From assembly GCA_028714635.1 (NCBI GenBank), contig JAQTLZ010000006.1, forward strand, positions 1-57,249: a DNA stretch of 57,249 nt. The letters run 5' to 3'. Position numbers and translations under genes: made by a program. The notes beneath the pieces were generated by a model. It was not told the origin of the DNA and ran no database searches. It saw nothing but the letters and a program-made list of their open reading frames with translations. This DNA is from Candidatus Paceibacterota bacterium (GTDB taxonomy: Bacteria > Patescibacteriota > Minisyncoccia > Phycocordibacterales > JAQTLZ01). Below are positions 1 through 57,249 of the stretch, in pieces; positions within the stretch are counted from its first letter, which is position 1, and each line of letters opens with the position of its first letter.

Positions 1-680
1 AAAGAAAATGCTCTTCCTTTTACAAAATGAAGTTCAATAATCCCTCGTTTCGCCAAATTTCGAGCGTGCTCCAAAACCTTTTTATTTGGCTTACCCTCGG
101 AAAGTGGAAAAAACTCCACTCGTTTTTTTGCGAGCGTTTTAATAGATGAATAATTTGAGCGAAGTGCTTTGTAGGCCAGTTTTGTATTTGACCAATGAGG
201 AAGGAGTAAGAATAACTTCCCCTTGGGCTTTAGATATTTCTTTGATTCAACTATCGACTTAATGACAAGCTTAGAGCCATCCGGCCCACCATTGGTTGCG
301 ATAGTCATTCCCTTGCTCATTCCCCATGTCTCTCCCTTAGGATACGCAATAGCGGGAGGATGAATGAGCATTGCATCAAATTTTTTACCTTTGAAGGGTT
401 TTAAAAAATCTCCTCGAATAAAATCTACTTTCACTTTATTTATTTCCGCATTTTGCTTCGCAACCGAAATCGCTTCCGGATTTATGTCAGAAGCAATAAC
501 TTTGGAACCTTTCACAAATTTACCCACCGCAATAGCTACAACACCCGAGCCAGTGCCAACCTCCAAGACTTCCTGCCTTGGTTTTATTATCTTTATTACC
601 GCCTGTGCAAAAAAGAGACTTGCAGGTTTTGGTGGATATACTTCCTTGTTAGATACAATCTTTAGTCCTTTCCAGATCAT
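1..680 (-). CDS. SAM-dependent methyltransferase, small-methyltransferase/HemK-like fold (3' end beyond the window)
   Basis: The reverse strand is open from an ATG at 680 to the window edge without a stop, so the C-terminus is missing. The translation has a Rossmann methyltransferase core: motif I VLEVGTGSGVVAIA near residue 40, then an acidic SAM-binding strand ending VIASDINPEA near residue 63. At the position where PrmC/HemK and other N5/N6 methyltransferases carry NPPY, it reads IHPPAIAYP, so the first Asn of that catalytic motif is His. The start codon overlaps the cupin stop as ATGA, which implies translational coupling. The substrate cannot be named; glutamine methylation of release factors is not supported because of the altered motif. 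The methyltransferase assignment is secure, the subfamily is not. Confidence 0.75.
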   Translation of the reverse strand, partial: MIWKGLKIVSNKEVYPPKPASLFFAQAVIKIIKPRQEVLEVGTGSGVVAIAVGKFVKGSKVIASDINPEAISVAKQNAEINKVKVDFIRGDFLKPFKGKKFDAMLIHPPAIAYPKGETWGMSKGMTIATNGGPDGSKLVIKSIVESKKYLKPKGKLFLLLPHWSNTKLAYKALRSNYSSIKTLAKKRVEFFPLSEGKPNKKVLEHARNLAKRGIIELHFVKGRAFS

Positions 681-1057
681 TTCTTTATAATTTTCAGCCG
701 CTCTGGATCTTTCAATGATTTTGAATCAACGCTTATTGCTATCATCACACAACCTCTAGAATCGGCGCCAACTTGATGCGTCATGTTTTCGGGAACATGA
801 AAAACATCACCCGGGTTTATAAGCGAATGTACTTCTGTTTTGCCTTCACCACATTTCATATACCCACCTCCCTCCAAAACAATAATGATATGAGGAGAAG
901 GGTGTGAATGAACGGGGTATTCAATATTGGCAGGAACCCAAATTTTATGAGAACTAAGTCTTCCTTCTATACCAGGAGTAATGAGCTCTGTCGCCTTAAT
1001 TTCAGGTGTTAAGTTGACTCTTGGTTTTACGCGAAAGTGGTTAATTGGCTTTCCCAT
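677..1057 (-). CDS. Small single-domain cupin protein
   Basis: A 126-residue protein that fits one cupin beta-barrel. The first cupin motif is seen as VHSHPSPHIIIVLEGGG (His residues followed by the conserved Gly), and the second as PGDVFHVPENMTHQV (Pro-Gly, then His). Those His residues are the usual metal ligands of the family. Small cupins act as isomerases, dioxygenases or ligand-binding proteins, and nothing here identifies the substrate. It is the first gene of a pair with the downstream methyltransferase (4-nt ATGA overlap). A tRNA gene lies just upstream. Confidence 0.75.
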   Translation of the reverse strand: MGKPINHFRVKPRVNLTPEIKATELITPGIEGRLSSHKIWVPANIEYPVHSHPSPHIIIVLEGGGYMKCGEGKTEVHSLINPGDVFHVPENMTHQVGADSRGCVMIAISVDSKSLKDPERLKIIKK

Positions 1058-1073
1058 ATATGTTTAAAATTTG

Positions 1074-1144
1074 CGGGCCCACGAAGATTCGAACTTCGGT
1101 CTTTCCTTTTGGAGAGGAAAATTCTACCACTGAACTATGGGCCC
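1074..1144 (-). tRNA. tRNA-Trp (anticodon CCA)
   Basis: On the minus strand a complete 71-nt cloverleaf can be drawn: acceptor GGGCCCA paired with TGGGCCC, a D-arm with loop AGTGGTA, anticodon stem TTCCT/AGGAA around the loop CTCCAAA (anticodon CCA after U33), and T-arm CGAAG-TTCGAAT-CTTCG. The discriminator base is G. The 3' CCA is not encoded (GCA follows), so it must be added after transcription. A CCA anticodon reads only UGG, consistent with UGA remaining a stop codon here. Confidence 0.95.
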
Positions 1145-1176
1145 AGTGGCTAGCATAATAGCATGATTTTTCTTAT

Positions 1177-1204
1177 AAAAAAGAGCCCTCGTGGGCTCTT
1201 TTTT
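1177..1204 (-). terminator. Intrinsic terminator of rpmG
   Basis: The 8-bp stem AAGAGCCC/GGGCTCTT with loop TCGT is followed on the minus strand by a run of six T. It begins inside the rpmG stop codon, so it should end that transcript. A T-run on the plus side makes it potentially bidirectional. Confidence 0.8.
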
Positions 1205-1361
1205 ACTTCTTGCCTTCCTTATGGATGGTCTTTTTCTTGCACCACTTGCAGAACTTCTTGAGCTCGATTTTTCGCTCAACAGATTTCTTGTTTTTTGTGG
1301 ACCAGTAGTTTACGCGCTTGCAGTTCTGGCAGATGAGTTTTATGAGTTTATCCTGTGACAT
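1203..1361 (-). CDS. rpmG: 50S ribosomal protein L33 (bL33)
   Basis: A 52-residue reading frame starting ATG at 1361 translates as MSQDKLIKLICQNCKR onward and ends in a Lys-rich tail. Two CxxC pairs (CQNC near residue 11 and CKWC near residue 38) form the zinc ribbon of the Cys-containing form of L33, and the length is normal for the family. L33 sits near the E site of the large subunit. The stop codon is embedded in an intrinsic terminator. The gene is followed by the tRNA-Trp gene on the same strand. Confidence 0.9.
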   Translation of the reverse strand: MSQDKLIKLICQNCKRVNYWSTKNKKSVERKIELKKFCKWCKKKTIHKEGKK

Positions 1362-1412
1362 ATAAATATTTGTTTAGGAAACCACTATAGATGAAATCGA
1401 GAAAAAAAGCAA

Positions 1413-2882
1413 TTATTCCTTAGCTCCATCCTTTGGCCTCATTAATGGAAAAATCTGGACTTCTCGGATTGGTTTATCTGCCAAAATCGCAAAAAGCGAC
1501 TCGCCAAAGCCGAAACCGCAGGTCGGGGGCATACCATGTTCGAGCATTTCTACGAATTCCCAGTCAGCCATCATTGCTTCTTTATCTCCTGATTTCAGAA
1601 GTTCTTGCTGGGTCTCAAATCGCTTTCGTTGTTCAACTGGATCATTCAATTCTGAAAAGCCGTTGCCCACTTCCGTTCCTGCGAGAATAATCTGGAAACG
1701 CTCAGTTAATTCAGGATTTTCCGGTTTTGATTTCGCAAGCGGAGAGACGATCTTTGGATGATTTACGAGAAAGACGGGGCCGGCAATTTTCTTTCGGCAA
1801 TATTTCCAAAGGGTATCAATCATTCGCTCCCGAGTCGTGCCGTCGTAGGTGATTTTGAGCTCCTTCAACTTCTTCTCGATTTCTTTATCACTCGAATCCA
1901 AAACATCAATTCCCGTCTCTTTTTTCACAGTATCCCGATAATCCATCCTTTTCCACTCGCCGGAGAAATCAAATTCGACTCCACGAGAAGTAAATTTGGT
2001 CGTACCGAAGACTTCTTTTGCAATCGTCTGGTAAAGCTTTTCAACAAGCTTCATTCCATCTTCATAGTTTGCGTAAGCGAGATAAAATTCAAGATTCGTA
2101 AATTCCTGGACATGATTCACATCAGTACCTTCATTACGATATGCACGCCCGATTTCAAACGTTTTCGGGTAGCCAGCCGCCATGAGACGCTTCTGCCAAA
2201 GCTCGCCAATTGAGATACGCATAAACACATCCAAATCAAAATCTTCGTGATGGGTTTTAAAAGGAGTTGCTTCCGCCCCGCCAGTCGTCACTTCAAGAGT
2301 TGGCGTTTCAACTTCCATAAAGCCTTCTTTTTTCATGAAAGAACGGGTAACGTCCCAGAATTTGGTTTTTTTTACGAAAAGCTCGCGAATTTCCGGATCC
2401 ATAAGAATATCGAGATAGCGCTTGCGGAATCGCTCTTCCACGTCAGTAAGTCCGTGCCACTTTTCCGGAAGCGGAAGGAGAGATTTTGTGAGCATCTTCC
2501 AACTCTTGACCTGAAGTGTTTTCTCTCCGCGTTTGGTCACGAAAAGCGTCCCATGAACTTCCAAAAAGTCTCCGATATCTACAGTGTCTTGAAAAAGTTT
2601 GAAAAAATTCCCAGACATTTCGTCGGATTTGAGAAGGATTTGGAGCTTACCTGTCCCATCAAAAATATCAGAAAAAATAAGCGCTCCCTGGCCTCGAAGC
2701 GACATCACCCGTCCAACCAAAGAAAATTCTTTGCCAGATGCAGAAAGCTTGTCAAAATGAGTTACAACGTCACCGAGAGATTCATCGCGTTTTGCATCTG
2801 CTGGGTACGCCTCGACGCCAGCATCTTTCAGAGCTTTGAGTTTTGCGAGCCGCGTGTTTTTTAGTTCATCGAGAGAAGCCAT
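1413..2882 (-). CDS. lysS: Lysyl-tRNA synthetase, class II
   Basis: 489 residues, normal for class II LysRS, charging tRNA-Lys in the cytosol. An N-terminal OB-fold anticodon domain (about 50-145, with SLVGRVMSLRGQGALIFSDI) precedes the class II catalytic core. Motif 2 is FEIGRAYRNEGTD near residue 243, and the ending EVQIFPLMRP is typical. Motif 3 reads GFGFGESLFAIL; relatives have GxGxGIDR or GFGFGERL, so the ATP-binding arginine appears as Ser (codon TCG). The gene lies 24 bp downstream of greA and is probably cotranscribed with it. The identification is firm; the motif 3 change is discussed as a finding. Confidence 0.95.
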   Translation of the reverse strand: MASLDELKNTRLAKLKALKDAGVEAYPADAKRDESLGDVVTHFDKLSASGKEFSLVGRVMSLRGQGALIFSDIFDGTGKLQILLKSDEMSGNFFKLFQDTVDIGDFLEVHGTLFVTKRGEKTLQVKSWKMLTKSLLPLPEKWHGLTDVEERFRKRYLDILMDPEIRELFVKKTKFWDVTRSFMKKEGFMEVETPTLEVTTGGAEATPFKTHHEDFDLDVFMRISIGELWQKRLMAAGYPKTFEIGRAYRNEGTDVNHVQEFTNLEFYLAYANYEDGMKLVEKLYQTIAKEVFGTTKFTSRGVEFDFSGEWKRMDYRDTVKKETGIDVLDSSDKEIEKKLKELKITYDGTTRERMIDTLWKYCRKKIAGPVFLVNHPKIVSPLAKSKPENPELTERFQIILAGTEVGNGFSELNDPVEQRKRFETQQELLKSGDKEAMMADWEFVEMLEHGMPPTCGFGFGESLFAILADKPIREVQIFPLMRPKDGAKE

Positions 2883-2906
2883 AGGAAAAAATAACCCTCT
2901 CTTATT

Positions 2907-3374
2907 CTACTCGATTCCGACGATTTTGTAGTGTATAACTCCGCCCGGAGCTTTGTAGTTAAACTCATCCCCCTTTCGTTTGCCATGAATAGCCTCACCG
3001 AGAGGAGATTGGAGAGAAATTTTGTTATTAGCAATATCTACTTCTTCTGAACCGACAATTTTGTATGTTTTCGTCTTTGAATCCCCTTTTTTCTGGACAG
3101 ACACAGTTGAGCCGATATCAGCCTTTTCGGTGTGGTGAAGCTCAACAATTTCTGCTGAAATGAGAATTGCTTCGATTTGCTTGATGCGATCTTCTACTTC
3201 CGCCTGATCTCCTCGAGCCTCCTGATATTCCGCATTTTCGGAAAGATCTCCGAGAGATTTTGCGTACTCTAATGCCTCCGCGACCTCTTTTCGCTTTACT
3301 GTTTTCAGGTGATCAAGTTCTTTCGTCAACTCGTCAAATTTCTCTTGCGTCAAATACTGCTTTTTGTCAGCCAT
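2907..3374 (-). CDS. greA: Transcription elongation factor GreA
   Basis: 155 residues from the ATG at 3374 (MADKKQYLTQEKFDEL). An N-terminal coiled-coil hairpin carries the family signature SLGDLSENAEYQEARGDQ, whose acidic tip enters the RNA polymerase secondary channel to stimulate transcript cleavage. The C-terminal FKBP-like domain contains the usual SPLGEAIHGKRKGDE stretch. An upstream in-frame TTG at 3407 would add 11 residues with no homologous look, so the ATG is preferred. It sits between PBP2 (72 bp upstream) and lysS on the same strand. Confidence 0.95.
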   Translation of the reverse strand: MADKKQYLTQEKFDELTKELDHLKTVKRKEVAEALEYAKSLGDLSENAEYQEARGDQAEVEDRIKQIEAILISAEIVELHHTEKADIGSTVSVQKKGDSKTKTYKIVGSEEVDIANNKISLQSPLGEAIHGKRKGDEFNYKAPGGVIHYKIVGIE

Positions 3375-3446
3375 AGGTCTAGTTTTAATTTCTAAAAGTG
3401 GCTTCAATCATACCCGAAAAATGGCTTTTGGTCAACGAAACACGCA

Positions 3447-5156
3447 TTATTTAAAATACTCGGGCGTATTAAGTGTCATCCAATCCAAGACTTGCCTCAT
3501 TACATATAAAGCTCCTGTGGTATTTGCACTTGGTCCCCTTTCCATAAGAATAGCGAAAGCATACTTAGGATGCTCATACGGAAAGAAACCAGTGACCCAC
3601 GAATTCACGAATTGCTTTTTGGTGCCAAGCTCTGCCGTACCGGTCTTTGCCGCCACCTTCACAGCAGGAATATTCAGACCGCCAGCAATGCCTGTCACCA
3701 CGCCGTCTCTCATCCCTTCGCGTACAATATTGAAATTCTCCTCAGCGATCGCTACGTTTTCTGTAAAAGAAACATTGCTTGTATCTCCCTTTATAAGCGT
3801 CGGAAAAAGAAGATGCCCACCATTGGCAATTCCTGAAACAGCACGGACAGCTTGAAGCGGAGTCACCTGAAATCCATACTGGCCGATCGCAGTGTGATAG
3901 GTGTCTCCTATTCTCCAAGGATCTCCCGCAAAATTCTCCGCTTTCCACTCAGGAGTAGGAATAGTTCCTTTTTTCCCGGCAAAAAATCCTTGACCAGCCA
4001 CGCTCCCGAAACCAAACAGCCGGACATATTTATCAATATTGGCGATTCCTAAACCTTTCTGATCTTGATATCCGCCTCCCACTTCATAAAAATAAACGTC
4101 GGAAGAGACGGCGAGAGCTCTTTTCATATCAACTAAGCCGTGTGCTTTCCAATCCTTGAATATTGACACTTCTTTTGGATTGTACGCGTTCGGCAAAGAG
4201 ATCGAACCGGTGCTCAAGATCTGTTTATTGGGAGAGATGATTTTTTCTGTGAGAGCACCGATGGCGACAAAAGGTTTCATAATCGAACCAGGAGTATAAA
4301 GCCCCGAAACGACTCGATCCAAAAAAGCATTGCTTGGATCAGTCAGATATTTTTGAATCGCCTTCGTGTCTTTTCCCTCGGAAAGAATCTGCGGGCTGTA
4401 TTCAGGGAAACTCGTGAGGGCGAGAATTTCGCCGTTTTCGACATTCATAATAACCCCTGCTCCGCCCTGAAAATTTACTTTGTGCGCAAGCGAAGAGATA
4501 CCACTATGAAGCTCTGCTTGGAGACCGGCATCAATGCTTAAAGTGACATCCTCTCCGTCTTTCGGAGGACGAACGACGCTTTGAGATTGGATTGCACCCT
4601 TTGCATTCACTTCTACGATCCTCAGACCATTTTCGCCAGCCAGTGCGTCGTTGTAGTATTTCTCAACACCGTCGTGGCCCTCGTAGACATCTTTGTAATA
4701 AAATCCGGAATCGTCTTTTGTAGGAAATTTTACATACCCGAGCACATGAGCAAACCCCGGCATTTCGATATATTTCCTACCCAAAAATTCATCTGTGTCG
4801 GAAAGAGAGGTGTTCCACGCAAGTTCTTTCCCATTTCTATCGAGGATAAGTCCGCGCTTCGCAAAAATGACGGTATTGCTTAAGCGATTGTTCTGGCTTT
4901 GATCGTAGTACGCCAAACCATTTTTAATCTGTAGATTCCATGCTTTATAGATAAAAACCATAAAAACAAGGAAAAAGAAAAGTCCGACAACAGAAAGTGT
5001 TTTTGTGGAGATGGGTTTTTCAATCCGGCCTTCAAATTGATTAGTATTAAAAGCGGGGAGATTCGAGGAATCGAGAAAAATTTCGTCAGGATCGATATCC
5101 CGCACCTCCCGAATTCTTCCGCGCAAACCCATGAGTTTCTTCCAATCGAATACCAT
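3447..5156 (-). CDS. mrdA: Penicillin-binding protein 2, class B transpeptidase of the elongasome
   Basis: 569 residues. A short cytosolic N-terminus is followed by one membrane anchor (about 53-70, LSVVGLFFFLVFMVF), a dimerisation/pedestal region and the transpeptidase domain. The three active-site motifs are visible: SxxK as GSIMKP, SxD as SSDVYFYEVGGG (Asp where many PBPs have Asn), and KTGT as AAKTGTAELG. The enzyme cross-links peptidoglycan during side-wall growth with RodA and MreB. It is the last gene of the run mreB-mreC-(mreD-like)-PBP2, which fixes its role as the elongation PBP. RodA itself is not in this window. Confidence 0.92.
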   Translation of the reverse strand: MVFDWKKLMGLRGRIREVRDIDPDEIFLDSSNLPAFNTNQFEGRIEKPISTKTLSVVGLFFFLVFMVFIYKAWNLQIKNGLAYYDQSQNNRLSNTVIFAKRGLILDRNGKELAWNTSLSDTDEFLGRKYIEMPGFAHVLGYVKFPTKDDSGFYYKDVYEGHDGVEKYYNDALAGENGLRIVEVNAKGAIQSQSVVRPPKDGEDVTLSIDAGLQAELHSGISSLAHKVNFQGGAGVIMNVENGEILALTSFPEYSPQILSEGKDTKAIQKYLTDPSNAFLDRVVSGLYTPGSIMKPFVAIGALTEKIISPNKQILSTGSISLPNAYNPKEVSIFKDWKAHGLVDMKRALAVSSDVYFYEVGGGYQDQKGLGIANIDKYVRLFGFGSVAGQGFFAGKKGTIPTPEWKAENFAGDPWRIGDTYHTAIGQYGFQVTPLQAVRAVSGIANGGHLLFPTLIKGDTSNVSFTENVAIAEENFNIVREGMRDGVVTGIAGGLNIPAVKVAAKTGTAELGTKKQFVNSWVTGFFPYEHPKYAFAILMERGPSANTTGALYVMRQVLDWMTLNTPEYFK

Positions 5157-5186
5157 AGCCGTTAGTATACGATAAAAGAAACCTTT

Positions 5187-5456
5187 TCAAAATTTTGGAA
5201 ATGATAGTTTTGTTTTTGCGAAGCGAAAAAGAAAGAAAAGGACGAGGCAAACAAGCGTAAAAATATAGCTAAATCCAAAAAATCGCAAAGAGTGGGAAGA
5301 CTCCAGAAAATCAAGGAAAAGACCCGCGAAAATCATTTCATAAAAATGCTCGAAATAAAAAGCGAGAATCAAAGCAAAAGGCAGGCTCACCCACCATGGA
5401 AAGACGATGAGAGCAAAAAGGAGGGCAATATCTGAAACTATTCTTTTTACAATCAT
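5187..5456 (-). CDS. Short MreD-like membrane protein
   Basis: 89 residues that are almost all hydrophobic: about three membrane segments (residues 8-30, 38-55 and 60-80) and a basic tail. Its position between mreC and PBP2 and its 4-bp overlap with mreC (5453-5456) are those of mreD. The protein is roughly half the usual MreD length and has no diagnostic motif, so the assignment rests on synteny. If correct, it would bridge MreC to the wall-synthesis complex in the membrane. Confidence 0.55.
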   Translation of the reverse strand: MIVKRIVSDIALLFALIVFPWWVSLPFALILAFYFEHFYEMIFAGLFLDFLESSHSLRFFGFSYIFTLVCLVLFFLFRFAKTKLSFPKF

Positions 5457-6283
5457 AGAGGAGATTTAATAAGGGAAGAATTTTTCTCTACAGAAACATA
5501 CTGAAGTTCAAACAAGTTCACAGGAACTCTGACCATGCCTTTTATAAAAGAATCGGTTGCGGCAGGAGTTATAGCACCCAAGACGCCGATAAGGTCATGA
5601 TTTTTGCCCGAGATATATACGGAATCATCTTCTAAAACATCGGCGCCCCTTGGAATTTTTGCTTCAAAATTCCCGCCCCCAAGCCCAAGGAGCTCCACAG
5701 GAATAGCTTTCGGACCAACAAAAGCTTCCGTCTTTTCTCCCGAGGATGAGAAAAGCTTTATTTTGGAAGTTCTGCTGTATACCTCTCCTACCCGACCGAC
5801 CAAAATATTTTCGCCAGCATACACAAGGTTTCCAACTTCAAATTTTTGATTCGCTCCTCCACCAACAAGAAGAGTGTCGTATGGAAATCTTGGGGGTTTC
5901 AAGATGATGGATGCAAGCGCAAGAGCTTTCCCTTCAGGCACCATTTGAAGAGCATCTTGTAAACTTTGGTTTTCATCTTCCTTCAGTTTTAATTGCGCCT
6001 CAACTCCATCTAGACGCGCAAGCTCACTGCGAAGCGAGTTATTTTCTTCAATAAGATAACTTTTAAAATAAAAGACGGAGAAAAAATCGCTCGAAGTTTT
6101 GAGCACTCCATTTTTAAACACAAGAACGGGACGAGTGACTGACGCAAAGATGCGCGGGAGAAAGGAAGGTGCAAGGAATTGAAAAAGGACAAGAAAAAAA
6201 AGAAAAACGGGAAGAATTATCCAGAGGCTTTTCTTTCGGCCCCGATTTTTATCTTGCTTCTGAAATATGAAATCTTTGACCAT
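5453..6283 (-). CDS. mreC: Rod shape-determining protein MreC
   Basis: 276 residues. A Lys/Arg-rich cytosolic start is followed by one membrane helix (about 20-42, LWIILPVFLFFLVLF), a coiled coil (about 75-110, SLRSELARLDGVEAQL) and the periplasmic/extracellular beta-domain with the family-like strands LVYAGENILVGRVGEVYSRT and KIKLFSSSGEKTEAF. MreC is the extracytoplasmic scaffold connecting MreB to PBP2. It overlaps the mreB stop by one base and the mreD-like start by four, indicating one coupled operon. Confidence 0.9.
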   Translation of the reverse strand: MVKDFIFQKQDKNRGRKKSLWIILPVFLFFLVLFQFLAPSFLPRIFASVTRPVLVFKNGVLKTSSDFFSVFYFKSYLIEENNSLRSELARLDGVEAQLKLKEDENQSLQDALQMVPEGKALALASIILKPPRFPYDTLLVGGGANQKFEVGNLVYAGENILVGRVGEVYSRTSKIKLFSSSGEKTEAFVGPKAIPVELLGLGGGNFEAKIPRGADVLEDDSVYISGKNHDLIGVLGAITPAATDSFIKGMVRVPVNLFELQYVSVEKNSSLIKSPL

Positions 6284-7344
6284 TATCTCTTTGGGGGCAA
6301 TTCGTCTTCATTTTGAATGAGAAGTTCGCGATATTTTTCCAAGTCTTCCAGAATAACGCCAGTTCCCCGGGCCACCGCAGTCAGAGGGTCTTCGTCCACG
6401 TGAATTGGAATCTTGAGCTGTTCTGACAAAAGAGATGAAAGACCTTTGAGAAGCGCTCCACCCCCGACAAGATAGACTCCCCGGTGCATCACATCAGAAA
6501 GAATTTCCGGCGGTGTAGTCTCCAAAACTTCTTTCACAGATTCCATAAGATGTTCGATCGAAGGAGCAAGTGCAGCGCGTAAATCTTCATCGGTAATAAT
6601 AACTTCCCGCGGAAGTCCGGTTACAAGGTCTCTTCCTCGTACAGCGGCCTCCATCGGAGTGCCGTTTGGCAGGGCTGAACCGATCGTGATCTTTATATTT
6701 TCAGCAGTTTTTTCTCCAATGAGAATTTTAAATTGGCTCCTTATATAGGAAATGATGTCAGCGTTGAATTTATCTCCCGCAATTTTTAGATTTTTCCCGC
6801 GAACAATTCCGCCCAAAGAGATAACTGCGATATCAGACGTACCTCCACCAATGTCCACCACCATGCTTCCGATCGGATCATTGACCGGCAATCGAATACC
6901 TATCGCTCCCGCCATCGGCTGTTCTATAATATGTACTTCGCGCGCTCCGGCATTTCTTGTAGCGTCTCGTACTGCGCGTGTTTCGACATTTGTAATTCCA
7001 TACGGAATTCCAACCACCACCCGGGGACCTAGCATTTTTTTATTATCTTTTTCCGCAAGTCGAACGAGATGACTGATCATTTCTTCGGTCACTTCGAAAT
7101 CAGAAATTACTCCATCGACAATTGGCTTGACTGCGATAATGTGCGCTGGAGTTCTTCCAAGCATTTGTTTTGCTTGAGTCCCCACAGCCACCACTCTTCC
7201 CGTCTTTTGGTTTACCGCGACAACAGAAGGTTCATTGATGACAATTCCGCGACCGCGAACATATACGAGCGTGTTTGCAGTACCCAAATCAATACCAATG
7301 TCGTTTGAGAAATATCGTTTAATTTTTTTGATGAGGTCTTTCAT
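6283..7344 (-). CDS. mreB: Rod shape-determining protein MreB (paralogue 1)
   Basis: 353 residues of the actin/Hsp70 ATPase fold. The phosphate-1 loop is seen as DIGIDLGTANTLVYV (residue 15 on), phosphate-2 as VVDIGGGTSDIAVISLGG (about 163), and the adenosine region as YLVGGGALLKGLSSLL near residue 289. MreB polymerises under the membrane and directs side-wall synthesis. It heads the shape operon with mreC directly behind. A second MreB (15020-16030) shares most motifs but lies beside holB and HTH-MurA, so the two may form mixed filaments or have split roles. The C-terminal Glu/Lys-rich tail extends past the fold. Confidence 0.95.
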   Translation of the reverse strand: MKDLIKKIKRYFSNDIGIDLGTANTLVYVRGRGIVINEPSVVAVNQKTGRVVAVGTQAKQMLGRTPAHIIAVKPIVDGVISDFEVTEEMISHLVRLAEKDNKKMLGPRVVVGIPYGITNVETRAVRDATRNAGAREVHIIEQPMAGAIGIRLPVNDPIGSMVVDIGGGTSDIAVISLGGIVRGKNLKIAGDKFNADIISYIRSQFKILIGEKTAENIKITIGSALPNGTPMEAAVRGRDLVTGLPREVIITDEDLRAALAPSIEHLMESVKEVLETTPPEILSDVMHRGVYLVGGGALLKGLSSLLSEQLKIPIHVDEDPLTAVARGTGVILEDLEKYRELLIQNEDELPPKR

Positions 7345-7449
7345 TGATTAGTTCTGAAAACACTTCCCTAAAATCAAGGGAATAGTGAACTCAATACTAC
7401 TCGTCCCATAGGGAAAAGTCCATAGTTTTAAGCCTTAAAACAGGCCCTT

Positions 7450-8700
7450 TTATTTGAAGATTTTTAGGAGGACATCTTCTTTCACAAGTTCGGTTTGCCC
7501 AGTTGCACGATCTTTAATTTCATACCCGTCTGCTTCCAAAGTTTTTGCGCTTACAACTATCCGCACTGGAATTCCAATAAGATCAGAATCAGCAAATTTT
7601 TCGCCGGGACGAAGCTCGCGGTCATCATACAAAACTTCAACACCTTTCGCGGTCAATTTTTTGTAAAGTTCATCAGCAGATTTTTTGACTTTTGCGTCCT
7701 CTCCAGCGAGCGAAATAAGATGTGCATCGAATGGCGCAACCTCTTTCGGCCAGACAATTCCTTTTTCGTCTGCAAAAACTTCCACGATTACCCCCATGAG
7801 CCGTCCGAGACCGATTCCATAGCTTCCCATAACCACGCTTTTCTTTTCTCCTTTTTCGTCCAAAAACTGGAGTCCGAGCGCATCAGAAAATCGTGTGCCG
7901 AGCGGGAAAATATTTCCAACCTCAACAGCCTTCTCTTCCCGAAGTTTTGTGTTACCGCATTTCGGGCAAGCATTTTTGAAATCCGCGATAACTTCCTTAT
8001 TCACCGCCTCTTTACAATTGTCGCAGATATAAATTAAATCTTCTCCCGCAGAAGTAAGCGTTTGGAATTCGTGAGAATATTTACTAAAAATTCCGCCTGA
8101 AGCCATTGTGAGATAAGTCACATCACCCAAACCGACACCGGCAAAAACTTTTTTGTAAGCTTCTTTCGATCCCTCATAAAATGCTTCGTGTTCTTTTTCG
8201 TCTCGTGAAAAAGAGTAGAGATCTTTCATCATAAACTCGCGACAACGCATAATCCCGCTTTTTGCCCGAGCTTCGTTTCGGAATTTTGTCTGAATCTGGT
8301 AGACATATTTCGGCAAATCGTTATATGAGCGCACTTCTTCCGCCATAATTGCGGTCAGCATTTCTTCGTGAGTAAGGGCAATTCCCACCTCTGTGCCATT
8401 TTTCAGTTTCGTCTTAAACCAATTATCTATCTTTTCATCACTCCAACGTCCCGTCTTCTCCCAGAGTTCTTTGTTCTGCAGGGTCGTCATAAAAATTTCT
8501 TGTCCGCCGATAGCATTCATTTCTTTTCGTATGATTCCCGCGATTTTATTGAGTACTCGAAGTCCAAGCGGCAAATAAGAATACACTCCCGCCATTTCTT
8601 TATGAATATAGCCAGCACGAATTAAAAGAGTGGCATTTTTTGCTACTTCATCTTTGGGAGCTTCCTTCCTAGTTTTAGTAAATAGTTGTGACTGCAACAT
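7450..8700 (-). CDS. proS: Prolyl-tRNA synthetase, short bacterial form
   Basis: 416 residues from the ATG at 8700 (MLQSQLFTKTRKEAP). Class II motif 2 is seen as TKFRNEARAKSGIMRCREF, motif 3 as GSYGIGLGRLMG, and the C-terminal anticodon domain as ELRPGEKFADSDLIGIPVRI. The large INS editing domain of E. coli ProRS (about 180 residues between motifs 2 and 3) is replaced by a small Zn-ribbon-like stretch with two CxxC pairs (YICDNCKE and ACPKCGNT), so cis-editing of Ala-tRNA-Pro should be absent. An in-frame extension upstream to 8769 does not look homologous. Confidence 0.93.
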   Translation of the reverse strand: MLQSQLFTKTRKEAPKDEVAKNATLLIRAGYIHKEMAGVYSYLPLGLRVLNKIAGIIRKEMNAIGGQEIFMTTLQNKELWEKTGRWSDEKIDNWFKTKLKNGTEVGIALTHEEMLTAIMAEEVRSYNDLPKYVYQIQTKFRNEARAKSGIMRCREFMMKDLYSFSRDEKEHEAFYEGSKEAYKKVFAGVGLGDVTYLTMASGGIFSKYSHEFQTLTSAGEDLIYICDNCKEAVNKEVIADFKNACPKCGNTKLREEKAVEVGNIFPLGTRFSDALGLQFLDEKGEKKSVVMGSYGIGLGRLMGVIVEVFADEKGIVWPKEVAPFDAHLISLAGEDAKVKKSADELYKKLTAKGVEVLYDDRELRPGEKFADSDLIGIPVRIVVSAKTLEADGYEIKDRATGQTELVKEDVLLKIFK

Positions 8701-8775
8701 GAAGATAATTCTATACGAAATAGAAACAAAAAGAAAATGCCGGCCCCACGGAAAGGCTGGCATACCCAAGATGAA

Positions 8776-9456
8776 CTATTCTGACTTCATCAAATCTTCG
8801 ACGGATGAAGAGCCGATGATCTTGGGGTAAATCATATTGACGAAAGTAGCAAGCTCGCCACTAACAACCTCGTGCAGGGCGGCATCTTGCACCTCACGAG
8901 AATCGAAATTTTGCCGGTATGTTTTCTCGGCTGTACTAAGCTTGCGGGCAAGGTCATTAATGAACGTGTGGAGTACTACCGTACGCAACTTGTCCGCAGC
9001 GGCAAATGTCCCGTCCCGCTCTCTCTTCTGTGCCACAAAAACACGAGCAGGAAGCAGAACCTCCGCTCTAAAGCCAGCTTGACTGGAGATGTGTTCGATA
9101 CTCTGCAAACCTTGCATCATGACCTCAAAAGAAGATGGTCCTGAATAGGTTTCCAAATCCGACACAGCCCGATGAAGCCGACCAAAGAGTGGGGCGACTT
9201 CAGCGAAAACGTCAGCGCGCTCATCACACGCGTCTTGAGCGATCTCCAGAAGCATCCTCCTCGCCTCTCTATTGAGAGAGCGTGCTTCAGAGGTTTGAAG
9301 TAAGAGAGCACTCGACGCCTCAATGATCTTGATCCTTCGCCTCAAATGCTCAAACCGAAGATTAACTATATCCTCGACGTTCTTCCTCCACGCCACCTTG
9401 CACTCCTCAAGGAAGCGCTCCCTCGGCCCCGCCAGAGGCACCTTAACAGTCGCCAT
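8776..9456 (-). CDS. Hypothetical helical protein (single-gene cassette)
   Basis: 226 residues from the ATG at 9456, chosen because GGGAGAAAAGGGC stands directly before it as a strong Shine-Dalgarno sequence. The protein is Arg/Glu/Ala-rich and predicted all-helical, with no signal peptide or membrane segment; Leu/Arg-rich amphipathic stretches (for example LRRRIKIIEASSALLLQ) suggest a helical bundle or coiled coil. I recognise no family. The codon use is visibly more G+C-rich than the flanking proS and rseP. A TTGACT -35 hexamer lies just after the rseP stop (9553-9558), suggesting its own promoter. Confidence 0.65.
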   Translation of the reverse strand: MATVKVPLAGPRERFLEECKVAWRKNVEDIVNLRFEHLRRRIKIIEASSALLLQTSEARSLNREARRMLLEIAQDACDERADVFAEVAPLFGRLHRAVSDLETYSGPSSFEVMMQGLQSIEHISSQAGFRAEVLLPARVFVAQKRERDGTFAAADKLRTVVLHTFINDLARKLSTAEKTYRQNFDSREVQDAALHEVVSGELATFVNMIYPKIIGSSSVEDLMKSE

Positions 9457-9564
9457 GCCCTTTTCTCCCTTCTTTCCCAAGTATGCCGAAAACAAAAAGC
9501 GCGATGAAAACATCGAGCCACCGCTTATTTTTTTACATTATTTTTGAATAAAAGTCAATCAGCG

Positions 9565-10656
9565 TTAGAGAATCTTCACAATGTCGTGAAGCGTAACGAC
9601 GACCATAAGCACAATGAGAATTGCGAATCCGATACTATTTATCATATTTGCAACTTTTGGCTTTATCGGAGAGCGTTTAATTGATTCAATAAGGACAAAA
9701 AGAAGTCTTCCGCCATCAAGCGCGGGAAATGGAATGAGATTTATGACAGCAAGATTAAGCGAAATGAAAGCCGCAAAGGAGAGGAGATATACAAAACCCA
9801 ATTTCTCGGCGCTCCCCACAAGAGAAATGATTCCCACAGGCCCCGTCACTTCCGAAAAGTGCGCATTGAGTGTAACCGCGCTCCAAACAAATCTGGCAAG
9901 CCCAATTGCAACGGCTTTTATGACATACCCCGTAAGCTTTGCTCCTTCATACAAAGCAGAGAAAAAAGGAAGTTTGAGCGTTCCAATCATATCCATAGAA
10001 ATACCTATGACGCCTTTATTTAAAGCGGAATCGGTTCTCGGAGTTACGGAAAGCAAACCAGTTTCATTGCCACGCTCGTACTGCACTTTTATGGAATCGC
10101 CCCCGTGGCTTCCAATAAAATTCTGTACGTCTTCAGGAGTAAGGTTATCAATTCTTTGCGAAGACGCTTCAAGAGCCACGATTTTATCTCCCACCTGGAG
10201 TCCCGCTTTCTCGGCGGGAAAATCTTTCACAACTTCGGTTATCACTATTTGCGGATTCGAAATGGCCCCGTTCGCCGTATCTCCAACAGACGAAGGAAAT
10301 CCTGTCATAAAACCAATTGAGATAAGGAACCACGCAAAAAGAATGTTGAAAGAAATACCAGCGATAAGGACAAGGGCTTGGATTGGCCGAGGTTTGTAGG
10401 AAAAATTTTTCTTTTTTTCTTCTTCCGTAACAGCCACTTCTTCCGGATTTTCACCGAAAATTTTTACAAAACCACCGAAAGGTATCCAATTTAAGGAATA
10501 CAAAGTTCCCCGCCACATTTTACCAATAATACGCGGAGGAAAACCAAGCCCGAATTCCTTCACTTCGATCCCCGACCACTTGGCGACAAGAAAATGCCCG
10601 AGCTCATGCACGACGACGAGTACAATGAGGATTATAAAAAAAATAAGTACGCTCAA
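9565..10656 (-). CDS. rseP: Site-2 protease, RseP-type intramembrane zinc metalloprotease
   Basis: 363 residues. The active-site HExxH is VVHELGHFLVAK near residue 17 within the first membrane helix. A PDZ domain with substrate-gating character spans about 145-215 (AGLQVGDKIVALEA), and the second catalytic motif is NLIPFPALDGGRLLF near residue 309, where the Asp is the third zinc ligand. Three to four membrane segments are visible. The family releases membrane-tethered anti-sigma factors and clears signal peptides. The anti-sigma-like proteins encoded elsewhere in this window are possible substrates, which is an inference. It lies 12 bp downstream of frr. Confidence 0.93.
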   Translation of the reverse strand: MSVLIFFIILIVLVVVHELGHFLVAKWSGIEVKEFGLGFPPRIIGKMWRGTLYSLNWIPFGGFVKIFGENPEEVAVTEEEKKKNFSYKPRPIQALVLIAGISFNILFAWFLISIGFMTGFPSSVGDTANGAISNPQIVITEVVKDFPAEKAGLQVGDKIVALEASSQRIDNLTPEDVQNFIGSHGGDSIKVQYERGNETGLLSVTPRTDSALNKGVIGISMDMIGTLKLPFFSALYEGAKLTGYVIKAVAIGLARFVWSAVTLNAHFSEVTGPVGIISLVGSAEKLGFVYLLSFAAFISLNLAVINLIPFPALDGGRLLFVLIESIKRSPIKPKVANMINSIGFAILIVLMVVVTLHDIVKIL

Positions 10657-10668
10657 GACAATTAGGTG

Positions 10669-11220
10669 TTAGGACAAAATTTCTTTTTCTTTCTTCGAGA
10701 TTATTTCATCAAGCTTTTTGTGAACTTCATCGACAATCTTTTCCATTTCTTTTTTGAGGCGGAATTTTTCATCTTCTCCCATTCCCCCTTCTTTTTCTTT
10801 CTTTTGGATGAGGTTCCACTCCTTATCGCGCTCCATTCGTATTGTCTTTTTTGCTTCTTCGAGCTTTTCTTTCGCTAACTTCACAAGAGATGCTCTTCGT
10901 TCAGAAGAAAGTTCTGGAAAGATCACCCGCACCCCTTTATCATCAAGCACCACAGAAAGTCCGAGATTCGCTACTGTTATCGCTTTCTCAATGTGTTTTG
11001 CCTGCGTCATATCCCACGGAGTGACACGAAGCGTTTTTGGATCCTCTGTCCCAATTGAACCAACTTGAGACAGGGGAACCCTCGAACCGAAACTTTCTAC
11101 GGAAATACCGTCGAGAAGGTTAGGCGTAGCCCGGCCAGTCCGAATCTGTGCGCATTCTTTTTGAAGCCAAGCGGAGACGTCATTGGTCTTGTTTTTAAAA
11201 GATTTGAAATCGTAAGGCAT
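10669..11220 (-). CDS. frr: Ribosome recycling factor
   Basis: 183 residues, the standard size. The three-helix-bundle/beta-sandwich signature is visible as QIRTGRATPNLLDGISVESFG near residue 26, and VIFPELSSERRASLVKLAKE in the middle. The helical tail is rich in Lys/Glu as usual (KKTIRMERDKEWNLI). RRF splits post-termination ribosomes together with EF-G. It is followed by rseP on the same strand with a 12-bp gap, so the two are likely one transcript. A heptamer inverted array begins 5 bp upstream of its start. Confidence 0.95.
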   Translation of the reverse strand: MPYDFKSFKNKTNDVSAWLQKECAQIRTGRATPNLLDGISVESFGSRVPLSQVGSIGTEDPKTLRVTPWDMTQAKHIEKAITVANLGLSVVLDDKGVRVIFPELSSERRASLVKLAKEKLEEAKKTIRMERDKEWNLIQKKEKEGGMGEDEKFRLKKEMEKIVDEVHKKLDEIISKKEKEILS

Positions 11221-11224
11221 AGAA

Positions 11225-11342
11225 TTAGGGTTTAGGGTACAGGGTTAAGGGTAAAGAAATACATATTTATAATAGCAATCAAAATGAAAAAAACAAAATT
11301 CTTTTACTCAACCCTATACCCTTCACCCTCTACCCTAGTTTA
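11225..11342. repeat. Inverted array of AGGGTNN heptamers
   Basis: Left arm 11225-11256 reads as four units AGGGTTT, AGGGTAC, AGGGTTA, AGGGTAA. The reverse complement of the right arm 11301-11342 reads AGGGTAG, AGGGTGA, AGGGTAT, AGGGTTG. The arms therefore face each other across an A+T-rich spacer of about 45 nt and can pair. The element fills the gap between frr and the upstream membrane protein gene and reaches into that gene's stop codon (11340-11342). A second element of the same design lies at 49519-49595. Confidence 0.7.
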
Positions 11343-12356
11343 GTTTGTATTTACAAAAGAAAGCGGAATATCCGTCATCCACTCGATAAAGAGAAAGGCA
11401 ACATAAATAACAACAAGTTTAATAACATAAATGGCGAGGAGATAGGAAAGACTTAAAGGAATATTGGGAAGCAAAGTGGCAAGAGTGAGCGAGGTCCAAG
11501 AAGAAAAGGAGATTACGCCGGAAATTCCAGAAATAATTCCCCACTTTTTTTCGAGAGGCTTCACTCTTCGCTCTGACACGCCGGAGATGATAACTTCCGT
11601 AAGTGGCCCCGTGAAAAGCATTCCATTTATAATAATGACGGCCGTTACAATCTGTACAAAATAGAAGACCGGCGAGAGTGCAATTTGCGCGCCACTTACC
11701 CAATCGGTAAAAAAATGAATACCGAGACCAATCCAGATGAATTTATTCAGCGTCGTAAAATAAGGAAAAACGGCGCGCTTTGCCCGAAGCGAACTTCTTG
11801 TGAAAAAGAAAAGAAAATCCACGATCATAACGGTACCGATTGTGAAAATAAGGGGAAAACCGTGTTTTATGAAAAACAAATGGTCGTTCGTGAAATTGGC
11901 AACGCCCGTTGGAAAACTAATGAGAATAAAAACGAGGATAAAGCTTATGAGATAAAAAGTTCTCACAAGATGCGGAAATTTTTTCTTCCAGAAAGAGGAG
12001 AAAATAATGAATGAAAGAGAGAAGAAAATAAAGATAAGCCACAAGACCGGCACGCTCCGCTCTACATATTGGCTCATATGCGAAAGGTCTGAGAAAAGAT
12101 TAAAGGTGTGCCGAGATGCAAAACCGCTTCTGCTGAAAATTCGCAGAAGCCAGACTAAAGTCGAAATCACAAATCCAAGAACAAACGGAATAAAAAGCTT
12201 ATTACTAATGTCGTTGAAAATCTTTTTCTTCCCTTCTTCTTTCGTAGTTTCGGCATTCACAGAAAAGAAAATGCCCCAAAGACACGCAGCCCCGCAGAGA
12301 GCAAGACCGAGTTGCTCGAAGAAAACGACAAGTGCTGTAAGTTCGCTTGGAAGCAT
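11340..12356 (-). CDS. Polytopic membrane protein of unknown function
   Basis: 338 residues with about eight hydrophobic segments, beginning LTALVVFFEQLGLALCGAACL and ending YLLAIYVIKLVVIYVAFLF. Two short basic loops (for example SRSSLRAKRAVFP and SERRVKPLEKKW) lie between helices, probably on the cytosolic side. There is no catalytic or transporter signature I recognise. The start lies only 4 bp downstream of the stop of a 57-residue membrane protein (12361-12534), so the two are likely a translationally coupled pair. Its stop codon lies in the heptamer inverted array. Confidence 0.7.
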   Translation of the reverse strand: MLPSELTALVVFFEQLGLALCGAACLWGIFFSVNAETTKEEGKKKIFNDISNKLFIPFVLGFVISTLVWLLRIFSRSGFASRHTFNLFSDLSHMSQYVERSVPVLWLIFIFFSLSFIIFSSFWKKKFPHLVRTFYLISFILVFILISFPTGVANFTNDHLFFIKHGFPLIFTIGTVMIVDFLFFFTRSSLRAKRAVFPYFTTLNKFIWIGLGIHFFTDWVSGAQIALSPVFYFVQIVTAVIIINGMLFTGPLTEVIISGVSERRVKPLEKKWGIISGISGVISFSSWTSLTLATLLPNIPLSLSYLLAIYVIKLVVIYVAFLFIEWMTDIPLSFVNTN

Positions 12357-12360
12357 ATGT

Positions 12361-12534
12361 TTATCGATCTACAAAGAAAAGGACTACTCCCATTCCATAA
12401 AGAATTCTAGCCAATGTCCAAAATGTTTCGCTTCCCCCGGCAAGATACGGAAGACTTATAAGAAGCGATACCCCAGCCAAAAGAAGGAGTATTTCGCTCG
12501 GTTTTATATGAAAATCTGTAATGATCTCTGCCAT
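12361..12534 (-). CDS. Small membrane protein, 57 residues
   Basis: A short open frame from ATG at 12534 begins MAEIITDFHIKPSEILL and ends ending in FFVDR. It has two hydrophobic stretches (about 15-32 and 40-54), consistent with a two-pass membrane peptide. It is supported by its tight spacing to the downstream 338-residue membrane protein (4 bp between stop and start), by the absence of any competing frame, and by the terminator at 12582-12618 that ends the previous unit. No family is recognised. Confidence 0.55.
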   Translation of the reverse strand: MAEIITDFHIKPSEILLLLAGVSLLISLPYLAGGSETFWTLARILYGMGVVLFFVDR

Positions 12535-12581
12535 AGGTCAATCATTCTATCATAAAAGAGATATTTTCGAAATGCACAACT

Positions 12582-12618
12582 AAGGAAAACCCCGGCTGAA
12601 TCCGGGGGATTTTCCTTA
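12582..12618 (-). terminator. Intrinsic terminator after the DUF378 gene
   Basis: The inverted repeat AAGGAAAA-CCCCGG / CCGGGG-ATTTTCCTT has a GC-rich core and A/T outer arms, located 20-56 bp beyond the DUF378 stop on the minus strand. The A/T outer stem supplies the U-tract. It is also usable in the other direction. Confidence 0.75.
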
Positions 12619-12637
12619 TTCGAACGAAAAAACCAGA

Positions 12638-12853
12638 TTACATCTGGCTCATTCCTTTATCACAGTTCTTGCAGAGACTCTTGTGATTCACGATCTCTAG
12701 AACTGCAGAAATACCTACGAGAATGTAGACAATTCTAGCAATCGAACCACCGAGAATTTGCATGACATAATCAGTCCCAAGGAGACCGATAATAAGCCAA
12801 TTCAAACCTCCGATGATGAGCAAGATAAATGAAATTTTGTGTAAACCTTTCAT
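12638..12853 (-). CDS. DUF378 (YuzA-like) small membrane protein
   Basis: 71 residues with two membrane helices. The family signature is plain: ISFILLIIGGLNWLIIGLLG near residue 7, then a second helix ARIVYILVGISAVLEIV. The tail LCKNCDKGM carries a CxxC not needed for the fold. DUF378 proteins have no established function. It has its own promoter (TATAAT at 12899-12904, minus strand) and a 5' leader beginning with AGTCGA 35 nt before the ATG, matching the leader of yggT, glsB and other genes in the window. Confidence 0.85.
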   Translation of the reverse strand: MKGLHKISFILLIIGGLNWLIIGLLGTDYVMQILGGSIARIVYILVGISAVLEIVNHKSLCKNCDKGMSQM

Positions 12854-12904
12854 TTTTTGTAAAAATTAGGTTTTTAATAGTTCGACTTTTATGGCTTTAT
12901 TATA
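12854..12904 (-). promoter_or_regulatory. Promoter and RGTCGA leader of the DUF378 gene
   Basis: Reading the minus strand: the -10 box TATAAT (12899-12904), then AGTCGA (12882-12887), then TATTAAAAACCTAATTTTTA before the ATG. The order AGTCGA, TATTAA, ACCTAATT closely matches the yggT leader at 31509-31543. A TTGAGT hexamer 19 bp upstream of the -10 could serve as the -35. Confidence 0.6.
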
Positions 12905-12959
12905 CCACCATAAGAAAACGAAAACTCAAGAGAAACAGCAAGATATCCACAATCACAAA

Positions 12960-14318
12960 CTAAAGATCTTTGAGAAGTGCGAGAAGTTCAGAGCGTCTTT
13001 CTTCCACAATAACCTTATTTTTAGCCTCGATATTGATTCTAAGCAGTGGTTCGGTATTAGACATTCGAATATTGAACCGCCATTCTCCTTTTTTCTCAAC
13101 GATCAAATTATCGAATTCTTCCACCTCTCCCTTGTTCGCATAGTTTTTTTGTATGAAAGAAAGAGCATTTTTTGCATCTTTAAGGGTCAGATTGATCTCT
13201 CCAGAGATCGGATATTTTGAAATGATCGGGATAATACATTCTTCCAAACTTTTTCCGTCTTGGGAAAGAAATTCAATCATAAGAAGAAAAGGGATAATTC
13301 CTGAATCAGCAAAAAAGAAATCCTTAAAATAAGTATGCCCGGTCAATTCTCCACAAAAAACAGCGTTTGACGCTCGCATCGCTTTTTTTATAAAGCTGTG
13401 ACCAACCCGGCATCTTACGGGAATACCACCACACTCTTTTATTATATCGAGAAGCGCCCAGATACAGCGCGGTTCATACACAATCGTCGCTTTTGGGTTT
13501 TTACGCAACATCTCCTCTATAAGAAACACATTTGTATAATGAGCCTCGAGAAAGATTCCGTTTCCTGTAGCAAAAAATACCCTATCAGCATCAGCGTCCC
13601 ACGTAACTCCAAAATCCGGTTTTTCTTTTTTTATTTTTTCAATGAATTCCGTACGGTTCTCCAGGAGAAATGGGTCAGGCCTGCCTTTCGGGAAATTGCC
13701 ATCGGGTTCGCCGTTCAAAAAACTCCAAGTAATCGGCAAATCCCGACAAACAAGCTTCACGAGCTCTCCTTGAAAACCGAAGTTCGGATTTGCGACGACT
13801 TTAAACGGCTTTATTTTCTTTACATCAATAAACCCGAGAACGAATTTCCTAAAATCTTCGTGGACATCTTTCGTGCTTATCTTCCCTTTCTTTTTTGCCG
13901 AGGCTTTCTTCCCAAGAAGTTCTTTTGTCTTATCTTTTAGCTGTACGGTAATTTCTTCTCCGGCAATAGGTTCTGCTCCCTTCCGCACCATTTTCATTCC
14001 CGTGTACTCGCGAGGATTATGGGAAGCAGTAACAGAAATTCCCGCATCGTATTTGTAATATGCGGTCGCAAAATAAATTTCTTCAGTTGAAATAAGTCCG
14101 ATATCCACAACATCTACTCCAGAATCTAGAAGCCCTTGGATGAGAGCTTTTTGCATAGATGGCCCGCTTATCCGGACATCTCTTCCAACAACAACTGTTT
14201 TCGGTTTTTCGATTTCCGCAAAAGCCTGTCCAATCGCATATACAATTTCCTCATTGAGCTCTGTCGGATAGATGCCTCGAATATCGTACGCTTTGAAAAT
14301 TGAATCTTTTATTTCCAT
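12960..14318 (-). CDS. Phosphomannomutase/phosphoglucomutase (alpha-D-phosphohexomutase)
   Basis: 452 residues with the four domains of the superfamily. The phosphoserine loop is GISVTASHNPREYTG near residue 95, the Mg-binding loop is TWDADADRVFF near residue 239, the sugar-specificity loop is FCGELTGHTYFKD (GEMSGH-type, here GELTGH) near 319, and the C-terminal phosphate-binding loop is RMSNTEPLLRI near 419. It interconverts hexose-1-phosphate and hexose-6-phosphate, supplying precursors for surface glycans. It follows holB by 7 bp on the minus strand, completing the set mreB2-holB-phosphohexomutase. Confidence 0.93.
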   Translation of the reverse strand: MEIKDSIFKAYDIRGIYPTELNEEIVYAIGQAFAEIEKPKTVVVGRDVRISGPSMQKALIQGLLDSGVDVVDIGLISTEEIYFATAYYKYDAGISVTASHNPREYTGMKMVRKGAEPIAGEEITVQLKDKTKELLGKKASAKKKGKISTKDVHEDFRKFVLGFIDVKKIKPFKVVANPNFGFQGELVKLVCRDLPITWSFLNGEPDGNFPKGRPDPFLLENRTEFIEKIKKEKPDFGVTWDADADRVFFATGNGIFLEAHYTNVFLIEEMLRKNPKATIVYEPRCIWALLDIIKECGGIPVRCRVGHSFIKKAMRASNAVFCGELTGHTYFKDFFFADSGIIPFLLMIEFLSQDGKSLEECIIPIISKYPISGEINLTLKDAKNALSFIQKNYANKGEVEEFDNLIVEKKGEWRFNIRMSNTEPLLRINIEAKNKVIVEERRSELLALLKDL

Positions 14319-14325
14319 TAGCGTT

Positions 14326-15015
14326 TTATTTTACCACTGGCAGAATTAGTGCCAAGTGTTCAAGAATCATTTTGACCGATGGGGCTTGATCGCCGAGGTA
14401 TGAGCGAAATTTGATTAATTCTTCAAACGCCTTCGCATCCTCTTTTGATTTTAGCGTTCCAACTTTTTCTTTTAAAACTGCTTCAACAGCGTTCAAAAAT
14501 GAAATCGCGTCGGCTTTTGTTTTTTTCTCATCTGAAATTTCATCCGTCATCTTTTTCACTGAAGTAAGCCGTTTTGGCTTTGCGCTAGAGAGGAATTCTT
14601 TCGCATCTGCCTCCCACTTGTTCTCACCATTGGTATTTATGATAAAAAGCCGAGATTTGAGAGTTGACAAAAGCCCTTCAGTGCTCGAAATCACGAGAAA
14701 AAAGTGTGTGTCAAGGGTTGGTTCTTCGAGAACTTTCAGGAGTGCGTTTTGGGCCTCGCGGGTAATTTTATTCGCAAGGATGAGAAAAATCTTCTTATTT
14801 CCGATACCATACGCTTTTTTGCTTTGAATTTCCGCAATCTGCCGTGCATCGTCGATTGAAAGCGAATCAAACTCCCCGCGCCAGAAATCGGGATTTCCAA
14901 TCGTCTTTACCTTCAATTGCCTCTCAAAAAATTCCAAAAGCTCGGAAGTTACTTCCTCCCGCTCACCTACAATGCAATAGGCGTGGTGAAGATTCTTAGG
15001 ATTAATTTCTAACAT
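14326..15015 (-). CDS. holB: DNA polymerase III delta-prime-like subunit
   Basis: 229 residues, shorter than the usual 300-plus. It has the AAA+ clamp-loader character without a Walker A lysine, as expected of delta-prime. The diagnostic stretch is ILANKITREAQNALLKVLEEP, followed by THFFLVISSTEGLLSTLKSR with the SRC-like arginine region. The C-terminal helical collar is only partly recognisable. Delta-prime is the stator of the clamp loader. The zinc-binding CxxC cluster of canonical delta-prime is absent. It lies 4 bp downstream of mreB2 and is probably cotranscribed. Confidence 0.8.
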   Translation of the reverse strand: MLEINPKNLHHAYCIVGEREEVTSELLEFFERQLKVKTIGNPDFWRGEFDSLSIDDARQIAEIQSKKAYGIGNKKIFLILANKITREAQNALLKVLEEPTLDTHFFLVISSTEGLLSTLKSRLFIINTNGENKWEADAKEFLSSAKPKRLTSVKKMTDEISDEKKTKADAISFLNAVEAVLKEKVGTLKSKEDAKAFEELIKFRSYLGDQAPSVKMILEHLALILPVVK

Positions 15016-15019
15016 CTAC

Positions 15020-16030
15020 TTATTTTTTCGCTAAGATGCTCTTTTTGTAAGTTTCCAAATGCTCCAGTGCAATCCCCGTTCCCTTCGCCACACAATAGAG
15101 CGCGTCTTCTGCCACATGCGCTTTAACACCCGTGCGACGATACACAAGCTCGGCAATGTTACGAAGAAGCGAAGAGCCTCCCGTGAGAATGATTCCAGTG
15201 TCTATAATATCCGCGGCGAGCTCCGGTGGAGTCTCTTGAAGTACATCCTTCATGGCTTTCACCATGTCGCGAAGCTCGCGAGAAATCGCTTTCACGATCT
15301 CATTAGTCTTCATTTCTGCGGAACGCGGAAGGCCGGTCACAAAATCTCGCCCTTTTATCATCATGGTAAGCTCTTCATCGAGAGGTACCGCCGAGCCAAT
15401 CTGAATTTTAATATCCTCCGCAGTCTTGTCCCCAATCGAAAGATTGAACGTTTTTTTAATATAATCAGCAATTGCAGAATCAATTCTATTGCCAGCACAT
15501 TTCACAGATATCGAAGAAACAATTCCTCCCAAAGAGATAACAGCAACGTCAGTCGTTCCTCCTCCAATATCAACCACCATATGCCCGCGAGCTTCGTGAA
15601 TGGGAATACCGGCGCCGATCGCAGCGAGAATTGGCTCCTTCACTACGTAGACATTTTTCGCTCCGGCTTTTATTGCGGCTTCAATGACAGCTCGGCGTTC
15701 AGTAGAAGTAACTCCAGCGGGAACAGAGACCATAACCTCGGGCTTAAAAACATTCCATTTGCCAAGCGCTTTCTTCATATAATAGCGGAGCATTGCCTCC
15801 GTTACTCTATAGTCTGCGATAACTCCGTCTTTCATAGGACGATATGCGGTAATGCTGTCAGGAGTTCTTCCAACCATATGCTTTGCTTCAAGACCGACAG
15901 CAAGAATGCGATTGTCTTCTGAAACGGCGACAACAGAGGGCTCGTTCAACACAACGCCTTTTCCAGGCACGAAAACAAGCGTATTTGCAGTACCCAAATC
16001 AATCCCAAGTTTTGGAGCGAAAAATCCCAT
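15020..16030 (-). CDS. mreB: MreB (paralogue 2)
   Basis: 336 residues of the MreB/actin fold: KLGIDLGTANTLVFV at the N-terminus, VVDIGGGTTDVAVISLGG near residue 158, and ILTGGSSLLRNIAELV near 288. It is closer to canonical MreB in length than paralogue 1 and lacks that protein's charged tail. It heads a transcript with holB and the phosphohexomutase, and it is transcribed divergently from HTH-MurA across a 146-bp intergenic region that carries several inverted repeats. This places cell-shape and wall-precursor control at one switch region. Confidence 0.95.
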   Translation of the reverse strand: MGFFAPKLGIDLGTANTLVFVPGKGVVLNEPSVVAVSEDNRILAVGLEAKHMVGRTPDSITAYRPMKDGVIADYRVTEAMLRYYMKKALGKWNVFKPEVMVSVPAGVTSTERRAVIEAAIKAGAKNVYVVKEPILAAIGAGIPIHEARGHMVVDIGGGTTDVAVISLGGIVSSISVKCAGNRIDSAIADYIKKTFNLSIGDKTAEDIKIQIGSAVPLDEELTMMIKGRDFVTGLPRSAEMKTNEIVKAISRELRDMVKAMKDVLQETPPELAADIIDTGIILTGGSSLLRNIAELVYRRTGVKAHVAEDALYCVAKGTGIALEHLETYKKSILAKK

Positions 16031-16053
16031 GGGGCTTATAGTAAGCTTTTCAA

Positions 16054-16161
16054 GTAAATTTTACAAATTTACCCGCGCACTCGCCTTTACTTTTCGCGGC
16101 TTCTTTTTAAAAGTGAGTGCCTGGGCAAAGTTTTACACATTGTAAAATTATAGCGTATATG
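16054..16161. promoter_or_regulatory. Divergent mreB2/murA control region with several inverted repeats
   Basis: Visible elements: GTAAAT-7-ATTTAC (16054-16072), the degenerate half CCCGCGCACTCG (16072-16083), AAGTGAGTGCCTGGG (16111-16125, repeated exactly at 26238-26252 before engB), and TTTTACA-CAT-TGTAAAA (16131-16147). A plausible murA promoter is TTTACA (16132-16137), 18 bp, TATATG (16156-16161), giving a leader of about 9 nt. The density of dyads suits repressor control. Confidence 0.5.
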
Positions 16162-16176
16162 GTATGTTGAATAATC

Positions 16177-17712
16177 ATGGCCATAACCAAAGAACCAGAG
16201 GGCGACCAAAAGCTCGTTCAGATAGGAAATCTCATCGCGAGGCTCCGTGATGACCGGGGAATCACCCAGTCAGAGCTTGGGAAAATGCTTGGTACGACAC
16301 AAAGTGCTGTTGCTCGCATTGAAAATGGCGAACAAAATCTTTCTACAGAAACTCTTTCAAAAATAAGCCGAGCACTCAAGAAAGAAATCCTTAATCTTTC
16401 TACAGGCTCCTTGAATCTCCGTATTGAAGGAGGAAGAAAGCTTTCAGGCTCCATAGTAACCAAATCGTCAAAAAATTCAGCGATGGGACTTCTTTCTGCA
16501 TCCCTTCTCAACAAAAATAAAACAATTCTCCGCAACATGCCAAAGATCGAAGAGGCGTACAGAATGATCGAAGTGCTTCAATCAATCGGCGTGGGAATTA
16601 AATGGGATGGCAACGATCTTGAAATAAAACCGCCCGCAAGATTTGATATCAAAAAACTCGACACCGAAGCCGGGATGAAAACCCGAAGCGTTATCATGCT
16701 CATCGGCCCCCTTGTTCACTTCTTCAAGAAATTCCGTCTCCCCCAACCAGGCGGATGCCGTCTTGGCTCTCGCACCGTCAAACCTCATTTTTATGCTCTC
16801 GAAAAGATGGGAGTGGAGATAGACACACACTCGACCTATTACGAGATCAAAACTGAGAAAGTAAAACCGGGAAATATCGTTTTATACGAAGCCGGAGATA
16901 CCGTGACAGAAAATGCCATCATGGCAGCGAGCTTAATTCCCGGCAAGACAACAATAAAATTTGCTTCTGCCAACTATCAAGTCCAGGACGTTTGCTTCTT
17001 CCTCGAAGCGCTCGGAGTAAAGATCGACGGAATCGGCTCATCTACACTTGTTGTTCACGGCGTTGCATCTATAGACAAGCCGATCATCTATGCAGTGAGC
17101 GAAGATCCGATCGAATCAATGTTTCTTCTCTCCGCTGCAATTGTCACGAAATCAAAGATCCAAGTCATGCGATGTCCGATCGATTTTCTTGAGCTTGAAC
17201 TTTTGAAACTGGAAAAAATGGGCTTTCGTTATAAAATTCTCCGCCGATACAAGGCCGAGAACGAGAGAACAAACCTTGCCGACATTGAGACATATCCATC
17301 CAAGTTGCGAGCGCTCGAAGATAAAATTCACGCCCAGCCGTATCCGGGAATTAATATGGACAATCTCCCCTTCTTCGCGGTTATCGCGACCCAAGCGGAA
17401 GGCCAGACATTTATACACGATTGGAGCTATGAAAAACGCGCAATTTATTACAAAGACCTCGACAAGCTTGGAGCTGACACCATTCTCGCCGATCCTCATC
17501 GCTGTTATATCAACGGCCCTACAAAACTAAAAGCAGCAGAGGTTATCTGCCCTCCAGCCCTTCGTCCAGCGGCAATTCTTCTCATTGGAATGCTCGCGGC
17601 CGAAGGCATATCAATACTCCGAAATGTATATAGCATCAATCGCGGTTATGAAGATCTCGCAAACCGGCTCAATAAGATTGGCGCTAACATCAGCATTCTT
17701 CAGAGCTTTTAA
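16177..17712 (+). CDS. murA: UDP-GlcNAc 1-carboxyvinyltransferase (MurA) with N-terminal XRE-type HTH domain
   Basis: 511 residues, about 90 more than usual MurA. Residues 13-70 form a Cro/C1-type helix-turn-helix (LRDDRGITQSELGKMLG, then TTQSAVARIENGEQNLS). MurA proper follows from about 80. The substrate-binding Lys-Asn is in TKSSKNSAMG, the catalytic Cys in QPGGCRLGSRTVKPH (Cys and the following Arg conserved), the acid Asp in VSEDPIESMF, and the C-terminal signature in INRGYEDLANRLNKIGA. It adds enolpyruvate from PEP to UDP-GlcNAc, the first committed step to peptidoglycan. The intact active site and the DNA-binding domain together suggest an enzyme that could also regulate its own promoter, which is an inference. 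Confidence 0.92.
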   Translation: MAITKEPEGDQKLVQIGNLIARLRDDRGITQSELGKMLGTTQSAVARIENGEQNLSTETLSKISRALKKEILNLSTGSLNLRIEGGRKLSGSIVTKSSKNSAMGLLSASLLNKNKTILRNMPKIEEAYRMIEVLQSIGVGIKWDGNDLEIKPPARFDIKKLDTEAGMKTRSVIMLIGPLVHFFKKFRLPQPGGCRLGSRTVKPHFYALEKMGVEIDTHSTYYEIKTEKVKPGNIVLYEAGDTVTENAIMAASLIPGKTTIKFASANYQVQDVCFFLEALGVKIDGIGSSTLVVHGVASIDKPIIYAVSEDPIESMFLLSAAIVTKSKIQVMRCPIDFLELELLKLEKMGFRYKILRRYKAENERTNLADIETYPSKLRALEDKIHAQPYPGINMDNLPFFAVIATQAEGQTFIHDWSYEKRAIYYKDLDKLGADTILADPHRCYINGPTKLKAAEVICPPALRPAAILLIGMLAAEGISILRNVYSINRGYEDLANRLNKIGANISILQSF

Positions 17713-17761
17713 CGGGTTGAAAAGGAAAGCTTTCTCTGGGATGATACATCCAAGGCGATGA

Positions 17762-17892
17762 ATCCCGTAGTAGAAAATGGCATAGGAGTAAAGTGTGATA
17801 AATATCATATATGATATTTATAATTATCAAAGATAATATTAAAATGGCGGTACCACGCTCCGGAGGAGCGATGCCATTTTTCACTACGGGAT
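17762..17892 (+). repeat. 131-bp structured element with 22-bp inverted ends, over the priA start
   Basis: The outer arms 17762-17783 and 17871-17892 are inverted copies matching at 20 of 22 positions. Inside are a perfect 24-bp palindrome (17798-17821, centred on CATATATG), ATTATC-AAA-GATAAT (17823-17837) and a hairpin in which AAAATGGC (17841-17848) pairs with GCCATTTT (17873-17880) around GCTCC/GGAGC. The right arm can pair with either the outer or the inner partner, and the priA ATG is at its end. The inner hairpin followed by TTTTT could terminate murA transcripts. Confidence 0.65.
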
Positions 17893-19795
17893 GAAAATCA
17901 TTCAAGTCATTCCTATCGGCAGAGGCATTTCAAAAGAAGTCCTGTCGTACTTTACCGCCCTTCCGGTGAAAGAGGGCGCTCTTGTGGAAATTTCTGTCCG
18001 CGCGAGAAAAATACCCGGACTGGTGGTAGAAGCTCAAAATATCGGAATCATGAAATCGGAGATAAAATCTCTGCCTTTTGGAATGCGAAAAGTGGAGCGC
18101 GTACTCTCTCCTTCTTTTTTCAGCGAAAAATATCTTCAAAGCGCGAAAATGTGCGCACAGTATTACGCAACTACGACGGGGAGCGTGCTGTCGGCACTTA
18201 TTCCTAAAGTACTCCTCGACAGCATAGGAGAAATCGAGAAAATTGAAGAAAAACATGCTGGAGATAAAACCGCGGGAGACATCCGGCCTTCCGTTATTCA
18301 AACAGGAAGAGAAGAAAGACTTCTTCAGTATCGAAGCATTATACGAGAAGAATTCGCGAAATCCCGCTCGGTGTATTGCTGTCTTCCCACCATCGAGGAA
18401 GCGAAAACCTATTTCAAAAATCTTTCAAGGGGAATAGAGATGCATTCTTTTTTCGTCTCCGGAAGCCTCTCAAAAAAAGAATTTTTAAGAGTTTGGAAGG
18501 AAGCAGCTGAAACGCCGCACCCCATACTCGTCGTCGGAACAGGAGCCTGTCTTTCACTTCGGCGCTTCGACATCGGCACCATCATCATAGATGAGGAATC
18601 TTCGGGAACTTTCAAAACACAGCGTAGGCCTTATCTCGATATCCGCGTTTTCGCAGAAATGTACGCGAAAATACTCGGAGCCCGGCTCGTACTCGGAGAC
18701 ACTCTTCTTCGAATCGAAACATTGTGGAAAAAGGAAAAAGGCGAATACACGGCGATCCAGCCAATCCAATGGAAATCTGGAAAAGACGAGCGGACCCTCC
18801 TCGTGAATATGAAATTGGAAGAATCGAAAGGAGATAAAAAATTTCACACTGTGGGAGATGCCGTCTTTGCGATGATAGAAAATGCCAAGACCTACAAAAA
18901 ACATATTTTTCTTTATGCGACAAAAAAGGGATACGCGTCCTCGATCATCTGCCGGGATTGCAGAAATTTCGCTTTGTGCCTTACGTGCCATGCTCCAATC
19001 GCTTTTTATAAAGGCAAAGATGAAAAAACAAACTTCTTTCTGTGCCACAGATGCAAGAAAACCCGCCCAGCAGATGAACTTTGCCTCACCTGCGGAAGCT
19101 GGAGGCTTGACCCGTCAGGAATTGGCATTGACCGGATAGAGGAAGAGCTCGCCGAAAAAATTCCTAGAGAATCCATCTTTGTGATAGACAAAGAGAAAGC
19201 AAAAACATCAGTGCAAGTAAAAAAAATACTTTCTCGCTTTCTTCATTCAGAATGGGGAGTGCTTCTTGGAACAGAAGCCGTTTTTTCCGCCCTGGAAGAC
19301 AAGCTCGACGGAGTGGCAATTCTTTCGCTCGATTCCCTCTTCGCTCTGCCAAATTTCCGTATCAATGAAAAAATCATGCATCTCGTCTCAAAAATGCGCT
19401 CGCTTACCGATGGACAATGCATCATACAAACAAGAAATCCGGATGAAAAGATCCTCTCCCTCGCACAGGAAGGAAACATCCTTGATTTTTACCAGTCGGA
19501 AATCACAGGACGAGAACAATTCAATTATCCGCCTTTTTCGGTGCTCATCGAAATTTCGCTTTCTGGAGGAAGAGGAGAAGTGGAGGCGGAAATGAAAAAG
19601 ATAAAAGAAATATATTTAAAAGGACACGAACTTGAGATATTCCCTGCTTTCATTCCGGAAGCGAGAGGCACCTACACCTTGAAAGGAATCCTTAAAATTC
19701 CCGAAAGCGAATGGTCCAAAGAAGATTTAGCGAAGAAATTGTCCCTGCTTCCCGCCTATTTTTCTGTGAAAATCAATCCGGAAAGCATTCTCTAG
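17891..19795 (+). CDS. priA: Primosomal protein N' (PriA), degenerate helicase
   Basis: 634 residues. The 3'-DNA-binding N-terminal domain, the zinc module (CRDCRNFALCLTCHAP and CHRCKKTRPADELCLTCG, eight Cys, about residues 355-405) and the C-terminal domain (FNYPPFSVLIEISLSG) follow PriA order. The helicase motifs are damaged: the Walker A segment of PriA (TGSGKT) aligns with QTGREERLLQY and has no GKT, Walker B survives as IIIDEES, and the motif VI QVAGRAGR region reads HLVSKMRSLTDG. ATP-driven unwinding is therefore unlikely, while replisome loading or structural roles could remain. The start codon lies in the inverted repeat upstream. Confidence 0.85.
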   Translation: MKIIQVIPIGRGISKEVLSYFTALPVKEGALVEISVRARKIPGLVVEAQNIGIMKSEIKSLPFGMRKVERVLSPSFFSEKYLQSAKMCAQYYATTTGSVLSALIPKVLLDSIGEIEKIEEKHAGDKTAGDIRPSVIQTGREERLLQYRSIIREEFAKSRSVYCCLPTIEEAKTYFKNLSRGIEMHSFFVSGSLSKKEFLRVWKEAAETPHPILVVGTGACLSLRRFDIGTIIIDEESSGTFKTQRRPYLDIRVFAEMYAKILGARLVLGDTLLRIETLWKKEKGEYTAIQPIQWKSGKDERTLLVNMKLEESKGDKKFHTVGDAVFAMIENAKTYKKHIFLYATKKGYASSIICRDCRNFALCLTCHAPIAFYKGKDEKTNFFLCHRCKKTRPADELCLTCGSWRLDPSGIGIDRIEEELAEKIPRESIFVIDKEKAKTSVQVKKILSRFLHSEWGVLLGTEAVFSALEDKLDGVAILSLDSLFALPNFRINEKIMHLVSKMRSLTDGQCIIQTRNPDEKILSLAQEGNILDFYQSEITGREQFNYPPFSVLIEISLSGGRGEVEAEMKKIKEIYLKGHELEIFPAFIPEARGTYTLKGILKIPESEWSKEDLAKKLSLLPAYFSVKINPESIL

Positions 19796-19834
19796 AAACT
19801 GGAAAAATGCCTTATTTCGTGTTTAAATGAAGCA

Positions 19835-20386
19835 ATGAAAGAGATAGTTCAGCGGGATGCTCCGGTACTACGAGAAAAGGCGAAAGAAGTGCCTCTCAAG
19901 GACATTAAGAGCCTCAAAATAAAAAAGGTCATCAAAGATATGAAAGAAGCGCTCGCGTCCCAGGATGACGGCGTGGCTCTTGCAGCACCCCAGATCGGAG
20001 TATCCCTTCGTATTTTCATCATCACGGAAAAAATATATGACATTCTGTACCCGGAAGAGAAAGGTAAAAAAGGAAAAATAAATCTGGTGTATATCAATCC
20101 AAAGGTCACCAAACTTTCAAAAGAACAAAAATTATTAGAGGAAGGCTGTCTTTCTGTCCGATGGCTGTACGGCAAAAAAGTTCGCTCGACAAAGGCAACT
20201 GTTTCAGCATACGACGAGAAAGGTGAAAAATTTGAACGAGGAGGAAGTGGCTTGATTGCTCAAATCTTCCAGCATGAAACGGACCATCTAGACGGAGTCC
20301 TTTTTATAGACAATGCGGAGGATCTCCACGAACTTCCTCCCGAAAAAATTCCCTCTCGGCTTAAAAAAGAGACTTCCAATGCCTAA
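19835..20386 (+). CDS. def: Peptide deformylase
   Basis: 183 residues. The three deformylase motifs are present: DGVALAAPQIG near residue 46 (the second Gly of GxGLAAPQ is Ala), EEGCLSVRW near 106 with the metal-binding Cys, and QHETDHLDG near 150 with HExxH. It removes the N-formyl group from nascent proteins. It overlaps the fmt start by 8 bp, pairing the formyl-adding and formyl-removing enzymes as in many bacteria. The C-terminus after the active site is short and basic. Confidence 0.95.
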   Translation: MKEIVQRDAPVLREKAKEVPLKDIKSLKIKKVIKDMKEALASQDDGVALAAPQIGVSLRIFIITEKIYDILYPEEKGKKGKINLVYINPKVTKLSKEQKLLEEGCLSVRWLYGKKVRSTKATVSAYDEKGEKFERGGSGLIAQIFQHETDHLDGVLFIDNAEDLHELPPEKIPSRLKKETSNA

Positions 20387-21236
20387 ACTCAATATTGCAT
20401 TTTTCGGCACGCCGGAGCTTGTTATTCCCATTCTCGAAGAGCTTGAAAGTGCAGGCCTTCTCCCAAAAGTTATTGTCACGGGAAAAGATGAACCGCAAGG
20501 AAGAAAAATGCTTGTTCAAAAACCTGCCCCTAAAATTTGGGCGGAACAAAAAAATATCCCCACTCTTCAGCCAGAAAAAATTGATACGCAATTTCTCGAG
20601 GAATTTAAAAAATATGACATTGACCTCGGTATTGTAGTTGCATATGGAAAAATCTTACCTAAGACACTTTTGGAACTGCCTCGTTTGGGAATGGTGAATG
20701 TCCACTATTCGCTTCTCCCAAAATATCGCGGAGCAACCCCAGTAGAATCGGCAATTCTAAATGGTGACGATGTGACAGGAGTCGTGATACAGAAGATGGT
20801 TTTTGCGCTGGATGCGGGAGACGTAATTGAAAAAGAAGAGGTGCAGATTGGTGAGAAAGAAACGGCACCAGAACTTCGAAATCGTTTAAACGAGATTGCA
20901 AAAAAACTTTTGGTGAAGGCGGTGGGAAAGATCGCCGACGGTACCGTTTCCTATGAAAAGCAAAATGATGCAAAAGCAATGCTCTGCAAAAAGATAAAAA
21001 AAGAAGATGGGCTTCTAGACCTTGCGAGCGATCCCATACAAAATTATCGAAAATTCAGAGCATATTACGGCTGGCCGGGAACCTATTTTTTCACTGAAAA
21101 AAACGCTAAAAGAATACGTGTCGTTATAAAAGAAGCTTCACTAAAAAATGACGTATTAGAAATTACGCGAGTCATTCCAGAAGGAAAAAAAGAAATGAGC
21201 TACAAAGATTTTCTAGCAGGATTTCAAAACAAGTAA
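20379..21236 (+). CDS. fmt: Methionyl-tRNA formyltransferase
   Basis: 285 residues from the ATG at 20379 (MPKLNIAFFGTPELV), which overlaps def by 8 bp. The formyl-transferase domain carries VNVHYSLLPKYRGATPVESAI, containing the His of the catalytic N-H-D set, and NGDDVTGVVIQKMVFALDAGD with the Asp. The C-terminal OB-like tRNA domain is present but about 30 residues shorter than in E. coli (YYGWPGTYFFTEKNAKRI is recognisable). It formylates Met-tRNAi using 10-formyl-THF. The stop codon is the first base triplet of a long imperfect hairpin shared with the convergent cyclophilin gene. Confidence 0.94.
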   Translation: MPKLNIAFFGTPELVIPILEELESAGLLPKVIVTGKDEPQGRKMLVQKPAPKIWAEQKNIPTLQPEKIDTQFLEEFKKYDIDLGIVVAYGKILPKTLLELPRLGMVNVHYSLLPKYRGATPVESAILNGDDVTGVVIQKMVFALDAGDVIEKEEVQIGEKETAPELRNRLNEIAKKLLVKAVGKIADGTVSYEKQNDAKAMLCKKIKKEDGLLDLASDPIQNYRKFRAYYGWPGTYFFTEKNAKRIRVVIKEASLKNDVLEITRVIPEGKKEMSYKDFLAGFQNK

Positions 21237-21427
21237 AAGATAAGATTTGTTCTTTTTCAAAACTCACTGGGCTTTGTGCAGCGGAAAGGAGGTTTTTAGG
21301 AAAATTGAACTGTCTGAGCCTCGCCCCACAGGCGGGCGAGTTTTCACATTTTCCGTGAAGAAAACCGACTATTCCGCAATCAAAGAACCAGTGGGGCTGT
21401 TTTGAGAAAAGAATAAATCTTATCTTA
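21234..21427. repeat. Long imperfect hairpin between convergent fmt and cyclophilin genes
   Basis: The whole 194-bp segment is an imperfect inverted repeat running from the fmt stop to the cyclophilin stop. The outer arms share GATAAGATTT, TTCTTTT, CAAAAC, CACTGG, CTTTG and then GCGGAA, GGTTTT and GGAAAAT in inverted order. The centre is a tight hairpin, CTCGCCC-CACAGG-GGGCGAG type (21320-21341). It may be a bidirectional terminator or a decayed MITE-like element. Confidence 0.6.
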
Positions 21428-22162
21428 CTTCGCCCCCACCACAACCTGATTCACGACCACAGGAGTTACCGGCAAATCATTCGGGCCGGTTTTTACTTTG
21501 CTTATTGCTAGCACAATATCCAATCCGGAAACAACTTTTCCAAACGGAGTATGGTGTCCATCAAGCCAGGGTGTTGCTTTCGCGGTTACGATAAAGAACT
21601 GACTCCCATTGGTACTCGGGCCAGAATTAGCCATGGCAATAATACCTTGCGTGAGATGCGCTGAAGTGATGCCAGTTTGGAATTTATACCCCACGGCCAC
21701 AAGTTGTGCGATCGCGTCAGCGGAAAGACCGAGAGATTCTGCATTTATCTCATCAGGAAATGTATACCCCGGACCGCCAGTGCCGTAACGAGATGTATCA
21801 TCACCCTTTGAAAGAGGATCACCTCCTTGGATCATAAAATCTCTGATGACTCGATGAAATTTTGTCCCATCATAAAATCCTTTCCTCGCGAGAGAAATAA
21901 AATTATCTACTGTTTTTGGCGCCTTGTCCGCGAAAAGTTCAAGAACAATATCACCCATGCTTGTTTTAAGAGTTACCATAGTGTTTGATGTTTTTTTAGA
22001 AGTGATAGGAGAGGCGGATTCGCTTACCGACGGAGTTCCCGTCGCTGTTACACTTGGTGTCCGATTAGTATTCTTACTAATTCCTCGATACAAAAGAAAA
22101 CCTATTCCAACAAATAACACAAGAAAAACCGCTATCCCAATTGGACTAAATTTTTCGCTCAT
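21425..22162 (-). CDS. Cyclophilin-type peptidyl-prolyl isomerase, membrane-anchored
   Basis: 245 residues. A single N-terminal membrane segment (about 8-25, IGIAVFLVLFVGIGFLLY) and a Ser/Thr-rich linker place the catalytic domain outside the cell. The cyclophilin core has FHRVIRDFMIQGGDP (Arg and Phe of the active site), GIIAMANSGPSTNGSQFFI and WLDGHHTPFGKVVSGLD. It should catalyse proline cis-trans isomerisation in secreted proteins. It lies 3 bp downstream of the hibernation-factor gene, on the minus strand. Confidence 0.93.
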   Translation of the reverse strand: MSEKFSPIGIAVFLVLFVGIGFLLYRGISKNTNRTPSVTATGTPSVSESASPITSKKTSNTMVTLKTSMGDIVLELFADKAPKTVDNFISLARKGFYDGTKFHRVIRDFMIQGGDPLSKGDDTSRYGTGGPGYTFPDEINAESLGLSADAIAQLVAVGYKFQTGITSAHLTQGIIAMANSGPSTNGSQFFIVTAKATPWLDGHHTPFGKVVSGLDIVLAISKVKTGPNDLPVTPVVVNQVVVGAK

Positions 22163-22165
22163 TTT

Positions 22166-22546
22166 TTATTGTCTTTTTCTAATTATGCTTGTAATCCCCT
22201 TCAAATAATCTTTGATTTTTCTGCCTCCTCTCCTCATAAAACTCACCCGCTTGTCTTTGCGAGTCTTCATTTTTCGGAGGATTTCGTCCCGGACAGTATC
22301 AAGAGCGCTCATGAAATCTGACTTTTCCGAAAAAGCGAAGAAATCGGCTCCCGCAATGTGCATATTTATCTCCGCTCTATAGATATCACCTGTTTTTTGG
22401 GCGGAAGTCTTGGCTAACTCGACTTGAGCAAGAGCACTGTCATCTTTTTCATCAATCAATTTTTCAATGGTCTGCATACAGCTCGCGATATGTCTTTCGA
22501 TATCGGGCGTATTTGCGACACGCGTATACTTGATATTTGTTCTCAT
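22166..22546 (-). CDS. Ribosome hibernation factor, HPF/RaiA family (short form)
   Basis: 126 residues with the beta-alpha-beta-beta-beta-alpha pattern of the family: NIKYTRVANTPDIERHIASC at the start, IYRAEINMHIAGADFFAFSEKSDFMSAL in the middle (compare the usual AEVTIxxxGxxxxAxExxxDMYAAID), and a Lys/Arg-rich tail. Such proteins bind the 30S decoding region and silence ribosomes in stationary phase. The C-terminal dimerisation domain of the long form is missing. It is probably cotranscribed with the cyclophilin gene behind it. Confidence 0.8.
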   Translation of the reverse strand: MRTNIKYTRVANTPDIERHIASCMQTIEKLIDEKDDSALAQVELAKTSAQKTGDIYRAEINMHIAGADFFAFSEKSDFMSALDTVRDEILRKMKTRKDKRVSFMRRGGRKIKDYLKGITSIIRKRQ

Positions 22547-22631
22547 GACATGATTTTATCACACTCGGACCGCAACACAAAATAACTTGCCTACTTTTAA
22601 AAAAGACGCTACACTAGAAATACAATTACAT

Positions 22632-22740
22632 AAGAAATTATCAAGAGTGATGGGGAAAGAATCGGCTTTATGATCCATCCAGCAACTTTCGAGTAATCGA
22701 GTTAGTGCTCCCTCCGACCCTTCGGGGGGAAGATACGCCA
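22632..22740 (+). ncRNA. SAM-I-clan riboswitch in the metK leader
   Basis: The leader matches the SAM-I order of helices: TTATCAAGAG at the 5' P1/J1-2 boundary, P2 GATGG/CCATC with inner stem AAAG/CTTT, then CAGCAAC leading to P3 AACTTTCGA/TCGAGTT, J3/4 TAGTGCTC, P4 CCCTCCGA/TCGGGGGG, and AAGATA closing P1. P1 is short and is followed at once by the palindrome GCCAGCTGGC, so a SAM-I/IV-type variant is possible. An intrinsic terminator follows and then metK, so it should reduce MetK synthesis when SAM is abundant. Confidence 0.75.
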
Positions 22741-22753
22741 GCTGGCTAATTTA

Positions 22754-22776
22754 CTCTCCTTAGTGGGAGATTTTTT
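22754..22776 (+). terminator. Riboswitch-controlled terminator before metK
   Basis: TCTCC (22755-22759) pairs with GGAGA (22766-22770), followed by TTTTTT (22771-22776). It stands between the SAM-binding core and the metK start (22802), the expected expression platform for transcription attenuation. Confidence 0.75.
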
Positions 22777-22801
22777 ATTAAAAATTAATTTTTAAATTAC
22801 C

Positions 22802-23782
22802 ATGTTGAAAACTGCCGAATCAGTGACAAAGGCTCACCCAGACAAAGTGTGCGATCAGATATCAGATGCAATTCTCGACGCTTGCCTTACACAAGACCCA
22901 AAATCTCGTGTCGCGATTGAAACGCTTGGAGGACACGGCGTTATTACCGTGTGCGGAGAATTAACGACCAAAGCATATGTAAATATCCGCGAAATTGCTA
23001 AAAATGTCTACAAAGATTGCGGTTATAACGAAGACATCGGCGTAGTGGTGAATGTCGTTGAGCAAAGCCCAGAAATAAGCCACGGCGTGGATAATGACGG
23101 TGCGGGAGACCAGGGAATCATGGTTGGCTATGCAACAAGTGAAACTCCTGAAATGCTTCCGCTAGAAGTAGTACTTTCACGAAAACTCTGCAAAGCTATG
23201 GGAGCGCATGACGGCAAAGCACAGGTTACAGTCAAAGACGGGAAAATTGAAAAGATTCTCACCTCGCTTTGTACGAGTGGAAATATGAAGGACGTAAAGC
23301 TCGAGCAGACAGTAATGAGCTTCAAGAAATATTTGCCAAAGCACGTAAAGAATATCAAAAGCATTTGGCTTCAAAATCCAAATGGCAAGTGGACTATCGG
23401 AGGATTCCACGCCGACACGGGACTCACTGGAAGAAAATTGGCAGTAGATAATTACGGCCCGAATATTCCTGTTGGAGGCGGAGCATTTTCAGGAAAAGAT
23501 TCAACGAAAGTAGACCGAAGCGCCGCTTATATGGCTCGTAAAATTGCTGTTGATTATTTAAAGAAGCACCATGCGAAAGAAGTCTTCGTCCATATTGCCT
23601 ACGCTATCGGCGTTGCAGAACCGCTTATGGCCGTAGTGGATATTGACGGCAGACAAGAAGAAGTGAAAGGATATGATCTGCGCCCATCAGCAATTATAAA
23701 ATATTTACAGCTTCGTAAACCTCAATTCCGCAAAACCGCCGAGTACGGGCATTTTGGAAATGGGTTCAGGTGGGACCGTTAG
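22802..23782 (+). CDS. metK: S-adenosylmethionine synthetase
   Basis: 326 residues, about 60 fewer than E. coli MetK, with losses spread over loops. Signatures: TAESVTKAHPDKVCDQISDA at the N-terminus (ATP-binding His), the hexapeptide-type motif DGAGDQGIMVGYA near residue 99, the P-loop-like GGGAFSGKDSTKVDRSAAY near 221, and the typical ending TAEYGHFGNG. It makes SAM from methionine and ATP. A SAM-I-like riboswitch and terminator in its leader give product feedback. The gene faces the VanY-like gene convergently. Confidence 0.95.
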   Translation: MLKTAESVTKAHPDKVCDQISDAILDACLTQDPKSRVAIETLGGHGVITVCGELTTKAYVNIREIAKNVYKDCGYNEDIGVVVNVVEQSPEISHGVDNDGAGDQGIMVGYATSETPEMLPLEVVLSRKLCKAMGAHDGKAQVTVKDGKIEKILTSLCTSGNMKDVKLEQTVMSFKKYLPKHVKNIKSIWLQNPNGKWTIGGFHADTGLTGRKLAVDNYGPNIPVGGGAFSGKDSTKVDRSAAYMARKIAVDYLKKHHAKEVFVHIAYAIGVAEPLMAVVDIDGRQEEVKGYDLRPSAIIKYLQLRKPQFRKTAEYGHFGNGFRWDR

Positions 23783-23821
23783 TTACTGTTCCCCCTTTCA
23801 CTTTAACGTGAAATGTATTTC

Positions 23822-24784
23822 CTACTGCACAGTTGTGCCTGCATCAGGAGTCAACTTCGTATTGAAAATATAGAGGAGATAGTGGTTGATATCTCGCTGG
23901 TCTAGATCATAGAAATGTTTTCCTTCGTCATGAAGACGAAGTGCTAGATCTAATCCGACAAATCTCCAATGCCATGGTTCGTATATGTAATATTTATTAT
24001 TTGGCGGATAGGAGAGGATAAAGCCGTATTTATAAGCATTTTTGAGAAGCCACTGATACGATTGCGTCGTTTCGAATCCAGTAAGTCCGCCTCCTATGCT
24101 CGGAATGGTGAGGTCCACCGTAGTGCCGAGCTGATGTTCTGAATATCCCTGATCAGCAGAAAATGAATTCGCAGTCCCCGCTCCATAGATAACCGCATAT
24201 CTCGATTTTATCTGTGATTGCACTTGAAATGAACGATACCCGGACGCAACTAAAAGCGGCATTTTATCCGCATTCGCGTCTTTCAGCATATCCTCCAAAA
24301 AAGGCTGAACTTTATCGTGAATCTGAAGCGGATACTCTTTATTAAAAATATATTTCGACGTAATAGTCGCGAGCCCAGTTGGTATATAGTTATCATTCAG
24401 AAAATATACTTTTGAATATTTAATAAGGAGCTGGGGGTCAGTCTCGATAACTTTATGAAGTACTTCAACTGTCCCACTCAATTTATCTACCGTGCCGGAG
24501 AGATCTTCCACCTTTTCCGAATAGGCTTTATTTTCTTTTTTTACTCCGCTTAGCGTGGTCGACAAATCCTCTTTTTCACCTTTAATTTGCGAGAGAGTTT
24601 CCTGCGTATCTTTGAGTTCAACTTCAAGTCCTTTTACTTTCTCCTCAAGGGCGATTTTCTGATCATTGAGTTTGGAAAAACGAAATCCGCCATAACCGAT
24701 TCCGCCAAGTAAAATCAAAAGAATAGCGAGCAAAACCCAATTTCGCTTTATTTTTTGCCCTAATTTAGAAAGAAATTTGTTCAC
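23822..24784 (-). CDS. D-alanyl-D-alanine carboxypeptidase of the VanY/M15 family
   Basis: 320 residues. One N-terminal membrane anchor (about 16-33, VLLAILLILLGGIGYGGF), a coiled coil (about 37-105, heptads of Leu/Glu/Lys) and an M15B zinc peptidase domain. Catalytic features: ASGYRSFQVQSQI, YSEHQLGTTVDL with the zinc His and Asp, and IYEPWHWRFVG with the Glu-x-x-His pair. It should trim the terminal D-Ala of stem peptides outside the membrane, held away from it by the coiled coil. Confidence 0.92.
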   Translation of the reverse strand: MNKFLSKLGQKIKRNWVLLAILLILLGGIGYGGFRFSKLNDQKIALEEKVKGLEVELKDTQETLSQIKGEKEDLSTTLSGVKKENKAYSEKVEDLSGTVDKLSGTVEVLHKVIETDPQLLIKYSKVYFLNDNYIPTGLATITSKYIFNKEYPLQIHDKVQPFLEDMLKDANADKMPLLVASGYRSFQVQSQIKSRYAVIYGAGTANSFSADQGYSEHQLGTTVDLTIPSIGGGLTGFETTQSYQWLLKNAYKYGFILSYPPNNKYYIYEPWHWRFVGLDLALRLHDEGKHFYDLDQRDINHYLLYIFNTKLTPDAGTTVQ

Positions 24785-24830
24785 TTCGCCATTCTAGCAT
24801 ATCCGAAAAATATAGTTAAAAGGTTGCAAT

Positions 24831-24860
24831 AAAAATTGCCAAATCTTTCGACTTGGCAAT
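24831..24860 (-). terminator. Intrinsic terminator of the IMPase-like gene
   Basis: ATTGCCAA (24835-24842) pairs with TTGGCAAT (24853-24860); on the minus strand the stem is followed by TTTTATT. It lies 23 bp beyond the stop of the gene at 24883. Confidence 0.8.
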
Positions 24861-24882
24861 CTGTCTCTTTTTGAGAACGAAG

Positions 24883-26160
24883 CTAGAACCTGATGCCTCG
24901 GTATCCTGACTGGCTTCCGGACCGAACCGCCCAGCGATTATCGTAGGGCGACATAATGAGCGTCGAGCGGAACTGGCTCGGGTTCGACATAGTAAGAAGC
25001 TGGCCGATGTCCATATGCATTTCAGAATCGTGTTCCCTGAAGATGCTGTAGTTCGGGGGAGTGGACATCAGAATCCCCTCCTTCGTCCACGGCCGATCCT
25101 GATAAACTTCGTAAAGCCGAAGTGCCGGCTGGCTTTCATCGGTCTGGCTTTTCGCGAACTGGAGAAATGAGAGCCAGTGAGCCCATTCACCGATTTTCTC
25201 TCCGTTCGCGAGTATAAAGCCGATGCGCTTGTCTTTGGGCTGGAGCGAAGAAAGATAGAGAACACGAGCAGGTCCGCCCGGTAAGGCGTAGTGCAAATGC
25301 TTCTTCATCTCCTCCGCGCCCATAAGTCCGCTGTCATCGAAATTCTCCTTGTAGCCGACCTTGCCAACATCTCCGAGGAAAGTGACGAATCTCCTCATGC
25401 TTTCGGTATCGCCGTCGATACCAGGAAAATCGAGAAGCTCGCCTCTTTCCCGTACATACTGCAGGTCAACAAGCTCCGGACGTTCCGGAGGAAGTACGAG
25501 TATCCGGTTCCCAGCGGCGCAAGACACCACGAGATGGCGAGTGATGTAATTAACAATGACGCTGAAAATGGGGACGCCACGGCGGATGCAACTGATGGCA
25601 GAACATGCTCCAGTAATGACAGCGGGCGAACCGAAGTCATTTTCCCAGCGCTTTATACTATCTGCCTCGTTCAAAATATCTCCGATCCTTCTGTCTTTGG
25701 GACCTCCGTTCAAGAATAGCTTGAGCTGATTCGAACGATCGGTCGGATCGCTCACCCAAACAGTTCGAAATGTGTTCGGGTTACCGACACGAAACAGGTC
25801 TTCGCGATGTTTTTCCTCGCGCGAACCAATTTCTTCTGTCACCACCACTCCGCCAGAATCATACTGAGCCAAAGCTTCGCAAATCGTGATTTCCGGACCA
25901 GCATCCATGCCGAGAGTATCTTTCTTCCCGTATTTCGAAACGGGACGAAGTGCTTCTTCGACAGTGGAATTCCAAAAATCGTATGTGGCCTTGAGCCCTG
26001 CCTTGATCGCGGCATTGAGATGGGCAACTTCGACGCCCTGCATGGGAACCTCGCTTTCAGTTTTCAAAGATACATGAGCTGTATCAGCTTTGGGATGAAT
26101 TCCCACTTCTTTACTAGTATGAATACTACATCCGAAGGAGAAAAATACAAGAAAATGCAT
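24883..26160 (-). CDS. Possible inositol-monophosphatase/FBPase-superfamily protein (single-gene cassette)
   Basis: 425 residues from the ATG at 26160; an alternative ATG at 26043 with GCGAGG before it gives 386. The clearest signal is VWVSDPTDRSNQL, matching the DPxD-G/S-T/S metal site of the FIG phosphatase superfamily, preceded by a paired acid VVVTEEIGS, as Glu precedes the Asp motif in those enzymes. A later strand, RRGVPIFSVIVN, resembles the GxPxxGVI strand of IMPases. The C-terminal WDxxAG motif is not seen. If the longer start is used, FFSFGCSI could be a lipobox. Codon use is G+C-richer than its neighbours and it has its own terminator. The function is tentative. Confidence 0.5.
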   Translation of the reverse strand: MHFLVFFSFGCSIHTSKEVGIHPKADTAHVSLKTESEVPMQGVEVAHLNAAIKAGLKATYDFWNSTVEEALRPVSKYGKKDTLGMDAGPEITICEALAQYDSGGVVVTEEIGSREEKHREDLFRVGNPNTFRTVWVSDPTDRSNQLKLFLNGGPKDRRIGDILNEADSIKRWENDFGSPAVITGACSAISCIRRGVPIFSVIVNYITRHLVVSCAAGNRILVLPPERPELVDLQYVRERGELLDFPGIDGDTESMRRFVTFLGDVGKVGYKENFDDSGLMGAEEMKKHLHYALPGGPARVLYLSSLQPKDKRIGFILANGEKIGEWAHWLSFLQFAKSQTDESQPALRLYEVYQDRPWTKEGILMSTPPNYSIFREHDSEMHMDIGQLLTMSNPSQFRSTLIMSPYDNRWAVRSGSQSGYRGIRF

Positions 26161-26216
26161 ATATTCATTTTAATAACAACAATGACAGAAAATGACAAAA
26201 AACACGCTTTCGGTTA

Positions 26217-26260
26217 CCCAGGCACTCACTTTTTACAAAGTGAGTGCCTGGGTGTACTAT
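26217..26260 (+). promoter_or_regulatory. engB promoter with 15-bp inverted-repeat operator
   Basis: The perfect inverted repeat CCCAGGCACTCACTT (26217-26231) / AAGTGAGTGCCTGGG (26238-26252) surrounds TTTACA (26232-26237). That hexamer is placed as a -35 exactly 17 bp before TACTAT (26255-26260), so the dyad covers the core promoter. The ATG of engB at 26267 would be at or next to the transcription start. The right arm recurs at 16111-16125 upstream of murA. Confidence 0.6.
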
Positions 26261-26266
26261 ACAAAA

Positions 26267-26836
26267 ATGAAAATTACGAGTGCAGAGTTTAAAAAAGGCA
26301 TTCGGGGGACTGATAAGATCCTCGGGGAACTCCGGCTTCAAATCCCCTTCATAGGCCGTTCGAACGTGGGAAAGTCGAGCCTTATGAATTTTGTCCTGAA
26401 TCGGAAAAATCTCGTAAAATCCGGAAAAACGCCCGGTAAAACGCTCGAGATCAATTTTTTCCTCGTTAATAAAGAATTTTACTTTGTAGACTTGCCCGGC
26501 TACGGCTATGCAAAAAAGTCCGTCGAAATGCGAAACCAACTGGGAAGAATGATCCAGTGGTATCTTTTTGATGTCGAAGTATTCGAAAGAAAAATAGTGC
26601 TTGTCCTGGATGCCAAAGCCGGTCCAAGCGATATGGACATGGAAATGCTCCGGCTTCTACGTGAACACAATCGCGATCTTGTCGTAGTCGCCAATAAAAT
26701 TGATCTCTTAAACCAAAAAGAGCGAAGTAAGAAACTAAAAGCTATTTCGAACCTAATGCCTGGAATTGAGATAATTCCCTGTTCTGCAAAAACAAAAGAA
26801 GGGCGCGAGGAGATTTTAAAAGCGCTTTCCGAGTAG
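26267..26836 (+). CDS. engB: Ribosome-biogenesis GTPase EngB/YihA/YsxC
   Basis: 189 residues from MKITSAEFKKG (ATG at 26267; frames opening further upstream read through the inverted repeat and are not homologous). GTPase motifs: G1 GRSNVGKSS near residue 32, G2 region KTPGKT, G3 DLPGYG near 78, G4 VVANKIDLL near 143, G5 IIPCSAKT near 171. EngB assists assembly of the 50S subunit. The mRNA is probably leaderless. It converges with the ECF sigma gene, leaving only 3 bp between the stops. Confidence 0.95.
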   Translation: MKITSAEFKKGIRGTDKILGELRLQIPFIGRSNVGKSSLMNFVLNRKNLVKSGKTPGKTLEINFFLVNKEFYFVDLPGYGYAKKSVEMRNQLGRMIQWYLFDVEVFERKIVLVLDAKAGPSDMDMEMLRLLREHNRDLVVVANKIDLLNQKERSKKLKAISNLMPGIEIIPCSAKTKEGREEILKALSE

Positions 26837-26839
26837 AAT

Positions 26840-27334
26840 CTAGCTTCGATTATAGAGGAGTTTCAGCTTCTCAAGCCCTCGGTGAAGCTGTACTGCTATA
26901 GCATTTTTTGACTGGCCTGTCTCTGATGCCATTTCCGCAAGCGATAGGTCCTGAATATATCGCATTCGCATCACCTTTTGATACGTCTCTGGAAGCTTTT
27001 CTATAAGTAGCGACGCTGATTTTCCATCAAGAGTGTTGATGAGACGGTCACCATCCGGCGCCTTTGGTTCATATCCTTTTTCGAGAAGGACATCGAGTGA
27101 AGAAGTTTTTTTCTTTCGATACTGATCGACGATCAAGTTATTGAGCACGTGATAAAGAAATGCTTTCATTGAATCAACTCGTCCTCCTTTCACAAGATAC
27201 GTCCAGGTTTTCATAAATGTATCCTGAACCAAGTCTTCTCCGGTTGCACGATTACTAATCTTTGAAAAAGAGTACCTGCTCAGACCCTTCTGATAGTTAT
27301 TGTACGCTTGAGTAATTTTTTGCTCGATCGTCAT
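26840..27334 (-). CDS. ECF-type RNA polymerase sigma factor (paralogue 1)
   Basis: 164 residues from MTIEQKITQAYNNY (ATG at 27334). The sigma-2 region shows GEDLVQDTFMKTWTYL, the interdomain region has YRKKKTSSLDVLLEKG, and the sigma-4 HTH is AEMASETGQSKNAIAVQLHRGLEKL. It is paralogous to the sigma gene at 33582, which shares the YRKKKTSSLD block. No anti-sigma gene is adjacent here, unlike the other copy. It would direct polymerase to a small regulon, the envelope genes of this window being candidates. Confidence 0.88.
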   Translation of the reverse strand: MTIEQKITQAYNNYQKGLSRYSFSKISNRATGEDLVQDTFMKTWTYLVKGGRVDSMKAFLYHVLNNLIVDQYRKKKTSSLDVLLEKGYEPKAPDGDRLINTLDGKSASLLIEKLPETYQKVMRMRYIQDLSLAEMASETGQSKNAIAVQLHRGLEKLKLLYNRS

Positions 27335-27512
27335 AACGGTTAGGGTGTTATTTAACATAAAGTTAATGTTAGTTGGTATGGCAGATGAAGTCAAGCATAT
27401 TTAACCTTAATTTAACAATAGAAATTACATCGGGAGAGGCGTCAACCCCGCTTCCCTCTTTTCCCCTTGAAAAGACAGGAAATTTTTACTCCCCTTATTT
27501 CTTAATCCAAAC

Positions 27513-27541
27513 TTAACAAAAAAAGTAAAGCGTGTTATTAT
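27513..27541 (+). promoter_or_regulatory. Promoter of the response regulator gene
   Basis: TTAACA (27513-27518), 17-bp spacer, TATTAT (27536-27541). The ATG at 27548 is 7 bp past the -10 box, so the transcript would be leaderless or nearly so. No Shine-Dalgarno sequence is present. Confidence 0.6.
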
Positions 27542-27547
27542 GCCTTT

Positions 27548-28216
27548 ATGACCATTTTAATCGTTGAAGATGATAAAAAATTATCGGATCTATTAAAAAA
27601 GGCACTCAAAGGAGAGCGCTACGCTGTCGACACCGCACTCGATGGAAAGACCGGCTACGAAAAAGCGCTCAACGGAAAATACGAACTCATCATTCTCGAC
27701 ATCATGCTCCCCCGGATGGACGGCATGGAAATTTGCTACGAGCTTCGCTTCCATTCGGTACATACTCCCATCATGATGCTCACTGCACGAAGCATGGTTG
27801 AAGACCGGGTTGCGGGACTCGACTTGGGCGCAGACGACTATCTCGTGAAGCCATTCGGCATGAACGAACTTTTTGCGAGAATCCGAGCGATACTCCGCCG
27901 ACGAAAAACAACCGAATCAACAATACTCAAAGTTTCTGACATCATTCTCGACAGCAAGAAACATGAAGTTACCCGCGCAGGCAAAGTCATACCTCTTACC
28001 CTCAAAGAATACCGCCTGCTTTTTGCGCTCCTTTCACATCAAGGAGAGGCGTTGACGAGACGGCAGCTTTTGGATGACGCCTGGGGGCCTGAATTTCAAG
28101 AAAAGAACAATGAATTGAACGTCCATATGAACTATCTGCGTGCAAAAATCGATTCAAAACGAAAAATCCCTTTTATTCAAACAATTCGAGGCGTTGGCTT
28201 CACATTGAAAGGATAA
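27548..28216 (+). CDS. OmpR/PhoB-family response regulator
   Basis: 222 residues. The receiver domain has the acidic pair VEDDKK near residue 7, phospho-acceptor Asp in LIILDIMLPR near 52, Thr in MMLTAR near 80 and Lys in DYLVKPFG near 102. The C-terminal winged helix shows LTLKEYRLLFALLSHQGEALTR and LNVHMNYLRAKID. The histidine kinase at 29280, one gene downstream, is the likely partner, although an unrelated cassette gene stands between them. Confidence 0.93.
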   Translation: MTILIVEDDKKLSDLLKKALKGERYAVDTALDGKTGYEKALNGKYELIILDIMLPRMDGMEICYELRFHSVHTPIMMLTARSMVEDRVAGLDLGADDYLVKPFGMNELFARIRAILRRRKTTESTILKVSDIILDSKKHEVTRAGKVIPLTLKEYRLLFALLSHQGEALTRRQLLDDAWGPEFQEKNNELNVHMNYLRAKIDSKRKIPFIQTIRGVGFTLKG

Positions 28217-28237
28217 GGGGTAACATTCCCGTCTCCC

Positions 28238-28265
28238 TTGTACTTTTGATATTTCGTGGTATCTT
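28238..28265 (+). promoter_or_regulatory. Promoter of the 28300 cassette gene
   Basis: TTGTAC (28238-28243), 16-bp spacer, TATCTT (28260-28265). It is followed by a leader ending in AAAGGAGACTAAAA, a strong Shine-Dalgarno sequence directly before the ATG. Confidence 0.5.
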
Positions 28266-28299
28266 AAGGACAGCTGTACAAACCCAAAGGAGACTAAAA

Positions 28300-29121
28300 A
28301 TGGACCAGAGAACAGACCCATACCGAATGGAGTTCGAACAAGTTCTTTCGGCCCAGCAAAGACAAGTGCAAGAACTTGCGCAGAACTGGGACAAGTGGCT
28401 AGAAGAGGAGTTTGCGCTCGCCCCTCAGGCGATCGTGGATCAGGGTCTCTTGACTAAAGAAGTCCACCAGGCAGAAAGCTGGAAAATCGGTGACTTCTGT
28501 GTCAGAAACATGCTGCCTCTTTTAGAGAAATTCCATAGGACGCGAAGCTTCCGGGATTGTCGTTACATGCAGTGGACTGCTGTCGGCAAGTTTCGTGAGG
28601 TAGAGCTGGCTCTCAAAGCCATAAAAATGGGCTTTGAAATCATTTTCAGGGACGTCAGCAGCGTTGCGTGCGAGAATGCGAGACGTGCCATGAGGGAACA
28701 CGGGGTTCCCGCACACACAAACGCATTTGATGTAAGGGAGGGCGAATTCCAAGACCGTTGGTCTCCCGATGGACTGGAGTGCCTCAATTCCGGATTATTT
28801 TATGCCGGACAATGGGTTCAGCTCCTATCAATCGAAGAGGCAGAAAAGGTCATGGGGCTTTTGGGAGCATTTCTATGTACTCCTAAAGGTTTTGTCCCGC
28901 AATGTGATCGCCGAGTGTGCCTCGTTCACCCACTCCCGGAGGATAACGTAGGTACCACATGGAAGCACTCGACCCCCTATAGTGCGGACGACATGGTCGC
29001 CTGGGCTAGCAAGGGTAACGGCAAAATAAGAGCCGAGGTTGCCAAGGAGAAGTGCGAGTATTACGGGGGTCCGCCTTTGGGACATGTCTATAGTTTTATC
29101 GTCCTTTCGGCGGATGTCTAG
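28300..29121 (+). CDS. Hypothetical protein, possible Rossmann/methyltransferase-like fold (single-gene cassette)
   Basis: 273 residues from the ATG at 28300, chosen for the AAAGGAG ribosome-binding site. The middle reads AVGKFREVELALKAIKMGFEIIF-RD, then VACENARRAM, which resembles a SAM-binding motif I followed by the acidic strand, but without the Gly-rich GxGxG. The rest (Trp-rich start NWDKWLEEEFALAP, later NSGLFYAGQWVQLLSIEEA) is not recognised. The composition is more G+C-rich than the regulator and kinase it separates. It has its own promoter and a weak terminator. A methyltransferase-like role is speculative. Confidence 0.5.
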   Translation: MDQRTDPYRMEFEQVLSAQQRQVQELAQNWDKWLEEEFALAPQAIVDQGLLTKEVHQAESWKIGDFCVRNMLPLLEKFHRTRSFRDCRYMQWTAVGKFREVELALKAIKMGFEIIFRDVSSVACENARRAMREHGVPAHTNAFDVREGEFQDRWSPDGLECLNSGLFYAGQWVQLLSIEEAEKVMGLLGAFLCTPKGFVPQCDRRVCLVHPLPEDNVGTTWKHSTPYSADDMVAWASKGNGKIRAEVAKEKCEYYGGPPLGHVYSFIVLSADV

Positions 29122-29177
29122 TTAAAAAGGGGGCAGGTCTCGTTTTTCAAAACCGTCAGACCAAGACGGGAAAGAAT

Positions 29178-29204
29178 AATGAAGCTATGCCCTCTTCATT
29201 TTTT
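29178..29204 (+). terminator. Possible terminator of the 28300 gene
   Basis: AATGAAG (29178-29184) pairs with CTTCATT (29194-29200), followed by TTTT. The 7-bp stem is A/T-rich and the loop is 9 nt, so it is a weak candidate. Confidence 0.45.
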
Positions 29205-29279
29205 CTGGCACCATTTATAGATAAGTTCAATTTGAAAATTCACAGATCGAGACTAAAATTTTAATGCTAATCGGGGAAT

Positions 29280-30830
29280 ATGGCTCGCGAAAAAAACAAT
29301 AAAAAAACAATAAAAACGTTGGTAAATGATTCTCCCGTATTTAAACTGCAAATACCTGTGGTTCTCTATAAGTGCATCCCGGACATTAAGAACCATAAAT
29401 GGAGTATCGTTTCGATGAGTTCAGATATAGTAAAAAGTACAGGTTTTAAGTACGAAAATTTCACGAAGGATCCTGTTTTTTGGGCAAAACGTTTATATTC
29501 GGAAGATAAAGAACGGGTTATCAAAAAACTGAACGAGCTCCGCTCGGGACAGATTTCTTCAATGGATGTTGCATATCGCTGGCTTCATAAAGATGGAAAA
29601 TATCATTGGTTCAGGGATCACGCTGTTCTCCTTCGGGATAAAAAAAATAAACCCGCAGAAATTCTCGGTTCGTGGGTCAATATTTCAGTTCTCACTGACG
29701 CAAACAAAATCATCGAAGAAAATGAGGAGCAATATAAAAAAATTGTTGAACTTTCCCCTGACGCGCTCTTCGTTCATAGCGACGGGGTATTTCGCTTTCT
29801 TAATAGCGCGGCCATAGCTCTGTACGGAGGTAAAAAACCTGAGGATCTTATCGGCAAGCCGGTTATTAATTTTTTTCATCCTGACTATTACGAGCAACTT
29901 CGACAGAGAATGAAAGCTACCTTCGAAGAAAAAAGAAATCTCCCCTTCATTGAATATAAAATTGTTACTCTTACCGGTGAAGTAAAAAGTGTTGAGATAG
30001 CTTCGACACCTTTTACCTATCAAGGCAAGCCAGCAGCTCAAGGTGTCATTATTGACATCACGAAGCATAAGGAAAAGGAAGAACTCTTGCGTAGCCAGAA
30101 AGAAACCCTGGCTATCAAGGTAAAACTTGAGGAAGAAAAGCTCAAAACAGAATTTGTTGCTGACACCATTCATGAGGTCCGCACTCCGCTCGCTATTATC
30201 CGGGGAAATGCTGATCTCGCGCTTCGCACAGGAAAAAGCGGGAAACTGAAATCTCCCAAGAGTGCCCTTCAAGCCATCAACCACGAAGTCGAACACCTCT
30301 CGCATCTTTTGGGAGACCTCACCATGCTGACATCTCCTCAAGTGGGGGTCGAAAGAATGATTCTTGCTCACGAGGTGGATCTTTCAAAACTCTTAAGAGA
30401 TACTGTGAAGCGCGCCAAAGTGCTTGCTCACCAAGAAGACGTCTCTTTACAATTCACCCCGATACCTCCGCTCTTCGTGAGGGGCGACAAGATATACTTG
30501 CAAAAACTTTTTTTAAATCTCATCAAAAATGCTATTACTTACAATAAGAAAAAAGGATTCGTGAGAGTCGACGCGAGAAAAGAGCAAAATAAGGTCGTCA
30601 TAACGGTTCGGGATAGCGGAATAGGCATATCGAAAGAAGATCTGGGCCGTATCTTTGAGCGATTTTACCGCGCGGGGAAAGTGCGTGATCCTGAAGGAAA
30701 AAGAACAGGGCTTGGTCTCGCCATTGCAAAATGGATCACCGAAATTCACAGAGGCACTATCCACGCCTCAAGCACCCTGAGTAAAGGCAGCACTTTTACC
30801 GTTACTCTCCCTTTGATCAAAAAAGCCTGA
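29280..30830 (+). CDS. PAS-PAS sensor histidine kinase, cytosolic
   Basis: 516 residues with no membrane segment or signal peptide. Two PAS domains (about 30-140 with WLHKDGKYHWFRDHAVLL and about 150-260 with ALFVHSDGVFRFLNSAAIAL) are followed by a short coiled coil. The H-box is ADTIHEVRTPLAII (phospho-acceptor His), N-box NLIKNAITYNKKKG, G1 VRDSGIGISKEDL, F-box RIFERFYRAG and G2 GTGLGLAIAKW-type (TGLGLAIAKW). It should sense an internal signal through PAS and phosphorylate the OmpR-type regulator at 27548. Confidence 0.93.
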   Translation: MAREKNNKKTIKTLVNDSPVFKLQIPVVLYKCIPDIKNHKWSIVSMSSDIVKSTGFKYENFTKDPVFWAKRLYSEDKERVIKKLNELRSGQISSMDVAYRWLHKDGKYHWFRDHAVLLRDKKNKPAEILGSWVNISVLTDANKIIEENEEQYKKIVELSPDALFVHSDGVFRFLNSAAIALYGGKKPEDLIGKPVINFFHPDYYEQLRQRMKATFEEKRNLPFIEYKIVTLTGEVKSVEIASTPFTYQGKPAAQGVIIDITKHKEKEELLRSQKETLAIKVKLEEEKLKTEFVADTIHEVRTPLAIIRGNADLALRTGKSGKLKSPKSALQAINHEVEHLSHLLGDLTMLTSPQVGVERMILAHEVDLSKLLRDTVKRAKVLAHQEDVSLQFTPIPPLFVRGDKIYLQKLFLNLIKNAITYNKKKGFVRVDARKEQNKVVITVRDSGIGISKEDLGRIFERFYRAGKVRDPEGKRTGLGLAIAKWITEIHRGTIHASSTLSKGSTFTVTLPLIKKA

Positions 30831-30916
30831 TTTGTGGCTTTCTATAGGCACTTTTCCCCTTTTTCATAGGGGCTTTTTTGTTGTAATGGTTCACTTTCCC
30901 GAACGGCTCAGAGAAT

Positions 30917-31504
30917 ATGAAAAAAACTAAAAAAAAGAAGGGGAAGAGGGGGCGAAGCGTAAGAGTTGTAAGTGCTGATCCTCTGGATCAAATGTGGGAA
31001 GAGAGTTGGACATATATAAAGACGGTTGTGGACATTATGCACGAGCCGTTTTTGATTCTCGATAAAAATCTCTGCGTCATGGCTGCGAATGAATCTTTCT
31101 ACAGAACGTTCCAGGTCGAAGCACGGGACACCGAAAAAAAGCTTGTGTATGAGCTTGGAAATGGCCAGTGGAACATTCCTGCCTTGCGGAAACTTCTTGA
31201 GGAAATCCTACCCCGAAACAGCTTTTTCAAAGGCTTTGAAGTAAGCCACGATTTTCCTCTTGTCGGGCATAAAGTGATGATTTTGAACGCCCGACGTATT
31301 TACCGAGAAGGAGCACAATCAAAACTCTTCCCTCCTATTATTCTTCTCGCAATGGAAGATGTGTCTGAAATGATGCTTGTTGCCAAAAGACTTTCGGATC
31401 ATATAAATGATTTTGAAGCCGGGGTTACCGGAAAGGCAACAAGATTGGAACTCAACATGGGAAGATTGGAAAGAGATATCGTTGAATTGAAAAAGAAGGC
31501 GTAA
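30917..31504 (+). CDS. PAS-domain protein
   Basis: 195 residues. The start is strongly basic (KKTKKKKGKRGRS), followed by one PAS domain (about 45-160): EPFLILDKNLCVMAANESFY at its start, then a variable insert (LGNGQWNIPALRKLLEEIL) and PPIILLAMEDVSEMM as the last strand. This version of PAS is common in front of CheR/kinase modules. The tail is a coiled coil (RLELNMGRLERDIVELKKK). There is no catalytic domain, so it may be an adaptor for the PAS kinase 86 bp upstream. Confidence 0.8.
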   Translation: MKKTKKKKGKRGRSVRVVSADPLDQMWEESWTYIKTVVDIMHEPFLILDKNLCVMAANESFYRTFQVEARDTEKKLVYELGNGQWNIPALRKLLEEILPRNSFFKGFEVSHDFPLVGHKVMILNARRIYREGAQSKLFPPIILLAMEDVSEMMLVAKRLSDHINDFEAGVTGKATRLELNMGRLERDIVELKKKA

Positions 31505-31508
31505 GGAC

Positions 31509-31543
31509 GGTCGATAAGTGTTATTAACCTAATTCTCAAAATC
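31509..31543 (+). promoter_or_regulatory. RGTCGA leader of yggT
   Basis: GGTCGA (31509-31514), then TTATTAACCTAATT and the ATG at 31544, 35 nt from the start of the motif. It is the closest match to the DUF378 leader at 12854-12887 and belongs to the same set as 31913, 32274, 32745, 37736 and 43852. No clear -10 box precedes it here. Confidence 0.55.
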
Positions 31544-31903
31544 ATGGATTCATATAATTCTCCGACAACTAAACCATTATACCGAGGCACTCAAGTAGTC
31601 TGGTACATTCTGGGTTTCATTGAAGTAATATTATTATTCCGATTTGTTTTAAAACTCCTCGGAGCAAACCCAAACGCGGGATTCAGTAGTTTCATTTATG
31701 GCCTGACGTACATTTTTGCAGCTCCATTTCTTAATGTATTCCGTATTACGTACGTCGAGGGAAGTATTTTTGAGTGGACTACGCTTCTCGCCATGTTCGT
31801 ATATTGGGTTATCGCTTGGGGCATCATCAAACTCTTTCTCATCGGGAAAACCGTATCAACTCCCGAAGCAGCTGACAAACTTGAGAGAGAGGAAAAAGCA
31901 TAA
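31544..31903 (+). CDS. YggT-family membrane protein
   Basis: 119 residues with about three hydrophobic segments (20-40 VVWYILGFIEVILLFRFVLKL, 48-68, 75-98). The pattern FRFVLKLLGANPNAGFSSFIYGLT followed by FAAPFLNVFR corresponds to the YggT signature of a Pro-containing loop between helices. The tail is acidic and cytosolic. YggT proteins are linked to membrane stress, with no defined reaction. It is followed after 48 bp by glsB, and both carry the RGTCGA leader. Confidence 0.75.
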   Translation: MDSYNSPTTKPLYRGTQVVWYILGFIEVILLFRFVLKLLGANPNAGFSSFIYGLTYIFAAPFLNVFRITYVEGSIFEWTTLLAMFVYWVIAWGIIKLFLIGKTVSTPEAADKLEREEKA

Positions 31904-31912
31904 TAAGAAAAA

Positions 31913-31951
31913 GGTCGCGTGAGTATTTACTAATCTTTAATTAAAAAATAT
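31913..31951 (+). promoter_or_regulatory. RGTCG leader of glsB
   Basis: GGTCGC (31913-31918) lies 39 nt before the ATG at 31952, followed by TATTTACTAATCTTTAATT. A CATAAT hexamer (31900-31905) is placed 8 nt upstream and could be the -10 box, overlapping the yggT stop. Confidence 0.5.
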
Positions 31952-32203
31952 ATGGGAATCATTCTTTGGATTATCTTCGGTGCATTAGTTGGTTGGATCG
32001 CTTCAATGATTATGAAAACAAACGCAGAGCAAGGCGCGGTACTTAACATCGTTGTAGGCATTATCGGTGCGGTACTTGGCGGATGGATCATGAGTTTCTT
32101 GGGCCAAGGCGGAGTAAGCGGCTTCAATTTGTATAGCTTTATAGTCGCCATTATCGGCGCAGTCGTGCTTATTGCAATTGTAAAAGCAGTACGTCGGACA
32201 TAA
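31952..32203 (+). CDS. GlsB/YeaQ/YmgE-family stress-response membrane protein
   Basis: 83 residues with three membrane helices rich in Gly, the hallmark of the transglycosylase-associated (YmgE) family: IIFGALVGWIASMIM at the start, VVGIIGAVLGGWIMSFL in the middle, and FIVAIIGAVVLIAIV at the end. Family members are induced by general or envelope stress; the molecular role is unknown. The gene is flanked by yggT and a small secreted protein with the same leader type. Confidence 0.88.
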   Translation: MGIILWIIFGALVGWIASMIMKTNAEQGAVLNIVVGIIGAVLGGWIMSFLGQGGVSGFNLYSFIVAIIGAVVLIAIVKAVRRT

Positions 32204-32273
32204 GGCAAGCAGAGAAAACACTGTAATATCGGCCTCTGCCGGACGTCATCTATGGCAGAGATAATACGTAGGA

Positions 32274-32318
32274 GGTCGACCTATTAGATCCATTAACAAA
32301 TAATCGCAAGTAAATATC
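32274..32318 (+). promoter_or_regulatory. RGTCGA leader of the 81-residue secreted protein gene
   Basis: GGTCGA (32274-32279) lies 45 nt before the ATG at 32319, followed by CTATTAGATCCATTAAC. GATAAT (32260-32265) is placed 8 nt upstream as a likely -10 box. A CTCTGCC/GGCAGAG inverted repeat lies just before that. Confidence 0.55.
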
Positions 32319-32564
32319 ATGAAAAAAATAAATCTTCTCAAGGCTGGAGCGACTGCGATGACCGTGCTTGCTGTAGCCTTTCCAGTTTTCGCGTCCGCAG
32401 CAACATATGCGTATGTGAACCAGGCCGGCGAAGTTAGCACTGTTACTGCAGCAGATCCTTGGACAGCAATACAGATGGCACCGAACATCGATGAACATAG
32501 CGGAGTTATGCTTCTTGTAAATCCAGCTGACGGCCTTGTTGGCGACAGAGTAACTGTCTCCTAA
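32319..32564 (+). CDS. Small secreted protein, unknown function
   Basis: 81 residues. A clear Sec signal peptide (KKINLLKAG, then TAMTVLAVAFPVFASAA) is cleaved after ASA near residue 27. The mature part is only about 54 residues, with ATYAYVNQAGEVSTVTA and ending LVGDRVTVS. There are no Cys residues. I recognise no family. It has its own RGTCGA leader and a strong long-stem terminator, so it is an independent and probably well-expressed unit. Confidence 0.75.
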   Translation: MKKINLLKAGATAMTVLAVAFPVFASAATYAYVNQAGEVSTVTAADPWTAIQMAPNIDEHSGVMLLVNPADGLVGDRVTVS

Positions 32565-32591
32565 CTTTCTCACACATTCGGAAGTAAAATG

Positions 32592-32631
32592 AAAAAATAA
32601 AATCATCTCCTACGAGATGATTTTATTTTTT
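32592..32631 (+). terminator. Long-stem intrinsic terminator
   Basis: The arms 32592-32609 and 32614-32631 are perfect 18-bp inverted copies around CTAC, ending in ATTTTTT. The A-rich 5' side would also terminate transcription from the opposite direction. Confidence 0.88.
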
Positions 32632-32744
32632 ACGGGCGTGATTTTTCAAAAATTTCAGCCGTTTGAAAAGAGCACATTTCTGAAAAAACGCTTGTAATGG
32701 GCTCTCGTTTGAAACGACTTCTTTATAGAGAATAGTAATGGAAA

Positions 32745-32782
32745 GGTCGAGCCTTTCTTATCAACTTAATTAATATAATAGT
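32745..32782 (+). promoter_or_regulatory. RGTCGA leader of the peptidoglycan-binding protein gene
   Basis: GGTCGA (32745-32750) lies 38 nt before the ATG at 32783, followed by TTATCAACTTAATTAATA. Upstream, TTGAAA (32709-32714), 16 bp and AATAGT (32731-32736) make a plausible promoter. GAAAGG/CCTTTC flanks the motif as a small hairpin. Confidence 0.55.
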
Positions 32783-33439
32783 ATGGCTAACAATAAACGT
32801 TTCTCAAAAATTGCATCCGGTCTCTTTATGGGAACGGCTGTAGTAGCGGCACTTCTTTTGGTTTCGCCGGGAGGCGCGAGTGCTGCAACACTGAATCGCC
32901 AACTACAGCTCGGAATGTCGGGAGCGGATGTTTCAGCGCTTCAAGCCTTCCTAGCAGGACTTCCAGGCGTCTATCCGCAAGGCCTCGTTACAGGCTACTT
33001 CGGACCGCTTACAAAAGCTGCAGTTACTAATTTCCAGATTCGAAATGGTATTCCAGGAGTCGGCCGTGTCGGACCTCTCACATTAGCAGTTCTTAATGTA
33101 CAGATGAATGGCAATGTGGGAAGCGAAGCTCCAGTCATCGGACCATTAAGTGTAGACGTGGGACGAACCACAACAAGCATAAGTTGGAATACGAGAAATA
33201 ATACTTCCGCGATACTTTACTACGACACTCATCCTATCGCCATGGTAGAAGCGAGTGCGACAAGAGGAGTGAGTGTTGGAGGCTCAAGTCTTTTGGTAAA
33301 CAATGATTTGAGGGCATCCCACAGTGCAAACTTGAGCGGACTCGATTCAAATACAACCTACTACTTCGTTGTCTACGTACGAGATGCCTTTGGTAACGAA
33401 AATATCACATTACCTGCAACTTTCCGAACTACAAACTAA
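32783..33439 (+). CDS. Secreted peptidoglycan-binding protein with a C-terminal FN3-like domain
   Basis: 218 residues. A signal peptide (IASGLFMGTAVVAALLLVSP, cleaved near ASA, residue 34) is followed by a PG_binding_1 domain (about 38-110): LQLGMSGADVSALQAFLAG, GYFGPLTKAAVTNFQ and GRVGPLTLAVLN. The C-terminal half is a beta-sandwich with the fibronectin/phosphatase-N-terminal look (TTSISWNTRNNTSAILYY, then SGLDSNTTYYFVVYVRDAFG). It should bind the cell wall and present the FN3-like domain outside. Confidence 0.88.
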   Translation: MANNKRFSKIASGLFMGTAVVAALLLVSPGGASAATLNRQLQLGMSGADVSALQAFLAGLPGVYPQGLVTGYFGPLTKAAVTNFQIRNGIPGVGRVGPLTLAVLNVQMNGNVGSEAPVIGPLSVDVGRTTTSISWNTRNNTSAILYYDTHPIAMVEASATRGVSVGGSSLLVNNDLRASHSANLSGLDSNTTYYFVVYVRDAFGNENITLPATFRTTN

Positions 33440-33452
33440 GGGAAATTACAGG

Positions 33453-33485
33453 AGAGAAAAGCCACAGAAACGTGGCTTTTCCTCT
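33453..33485 (+). terminator. Intrinsic terminator
   Basis: GAAAAGCCAC (33456-33465) pairs with GTGGCTTTTC (33472-33481) around AGAAAC, with a C/T-rich tail. It follows the peptidoglycan-binding protein stop by 14 bp. Confidence 0.75.
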
Positions 33486-33581
33486 TGTTATTTCTCAACA
33501 ATTTGTTGTTTAAATCCGCAAGATGCGATACTGTAAAAAGGACAGAACAGTAAGAAATTGACCTCTTATCCGCCAGAAGCT

Positions 33582-34073
33582 ATGGAGAAAGAAAAATTGA
33601 GAAAAGAATTCGGGGATCTCTATGAGGCTTATGCCGACGCGCTATTTCGCTACTGTTTCTTTAAAACAGGAGATCGCGAGCTCGCCAAGGATATGCTCCA
33701 GGATATATGCCTAAAAGCGTGGGTATATATGCAAGATCACACTATCGTCTTGGGCAGGCCATTTCTCTACCGATTAGCCCGAAATACCGTGATTGACTGG
33801 TATCGAAAGAAAAAAACTTCATCGCTCGACAATCTCCTAGAGCAGGGATTCGAACCCGAAGATAAGAAAGCCGATACGAGCGCATTTGCTGAAAAAGAAC
33901 AGCTTATGAAAATGCTCGGCAAGCTCGAGAACGAGGATCAAGAAATTCTCATTCTACGTTTCGTGGAAGACCTCTCTCCAAAAGAAATCGCTGAAGTTCT
34001 GAATGAAAGAGAAAATACCATTTCTGTAAGAGTTCACCGAGCGCTTGGCCGTTTGCGCGAAATAAGTAAATAA
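33582..34073 (+). CDS. ECF-type RNA polymerase sigma factor (paralogue 2)
   Basis: 163 residues from the ATG at 33582; an in-frame TTG at 33558 would add eight residues. The sigma-2 core is ELAKDMLQDICLKAWVYM, then YRKKKTSSLDNLLEQG shared with paralogue 1, and the sigma-4 HTH is PKEIAEVLNERENTISVRVHR. The DUF5667-type membrane protein 10 bp downstream is its likely anti-sigma factor. The pair sits inside the cluster of secreted FN3/PGB proteins, which makes them its likely regulon (inference). Confidence 0.9.
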   Translation: MEKEKLRKEFGDLYEAYADALFRYCFFKTGDRELAKDMLQDICLKAWVYMQDHTIVLGRPFLYRLARNTVIDWYRKKKTSSLDNLLEQGFEPEDKKADTSAFAEKEQLMKMLGKLENEDQEILILRFVEDLSPKEIAEVLNERENTISVRVHRALGRLREISK

Positions 34074-34083
34074 TATTTGAAAT

Positions 34084-34839
34084 ATGGACCAAAAAATGCA
34101 AAAAATAATAGAGAGAATGCGGGAAGTGAAACTCTCCCCCTCTGAAAAAGCTTCTTTGAAAGCATCGCTTTTCAAAGAAATTGATTCGAAAAGCGCGCTT
34201 TTCGTGCCGGCGCCGGTCTCGTCGCCTTATTTTGCTTGGTTTCATTTTTCAAAGAAACACTTTGAATTTGTGCTCGCCTCTGTTCTTATTCTTGTGCTCT
34301 TTGGAGGCGGAGTTGCATTCGCCGCAAATCAATCCATCCCAGGCGACATCCTCTACCCCGTTAAAACAAAGGTGAACGAAAAAGTAGCGCGGTTTTTCCA
34401 TAAAACTTCCCTTACTTCGGAAGCCCTCTTTGAAACTAACCTCATGGAAGAGCGTTTAAATGAAGCGGAGAAACTTTCTGATTCAAAAAAACTTGAAGGA
34501 TCGATAAAGGAGGAAGTGAGAAAAGACGTATCAGAACAGACAGATCGGGCTTTTAAAGCCGAGAGCGCTTTGGATAAGGAAAAGAAAAATAAAGATGATA
34601 ATAAAGTATCTCTCATAATTCCAACAGCAACGCCAAAAAACTTTGGCAATAGTAATGGGGAAGAAAATAATGAGAAGCTAAAATCATCTCCATCTCCAAG
34701 GAACAACGGAGCCCAAGAAAATGCAGAGGAAAACCGAAATAACACTATTCAAAAAGTCGTTGAAAAGCACCAGAAAATCCTTGAGGAATTGAGATTGAAC
34801 CCTGGAGAATCTCACGGAGAGAAGAACGAAAAAGAATAG
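34084..34839 (+). CDS. DUF5667-like membrane protein, probable anti-sigma factor
   Basis: 251 residues. A cytosolic N-terminal part of about 55 residues, which could clamp a sigma factor, is followed by one membrane helix (about 60-80, FEFVLASVLILVLFGGGVAF). Directly after it comes the family hallmark ANQSIPGDILYPVKTKVNE. The extracellular part is charged and coiled-coil-like, then a low-complexity Asn/Glu/Pro tail. It follows the ECF gene by 10 bp in the same direction. RseP-type cleavage (gene at 9565) could release the sigma factor, which is an inference. Confidence 0.78.
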   Translation: MDQKMQKIIERMREVKLSPSEKASLKASLFKEIDSKSALFVPAPVSSPYFAWFHFSKKHFEFVLASVLILVLFGGGVAFAANQSIPGDILYPVKTKVNEKVARFFHKTSLTSEALFETNLMEERLNEAEKLSDSKKLEGSIKEEVRKDVSEQTDRAFKAESALDKEKKNKDDNKVSLIIPTATPKNFGNSNGEENNEKLKSSPSPRNNGAQENAEENRNNTIQKVVEKHQKILEELRLNPGESHGEKNEKE

Positions 34840-34892
34840 AAAATACAGCCAAAATGCCCCGATACAATCGGGGCATTTTGGCTGTATTTTCT
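34838..34892 (+). terminator. Perfect 26-bp-stem terminator
   Basis: The arms 34838-34863 and 34867-34892 are exact inverted copies around the loop ACA, with a GC core (TGCCCCGAT/ATCGGGGCA) and outer A/T arms. The left arm begins within the stop region of the anti-sigma gene. It is unusually long for an intrinsic terminator and would work in both directions. Confidence 0.88.
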
Positions 34893-34971
34893 GGTAACAA
34901 TCCCCTTTCCGGTTCGCCACAATATGAGTAAAGGCCGAACATTACAAGCATTAACTTATTCAACGACAAAA

Positions 34972-36030
34972 ATGAAAAAAATAACCCTTAAAACGTTAGC
35001 ATTTGTCACCACCCTGTTTCTGGCGTTAAGCACCTTTACACCAGCGTTCGTTGGTGCGGAAAATGCTAATAGTCATGGCTTCTTTGGACTCCATCTTTCT
35101 TCACAAATAAAAAGCGAAGATAATGAAGCTTCAATCAAAGCGGACTCGCACGCTTCAGTACACGCAGACGCAGATGATGAAGATGAAGATGGTGAAGACG
35201 AGGATAAAGAAGAGGGTAATCATGGACTTGATCGCATAAGAGAACTTCTTGAAAATGGCGCGGGCAAATCAGGAAAGATTCCTCGCGGGCTTCTTCATGC
35301 CCCAGGCATCCTAAAGAAACTTGCAGGCGACCATGAACCAACCCCTACGCCTTCGCCAACAACATCGCCTAGTCCAACACCTTCACCAAGCCCAACAACA
35401 ACACCTAGTCCAACACCGACGCCAACGCCTGATGCGACTGCTCCAACAATCGTCGGACCATTCGCATTCAGCATGGCTACAAATACGGGCAGAGTGCTCT
35501 TCTTCACCAATGAAGCAGCGAGCGCTAAGGTGTACTACAGCACTACTTCGCCGGTTGTAGCGACTTCAACAACACCGTCAGTAAGCTCTGCAGGTTTGAC
35601 CCGCTTCCATCATCTGGAAGTTGCAGGTCTCACAGCAGGAACTACTTACTACTATGTAGTAACGGCAACTGATGCTTCGGGAAATACTGCTACGTCCGGT
35701 GAACATTCCTTCACCACACGGGAAGCCCCCGATGTAACAGCTCCGGTTGTCTCAAGTGTATCGGCTACCGCCACTGCTTCGACAACAGCAGAGGTTACGT
35801 GGACAACAAATGAATCGGCAACAAGCGTTGTCTTTTATTCGACAGCGACACCAGTTACTGACGCATCGACCACCCCAAAGGTCTCATCAGGGCTTCTGGT
35901 AGAAAATCATGACATGGTATTAACTGGCCTCACCGCATCCACAACGTATCACTACTTTGTACGATCACGAGATGCTTCCGGTAATGTCACGTCATCAAGC
36001 GAATCTAGCTTCACTACGCCTTCAATCTAA
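34972..36030 (+). CDS. Secreted protein with two FN3-like domains and an acidic/Pro-Thr linker
   Basis: 352 residues from the ATG at 34972 (MKKITLKTLAFVTT). The signal peptide is cleaved near VGA (about residue 28). An acidic stretch (DADDEDEDGEDEDKEEG, about 65-82) and a linker of Pro-Thr/Pro-Ser repeats (about 125-158) follow, then two beta-sandwich repeats, each ending in the same way: LTAGTTYYYVVTATDASGN and LTASTTYHYFVRSRDASGN. There is no sortase or membrane anchor at the C-terminus. It is likely an exported adhesin or structural surface protein. Confidence 0.85.
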   Translation: MKKITLKTLAFVTTLFLALSTFTPAFVGAENANSHGFFGLHLSSQIKSEDNEASIKADSHASVHADADDEDEDGEDEDKEEGNHGLDRIRELLENGAGKSGKIPRGLLHAPGILKKLAGDHEPTPTPSPTTSPSPTPSPSPTTTPSPTPTPTPDATAPTIVGPFAFSMATNTGRVLFFTNEAASAKVYYSTTSPVVATSTTPSVSSAGLTRFHHLEVAGLTAGTTYYYVVTATDASGNTATSGEHSFTTREAPDVTAPVVSSVSATATASTTAEVTWTTNESATSVVFYSTATPVTDASTTPKVSSGLLVENHDMVLTGLTASTTYHYFVRSRDASGNVTSSSESSFTTPSI

Positions 36031-36061
36031 CTAATTGAAACTAGTGGGCACAAGTTAAGAC

Positions 36062-36103
36062 GAACAAAATAAATACCGCCGGAAGGCGGTATTTATTTTG
36101 TTC
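36062..36103 (+). terminator. Perfect 19-bp-stem terminator
   Basis: Arms 36062-36080 and 36085-36103 are exact inverted copies around GGAA, with core TACCGCC/GGCGGTA and an A/T-rich outer stem ending TTTATTTTGTTC. Confidence 0.88.
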
Positions 36104-36174
36104 AGTGATAAGAAAAACTGTAATTTCTTAGCCGTAAATACGTCTTCAAGTGCATATAAGCTAACGCAAATATT

Positions 36175-37254
36175 ATGAAAGCTACATCTATAATTATAGG
36201 AGTTATTGCAGTTCTCGTGATCGGCGGTTTGATTTATGTGGGAAGCCAGAATACCAGCACAACGCCACTCAATGGCTCGCCAACTCCCCTAACGACTAGC
36301 ACTGAATCTCCGGTTTCAAATCAACCGGGAAATCCGGCAGTAACCACAAGCACAACAGTGTTCCCTACAGATACGACAGCAATTGTGACAGGTACAGTAG
36401 TTCCCAACGGTTCCTTCACCAGTTTCTGGTTTGAATACGGTCTCACATCGAATCTGGGAAATAAAACAACAAACCAAGTGCTAGGCTCCGGATACGTTGC
36501 GATTACAGCTCCCAATTACATTACCGGCCTAACAAAAGATACGACTTATTACTACCGCCTCGTAGCCCAAAATGAATTCGGTACCGTCACTGGTACAACT
36601 TATTCGTTCCAAACTACGCACGGAAATCCTCCGCCAGTTGGAAGCGCTCCTGGAACTAAGACACTCGTTGCAACAGGAATATCAAGAAATACCGCAAATC
36701 TTAATGGAGAAGTTACTCCAAACAGAGCCTCGACGCAGTATTGGTTTGAGTATGGAAAGACCGCAAACCTCGGCAACACAAGCGCCTTCGTGAATGCGGG
36801 AGACGGCACAGCAAAAGTTTCCGCTTCAATATCACTTACCGATCTTCTCCCCCTTACCACTTACTACTTCCGCATCAATGCCCAGAACCAATTCGGCACA
36901 GTAAACGGCGCGATCGTGAACTTCAAGACTCTTGGACCGGCAAGCCCGTCTGAACCGACAGCGACAACTCGAGCCGCTACAGGTGTTACATCCAGCAGAG
37001 CGACGCTCCAAGGCACAGTGAATCCAAGTGGTTTAGATACCACGTATTGGTTTGAATACAGCACTGATTCTCTATTAGGTTCTGTACTTATCCAAACAAC
37101 AGATAGCGCGACGATAACTGCAGGTACAAATGCAGTGCCGGTAACGGCCGACATTTCCGGACTCCCGGGAGCGACTACGTATTACTTCCGAATCGCAGCG
37201 CAAAACAGCGAGGGTACTGTTCGGGGAGATCGAATGACATTCAAAACGAAATAA
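36175..37254 (+). CDS. Membrane-anchored protein with three FN3-like repeats
   Basis: 359 residues. An N-terminal hydrophobic helix (about 5-23, IIIGVIAVLVIGGLIYVG) without a clear cleavage site suggests an anchor. A Thr/Ser/Pro linker leads to three repeats of about 95 residues with the same core: FWFEYGLTSNLGNKT, YWFEYGKTANLGNTS and YWFEYSTDSLLGSV, each ending in TTYYYRLVAQNEFG-like strands. The repeats are internal duplications. The gene stands between two long-stem terminators, so it is a separate transcript in the surface-protein cluster. Confidence 0.83.
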   Translation: MKATSIIIGVIAVLVIGGLIYVGSQNTSTTPLNGSPTPLTTSTESPVSNQPGNPAVTTSTTVFPTDTTAIVTGTVVPNGSFTSFWFEYGLTSNLGNKTTNQVLGSGYVAITAPNYITGLTKDTTYYYRLVAQNEFGTVTGTTYSFQTTHGNPPPVGSAPGTKTLVATGISRNTANLNGEVTPNRASTQYWFEYGKTANLGNTSAFVNAGDGTAKVSASISLTDLLPLTTYYFRINAQNQFGTVNGAIVNFKTLGPASPSEPTATTRAATGVTSSRATLQGTVNPSGLDTTYWFEYSTDSLLGSVLIQTTDSATITAGTNAVPVTADISGLPGATTYYFRIAAQNSEGTVRGDRMTFKTK

Positions 37255-37265
37255 GAAAAAACCAG

Positions 37266-37309
37266 AAATGAAAAAAATGCTCTCGATGTCGAGAGCATTT
37301 TTTTCATTT
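37266..37309 (+). terminator. 21-bp-stem terminator
   Basis: Arms 37266-37286 and 37289-37309 are inverted copies with a two-base turn at the tip; the core is ATGCTCTCGA/TCGAGAGCAT and the tail TTTTTTTCATTTT. From 37310 to 37490 I see no gene: the segment is C/T-rich on the plus strand with loosely repeated CATCTT words. Confidence 0.85.
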
Positions 37310-37490
37310 TCACATCCTCAATTTCCTCACATCTTCGATCATCTTTCTCATACGGTCTGACATCTTATAATGACTTTCTCCCCTCATATCTTTTGCCCCA
37401 TTGCCCTCTTTCTTGTATTTTCTATCCTTATTTACTGATATCTTGTGTCCTGATGATTTCATAAGTATTTGTATGAATCTCCTACTGGTA

Positions 37491-37706
37491 CTAATATGTT
37501 GTACCGGTAGAAGCTGGTGCATTTGTAGGCAATGAGACATTTACGTTTATACCATTTGAGGGTTGTGCAGTCTGACTGCCTCGCAAAGCCGGAAGGCCGT
37601 AGACAAAGAAAAGCACGATCACTATGATCGCGATGAGAACACCGAGAATGATTCCAAGTCCTGAGTCTTCGCTAGAATTTCCTGGAGTATTAATTATTGT
37701 TGACAT
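37491..37706 (-). CDS. Small single-pass membrane protein
   Basis: 71 residues. A short polar start (MSTIINTPGNSSEDSG) is followed by one strong membrane helix (about 17-38, LGIILGVLIAIIVIVLFFVYG), then an extracellular tail rich in Asn, Ser, Pro and Thr ending in ASTGTTY. There is no recognised family. The leader contains AGTCGA 36 nt before the ATG, placing it in the same set as yggT, glsB and the DUF378 gene. Confidence 0.7.
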   Translation of the reverse strand: MSTIINTPGNSSEDSGLGIILGVLIAIIVIVLFFVYGLPALRGSQTAQPSNGINVNVSLPTNAPASTGTTY

Positions 37707-37758
37707 TTTATTTCAAAGAATTAGCTAATGATAATTCGACTCGCTTATTATGACGAGC
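37707..37758 (-). promoter_or_regulatory. RGTCGA leader of the 71-residue membrane protein gene
   Basis: On the minus strand CATAAT (37748-37753) could be the -10 box; then AGTCGA (37736-37741) followed by ATTATCATTAGCTAATTC and the ATG at 37706. The spacing from motif to ATG is 36 nt. Confidence 0.5.
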
Positions 37759-37926
37759 GGATGGATGATTTGTTACATACAAAAGAGTAATCTTTCATTG
37801 TTTTACGCGTCTTCAATAGCATATGGGGTGTTTTTTGTCCCATTCTTGTTGACTTCGGGTGTATTTAATAGAAAATGGGTATAAGGTTGCCACGCTTTTT
37901 ATCCGCAAATAATTCACGCCTCATTT

Positions 37927-39108
37927 ATGAAAAAAAGTTCCTCATTATTTAGTTCGTTCGCAGAGGTGATTCTCACTGCATCTCTCCTCTTTACGGCCTG
38001 TATTCCGTCCATGACTCTCGCCCAAACACCAGCGAATTTCTGTTTTACTTTCACGCGAGATCTCGGAATAAGCAAGCCATTGAGTCTGCAAGAGGCGGGA
38101 GCACTCAAAGAAATTCTTACGAACGAAGGCCTTTGGAACACCAGTTCTCCTATCGCCACATACAATAGCGCAGTCGCTCTGGCAGTATCCAGATTTCAAG
38201 AGAAATACGCGTCACAAATTCTCACACCGAACCGCCTCTCGCGCGGCACAGGCTTTGTCGGTCCTTCAACGCGGACAAAACTAAACGCGTTGTACGGATG
38301 CGGTACTTCTTCAAATACAAATATTCCTTGCGGACAGGGTGCTTTATTCAACACCCTGACCGGAGCACCTTGTTCCTCAACAATTTCTCCTATCAGTGGC
38401 TGTTTCCCCGGCGCACTCTTTAGCATCCTAACGGGCGAATCATGCAGTGTGAAATTGCCAGAGGGTTGCACGTCGTCGGCAGGTTACAGCGTCACAACAG
38501 GCGTTCAGTGTACTCCCCAACCTGTTACTCCTCTGCCCGCGGGATGTTCTTCAACGAACGGCTTTAGCGTAACGACCGGAATCTCTTGCGGTGTAGAAGC
38601 GCCTGGTTCAACACCAACTCCAACACCGCCACCTCCAGTTGTGGCAAGTCATGCATCCACAACGCTCGTAGTATCGCTTGTCCCGCTTCTTTCTGGTGGA
38701 GTGGTACACGCAGGCAAAACTGTACCGATCTCTTATCTTCAAATTACCAATGTGGGAAAAGAGCTTGCAATTCTTAGAGGATTTTGGGTACAACAAAATG
38801 GCACTGCTCCGACTCAATCAATCATCGGACTTTCAACTGTGGACGATAAAGGGGGCTCGCGGGGTATCGCTGGTGGCGCAGAAGGTTTAAGTCCTTTTAA
38901 AACTGATGGCTCAGCTTTTGCTCCGACAGATGCAACTTTTGCACCGGGCCAAATGCGTCTCTTCACTATTAAAGCAATCCTCACGAGCAATGTTACTCCT
39001 TATATCGGAACACAACTCAAAATCGATGTTACATCGATTGATACAAATGCAACAGCAGTATCGGGACAATTCCCTATTCACGGAACAACTTGGACGATTG
39101 CAAAATAG
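37927..39108 (+). CDS. Secreted protein: peptidoglycan-binding domain plus Cys-bounded short repeats
   Basis: 393 residues. A signal peptide (about 1-33, ending SMTLAQ) is followed by a PG_binding_1 domain (about 40-125; SRFQEKYASQILTP, then GFVGPSTRTKLNALYGC). Next come four to five units of about 28 residues that each open and close with Cys, for example CFPGALFSILTGESC, GCTSSAGYSVTTGVQC and GCSSTNGFSVTTGISC. A Pro-Thr linker leads to a C-terminal beta-domain (VVHAGKTVPISYLQITNVGK). Cys pairing would require an oxidised exterior. It is likely a wall-attached surface protein. Confidence 0.85.
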   Translation: MKKSSSLFSSFAEVILTASLLFTACIPSMTLAQTPANFCFTFTRDLGISKPLSLQEAGALKEILTNEGLWNTSSPIATYNSAVALAVSRFQEKYASQILTPNRLSRGTGFVGPSTRTKLNALYGCGTSSNTNIPCGQGALFNTLTGAPCSSTISPISGCFPGALFSILTGESCSVKLPEGCTSSAGYSVTTGVQCTPQPVTPLPAGCSSTNGFSVTTGISCGVEAPGSTPTPTPPPPVVASHASTTLVVSLVPLLSGGVVHAGKTVPISYLQITNVGKELAILRGFWVQQNGTAPTQSIIGLSTVDDKGGSRGIAGGAEGLSPFKTDGSAFAPTDATFAPGQMRLFTIKAILTSNVTPYIGTQLKIDVTSIDTNATAVSGQFPIHGTTWTIAK

Positions 39109-39177
39109 GCGGCCTCACGAATCATGAGTTTACTTTTTCTTTAAAAGTTGTACTATTCGCTTCGGCACAAAAGTAAT

Positions 39178-39222
39178 CAGGAAAGCTTCGGAAAACTGTT
39201 TTCCAAGCCCGATTCCTGATGT
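39178..39222 (+). promoter_or_regulatory. Nested hairpin in the leader of the 39245 gene
   Basis: ATCAGGAA/TTCCTGAT encloses GCTT-C-GGAAAA / TTTTCC-AAGC around CTG. It lies between a TTGTAC hexamer (39148-39153) and the strong Shine-Dalgarno GAGGAGGACGAC before the ATG. It could stabilise the 5' end of the mRNA or be a sensor; nothing distinguishes these. Confidence 0.45.
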
Positions 39223-39244
39223 TGAAAAAAGTGAGGAGGACGAC

Positions 39245-40132
39245 ATGACTAGCATCACGCTACCATCAGATGAGATTTTTTCGCATTGGCTTGCCTACGG
39301 TGGTAAGTTTAGCCCGGATACTCTTCGGGCGAATCTGGAGCACAGTAAGCGCTTGGGGTATGGGGGCATGGTCATCGTACCGGCCCTCATCCCGCCCGAA
39401 TATCCGCCGGCCGCAATTTCCGAGGTATTCGCGGACACAAGGATGAAAGGCATCGCTTGCCTGTTCAATAAGGGCAGTGGGAAGGATCCGCTGAACCCGC
39501 TTGAAAGCGACGAGGTGCTTAATGAACTGCGTCTCCAGATGCCATATTCGGTTGACCTTTCGACCTGTGGCCTCGGCCCGTCGTTGGCTCTTGGGCCGGC
39601 CTACGTTCGCCACGTGGTCAAGGGTTGCGAGTTCCGGCAGGAAAACCTGTGTTGTTGGATGGGAAGGTTACGGGATTTTGGTCAGGAAAACCAGACGAGA
39701 CTCGCGATTGAGATCCTGAACAATTTCGAAGACCCAACGGTCCCGAACAAGTTCCGAAATCTTCGTGAAGCCATTCGTGGTTTTGAGGACTGGCTTGGCT
39801 TTCAGGTGGACACTGGCCACTGGAACAAGCTCGGGTTCACCGCTGCGGATATCCTCGAAGCAAAGGCCGGCCATCTGGTTTGGTACCTTGAGCTGGTGAA
39901 CGGGATGAGGGAACCGCTCGAAGAACCAAAGGGTGTTCCTATCTGGGAATGGATTGAAGCGGCACATCATTTCCCCGCACTTCGAGCGATTGGGGTTGAA
40001 CCATTTGACCCTGAGAATGTCGTCAAGCCCTTTGGTTTGGACGCGCTCTGCCAGACCAGAATGCCCGGTTCAGATTGCCTGGTCCTCGATGCCAGAACTT
40101 TGCGGATGCGCCAGGTGATGACGCTACGTTAA
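39245..40132 (+). CDS. Xylose-isomerase-like TIM-barrel protein (single-gene cassette)
   Basis: 295 residues with the ribosome-binding site AGGAGGACGAC directly before the ATG. The second half matches the AP-endonuclease-2/xylose-isomerase-like fold: LAIEILNNFEDP (metal-binding Glu), GFQVDTGHWNKLGF (Asp and His), HLVWYLELVNGMREPLEEP, and ALRAIGVEPFDPEN as the last catalytic Glu. Such proteins are sugar or keto-acid isomerases/epimerases. The N-terminal strands are diverged. It is clearly G+C-richer than its neighbours and has its own terminator, which suggests acquisition by transfer. Confidence 0.65.
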   Translation: MTSITLPSDEIFSHWLAYGGKFSPDTLRANLEHSKRLGYGGMVIVPALIPPEYPPAAISEVFADTRMKGIACLFNKGSGKDPLNPLESDEVLNELRLQMPYSVDLSTCGLGPSLALGPAYVRHVVKGCEFRQENLCCWMGRLRDFGQENQTRLAIEILNNFEDPTVPNKFRNLREAIRGFEDWLGFQVDTGHWNKLGFTAADILEAKAGHLVWYLELVNGMREPLEEPKGVPIWEWIEAAHHFPALRAIGVEPFDPENVVKPFGLDALCQTRMPGSDCLVLDARTLRMRQVMTLR

Positions 40133-40162
40133 CAAGCGACACCGATGAAATGGAAGTTGAAA

Positions 40163-40196
40163 CGCCGCGGGGTAGGAACCCCTGCGGCGCTTTTTA
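40163..40196 (+). terminator. GC-rich intrinsic terminator
   Basis: CGCCGCGGGG (40163-40172) pairs with CCCCTGCGGCG (40179-40189, one bulged T), followed by TTTTTATT. It ends the 39245 gene; 40133-40207 otherwise holds nothing. Confidence 0.85.
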
Positions 40197-40207
40197 TTAC
40201 CAAAACA

Positions 40208-40720
40208 TTACTTCCCCTCGTATGCCGTTTCTAAATCTTTAATAACGATTTTTTGCATCTGAAGCATAGCTGTCATAACGCGCCCCGCTTTTGCTTTGTC
40301 TTTATCCGCCAGAAGTTCTCCTAAAATTTTCGGAACCACTTGCCACGACAACCCGAATTTATCTTTAAGCCATCCGCATTGCTGTGACTTTGGGTCTCCC
40401 CCCAGAGAAAGTTTTTCCCAGTAATAATCTACTTCTTCTTGCGACCCACAATCTATGATAAAAGAAATCCCAGCATCGAAATGAAATACCGGCCCGCCAT
40501 TTAAAGCCAAAAAATTATTATCTGCGAGGGTGTATTCAATCGTCAAAACAGTCCCTGCAGGCATGTGATGAACTTCAAACCCCTCTTTCCCATACCAAGC
40601 TATGTTCCCGATTTTTGATTCCCCTTTTGCGAAAGGCGAATTTTTAAAAATAGAAACGTAAAAGTTGACCGCTTCTTCAGCATTTTTGTCAAACCACAGA
40701 CAGGGGGTTATTTTTTGCAT
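40208..40720 (-). CDS. VOC-family protein (PhnB/3-demethylubiquinone methyltransferase-like fold)
   Basis: 170 residues. The N-terminus KITPCLWFDKNAEEAVNFYV is the typical opening of the 3-dmu-9_3-mt/PhnB group of vicinal-oxygen-chelate proteins, followed by GPVFHFDAGISFIIDCGSQEEVDYYW and DKFGLSWQVVPKIL. The group includes glyoxalase-like and resistance proteins with uncertain substrates. No methyltransferase motif is present despite the historical family name. It stands alone between the terminator at 40163 and the alpha/beta hydrolase, with an A/T-rich leader. Confidence 0.85.
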   Translation of the reverse strand: MQKITPCLWFDKNAEEAVNFYVSIFKNSPFAKGESKIGNIAWYGKEGFEVHHMPAGTVLTIEYTLADNNFLALNGGPVFHFDAGISFIIDCGSQEEVDYYWEKLSLGGDPKSQQCGWLKDKFGLSWQVVPKILGELLADKDKAKAGRVMTAMLQMQKIVIKDLETAYEGK

Positions 40721-40789
40721 GTTTTTAAAATTAAATAGTTAATGAATAATACAGTAAGACGTAATACAGGGAACTTGCTTTCACTCTTT

Positions 40790-41530
40790 TTATTTATACC
40801 TATCGAGAAACTCTTCAACTACTTTATTCACCTCTTGTATAGCCTCCGGACGATACCGATAATCATGATTCGAATCCAAAGCGTGTAGCATTTTCGGTTC
40901 CGCAGATTCTTCATAAGCCTTCTTCACATCTTCGGGAAGAGTGTCTTCATCCCATATGCCGTAGAAAAATAATTTCGGCTTGGTGCATGTTTTTAATGCT
41001 GGCAACGCATCATACTGCTGGCCGTCAATAAAGTAATTGATTGGCAATTCAAATTTTTTCTTTTCTTTCGTCTCATACTCGCCGGGTGGGATATCTCGGA
41101 AACTGACTTTCTTTCCCAAAGCTTCATCCTCTTTGCTCGGAGCACTCGGTGCCCCGTAGTATGACATGATTGCGACAATATGGGTCACGTGCGGATTTTT
41201 CGCCCCAGCTAACATAGCGACAGTTCCACCTCTACTGTGCCCGGCAAGTAACGTCGGTTTATTTCCAAAATGTTCGAAAAGCTCGTCAACCGCCTTCAAA
41301 TAATTCGTCGTGGTATAAAGCTCAATTCCCCCGGGACTTTCCCACACCCCAGGCGGGTCAAAAGAGAGCGCAAGATATCCTCGGCCCGCCAAATAATCAA
41401 CAAGAATGGTGTTGTGAATATAATCTTTGCTATCCAACCTGCCTGGAATAATTATGGCAAGTTTTTCTGAAGCAGGATTGCCTTTGAGATAAATTCCCAG
41501 TTCAAAACTTTTAGTCTTTATTATTGCCAT
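40790..41530 (-). CDS. Alpha/beta hydrolase
   Basis: 246 residues from MAIIKTKSFELGIYL (ATG at 41530), overlapping the upstream DUF1761 gene by 10 bp. The nucleophile elbow is LLAGHSRGGTVAML (GxSxG with Ser), the oxyanion side LAIIIPGRLDSKDY, a possible acid in FFYGIWDEDTLPEDV, and the catalytic His in ALDSNHDYRYRPEA. The fold is that of small esterases/dienelactone-hydrolase-like enzymes. The substrate is unknown. A longer frame to 41614 would run through DUF1761 coding sequence and is rejected. Confidence 0.85.
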   Translation of the reverse strand: MAIIKTKSFELGIYLKGNPASEKLAIIIPGRLDSKDYIHNTILVDYLAGRGYLALSFDPPGVWESPGGIELYTTTNYLKAVDELFEHFGNKPTLLAGHSRGGTVAMLAGAKNPHVTHIVAIMSYYGAPSAPSKEDEALGKKVSFRDIPPGEYETKEKKKFELPINYFIDGQQYDALPALKTCTKPKLFFYGIWDEDTLPEDVKKAYEESAEPKMLHALDSNHDYRYRPEAIQEVNKVVEEFLDRYK

Positions 41531-41931
41531 ACGCCGATAATCGCGCCAGCAACCAAGAGTGTTACGAGCATTCCGCCAATTCCGATCCAAAATAAAGATT
41601 TTTTTCCGCCCCAAAGCACATCGCCCAATTTAAGCGGAACAACAAAACCAATCCATACTCCAAATGCATTCTCCACACCGCCGTACAAACCAGTATGAAT
41701 ACTGGTACCGATATACCAAGCCAAAACAAAAAACATTACGAGACTTGCAACAAATTGGCCGACATACGAAAGCGTCATGGATTTCTTCATTTTCTCCCGC
41801 TGTTCCGGACTCCATGAATCCATACCCATTGCTTGCATATACTTTTTGCCAAACAGTGGTCCGTACCAAATTGATCCTACGACCATGCTTGCTACTGCAG
41901 AAACCAACACCGCCCAATAATTGATTACCAT
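41521..41931 (-). CDS. DUF1761 membrane protein
   Basis: 136 residues with four membrane helices. The family signature appears as AVASMVVGSIWYGPLFGKKYMQ at the start, with helices TLSYVGQFVASLVMFFVLAW, FGVWIGFVVPLKLGDVLWGG and GGMLVTLLVAGAIIGVW. No function is established for DUF1761. It is translationally coupled to the alpha/beta hydrolase by a 10-bp overlap. Confidence 0.85.
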   Translation of the reverse strand: MVINYWAVLVSAVASMVVGSIWYGPLFGKKYMQAMGMDSWSPEQREKMKKSMTLSYVGQFVASLVMFFVLAWYIGTSIHTGLYGGVENAFGVWIGFVVPLKLGDVLWGGKKSLFWIGIGGMLVTLLVAGAIIGVWQ

Positions 41932-42012
41932 ACTTTTTATAAAAAATTACATTACTAAAAACTTACAAAATAATTATAACAAAAACACGCTTTCTTTGCC
42001 CCCTCAATGAGG

Positions 42013-42564
42013 TCATTTTATCATCCCAGCACCCTTCGCATAATCTTCAAAAGACGCTTTGCTGAATTGGTTCGTGTACATTCCTTTCAATAAAACTTTC
42101 TTGCCGGAGAGAGTCTGTAATTCTCTCACAAATGCTACGAGATCAATTTTTGCATCTTGCGGACCCGAGATCTTCAAAGTTTTTGTCTCGATCAATTTCG
42201 TCTTCCCTTTCTTTGTGTATATGCGAAATGCGGATGGTAAAGCAGTCGCTAAACTCCCCGCAGAACCCTGGAAAGCAATTGTCTCTACTTCCGGCCACGT
42301 CGCGGTGAGAAAGAATTTGCCTTTTTTATGCACAAAATGAGTCTGGTAAAGCTCGAGTGTAGATGCGGGATAGAAATACAGAAAAATAGAAAAGAAGACA
42401 ATTGTGAGAAACACTCCCTTCAGTAAAAAGAGGGCGAAAACCGTATCGGAAGCACTCAAATACGCATAATACAAAATTGATAAAAGATACGGAATGAGAA
42501 AATAGGAAGCGAGAAAGAGGGTTCTCTTTTTGCTTTCGTAATACACCTTTGGATACGTTTCCAT
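42013..42564 (-). CDS. Membrane protein with two N-terminal helices and a PH-like domain
   Basis: 183 residues. Two hydrophobic helices (about 15-36 and 42-65) are followed by a soluble beta-rich domain (about 72-150) with YPASTLELYQTHFVHKKGKFFLTATWPEVETIAF, an arrangement seen in YcxB/bPH-type proteins. This is described from hydrophobicity and strand pattern only. There are no catalytic residues to point to. The gene stands alone on the minus strand. Confidence 0.6.
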   Translation of the reverse strand: METYPKVYYESKKRTLFLASYFLIPYLLSILYYAYLSASDTVFALFLLKGVFLTIVFFSIFLYFYPASTLELYQTHFVHKKGKFFLTATWPEVETIAFQGSAGSLATALPSAFRIYTKKGKTKLIETKTLKISGPQDAKIDLVAFVRELQTLSGKKVLLKGMYTNQFSKASFEDYAKGAGMIK

Positions 42565-42620
42565 ACATAAAATCGTATCAAAAAATAAGGGCTTTTACTA
42601 ATCACCCCAGAAAAGTTGGC

Positions 42621-42657
42621 AACAAAAAAACTCTTTTTTTAAGCGAGTTTTTTTGTT
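42621..42657. terminator. Bidirectional A/T-rich terminator
   Basis: AACAAAAAAACTC (42621-42633) and GAGTTTTTTTGTT (42645-42657) are exact inverted copies. On the minus strand it follows the small membrane protein at 42667. Confidence 0.65.
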
Positions 42658-42666
42658 TCTCAAATA

Positions 42667-42804
42667 CTAAAATCGAACAAGCAAGAGAACCCCGACCACG
42701 ATAGCTGCGATGGCAGAGATTACCTGAGAATATTTAAAAGGATAAAAATGGCTGACACCGAAAACAAGGAAAAAAACAACTTCTGCGATAGTGAGTAATG
42801 ACAT
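42667..42804 (-). CDS. Very small membrane protein, 45 residues
   Basis: The ATG at 42804 gives MSLLTIAEVVFFLVFGVSHF and a second helix VISAIAAIVVGVLLLV, so nearly the whole protein is two membrane helices. The leader on the minus strand has AGGTCCTTTATC followed by TTTTAATCACTTA, a degenerate version of the RGTCGA leader found at other small membrane genes here. The terminator is directly behind. There is no family assignment. A longer frame to 42861 is less likely. Confidence 0.55.
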   Translation of the reverse strand: MSLLTIAEVVFFLVFGVSHFYPFKYSQVISAIAAIVVGVLLLVRF

Positions 42805-42867
42805 GAAAAATAAGTGATTAAAATTGATAAAGGACCTTTCATTTATTATAGCATGGTTCATTCCTCT

Positions 42868-43701
42868 TTAAAGAAGCGGATATACCCCGCATTCTTTCAC
42901 TAAACCGGATTCATACCCTTTATTGAATGCAGCGATACGCTGAGCTGACGAGCCGTGGGTCCACGATTCCGGATTTACCCTTCCTGTTACTTCTGATTGG
43001 ATGCGATCGTCTCCGACGGCTCCTGCCGCATCTATCGCCTCATGTATTTCTCCGGGTTCAAAAACGCCCAAATCTTTCAGAGAATAGGCCCAAAGCCCGG
43101 CGAAACAATCAGCTTGCAACTCAAGCTGTATTGATTCCTCATTAGACAAATTATCCGGAAGATCATAGAGCTGATACTGTACGTGGTGGCCGACTTCATG
43201 AGCGATAACATAAGCTTCGGCCACATCGCCACCTTCCGCGCCAAGCCGTGTCGTCAGTTCATCAAAGAATGTCTCGTCGAGATAAATGGTTTGATCAAGC
43301 GGGCAATAGTGAGGACCTACGCGGGCATCGGCACCGCCACAGCCGGAGTCTGTGGCGGTGCGAAAGAGCACCAGTTTTGGTTCGTCATAGGCCATATCGC
43401 TTTCTGCAAATACTTTTGACCACATATCATTGGCAGAACCGAGAACCTTCGATGCAAATACTTCATAACTATCCGCGCCTTCAAAATCTTTTGCATCATA
43501 GGATTGCGAAGTCTCCGTCTGAACATCTTGTAATTGCGTAAGGACATCGCCCACGCTTCCTCCGCCGAGAAAATTCATAAGTAAGACAATAACCAGACCT
43601 GTTAATCCCAAACCTCCGCCCACAATGACACCCGGTCGCACCCCGCGCCGATCCCGATCATCGATATTTCCTTGGCTGTTTATTTTGTTCCAGAATGCCA
43701 T
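42868..43701 (-). CDS. Neutral zinc metallopeptidase, YpfJ/KPN_02809 family
   Basis: 277 residues from MAFWNKINSQGNIDDR (ATG at 43701). The family opening D-x-RG is followed by one membrane helix (about 28-50, VIVGGGLGLTGLVIVLLMNF). The zinc site is YVIAHEVGHHVQYQL (HExxH) near residue 175, with LELQADCFAGLWAY containing the downstream ligand Glu/Asp. The region CGGADARVGPHYCPLDQTIY also belongs to the family. It should act outside the membrane; the substrate is unknown. Confidence 0.92.
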   Translation of the reverse strand: MAFWNKINSQGNIDDRDRRGVRPGVIVGGGLGLTGLVIVLLMNFLGGGSVGDVLTQLQDVQTETSQSYDAKDFEGADSYEVFASKVLGSANDMWSKVFAESDMAYDEPKLVLFRTATDSGCGGADARVGPHYCPLDQTIYLDETFFDELTTRLGAEGGDVAEAYVIAHEVGHHVQYQLYDLPDNLSNEESIQLELQADCFAGLWAYSLKDLGVFEPGEIHEAIDAAGAVGDDRIQSEVTGRVNPESWTHGSSAQRIAAFNKGYESGLVKECGVYPLL

Positions 43702-43851
43702 AGCGTATTTGTATATTGCAATGACGTAACAGAAAGGGTTCCATTGCAATGGCTGCGTGAGTACTTGCTAAACCATGAATCTAGCGCACAGTTCTATAAA
43801 CGGTAATGTTTCCGCATCTTATACGACGACTATAGTGTAAGCCCATAGCGA

Positions 43852-43912
43852 GGTCGATTATCCTTATTCATTAGTAATAAAACATTACAAGACTAATCAC
43901 AAAAAAATAATC
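43852..43912 (+). promoter_or_regulatory. RGTCGA leader of the 323-residue secreted protein gene
   Basis: GGTCGA (43852-43857) followed by TTATCCTTATTCATTAGT. The ATG at 43913 is 61 nt from the motif start, the longest spacing in the set. TATAGT (43831-43836) is a possible -10 box upstream. Confidence 0.5.
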
Positions 43913-44884
43913 ATGAAAAAAACTATTGCCAAAATCGCCCTAATCGGTACGCTTCTAGCTCCCCTAGCGTTTGCCTTGCCTGTAGGGGCGGCAGCACCGA
44001 ATTGGAACGCGACAGGAAATTATGTAGTAGCTTTCAACTATCTAGGAACTGACTACGCCCATGATATGACGCTGACCCAAGACAATACGGGAAATCTGAC
44101 TGGAAACGGAGGAAGTCCAGTTGGAGCAAATGTATACACTTGGGTAATCACTTCCGGAACAGTTTCCGGCGACACGATTAACTTCTACGCAAACTATACT
44201 GCGACAGCGGATGCTGTGACGCCCCAGACGACAATGCATGTATCAGGAACCATTGCTTCAAACGGAACAATGTCAGGCACATGGTCTGATAATTACCAAG
44301 GAGGTTCGCGAGCAGGTACCTTCATGACAACAAGTGGTACGGCAACAGCTTTGCCTGGATCTTTAGCCGCTGAAGATTTCGGCGTCGTAAATTATGACAC
44401 CGGTCTTGGCCAGCTCAAAGGTTACACTGCAGGATTCGGATTGACTGATGCGACATTCGCGCATGTTCAGTCAGTGGTAGTGAAATTGTATGCTGGAAGC
44501 ACGCTTCTTCAGACAAACACTGCTACGGCGAAAGTGGGCAACACACTCACCGGTTCGCAGATCTCTTCTCCGTTTGATGTATCCGGAACGTTTGATTACG
44601 CTACAGACGGGTATTGGACGAATGTAAGAGAGACGCAGTATGGACAAAGTGTCCCTGCTACAAGAGTAGTAGCAACAGTCACGTTGGAGAATGGTAAAGT
44701 GGTAACCGCAGAGAATACAAATCTCACCGGTGATCCAACAACCATCTTCCCTCCAACACCTACCCCTACCCCAACGCCTACTCCAGCAGAGAAGGACGCA
44801 TGTAAGAATGGCGGATGGAAAACTTTCACAAACCCAAGCTTCAAGAATCAGGGTCAATGTGTAAGCTACACAAACCATCACTAG
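43913..44884 (+). CDS. Secreted beta-rich protein with Pro-Thr linker, unknown function
   Basis: 323 residues. The signal peptide (KKTIAKIALIGTLLAPLAFA) is cleaved near VGAAA (residue 28). The first half (NYVVAFNYLGTDYAHDMTL, then GTIASNGTMSGTWSDNYQGG) looks like a beta-barrel/sandwich of lipocalin-like strand order, and the second half is another beta domain. A short Pro-Thr linker precedes the Cys-containing C-terminal motif DACKNGGWKTFTNPSFKNQG, QCVSY. That C-terminal block recurs in many exported proteins as a short disulphide-closed module. It has its own leader and terminator. Confidence 0.75.
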   Translation: MKKTIAKIALIGTLLAPLAFALPVGAAAPNWNATGNYVVAFNYLGTDYAHDMTLTQDNTGNLTGNGGSPVGANVYTWVITSGTVSGDTINFYANYTATADAVTPQTTMHVSGTIASNGTMSGTWSDNYQGGSRAGTFMTTSGTATALPGSLAAEDFGVVNYDTGLGQLKGYTAGFGLTDATFAHVQSVVVKLYAGSTLLQTNTATAKVGNTLTGSQISSPFDVSGTFDYATDGYWTNVRETQYGQSVPATRVVATVTLENGKVVTAENTNLTGDPTTIFPPTPTPTPTPTPAEKDACKNGGWKTFTNPSFKNQGQCVSYTNHH

Positions 44885-44900
44885 GACCTAGCGAAAGCTA

Positions 44901-44936
44901 GCAGCAAAAATCCGCCATAGGGCGGATTTTTGCTGC
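44901..44936 (+). terminator. Perfect 16-bp-stem terminator
   Basis: GCAGCAAAAATCCGCC (44901-44916) and GGCGGATTTTTGCTGC (44921-44936) are exact inverted copies around ATAG, directly after the secreted protein gene. Confidence 0.85.
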
Positions 44937-44966
44937 ACTGATTTTAAAGCAAGAATTAAAAACAAT

Positions 44967-45239
44967 TTAATTCTCTTTGCGAAGCCACGCTTGCACAGCC
45001 AATGAAATAACTTTCAGTCTCTCAGGCCTTACTCCTGCGACATGTTCCAGGCCAACATGGCTGCCGAGACTGCCCGCCGCTAAATCTTGCTCTCCTTTCC
45101 CTATTGATTTTAATGCGAGCAAAGCAATATCCCTTTCTTTGTCAGAAAGTCCTTGGAGTTGAAAAAACTCATCCGCTTTCACTTCGTCTTCATGAGTCTC
45201 TATTATGTGAAGTTGTTTTTTGGAATCTTCAAACATCAT
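44967..45239 (-). CDS. Hypothetical small soluble protein
   Basis: 90 residues, predicted helical and soluble, acidic at the N-terminus (MMFEDSKKQLHIIETHEDEV). The middle, LSDKERDIALLALKSIGKGEQD, has a helix-turn-helix-like feel but no clear DNA-binding motif. The C-terminus GVRPERLKVISLAVQAWLRKE is amphipathic. No family is recognised. It lies between a terminator and two small membrane protein genes on the same strand. Confidence 0.55.
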   Translation of the reverse strand: MMFEDSKKQLHIIETHEDEVKADEFFQLQGLSDKERDIALLALKSIGKGEQDLAAGSLGSHVGLEHVAGVRPERLKVISLAVQAWLRKEN

Positions 45240-45269
45240 ATATTAAGAGTATGACGCTCGCAGGAAAAG

Positions 45270-45617
45270 TCAATTTGAAACTTTTTTCTTACTCTTTATT
45301 ACACCAATGAAGTAATAAAGAATTAAAGCAAGGATAGACCAGTAGAAAGCAAATACAGCGGCAACGAATGGAGGCGGCGGATCCTCTCGCAAGAAGCTCC
45401 CGGTAAAAAGCATGGGCCCTATCAAAACCATTTTGACAGGCAAAAGAATTTTGTATCCAACACTCTTCCACGCGACCGGTGAAGCCGTCCCCAACCAAGA
45501 CTGGGGCGGTTGAGGGAAGACCCGCGCATCTCCACCAAAAAGCGTGTTTGAAATAAACATAAAGGCGAATGCGCAGATTAGGAAGATGATAACAAATTTT
45601 TTTCTGGAAATGGTCAT
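45270..45617 (-). CDS. Hypothetical membrane protein
   Basis: 115 residues. About three membrane helices: FVIIFLICAFAFMFISNTLF near the start, ILLPVKMVLIGPMLFTGSF in the middle and FAFYWSILALILYYFIGV near the end, with a basic cytosolic tail (IKSKKKVSN). It is separated by 3 bp from the upstream membrane protein gene at 45621, so the two form a pair. No family is recognised. Confidence 0.6.
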   Translation of the reverse strand: MTISRKKFVIIFLICAFAFMFISNTLFGGDARVFPQPPQSWLGTASPVAWKSVGYKILLPVKMVLIGPMLFTGSFLREDPPPPFVAAVFAFYWSILALILYYFIGVIKSKKKVSN

Positions 45618-45620
45618 GTG

Positions 45621-45947
45621 TTATATAAGCAGAATCAAAACAATAAGAAGAATGGCGATAGGAGAAATGATATCAAAAATTTTTTTCAAAGCAATTTCTC
45701 TCGGCTTAATCTTCAAATCATACACCCTTTTTTGTACATTCCTCCGTGTGAGATAGAAATCGAATACAATGCACAAAATTAAAAGAATAATCACTACTTT
45801 TTCCCAAGAAGAATGCGTAGCTAAGACATCTGTCAAAGAGAAATGAGAAGGTTTAGACGATTTTAAGGATGATCCTAGAAAAATTGAAAACATCATTATT
45901 ACGAGAGCAAAAGCCAAAGCATATTCTTGAGTTGTAATCTTTTTCAT
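45621..45947 (-). CDS. Hypothetical membrane protein
   Basis: 108 residues with three hydrophobic segments: YALAFALVIMMFSIFLGSSL, KVVIILLILCIVFDFYL and IISPIAILLIVLILLI at the C-terminus. The loop after the second helix is basic (TRRNVQKRVYDLKIKPR), so it is probably cytosolic. It is cotranscribed with the membrane protein gene at 45270 (3-bp gap). No family is recognised. Confidence 0.6.
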   Translation of the reverse strand: MKKITTQEYALAFALVIMMFSIFLGSSLKSSKPSHFSLTDVLATHSSWEKVVIILLILCIVFDFYLTRRNVQKRVYDLKIKPREIALKKIFDIISPIAILLIVLILLI

Positions 45948-46057
45948 GACTTTTTCACTATATCACAGAATTATTAGTAGCAAGGATCATCCTGGCCACA
46001 ACTTTGCCTCGAGAGTGTTTTCTGCTATCATACAAAAGTTCTTTCGGAGAAATTTAT

Positions 46058-46129
46058 TCCGGGGTAGCTCAGCGGTAGAGCAGTCGCCTGTTAAGCGATT
46101 GGTCACAGGTTCGATCCCTGTCCCCGGAG
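46058..46129 (+). tRNA. tRNA-Asn (anticodon GTT)
   Basis: A complete 72-nt cloverleaf: acceptor TCCGGGG/CCCCGGA, D-arm GCTC-AGCGGTA-GAGC, anticodon stem GTCGC/GCGAT around CTGTTAA (anticodon GTT), T-arm ACAGG-TTCGATC-CCTGT, discriminator G. CCA is not encoded (CAA follows). A terminator lies 5 bp beyond. Confidence 0.95.
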
Positions 46130-46133
46130 CAAG

Positions 46134-46156
46134 AAAAACCGCGCAAGCGGTTTTTT
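46134..46156 (+). terminator. Terminator after tRNA-Asn
   Basis: AAAAACCGC (46134-46142) pairs with GCGGTTTTT (46147-46155) around GCAA, continuing in T. Confidence 0.85.
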
Positions 46157-46162
46157 GCTTGC

Positions 46163-46285
46163 CCGGGGAAGAAAGCAACCAAAGTTGCTTTCGGCAGGGA
46201 TCGAAGCCCAATTGAGCATTTTTTTGTAGAAAAAATCCAATCGGGCCACTGGTCGTGTAACGACCGATATTCCTGTCCCCGGAGC
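46163..46285 (+). ncRNA. tRNA-like structured segment of unknown role
   Basis: The 14 bases CCTGTCCCCGGAGC that end tRNA-Asn (46117-46130) recur exactly at 46272-46285. A closing stem CCGGGGA (46163-46169) / TCCCCGG resembles the tRNA acceptor. Inside are the hairpins GAAAGCAAC-CAAA-GTTGCTTTC (46171-46192, perfect), GCCCAATTG/CAATCGGGC around an A/T stem, and GGTCG-TGTAA-CGACC. A terminator follows. It may be an expanded tRNA pseudogene, an att remnant or a small RNA. Confidence 0.45.
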
Positions 46286-46294
46286 CTTCAGCAC

Positions 46295-46318
46295 AAATAA
46301 CACCCTTGGGTGTTATTT
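46295..46318 (+). terminator. Terminator after the tRNA-like segment
   Basis: AAATAACACCC (46295-46305) and GGGTGTTATTT (46308-46318) are exact inverted copies around TT, followed by TGCTTT. Confidence 0.75.
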
Positions 46319-46362
46319 TGCTTTAATTGAGAATAAACGTGATATTAAGATACAATAGAGCG

Positions 46363-46593
46363 ATGCCACTCTACCTTCGTGAAAAATTAAAAGACCCGCG
46401 CGTGAAAAAAACGATTGGGATTATTCTCATCATCGTCGGGCTTCTCGCGCTCTTCACTCCCCTTACTCCGGGCTCCTGGCTCATTCCTATTGGTCTCGAG
46501 CTTATCGGAATTGACCTTCTCTTTTATAAAAAGATAAAAGAATGGCTTAAGAAAAAATTTGGAAAGACAGAAGAGACAGAAAATCTCCCGTAA
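46363..46593 (+). CDS. Small PGPGW-type membrane protein
   Basis: 76 residues from the ATG at 46363 (MPLYLREKLKDPRVKK). Two helices, TIGIILIIVGLLALFTPLTP and SWLIPIGLELIGIDLLF, are joined by the Pro-Gly turn typical of the PGPGW/YbaN-like group, and the C-terminus is strongly basic (KKIKEWLKKKFGK). The function is unknown. It converges with gyrA, leaving 11 bp between the stops. Confidence 0.65.
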   Translation: MPLYLREKLKDPRVKKTIGIILIIVGLLALFTPLTPGSWLIPIGLELIGIDLLFYKKIKEWLKKKFGKTEETENLP

Positions 46594-46604
46594 CAAAAGC
46601 CGAA

Positions 46605-49067
46605 CTAGAGGGTTACTAGTGAGGCTATAGCATCCCCTTCGCGTAATTTCATAATGCGCACTCCTTGCGTCTGTCTTCCAAGAGATGGGATTCCTTCAAT
46701 ATCGGTTCGAATAACTTGGCTTTTCTTCGAAATGGCTACAATTTCTGTTTCTTCTGGAGTGGTTACGCGAGAGGCAATGAGCGCACCAGTTTTGGGCGTA
46801 ATTTTTGCAGTCTTAATTCCCGACCCTCCTCGTTTTTGAATTTTATATTCCTTAAGCGGAGTTCTTTTTCCGTAGCCATTTGCAGTAATACCAAGAAGCA
46901 TCGTATCTTTCGCTTCGGCTGTAATAACTTCTGCAGCAATCACAGCATCGCCTTTTGAAAGCTTCATTACCCGTACTCCCGCCGCATTTCTTCCCATCAC
47001 GCGCACATCAGATTCTTTAAATCGAATCGATTGGCCTTTTGACGTAGTAATAATCGCGGTTTGATTCTTATCAACAAATGAAGCTGAAATGAGCTCATCC
47101 TTTTCATCAAGTTTGATAGCGATAAGACCGCTTCGTCGAACTTCAACAAAATTTTCCGCGGTTACTTTCTTTCCAGTTCCCTCTTTCGTAACCATAAGAA
47201 TCGAAAGATTTTCCTGTTTCTTAATATCCTTCGACATCGGCAAAACAGAAGTCACCTTTTCATCCGGAGCAAGTGAAAGGAAATTGATGATCGCTTTTCC
47301 TTTTGTCGCGCGTTTGCCCTCAGGAATTTCGTACATCTTTATCTGGTAGGCCTTTCCTTTATCGGTAAAGAAAAGAAGGTCATTATGAGTAGACGTTGTG
47401 AGAAATGTCGTAATAAAATCTTCTTCTTTGGTATCAAGATCCACAACGCCAACCCCTCCGCGTTTCTGTTTTCGATATTCATCGGGCGAAGTTCGCTTTA
47501 CATATCCGCCAGCAGTCAACACAAGCATGCTTTCCGTATCTGGGATCAAATCTTCCGCAGAGAATGATTTTGGATCGTGTTTAATGAGCTTGGTTCGGCG
47601 GTCATCTCCATATTTTGCGGAAATTTCTTTGAGCTCATTTTTGATGATAGTGAGAATTCGGCTTGCACTCTTTAAAATATCTTTCAAATCTTTAATAGTC
47701 TCCTGGACAGCTTTGAGCTCGTCTTCGATCTTCTTTCGTTCAAGTCCGGCAAGACGCTGAAGTTTCATGTCCAAAATAGCGGTGGCCTGAATTTCGGAAA
47801 ACTTATACTCTTTCATCAAATTCGCGTGCGCGGTCGGAGTATCGGCAGACTTTTTGATGAGCTTGATGATCGCATCGATATGATCGAGCGCCTTTGAAAG
47901 TCCGAGGAGAATATGCTCGCGTGCTTCAGCTTGTCGTAAATCAAATTCCGTTCTTCGGCGGACGATGAGTTTTCGGTGTGTAATAAATTCCTCAAGAATT
48001 GCCTTGAGAGAAAGTGTCTGCGGAACACCGTGGACAAGCGCGACGGTATTGAAATGGAAAGTATCTTCGAGCTGGGTATGCTTGTAAATAAAGTTCAAAA
48101 CTTTTTCCGGATAAGCACCCTGCTTGATATCAACGACAATGCGAATATCTTTTGCAGATTCATCGCGAAGGCCCTTCACTCCCTCGAGCTTTTTCTCGCG
48201 AACCAAATCCGCAATTTTGATAATCAGTTCGGCCTTGTTCACCCGATATGGAATTGAAGTAATGATGATTTGAAATGCGCCCTGTTTGGTCTCTACAATT
48301 TCCGCTTCGCCTCGGCAGACAATCGGACCTTTTCCGTTTGCATAGGCATGCTGAATATCTTTCCAGCCGAAGATAAGTCCGCCCGTTGGAAAGTCCGGCC
48401 CTTTTACAAATTGAAGCAAATCCTCAGTCGTCGCGTCAGAATTCTCAATGAGGTGCACAGTTGCATCAACAACCTCGCGAAGATTATGCGGAGCGATGTT
48501 TGTTGCCATACCAACGGCGATGCCAAGTGTTCCATTCAATAATAGATTTGGAACTGCAGCTGGAAGTACGGCCGGCTCTTTCTTTGAACCATCGTAGTTT
48601 GGCCGCCACTCGACAGTTTCCTTTTCAATATCTCGAAGAAGCTCGCTTGAAATGCGGGACATTTTTGCTTCGGTATATCGGTATGCTGCAGCACCGTCTC
48701 CGTCGATCGAACCGAAGTTTCCCTGGCCGATAATGAGCGGATAACGGAAGGAAAAAGTCTGCGCCATTTTCACCATCGCTTCATATACGGACGCATCTCC
48801 ATGTGGGTGGTAACTACCGAGCACCTCTCCGACTACCGTTGCGGATTTTTTAAATTTTGCGGAAGCAGTTAGCCCTTTCTCATGCATCGCAAAAAGAATT
48901 CTGCGGTGCACAGGCTTGAGTCCATCACGCACATCAGGAAGAGCACGAGAAGTGATCACCGACATCGCGTAGTCGAGATACGAGTCTTTCATCTCGGTCA
49001 CGATGCCTCGCGAGACAACGTTTTGATGCGCTTTTGCAGGGTCTTTTGGCTCTTTTTCTTCAGGCAT
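46605..49067 (-). CDS. gyrA: DNA gyrase subunit A
   Basis: 820 residues from [15 protein letters not shown] (ATG at 49067; a 13-residue in-frame extension looks unlike the family). The quinolone-resistance region and active site read [17 protein letters not shown] and [15 protein letters not shown] with the catalytic Tyr. The C-terminal beta-pinwheel shows six blades ([22 protein letters not shown] and [19 protein letters not shown] are examples), with a GyrA-box-like KRGG. It introduces negative supercoils together with GyrB, which is not in this window. Confidence 0.95.
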
Positions 49068-49089
49068 TATGGGGATAATTATAGCATTT

Positions 49090-49158
49090 TTAATGCTCGC
49101 CCGCAATAAATTTTTGTGTCTAAAAACACAAAAATTTATTGCGGCTTGCGAGCATTAA
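49090..49158. repeat. Long inverted repeat upstream of gyrA
   Basis: Two arms of about 30 nt (49090-49119 and 49126-49158) share TTAATGCTCGC and CCGCAATAAATTTTTGTGT in inverted order, with two to three unpaired bases, around a 6-nt loop. It lies 23 bp upstream of the gyrA start codon. It may be a leader hairpin of gyrA or a bidirectional terminator. Confidence 0.7.
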
Positions 49159-49255
49159 CCCCGCCCCAACCCAGGGCGAGAGCGCGTGCCGAATAGGCAC
49201 ATCCCTCATGGGGCGAAGCGCGAGCCCGTGTGACCTTTTGGGGCTGGGGCCCGAG
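49159..49255. other. GC-rich intergenic segment, possibly structured RNA
   Basis: About 97 bp that stand out by G+C content from the flanks and contain pairable blocks: GCCCCAACCC with GGGGCTGGGGC, GTGCCGAATAGGCAC (hairpin) and GCGCG/CGCGC around TTCGCCCCATGAG. No reading frame of note. Confidence 0.4.
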
Positions 49256-49513
49256 CTAAAAACCAAGCGTTTTTTTCAGCGAAGAATATTGGTTGCCAAT
49301 GTTTTCTAATGCTTTTCCAGTCGCACTTTTTAACTGTTCAAACGGAGGAGTTGCGAGAGATGCCGCTTGATTATCAGGCGCCGGAGTATTTCCTCCCCGA
49401 GGCAAAATCCACCACGCCAAAACAAAAATAAGCGTCAACACAGTAGAACTCACCCAGAGAATAATTCTTCTCTGTCGTTCAGGTTTATTTCGTATTTTTT
49501 CAATCCAATCCAT
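49256..49513 (-). CDS. Hypothetical single-pass membrane protein
   Basis: 85 residues. A basic cytosolic start (DWIEKIRNKPERQRRI) is followed by one membrane helix (about 18-38, ILWVSSTVLTLIFVLAWWIL) and a Pro/Ala/Gln-rich extracellular part ending GNQYSSLKKTLGF. It resembles small anchor proteins but has no recognised domain. The AGCGTNN inverted array starts 6 bp upstream of its ATG. Confidence 0.6.
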   Translation of the reverse strand: MDWIEKIRNKPERQRRIILWVSSTVLTLIFVLAWWILPRGGNTPAPDNQAASLATPPFEQLKSATGKALENIGNQYSSLKKTLGF

Positions 49514-49518
49514 GTTTG

Positions 49519-49595
49519 ACAGCGTATAGCGTCAAGCGTCGAGGAAAATGCGTTTGAATTTACTAAACGCTACCCGCTACGCGCTCGGCGCTGTT
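49519..49595. repeat. Inverted array of AGCGTNN heptamers
   Basis: The left arm (49519-49542) reads AGCGTAT, AGCGTCA, AGCGTCG. The reverse complement of the right arm (49564-49595) reads AGCGCCG, AGCGCGT, AGCGGGT, AGCGTTT. The design matches the AGGGTNN element at 11225-11342: heptamers in inverted arrays at a gene end. The right arm is also the last codons and stop of the MBL-fold gene. Confidence 0.6.
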
Positions 49596-50227
49596 AAAAC
49601 CGCGATCTCCCCTTCCTTCCCTTCCAAATCTTTTTTCTTGAGCGTTAATTTTTCTTCGGGCTTAGCGTTTTCTTCTCCTTCTTCTTTCAAAAATGCTTTG
49701 AACGCATTTGCTTTCCCCACCATTCCGTAATGCATCGGGATAATAAGTTTCGGCTCAAGGTTCACAGCAAGCTTGTGCGCGCCAGCAGAATCCAAAACTC
49801 CTTCTCCGCCGATCGGTATAAAGAGAATATCAATGTCTTCGATCGCCTCCGTGATTTCTTTCGGAATATCTACTGTGTCGAGTGCCCCGAGAAAAAGCAT
49901 ATTCATGGAATCAAACGAAACGAGATAGACAGTATTAATAATTTCTTTTCCTCCCGAAATCGAATAGTGCGAAGGTGAAGCGAAACCTTTTATGAAAACT
50001 CCTTTTGTTTCGTATTCTCCGGGACCAGAGATCACAAGCGGTTTTTTGTCGCCAAATTCCATCTGCTCAACACCGTTCATGTCTGGGTGATTGGTCGTCA
50101 CAAGCACAGCATCGGCGCCAAAGCGAGCTCCTTTGTGTTTGGAATCCTTGGAAATAGGGTTGATTGCGAGCGTAATATCTCCTTGCTGAATTTTGAAAAA
50201 TTCGAGGCCTTGGTACGTGATTATCAT
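49577..50227 (-). CDS. MBL-fold (UlaG-like) protein with incomplete metal motif
   Basis: 216 residues. The metallo-beta-lactamase-like strand order is visible: FKIQQGDITLAINPI, DAVLVTTNHPDMNGVEQ, KPLVISGPGEYETKGVFIKG, MLFLGALDTVDIPKE and LIIPMHYGMVGKANAF. The motif where active members have HxHxDH reads TNHPDMNGV, so at least two zinc ligands are missing, while the later His of PMHYG is kept. It may bind one metal or be a non-catalytic relative. The C-terminal Lys/Glu-rich tail overlaps the AGCGTNN array. Confidence 0.8.
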   Translation of the reverse strand: MIITYQGLEFFKIQQGDITLAINPISKDSKHKGARFGADAVLVTTNHPDMNGVEQMEFGDKKPLVISGPGEYETKGVFIKGFASPSHYSISGGKEIINTVYLVSFDSMNMLFLGALDTVDIPKEITEAIEDIDILFIPIGGEGVLDSAGAHKLAVNLEPKLIIPMHYGMVGKANAFKAFLKEEGEENAKPEEKLTLKKKDLEGKEGEIAVLTAPSA

Positions 50228-50304
50228 GAAAATGAGTATACCACGGCCTTAAAGAATGTCTAAAAAGTTCTTGAAACAGGCCATGAAATAAGACTCAATT
50301 TAAC

Positions 50305-50332
50305 TTGACAAAAAAACTGTATATGGTAAGAT
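50305..50332 (+). promoter_or_regulatory. Promoter of the 50338 structured RNA
   Basis: TTGACA (50305-50310), a 16-bp A-rich spacer, TAAGAT (50327-50332). It is one of the best -35 boxes in the window. Transcription would start near 50338. Confidence 0.7.
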
Positions 50333-50337
50333 AGTAC

Positions 50338-50757
50338 CACAGCGTCAACTACTGGGGTTGACACTGAGAAGGGGTGCGGCGGCTTCTGTCATCAACAGGA
50401 AGCGTAACAGCGGTTCTCAATCAGTCGATGGGAGTCGCCGCATCACATTAAGTTCTTTTTAATATTTCCAGTGCTGGTGGGGATCAATAGTTGCCCACAA
50501 AGTCCGGGAGTTTCTCCCATGGGGCGATTGCGGTCGCCTCTGACATAACGGCCAATGACGGCCATTGGGGTAACACTCGCCAGCACACCATCCGACAACG
50601 ATAGCCTGTGAGATAAGAGGGAACGAACTTCGTCTATTCCCCCTTTAAGCAGACTGCCAAATTGTTGCCGGACACAAACAGGCCATTCATTCCTAAGCGC
50701 TCTCTGATTTTTTTATCAGAGATCGCGATAAAGAAAGAATGGCCTTTCTCGTTTTTA
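50338..50757 (+). ncRNA. Putative large structured non-coding RNA, about 420 nt
   Basis: There is no convincing reading frame on either strand. Visible pairings: CAG-GTCAAC/GTTGAC-CTG (50340-50366); TGCGGCG/CGCCGCA (50375-50381 with 50436-50442) enclosing GCTTCTG/CAGGAAGC; TGAGAA (50365-50370) with TTCTCA (50414-50419), which would cross that helix as a pseudoknot; GTGCTGG/CCAGCAC (50471-50477 with 50580-50586) enclosing GGGAG/CTCCC, GGCGA/TCGCC and CCAATG/CATTGG; and TCCGACAAC with GTTGCCGGA. It has its own promoter, and ends in a double-stem terminator with TTTTT. It does not match RNase P, tmRNA, SRP or 6S consensus elements that I can check. Confidence 0.7.
50680..50756 (+). terminator. 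Compound terminator of the structured RNA
   Basis: AGGCCATTC (50680-50688) pairs with GAATGGCCT (50737-50745), enclosing TCTCTGAT/ATCAGAGA (50701-50708 with 50715-50722). TTTCTCGTTTTT follows. Confidence 0.7.
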
Positions 50758-50915
50758 TGTATTAAAACTTTGACTTTTTCATGCTTTTCCGTATACTAAC
50801 CCCTGCCTGTTCATCATCTATAGATGGATTCAAGGCATTACTAATTACGTTAAAAGTTAACCCGGTTTGCTCGACAGTTACGAAATGAGCATTCTGACCT
50901 TTTAATTCATAATTC

Positions 50916-52106
50916 ATGGCATTAAAGAACACTCTCATGTCCGCCATCGGGATGGACACGAAGAAGAAATCTGCTCCAAAAGCAGATGACGCAGTTGAGG
51001 TAAAGGATGCAAAGGCGGGCGACGCTCATCCAGTCGAAAAGAAAAAGGACAGCATCATGTCCAAGTTTTTGAATGAGACGAAAAATCCTCCGGTCGCTGG
51101 AGATCTCGTCGAAGGTACTGTTTTGGCGCTTGATAAGACAGGCGTCTATATTGACCTGCCTCCGTACGGCACAGGAATTATTTTCGGAAGAGAATATTTG
51201 ACCGCTCGCGACATTATCAAAAAGATAAATGTCGGAGATTCGATCACGGCAAAAGTTGTTGATACCGAAAATCCTCTCGGTTACATCGAACTCTCTCTCA
51301 AGGAGGCTCGAACGGCGCTCATTTGGACACAGGCAGAGGAAGCGATCCGAGACAAAACAATTCTCGAGCTTCCTGTCAAAGAAGCGAACAAAGGAGGACT
51401 TATTCTCGAATGGCAAGGCATTCAGGGATTTTTGCCTGCTTCACAATTGAAAGCGGAGCACTACCCTCGCGTATCTGAAGGAGACAAGGACAAGATCCTT
51501 GAAGAGCTTCGAAAGCTTGTCGGTCAGAAAATTGCTGTTGCGATCATCGCCGCTACTCCGAAAGAGAACAAGCTCATCTTCTCTGAAAAGAATCATGAAG
51601 AAAAAGATAAAGGAAAGATTATCGAGAAATACAAAGTCGGAGATGAGGTGGAAGGCACTGTTACCGGCATCGTTGATTTCGGAATCTTCGTGAAAGTTGA
51701 GGAAGGACTTGAAGGACTCGTGCATATTTCAGAAATTGACTGGGCGCTTGTCGAGGATCCAAAGCAGTACTTCAAGATAAACGACCGTGTCCGAACAAAG
51801 ATCATTGAAATTAAAGACGGCAAAATTTCCCTCTCTGTTAAAGCTTTGAAACCAAATCCTTGGATCGAAGCTTCGAAGAAATACAAGAAAGATGATGTTG
51901 TGAAAGGCGTTGTCATCAAATTCAACAAGCACGGCGCGCTCGCTTCTATAGAAGAAGGGGTTGCAGGTCTTGTGCACGTCTCCGAATTTGGAGGCGAAGC
52001 GAAGCTTCGAGAGAAACTCGAGCTCGGCAAGACCTACTCATTCAAGATCAATCTGTTTGATCCGAAAGAGCAGAAGATGGCGTTGTCGTTTGTAGATAAA
52101 AAGTAA
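50916..52106 (+). CDS. rpsA: 30S ribosomal protein S1
   Basis: 396 residues with four S1 (OB-fold) domains rather than the six of E. coli. The domains start near residues 60 (GDLVEGTVLALDKTGVYIDL), 145 (LILEWQGIQGFLPASQL), 240 (GDEVEGTVTGIVDFGIFVKV) and 325 (VVKGVVIKFNKHGALASI). The first 50 residues are Lys/Asp-rich and unstructured. S1 helps capture mRNA on the 30S subunit; with many genes here lacking a Shine-Dalgarno sequence, it may matter for initiation (inference). It lies downstream of the structured RNA, from which it is separated by a terminator. Confidence 0.95.
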   Translation: MALKNTLMSAIGMDTKKKSAPKADDAVEVKDAKAGDAHPVEKKKDSIMSKFLNETKNPPVAGDLVEGTVLALDKTGVYIDLPPYGTGIIFGREYLTARDIIKKINVGDSITAKVVDTENPLGYIELSLKEARTALIWTQAEEAIRDKTILELPVKEANKGGLILEWQGIQGFLPASQLKAEHYPRVSEGDKDKILEELRKLVGQKIAVAIIAATPKENKLIFSEKNHEEKDKGKIIEKYKVGDEVEGTVTGIVDFGIFVKVEEGLEGLVHISEIDWALVEDPKQYFKINDRVRTKIIEIKDGKISLSVKALKPNPWIEASKKYKKDDVVKGVVIKFNKHGALASIEEGVAGLVHVSEFGGEAKLREKLELGKTYSFKINLFDPKEQKMALSFVDKK

Positions 52107-52118
52107 AATTCGATCGAA

Positions 52119-52152
52119 AAAGAAAAAACTGCCCTAGGGCAGTTTTTTCTTT
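52119..52152 (+). terminator. rpsA terminator
   Basis: AAAGAAAAAACTGCCC and its inverted copy meet at TA, forming a stem ending TTTTTTCTTT. It is located 13 bp after the rpsA stop. Confidence 0.88.
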
Positions 52153-52180
52153 GACTTTCTATATCGAAGGAGACTATAGT
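52151..52180 (+). promoter_or_regulatory. Promoter of the 52223 cassette gene
   Basis: TTGACT (52151-52156), 18 bp, TATAGT (52175-52180). The TTGACT hexamer begins inside the T-tract of the rpsA terminator. Confidence 0.6.
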
Positions 52181-52222
52181 AGGAAAAGCGTCAGTTCACC
52201 CAAGCGAGAAAGGATAACCCGC

Positions 52223-52645
52223 ATGGAAAGCTCTTCACCGCCTCCCTCTCAAACGGGAGAAAGGCCGGACCCGACATCAATAGCAGGAATACGATTGGCG
52301 GCTCGGGAAGCATTGCTCCAGCCACAGTGGGGAGGGAAATTCCCCGATTTCATGTCCGGCCGTGACCGGATCGTAAGCATTCGCTGCGTAGCGATCGTAA
52401 ACATGGGAGACTACAAAGTCCCCATACTGAAGATAAGGCAGGGCTCGGTCTGGAGGTCGTACCCGTCGGTGGTCTTCGAGAAATCAAGGTCTTCTTTCTG
52501 TCACATAAGCCTCGACCTTGGCCTTGTGATCGAAAGAAGCTCCGTAAGGGGCGAGTGGCCGGCTCTCCTCACGAAAGCTAAGAACGCCGGCATTCACGTT
52601 GCTGGAGAAGAATTTGTAGGGAAAGAAACAACCGAGTCGTCATGA
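52223..52645 (+). CDS. Hypothetical protein (single-gene cassette)
   Basis: 140 residues from the ATG at 52223, preceded by AAGGATAACCCGC. The N-terminus is Ser/Pro-rich and probably disordered; from about residue 25 there is an alpha/beta protein (SIAGIRLAAREALLQ, then IVSIRCVAIVNMGDYKVPIL and CHISLDLGLVIE). No signal peptide. I do not recognise it. G+C-rich codon use and private promoter and terminator signals match the other cassette genes of the window. Confidence 0.6.
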   Translation: MESSSPPPSQTGERPDPTSIAGIRLAAREALLQPQWGGKFPDFMSGRDRIVSIRCVAIVNMGDYKVPILKIRQGSVWRSYPSVVFEKSRSSFCHISLDLGLVIERSSVRGEWPALLTKAKNAGIHVAGEEFVGKETTESS

Positions 52646-52660
52646 CTCGGTGTTTTATTT
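52631..52660. terminator. Terminator shared by the 52223 gene and pth
   Basis: ACCGAGTC (52631-52638) and GACTCGGT (52644-52651) are exact inverted copies around GTCAT; the stop TGA of the 52223 gene is in the right arm. GTTTTATTT follows on the plus strand. Confidence 0.75.
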
Positions 52661-53255
52661 ATAGACTATTCGCAAAGCCAGTTGCTTTCTCTCTTCCCTC
52701 TTTCAAAAGCATTTCCAGCGCTTCGCTTGCCTTTTTCCCAAGCTTTTTAAATTCTGCTTCGTCAGCTGGTTTGAATTTTCCTAGGATAAAATCATTCACT
52801 GCCTTTTCTCCGCTTGGTTTTTTAATTTTTCCGCCCGCTGTCTCTGGGGAAATGCCCACTCGCAGACGAATAAAGCCTTCGGTGCCTACTGCTCGTATAA
52901 TAGACTCGATTCCTCGGTGCCCTCCGCTCCCCCGGTTGAACGAAATTTTGATTCTCCCCACCGGCAAATCCAAATCATCTTGAATAACGAGAAGTTTTTC
53001 GGCCGCTTTCTTTGATTTTACCAGTGATTTCAGAGCATTCCCAGATTTATTCATAAAAGTATCGGGTTCGACGAGCATTACTTTCTCTTTTCCTACTTTT
53101 CCTTCGGACACAAGCGCGTTTATTTTTTTATTCTGCTCCCACTCTGGCAAATTTTGCGACTTTCGGAAAAATTCAAGCATAATCCGCCCCGTATTGTGCC
53201 GAGTATTCTCGTATTCTTCTCCAGGATTTCCTAAACCGACAAAAATGTAAGGCAT
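52659..53255 (-). CDS. pth: Peptidyl-tRNA hydrolase
   Basis: 198 residues. Catalytic and binding residues are in VGLGNPGEEYENTRHNTG (Asn and His), VEPDTFMNKSG (Asn) and VIQDDLDLPVGRIKI (Asp), followed by FNRGSGGHRGIESII. It recycles peptidyl-tRNA that drops off ribosomes. The length and motif order are normal. It stands alone on the minus strand between the cassette gene and lepB. Confidence 0.95.
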   Translation of the reverse strand: MPYIFVGLGNPGEEYENTRHNTGRIMLEFFRKSQNLPEWEQNKKINALVSEGKVGKEKVMLVEPDTFMNKSGNALKSLVKSKKAAEKLLVIQDDLDLPVGRIKISFNRGSGGHRGIESIIRAVGTEGFIRLRVGISPETAGGKIKKPSGEKAVNDFILGKFKPADEAEFKKLGKKASEALEMLLKEGREKATGFANSL

Positions 53256-53401
53256 AAATGCGCAGTAAATAATAAAAAGTTGTTTTCATTGTACCTGAAG
53301 TGCTCGGCAAAGTAAAAAATGTCGCAAAAATGCACTAAAACACACGAAATCCCCTTGTGTCAAGGAGGCATTCGTAATACAATTTTAGGTAAGAAAAATC
53401 T

Positions 53402-54043
53402 ATGGACACTGACAACCCTGTCGTTGATAAAAAAGATGAGAAACAAAAATCTTTTTTGCATCGGGCATGGAATTCGATCCCAGAACTCATCAGATTCATC
53501 CTCCTCGCTCTTATTATTGTCATTCCTGTACGAATGTACGTCGCCCAACCCTTCATCGTGAACGGCGAATCAATGGATCCAACATTTAAAGACCGAGATT
53601 ACCTCATTGTAGACGAACTTACCTACCGATTTGAAGCGCCAAAACGAGGAGATGTGGTGATTCTCAAATATGAATATGGATACGAGAAGGTAAAACCCTA
53701 TTTTATTAAAAGAATCATCGGCCTTCCCGGAGAGACAGTCACAATAGACGGAAATGCTGTCATTATAAAGAACAAAGCGCATCCCGAAGGTTTCACTTTG
53801 AACGAGCCGTACATTGTAGAGAAGAATTTTCCAGACCAAAAGCTTTCTCTCACCCTTGGCGACAAAGAATTTTTCGTCATGGGAGACAATCGCCCCCACA
53901 GCAAAGACGCTCGCATCTGGAGCAAGGACGGAACCGCTGAAGCTCTGCAAGAAAAAGATATTTTGGGCCGACCACTCCTTCGCCTCTTTCCTTTCAGTGA
54001 AGCAACACTCTTCCCCGGAGAATTTCACGACTACAAAAATTAA
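53402..54043 (+). CDS. lepB: Signal peptidase I
   Basis: 213 residues. One membrane helix (about 28-48, LIRFILLALIIVIPVRMYV) is followed by the catalytic Ser in PFIVNGESMDPTF near residue 58 and the catalytic Lys in FIKRIIGLPGETV near 101. Boxes D and E appear as KEFFVMGDNRPHSKDAR. It cleaves Sec signal peptides such as those of the surface proteins encoded in this window. A TACAAT hexamer lies about 22 bp upstream of the ATG as a likely -10. Confidence 0.95.
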   Translation: MDTDNPVVDKKDEKQKSFLHRAWNSIPELIRFILLALIIVIPVRMYVAQPFIVNGESMDPTFKDRDYLIVDELTYRFEAPKRGDVVILKYEYGYEKVKPYFIKRIIGLPGETVTIDGNAVIIKNKAHPEGFTLNEPYIVEKNFPDQKLSLTLGDKEFFVMGDNRPHSKDARIWSKDGTAEALQEKDILGRPLLRLFPFSEATLFPGEFHDYKN

Positions 54044-54079
54044 ACTCGGAAGCCTTTTATTAGCTAACTTTTGTACACA

Positions 54080-55339
54080 ATGCCCACTCTTCAAAAAAAG
54101 AGAGCAGCAGACAAAAAAGAAGCGGAAGTGCGAGAAATGAGCCGGCAAGAGCGAAAGCGAAATGAACCTCGCTATACTTTTCTCGAGAAAGCAGACGAGA
54201 TCGCTCTTTACTACGGCTTCGTACCAATCGCCACTCCGCGGATTAACAAGCACGACACTCTTGTCGCAAAGCTTTTCCGCGAGATCGAACCCTCCGCAAA
54301 AGAATCCGAGTGCGAACTCTCTGCATCTCTTTGTCTTGAAGAGAAAATTTCAGTACTCCGAACCTATATGGAAATGAATATGGCGGAATTGCCCCAGCCT
54401 GTCATGTTCTATTATAAAGGCCCGATTGCTGTGCCAGCTCGCACAAAGAAAAGTACGCTGAAAAATTATGGCTTGGAAATTTTGGGTACGGGAAAAAGCA
54501 TGGCAGAGGCAATCATCATAAAAACCGCCCTTACTATTCTCTCTGAAGAAGGATACCAAAATCTTACTCTTGAAATAAACAGCGTGGGAGACAAAGATTC
54601 GACAGCTCGATTTATCCGAGAACTTGCAAATTATTACAGAAAAAATCTTTCGCTTTTGCCCGCAGAATGCCGGCAGATTTTCAAAAAAGACGCTTTCCAG
54701 CTTCTTTCCTGCGATCACGAGAAATGCAGAGAGCTTGCCGAGGATGCTCCGCAGTCTTTAAGTTTCCTCTCCGAAAACAGCCGAGTTCATTTCAAAGAAG
54801 TTTTGGAATATCTTGAGAAGCTCGATATCCCCTACACCATCAACAATCATCTCATCGGCAAAAAAGGCTACGGACAGAGTGTGTTTGAAATACGAAGTGG
54901 AGATGCAAAAGACCCGATCGCTATCGGCATGAGATACGACAGCATCACCAAGAAAATCGGACTGAAAAAAGAAATTCCCGCGGTCGGCGTTTCTCTCGCC
55001 TACAAAGCCCTCCAGCCAGAACGACTCAAAAAAGTGAAGGGCAAGCTCATGAAGCGGCCGAAATTTTATTTCGTCCAGCTTGGTTTTGAAGCAAAACTGA
55101 AAAGTTTGAAAGTCCTTGAGATTCTGCGACAGGCAAAAATTCCCCTTTACCAATCCTTGAGTAAAGATAAACTCGTGGGTCAAATTACGTCTGCAGAAAA
55201 TTTAAAAATCCCCTACGCAATAATCATGGGTCAAAAAGAAGCAATGGAAGATTCCGTGATTGTTCGTCACATGGAAACCCGCGCGCAAGAGACGGTGAAG
55301 ATTGAGAACCTCCAAAGATATATCGAAAAAATTAAATAG
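54080..55339 (+). CDS. Histidyl-tRNA synthetase-like protein with degenerate active site
   Basis: 419 residues from MPTLQKKRAADKKEAEVR (ATG at 54080). HisRS features are clear: LTLEINSVGDKDSTARFIR, the HisRS insertion region (DHEKCRELAEDAPQSLSFL) and a complete anticodon-binding domain (YFVQLGFEAKLKSLKVLEIL, then QSLSKDKLVGQITSAENL). The histidine-specific motif RGLDYYTRT of HisRS appears as LIGKKGYGQSVFEIR, losing the catalytic Arg and Tyr pair, and motif 2 (FRYERPQ) is replaced by FYYKGPIAVPA. It may be a HisZ-like paralogue or adaptor rather than a working synthetase. Confidence 0.8.
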   Translation: MPTLQKKRAADKKEAEVREMSRQERKRNEPRYTFLEKADEIALYYGFVPIATPRINKHDTLVAKLFREIEPSAKESECELSASLCLEEKISVLRTYMEMNMAELPQPVMFYYKGPIAVPARTKKSTLKNYGLEILGTGKSMAEAIIIKTALTILSEEGYQNLTLEINSVGDKDSTARFIRELANYYRKNLSLLPAECRQIFKKDAFQLLSCDHEKCRELAEDAPQSLSFLSENSRVHFKEVLEYLEKLDIPYTINNHLIGKKGYGQSVFEIRSGDAKDPIAIGMRYDSITKKIGLKKEIPAVGVSLAYKALQPERLKKVKGKLMKRPKFYFVQLGFEAKLKSLKVLEILRQAKIPLYQSLSKDKLVGQITSAENLKIPYAIIMGQKEAMEDSVIVRHMETRAQETVKIENLQRYIEKIK

Positions 55340-55341
55340 AA

Positions 55342-55370
55342 AATAAAAAGAGCGCCTCCGCGAGACGCCC
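55342..55370 (-). terminator. Terminator of the histidine phosphatase gene
   Basis: On the minus strand GGGCGTCTC-GCG-GAGGCGCTC (with wobble pairs) is followed by TTTTTATTTT. It lies 30 bp beyond the phosphatase stop. Confidence 0.75.
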
Positions 55371-55399
55371 TTCGGTTCAAAGTTGTTACCGATCTGACT

Positions 55400-55873
55400 T
55401 CAGACGGCACACCTCAAGTGGTCAATCGACTTCTTCTCAACGTCGATGATCCACGCGTGACCCTTGGGAATTTCATCGCCGTCAAACTTGGCACCGATTG
55501 ACGTAGCGAAATGCCCCGGAAAGCGCTCGATGTACTCAAGGTGGGTCACGAGGATAACCACGTCCGGCGACTCATCTTGCTTGATGAGTTCCATGACCGC
55601 TTTGCAGTCAGGGTAGCCTCCGCCACCACCGCCAGACCAAAGAACCGGATGTTCCTCGAAAGGAACACCGAGCACTTCGGACATCACCCGCGCACTATCG
55701 AGTGCACGTGGCGCCGTGGACGAAAGCATCCTCGGTTTACCCCCCCCATTCACAAGAGAAGTCTTGATTTGCCCAGCCAACGCGGCAATTTGCCTTTTGC
55801 CGTAATCGGATAGGCGGTAATCGCCATCACGCTTCTCATACTCGCCATGGCGTACAACGGCTAAGATTTTCAT
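55400..55873 (-). CDS. Histidine-phosphatase superfamily protein, SixA-like size (single-gene cassette)
   Basis: 157 residues with the ribosome-binding site ACAGGAGGACAAG directly before the ATG. The RHG motif is AVVRHGEYEK at residue 6, the second Arg in SSTAPRALDSARVMSEVLG near 51, and the second catalytic His in VILVTHLEYIERFPGHF near 108. The small size and the opening resemble SixA phosphohistidine phosphatases, which lack the helical cap; a Gly-rich loop (SGGGGGGYPD) is peculiar to this copy. Codon use is G+C-rich. The substrate is unknown. Confidence 0.8.
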   Translation of the reverse strand: MKILAVVRHGEYEKRDGDYRLSDYGKRQIAALAGQIKTSLVNGGGKPRMLSSTAPRALDSARVMSEVLGVPFEEHPVLWSGGGGGGYPDCKAVMELIKQDESPDVVILVTHLEYIERFPGHFATSIGAKFDGDEIPKGHAWIIDVEKKSIDHLRCAV

Positions 55874-55943
55874 CTTGTCCTCCTGTATCTATTTGTCCGC
55901 ACAAGGCGGTTGCTCAAAATGAGCCCATCCTTTTCCCGTTTTC

Positions 55944-55972
55944 AGATTATGCCTCGAGACATTCAAAGTCAA
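55944..55972 (-). promoter_or_regulatory. Promoter of the histidine phosphatase gene
   Basis: On the minus strand TTGACT (55967-55972), 17 bp, TAATCT (55944-55949). The 70-nt leader has two small hairpins, GCTCA/TGAGC and CCGC/GCGG, before the Shine-Dalgarno sequence. Confidence 0.65.
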
Positions 55973-56020
55973 GGATACAGAGTTGCAAGAAAACGAGAGC
56001 TGTGTTAGTATTTTGGCCCT

Positions 56021-56275
56021 ATGGCAACAAACGTAGAAGTCGCACGAAATGCAAATGAAAACAGCCTAAGCCTTCTCCGAAGGTTTACAAAGCGCGTCCA
56101 GGGTTCTGGCGTTCTTCCTCGTGTCCGAAGTATCCGATACACTCTCCGCGAAGAATCTTTCTACAAGCGAAAGAAACGAGCTCTCACCAAAATCGCCCGA
56201 AAAAATGAAGTACTTCATCTCATCAAACTCGGCAAAATGACTCCTGACATTCCAGGACAGAAGCGAAAGAAATAG
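56021..56275 (+). CDS. rpsU: 30S ribosomal protein S21 (bS21)
   Basis: 84 residues. The S21 character is seen in NANENSLSLLRRFTKRVQGSG at the start, then RYTLREESFYKRKKRALTK with the basic RNA-binding helix. A somewhat long C-terminal extension ends PGQKRKK. S21 aids mRNA recognition on the 30S subunit. It begins a small translation/division unit with ybeY and ftsA. Confidence 0.88.
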   Translation: MATNVEVARNANENSLSLLRRFTKRVQGSGVLPRVRSIRYTLREESFYKRKKRALTKIARKNEVLHLIKLGKMTPDIPGQKRKK

Positions 56276-56294
56276 AATACATATGGGCAACCAT

Positions 56295-56672
56295 ATGCAA
56301 ATCACAAACAAAACGAAAAGCACCTTTGCTAAAAGAGAGGTGCTTTTCTCATCCTTAAAAGACAAGATTCTTGGAAAGAATTACGATTTGAGCCTTGTTT
56401 TTATCGGACCAAAAGAGTCTCAATCATTGAATAACAAATTCCGCGGGAAAAACAAGCCGACAAACATTCTTAGTTTCTCACTTTCGAAGACTAGTGGCGA
56501 AATTTTCATCACTCCGAGCGTTGCAAAAAAAGAAGCGCCTCGCTTTGGAAAGACATTCGATGCATTCCTCGGACAATTACTTATCCACGGTTTGTTCCAT
56601 TTGAAAGGAATGGAGCATGGGGGTACAATGGAGAGAGCGGAAGCGAAAATTCAGAGGCATTTTGGAATTTAA
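56295..56672 (+). CDS. ybeY: Endoribonuclease YbeY (rRNA maturation factor)
   Basis: 125 residues from MQITNKTKSTFAKRE (ATG at 56295; an ATG at 56283 adds four residues). The zinc triad is LLIHGLFHLKGMEHGG near residue 95, the family H-x3-H-x5-H motif, and NKFRGKNKPTNILSF is the upstream signature (usual NxxxRxxxxPTDVLSF). It takes part in 16S rRNA 3'-end processing and ribosome quality control. It is preceded by rpsU, 19 bp upstream. Confidence 0.93.
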   Translation: MQITNKTKSTFAKREVLFSSLKDKILGKNYDLSLVFIGPKESQSLNNKFRGKNKPTNILSFSLSKTSGEIFITPSVAKKEAPRFGKTFDAFLGQLLIHGLFHLKGMEHGGTMERAEAKIQRHFGI

Positions 56673-56728
56673 TTCTGGTCCGTTGAATTTCGTTATAGGT
56701 TTCGCGCCCAGCGTTACATATTTTCTCC

Positions 56729-57249
56729 ATGTCCACAAAAATAGCCGTCGGAATAGATATCGGAACCTATCAGATCAAGGTAGTTGTCGCGTCGCTTGAA
56801 AAAGGAACTCGCACCCAGCCAGCAATTATCGGAACCGGTTTCGCGGAATCAAAAGGACTACGGCACGGCTACGTCATTAATATTCACGAAGTATCGAAAG
56901 CTCTCCGAAAAGCCCTCGACCAAGCCGAAAAAAGTTCAAAAATAAAAATTAAGCGAGCGTTTCTTTCTGTTGGAGGCATCGGCCTTTCTGGCACGCTCTG
57001 CCAAAGCTCGGTTATCGTTTCGCGCGGAGATTCTGAAATTACCGAACTTGATATCAAAAAAGGATTGGATGCGAGCGAGAATGAAATCCCGCAAGCAATT
57101 TCACTGAACAGAAAAATAATCCACGTCATCCCCGTTCAATACAAACTCGACGGAAAAAATGTCTACGGCAGGCCGGTTGGAATGAAAGGAACGAAATTAG
57201 AAATCCGTTCTCTTTTTGTCAGTTCCCTTTCACAACACCTCGAAGATCT
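56729..57249 (+). CDS. ftsA: Cell division protein FtsA (5' part; runs off the window)
   Basis: The frame begins MSTKIAVGIDIGTYQIKVVV and stays open for 173 codons to the window end. The phosphate-1 loop GIDIGTYQIKV, the segment GTGFAESKGLRHGYVINIHE and the RAFLSVGGIGLSG strand identify FtsA rather than MreB; the SHS2 (1c) insertion begins after about residue 85. FtsA anchors FtsZ to the membrane. Its position behind rpsU-ybeY suggests the division cluster continues beyond the window. Confidence 0.9.
   Translation, partial: MSTKIAVGIDIGTYQIKVVVASLEKGTRTQPAIIGTGFAESKGLRHGYVINIHEVSKALRKALDQAEKSSKIKIKRAFLSVGGIGLSGTLCQSSVIVSRGDSEITELDIKKGLDASENEIPQAISLNRKIIHVIPVQYKLDGKNVYGRPVGMKGTKLEIRSLFVSSLSQHLED

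Follow-up and report, generated by a model that had tools for sequence, protein, structure and literature searches.

A probable structured RNA gene outside known families, upstream of rpsA in a genus of Paceibacterota

The gap between an MBL-fold protein gene and rpsA in a Paceibacterota bacterium (Patescibacteria) very probably contains a real structured RNA gene of about 410 nt that lies outside known families, since the sister species carries the same architecture written in largely different letters. Coordinates given here refer to the window, the whole stretch of 57,249 nt of DNA that was analyzed; the host genome (G000) comprises 0.99 Mb in 23 contigs. The comparison genomes from the same genus were two, the sister species G002, matching JAQTSY010000010.1 (isolate STB_28), and G001, matching JAQTTF010000043.1 (isolate STB_34).

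Organization of the locus and the predicted transcript

The MBL-fold gene (PF13483) lies on the minus strand at 49577-50227 and rpsA, with its S1 domains (PF00575), on the plus strand at 50916-52106, leaving 688 nt between them. The initial annotation described about 690 bp without a protein gene, and the comparison of the window with the sister species agrees: a conserved frame was looked for on both strands of the gap and none was found. Across the order the MBL-fold gene remains next to rpsA, with a gap ranging from approximately 140 nt to more than 1 kb (L034-L073) whose content differs by family and includes various small genes or cassettes, some with their own promoter and a terminator-like hairpin.

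A predicted sigma-70-type promoter, TTGACA-16-TAAGAT with TG ahead of the -10 (50305-50332, plus strand), is present as annotated. The promoter scan by itself was weak (4 sites found against 1.8 expected); the same site is kept in G002, and the promoter together with the 5' end of the RNA is 85% identical in the two species. The locus thus has a predicted promoter of its own, as a stand-alone ncRNA gene should. The transcript would cover 50337-50757 of the plus strand (about 410-420 nt, start and end both being predictions). This segment folds at -168.4 kcal/mol (z = -8.9), and 0 of 100 dinucleotide shuffles folded as low, bearing out the many nested helices reported earlier; without the 3' hairpin the core gives z = -4.3. 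The antisense strand of 50337-50757 likewise folds well (z = -6.75), so that single-strand stability alone cannot fix the strand. The plus strand is favored by the promoter and by the G-U pairs of helix P2, which would be A-C mismatches on the minus strand. We infer transcription of the RNA, its ends, its action in trans and a partner.

All parts of the RNA lie on the plus strand. Folds and alignment place at its 5' end hairpin P1 (50341-50365), which has a constant loop UACUGGG (50350-50356) and a stem with compensatory changes. The long hairpin P2 (50373-50444), recovered also by a covariance model, has 18 pairs (50373-50390 with 50427-50444) and a conserved base TGCGGYGG. Sequence comparison delimits the linker that follows, ACATTAAGTTCTTTT (50445-50459), which is the same in both species and in the window is taken up in part by a weak AU hairpin. 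Folds and alignment then give the multibranch domain P4 (50471-50586), closed by GTGCTGG/CCAGCAC, with a base GUGC-GG/CC-GCAC kept in the sister, and folds give hairpin P5 (50591-50672), present in both species with a sequence that is not alignable. The two helices singled out earlier, TGCGGCG/CGCCGCA and GTGCTGG/CCAGCAC, both occur in the minimum-energy fold of the window. The pseudoknot proposed along with them fared less well: its strands TGAGAA (50365-50370) and TTCTCA (50414-50419) exist in the window, but the G002 RNA has no complementarity at the corresponding places, which gives no support to a pseudoknot common to both species. A kissing interaction between the P1 loop (ACUGG) and CCAGU at the P4 base was rejected as well, being found in the window and missing in G002.

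The RNA would end in a compound hairpin (50680-50747), a probable terminator and conserved 3' domain whose internal loop CUAA/GAUAAA is invariant between the window and G002. The inverted repeat is real, with arms at 50680-50705 and 50720-50745 that are 77% complementary, and the hairpin is 91% identical in G002 over 79 nt. The compound terminator of the initial annotation therefore stands as a conserved stem and not as a canonical terminator, since its T tract is interrupted and a simple intrinsic-terminator scan made no call there. A function of this hairpin as terminator of the RNA is plausible. The hairpin (91-93%) is far better kept than either the RNA core or the fourfold sites, and its invariant internal loop is asymmetric; this conservation suggests a role beyond termination.

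Downstream of the RNA, rpsA has a separate predicted promoter, TTGACT-16-TATACT (50770-50797, plus strand), which is kept in G002 and whose -10, TATACT, is also found in G001. A further element, distinct from the RNA, is a motif in the rpsA 5' leader (50849-50906), which was also observed at L039, L040, L044, L057, L064, L065 and L069-L073. It consists of an outer helix that closes just ahead of rpsA, a 5' side reading (G)UUAACC, UAAUCC or UUAUCC, an inner helix and a short A-rich 3' side. Its descriptor scored 12 or more in 20 of 35 upstream regions, some of these 20 being chance folds, against a shuffle mean of 1.3. The motif is common to several families of the order, in genomes without the present RNA, and gave no Rfam match in the window; it may serve as an S1 leader in autoregulation.

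Comparison with the sister species

The corresponding gap of G002 carries a 455-nt counterpart RNA (z = -7.85). Neighboring genes of the window and G002 show 90-94% nucleotide and 97.5-99.5% protein identity, and their fourfold sites, pooled over six genes, are 71% identical. The RNA core reaches 57% identity in an anchored alignment (A4), below those fourfold sites. Folded separately, the two RNAs nevertheless share the order of helices in their minimum-energy structures (P1, P2, P4 on its GUGC-GG/CC-GCAC base, P5, 3' hairpin), with P1, P2, the P4 base and the 3' hairpin at corresponding positions, and G002 has one more helix of about 60-75 nt between P1 and P2. The promoter, the loop UACUGGG, the linker ACAUUAAGUUCUUUU, the 3' hairpin and the order of helices are constant in both species, and the helices themselves have been rewritten. 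In G002 the start of rpsA is also separated from its leader by an extra stretch of about 160 nt (L002, approximately 1680-1840), which is absent from the window and looks inserted.

The core cannot be aligned by ordinary alignment because the helices are common to both species while their letters differ, as anchoring showed. Global MAFFT of the two loci misaligns it, and A4 was therefore anchored on CAGC, the loop UACUGGG, GUGCGGYGG, the linker and GUGC, with anchors set and loops trimmed by hand. In this alignment P1, P2 and the P4 base comprise 30 pairs, every one of them standard in both species. Eleven of the 30 have changed on both sides and five on one, a result that 0 of 500 shuffles matched; when the partner strand is displaced by 1-3 columns, pairing falls from 100% to 29-59%. 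With the changed bases taken as given, all 16 altered pairs would remain canonical by chance with a probability of about 2e-7, an optimistic figure, as it is uncorrected for the use of structure in placing the sequences, chiefly within P2.

As a hold-out test, a covariance model derived from the window sequence only (R3) found the P2-linker region of G002 at 27.7 bits (E = 3.1e-5; 9.8 kb, filters off), the next-best match in that search scoring 9.5 bits; with default filters the same region was the sole match in 179 kb (E = 5.8e-4). Much of this score comes from the identical linker sequence. A window-only model with P2 shifted by two columns, used as register control, scored 20.9 bits, 7 bits below R3. 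The covariation is suggestive, since with two full sequences a significance of the R-scape type is beyond reach.

Known RNA classes and distribution

The Rfam search proposed for the locus was run and returned no known class. With Rfam 15 no match reached gathering score in the window, and permissive scans of both species gave only below-threshold microRNA models (E of 0.055 or worse), in agreement with the initial failure to fit the RNA to RNase P, tmRNA, SRP, 6S or group I/II introns. Covariance models for RNase P RNA (RF00010) and tmRNA (RF00023) have no match at the locus, and both genes lie elsewhere in all three genomes of the genus, in the host at G000:C3:7075-7414 and G000:C3:156905-157302, respectively. 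The present RNA resembles class A RNase P RNA in its size (about 350-400 nt) and its several helices, and AAAGTCCGGGAG in the window resembles that class by chance, the resembling stretch being missing from the sister RNA. The host assembly contains two RNase P RNA genes above gathering score, G000:C3:7075-7414 (L087) and G000:C17:363-743 (L089), and one of the two contigs may be a contaminant; the RNase P match of G002 spans 586 nt, as if it carried an insertion.

Nothing at the locus matched the SRP RNA models (RF00169, RF01854). Since these models found SRP RNA in none of the three genomes, one might suspect the present RNA of being a housekeeping RNA, such as SRP RNA, too diverged for Rfam models to recognize. 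We consider this hardly credible: the searches also miss some control genomes, including Bacillus subtilis, neither RNA has the conserved SRP domain IV signature, the permissive scans gave no SRP match, and RNase P RNA and tmRNA are accounted for elsewhere.

For 6S RNA there was no Rfam match, and separate helices follow one another along the present fold, whereas 6S RNA is a single long hairpin with a central bubble. Group I and group II introns gave no Rfam match to a catalytic core, and OLE, ROOL, GOLLD and the other Rfam 15 families no covariance model match. Like OLE, ROOL and GOLLD, the present RNA is predicted to stand alone, is several hundred nucleotides long, combines several helices with a multibranch domain and has no protein frame; unlike them, it keeps helices with little sequence and is seen in one genus only. 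Those three RNAs are reported to form homo-oligomers (PMC12286853). It also resembles the DIMPL-type orphan ncRNA candidates of GC-rich intergenic regions in its long intergenic region and stable fold, but those candidates usually have many homologues (PMC8723152, PMC8632094), against two sequences here. The RNA is a new candidate family within a known kind, the orphan structured bacterial RNAs.

Blastn with the window RNA found matches in 2 of 98 relatives, and a two-sequence covariance model (R1) recovered only G000 and G002 among the same 98. Among 384 genomes of the class R1 gave no credible match, and blastn with the G002 RNA against 297 genomes of the order returned, apart from G002 and the window, no more than four short weak matches. 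No further copies were detected in the host genome by blastn, and phage, plasmid and viral collections gave no match beyond chance matches to the linker. Candidates resting on the linker were rejected: its pattern ACATTAAGTTCTTTTNAA occurs in 39 stretches of viral contigs, each a match to the linker alone, its frequency in the 297 genomes of the order is near chance, and a covariance match in G334 (21.7 bits) turned out to be a complement of the linker where an unrelated gene begins. The two G001 contigs concerned break off at the locus, which hides the RNA of that genome; to read this break as a sign of population diversity would be over-interpretation, the contig having only 2.7-fold coverage.

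The suggestion of a new long ncRNA of this lineage is thus upheld as regards a discrete RNA gene outside known classes, but the lineage is narrow. The locus was found in relatives as G002 only, there with compensatory changes, the 96 other relatives having no match; within the genus two of three genomes have the RNA and the third is broken at the locus. As the RNA diverges so fast within the genus, distant homologues may escape such searches, and as it was not found outside the genus, long-term selection on it is unproven. On sequence evidence the gene is probably functional and limited to the genus.

Proposed role and alternative explanations

The locus fits best, with some reserve, a stand-alone structured RNA gene of about 410 nt whose product acts in trans as a scaffold or as the RNA of an RNP. 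We favor this reading because the constant parts are short and mostly unpaired (loop, linker, CUAA/GAUAAA) and the changing parts are helical. The RNA would be transcribed from its own promoter and end at the compound hairpin ahead of the separate rpsA promoter. It would fold as a chain of helices, P1 and P2 followed by the single-stranded A/U-rich linker, the multibranch P4, P5 and the 3' hairpin. A partner, either protein or RNA, would dock on the loop UACUGGG and the linker; the helices would act as spacers selected only for shape, their letters free to drift.

The main rival to the scaffold reading is a seed-type regulatory sRNA, in which the constant linker or loop would recognize at least one mRNA by base pairing, the remainder stabilizing the molecule. 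A linker that stays identical while its flanking helices change is what a seed would look like, and many sRNAs have their own promoter and a 3' hairpin. However, a search of the host genome for near-perfect complements of the 15-nt linker gave none (no reverse-strand match with at most one mismatch), and a molecule of 400 nt that includes four large helices would be bulky for an sRNA of this type, which makes such a function unlikely.

We judge it quite improbable that the RNA came into this variable gap as a mobile or selfish element or as part of a defence system, on the pattern of a retron, omegaRNA or cassette, and that the fast helix changes reflect allele turnover. The different small inserts in this gap in other families, the divergence of the core beyond the neighbors' fourfold sites and the extra helix of G002 would suit such an element, but the RNA has neither a reverse transcriptase gene nor a nuclease gene as neighbor, and the searches of the host genome and of the phage, plasmid and viral collections described above speak against it.

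Still less probable is a cis-acting rpsA leader, in which regulated read-through of the 3' hairpin would let the RNA control ribosomal protein S1. The RNA is on the same strand immediately upstream of rpsA, its T tract is poor, and its linker is A/U-rich, the type of single strand that S1 binds. On the other hand, rpsA has its own conserved promoter past the 3' hairpin and its own conserved leader, and relatives keep rpsA leader motifs without the present RNA.

Returning to the scaffold reading, we suggest only tentatively that the RNA represents a new bacterial class of scaffold RNA for RNPs, confined to a lineage of Patescibacteria, with a few constant unpaired segments and a constant 3' domain set on helices kept strictly for their shape, the helix sequences being replaced no more slowly than fourfold sites. 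In the open-access literature we found no study of lineage-specific structured RNAs in Patescibacteria. An RNA of about 400 nt is here kept in a genome of roughly 1 Mb, its shape conserved while its sequence drifts fast, and its constant segments are concrete candidates for partner testing. If the proposal is true, lineages with very small genomes would maintain private RNA machines that are invisible to sequence-based annotation.
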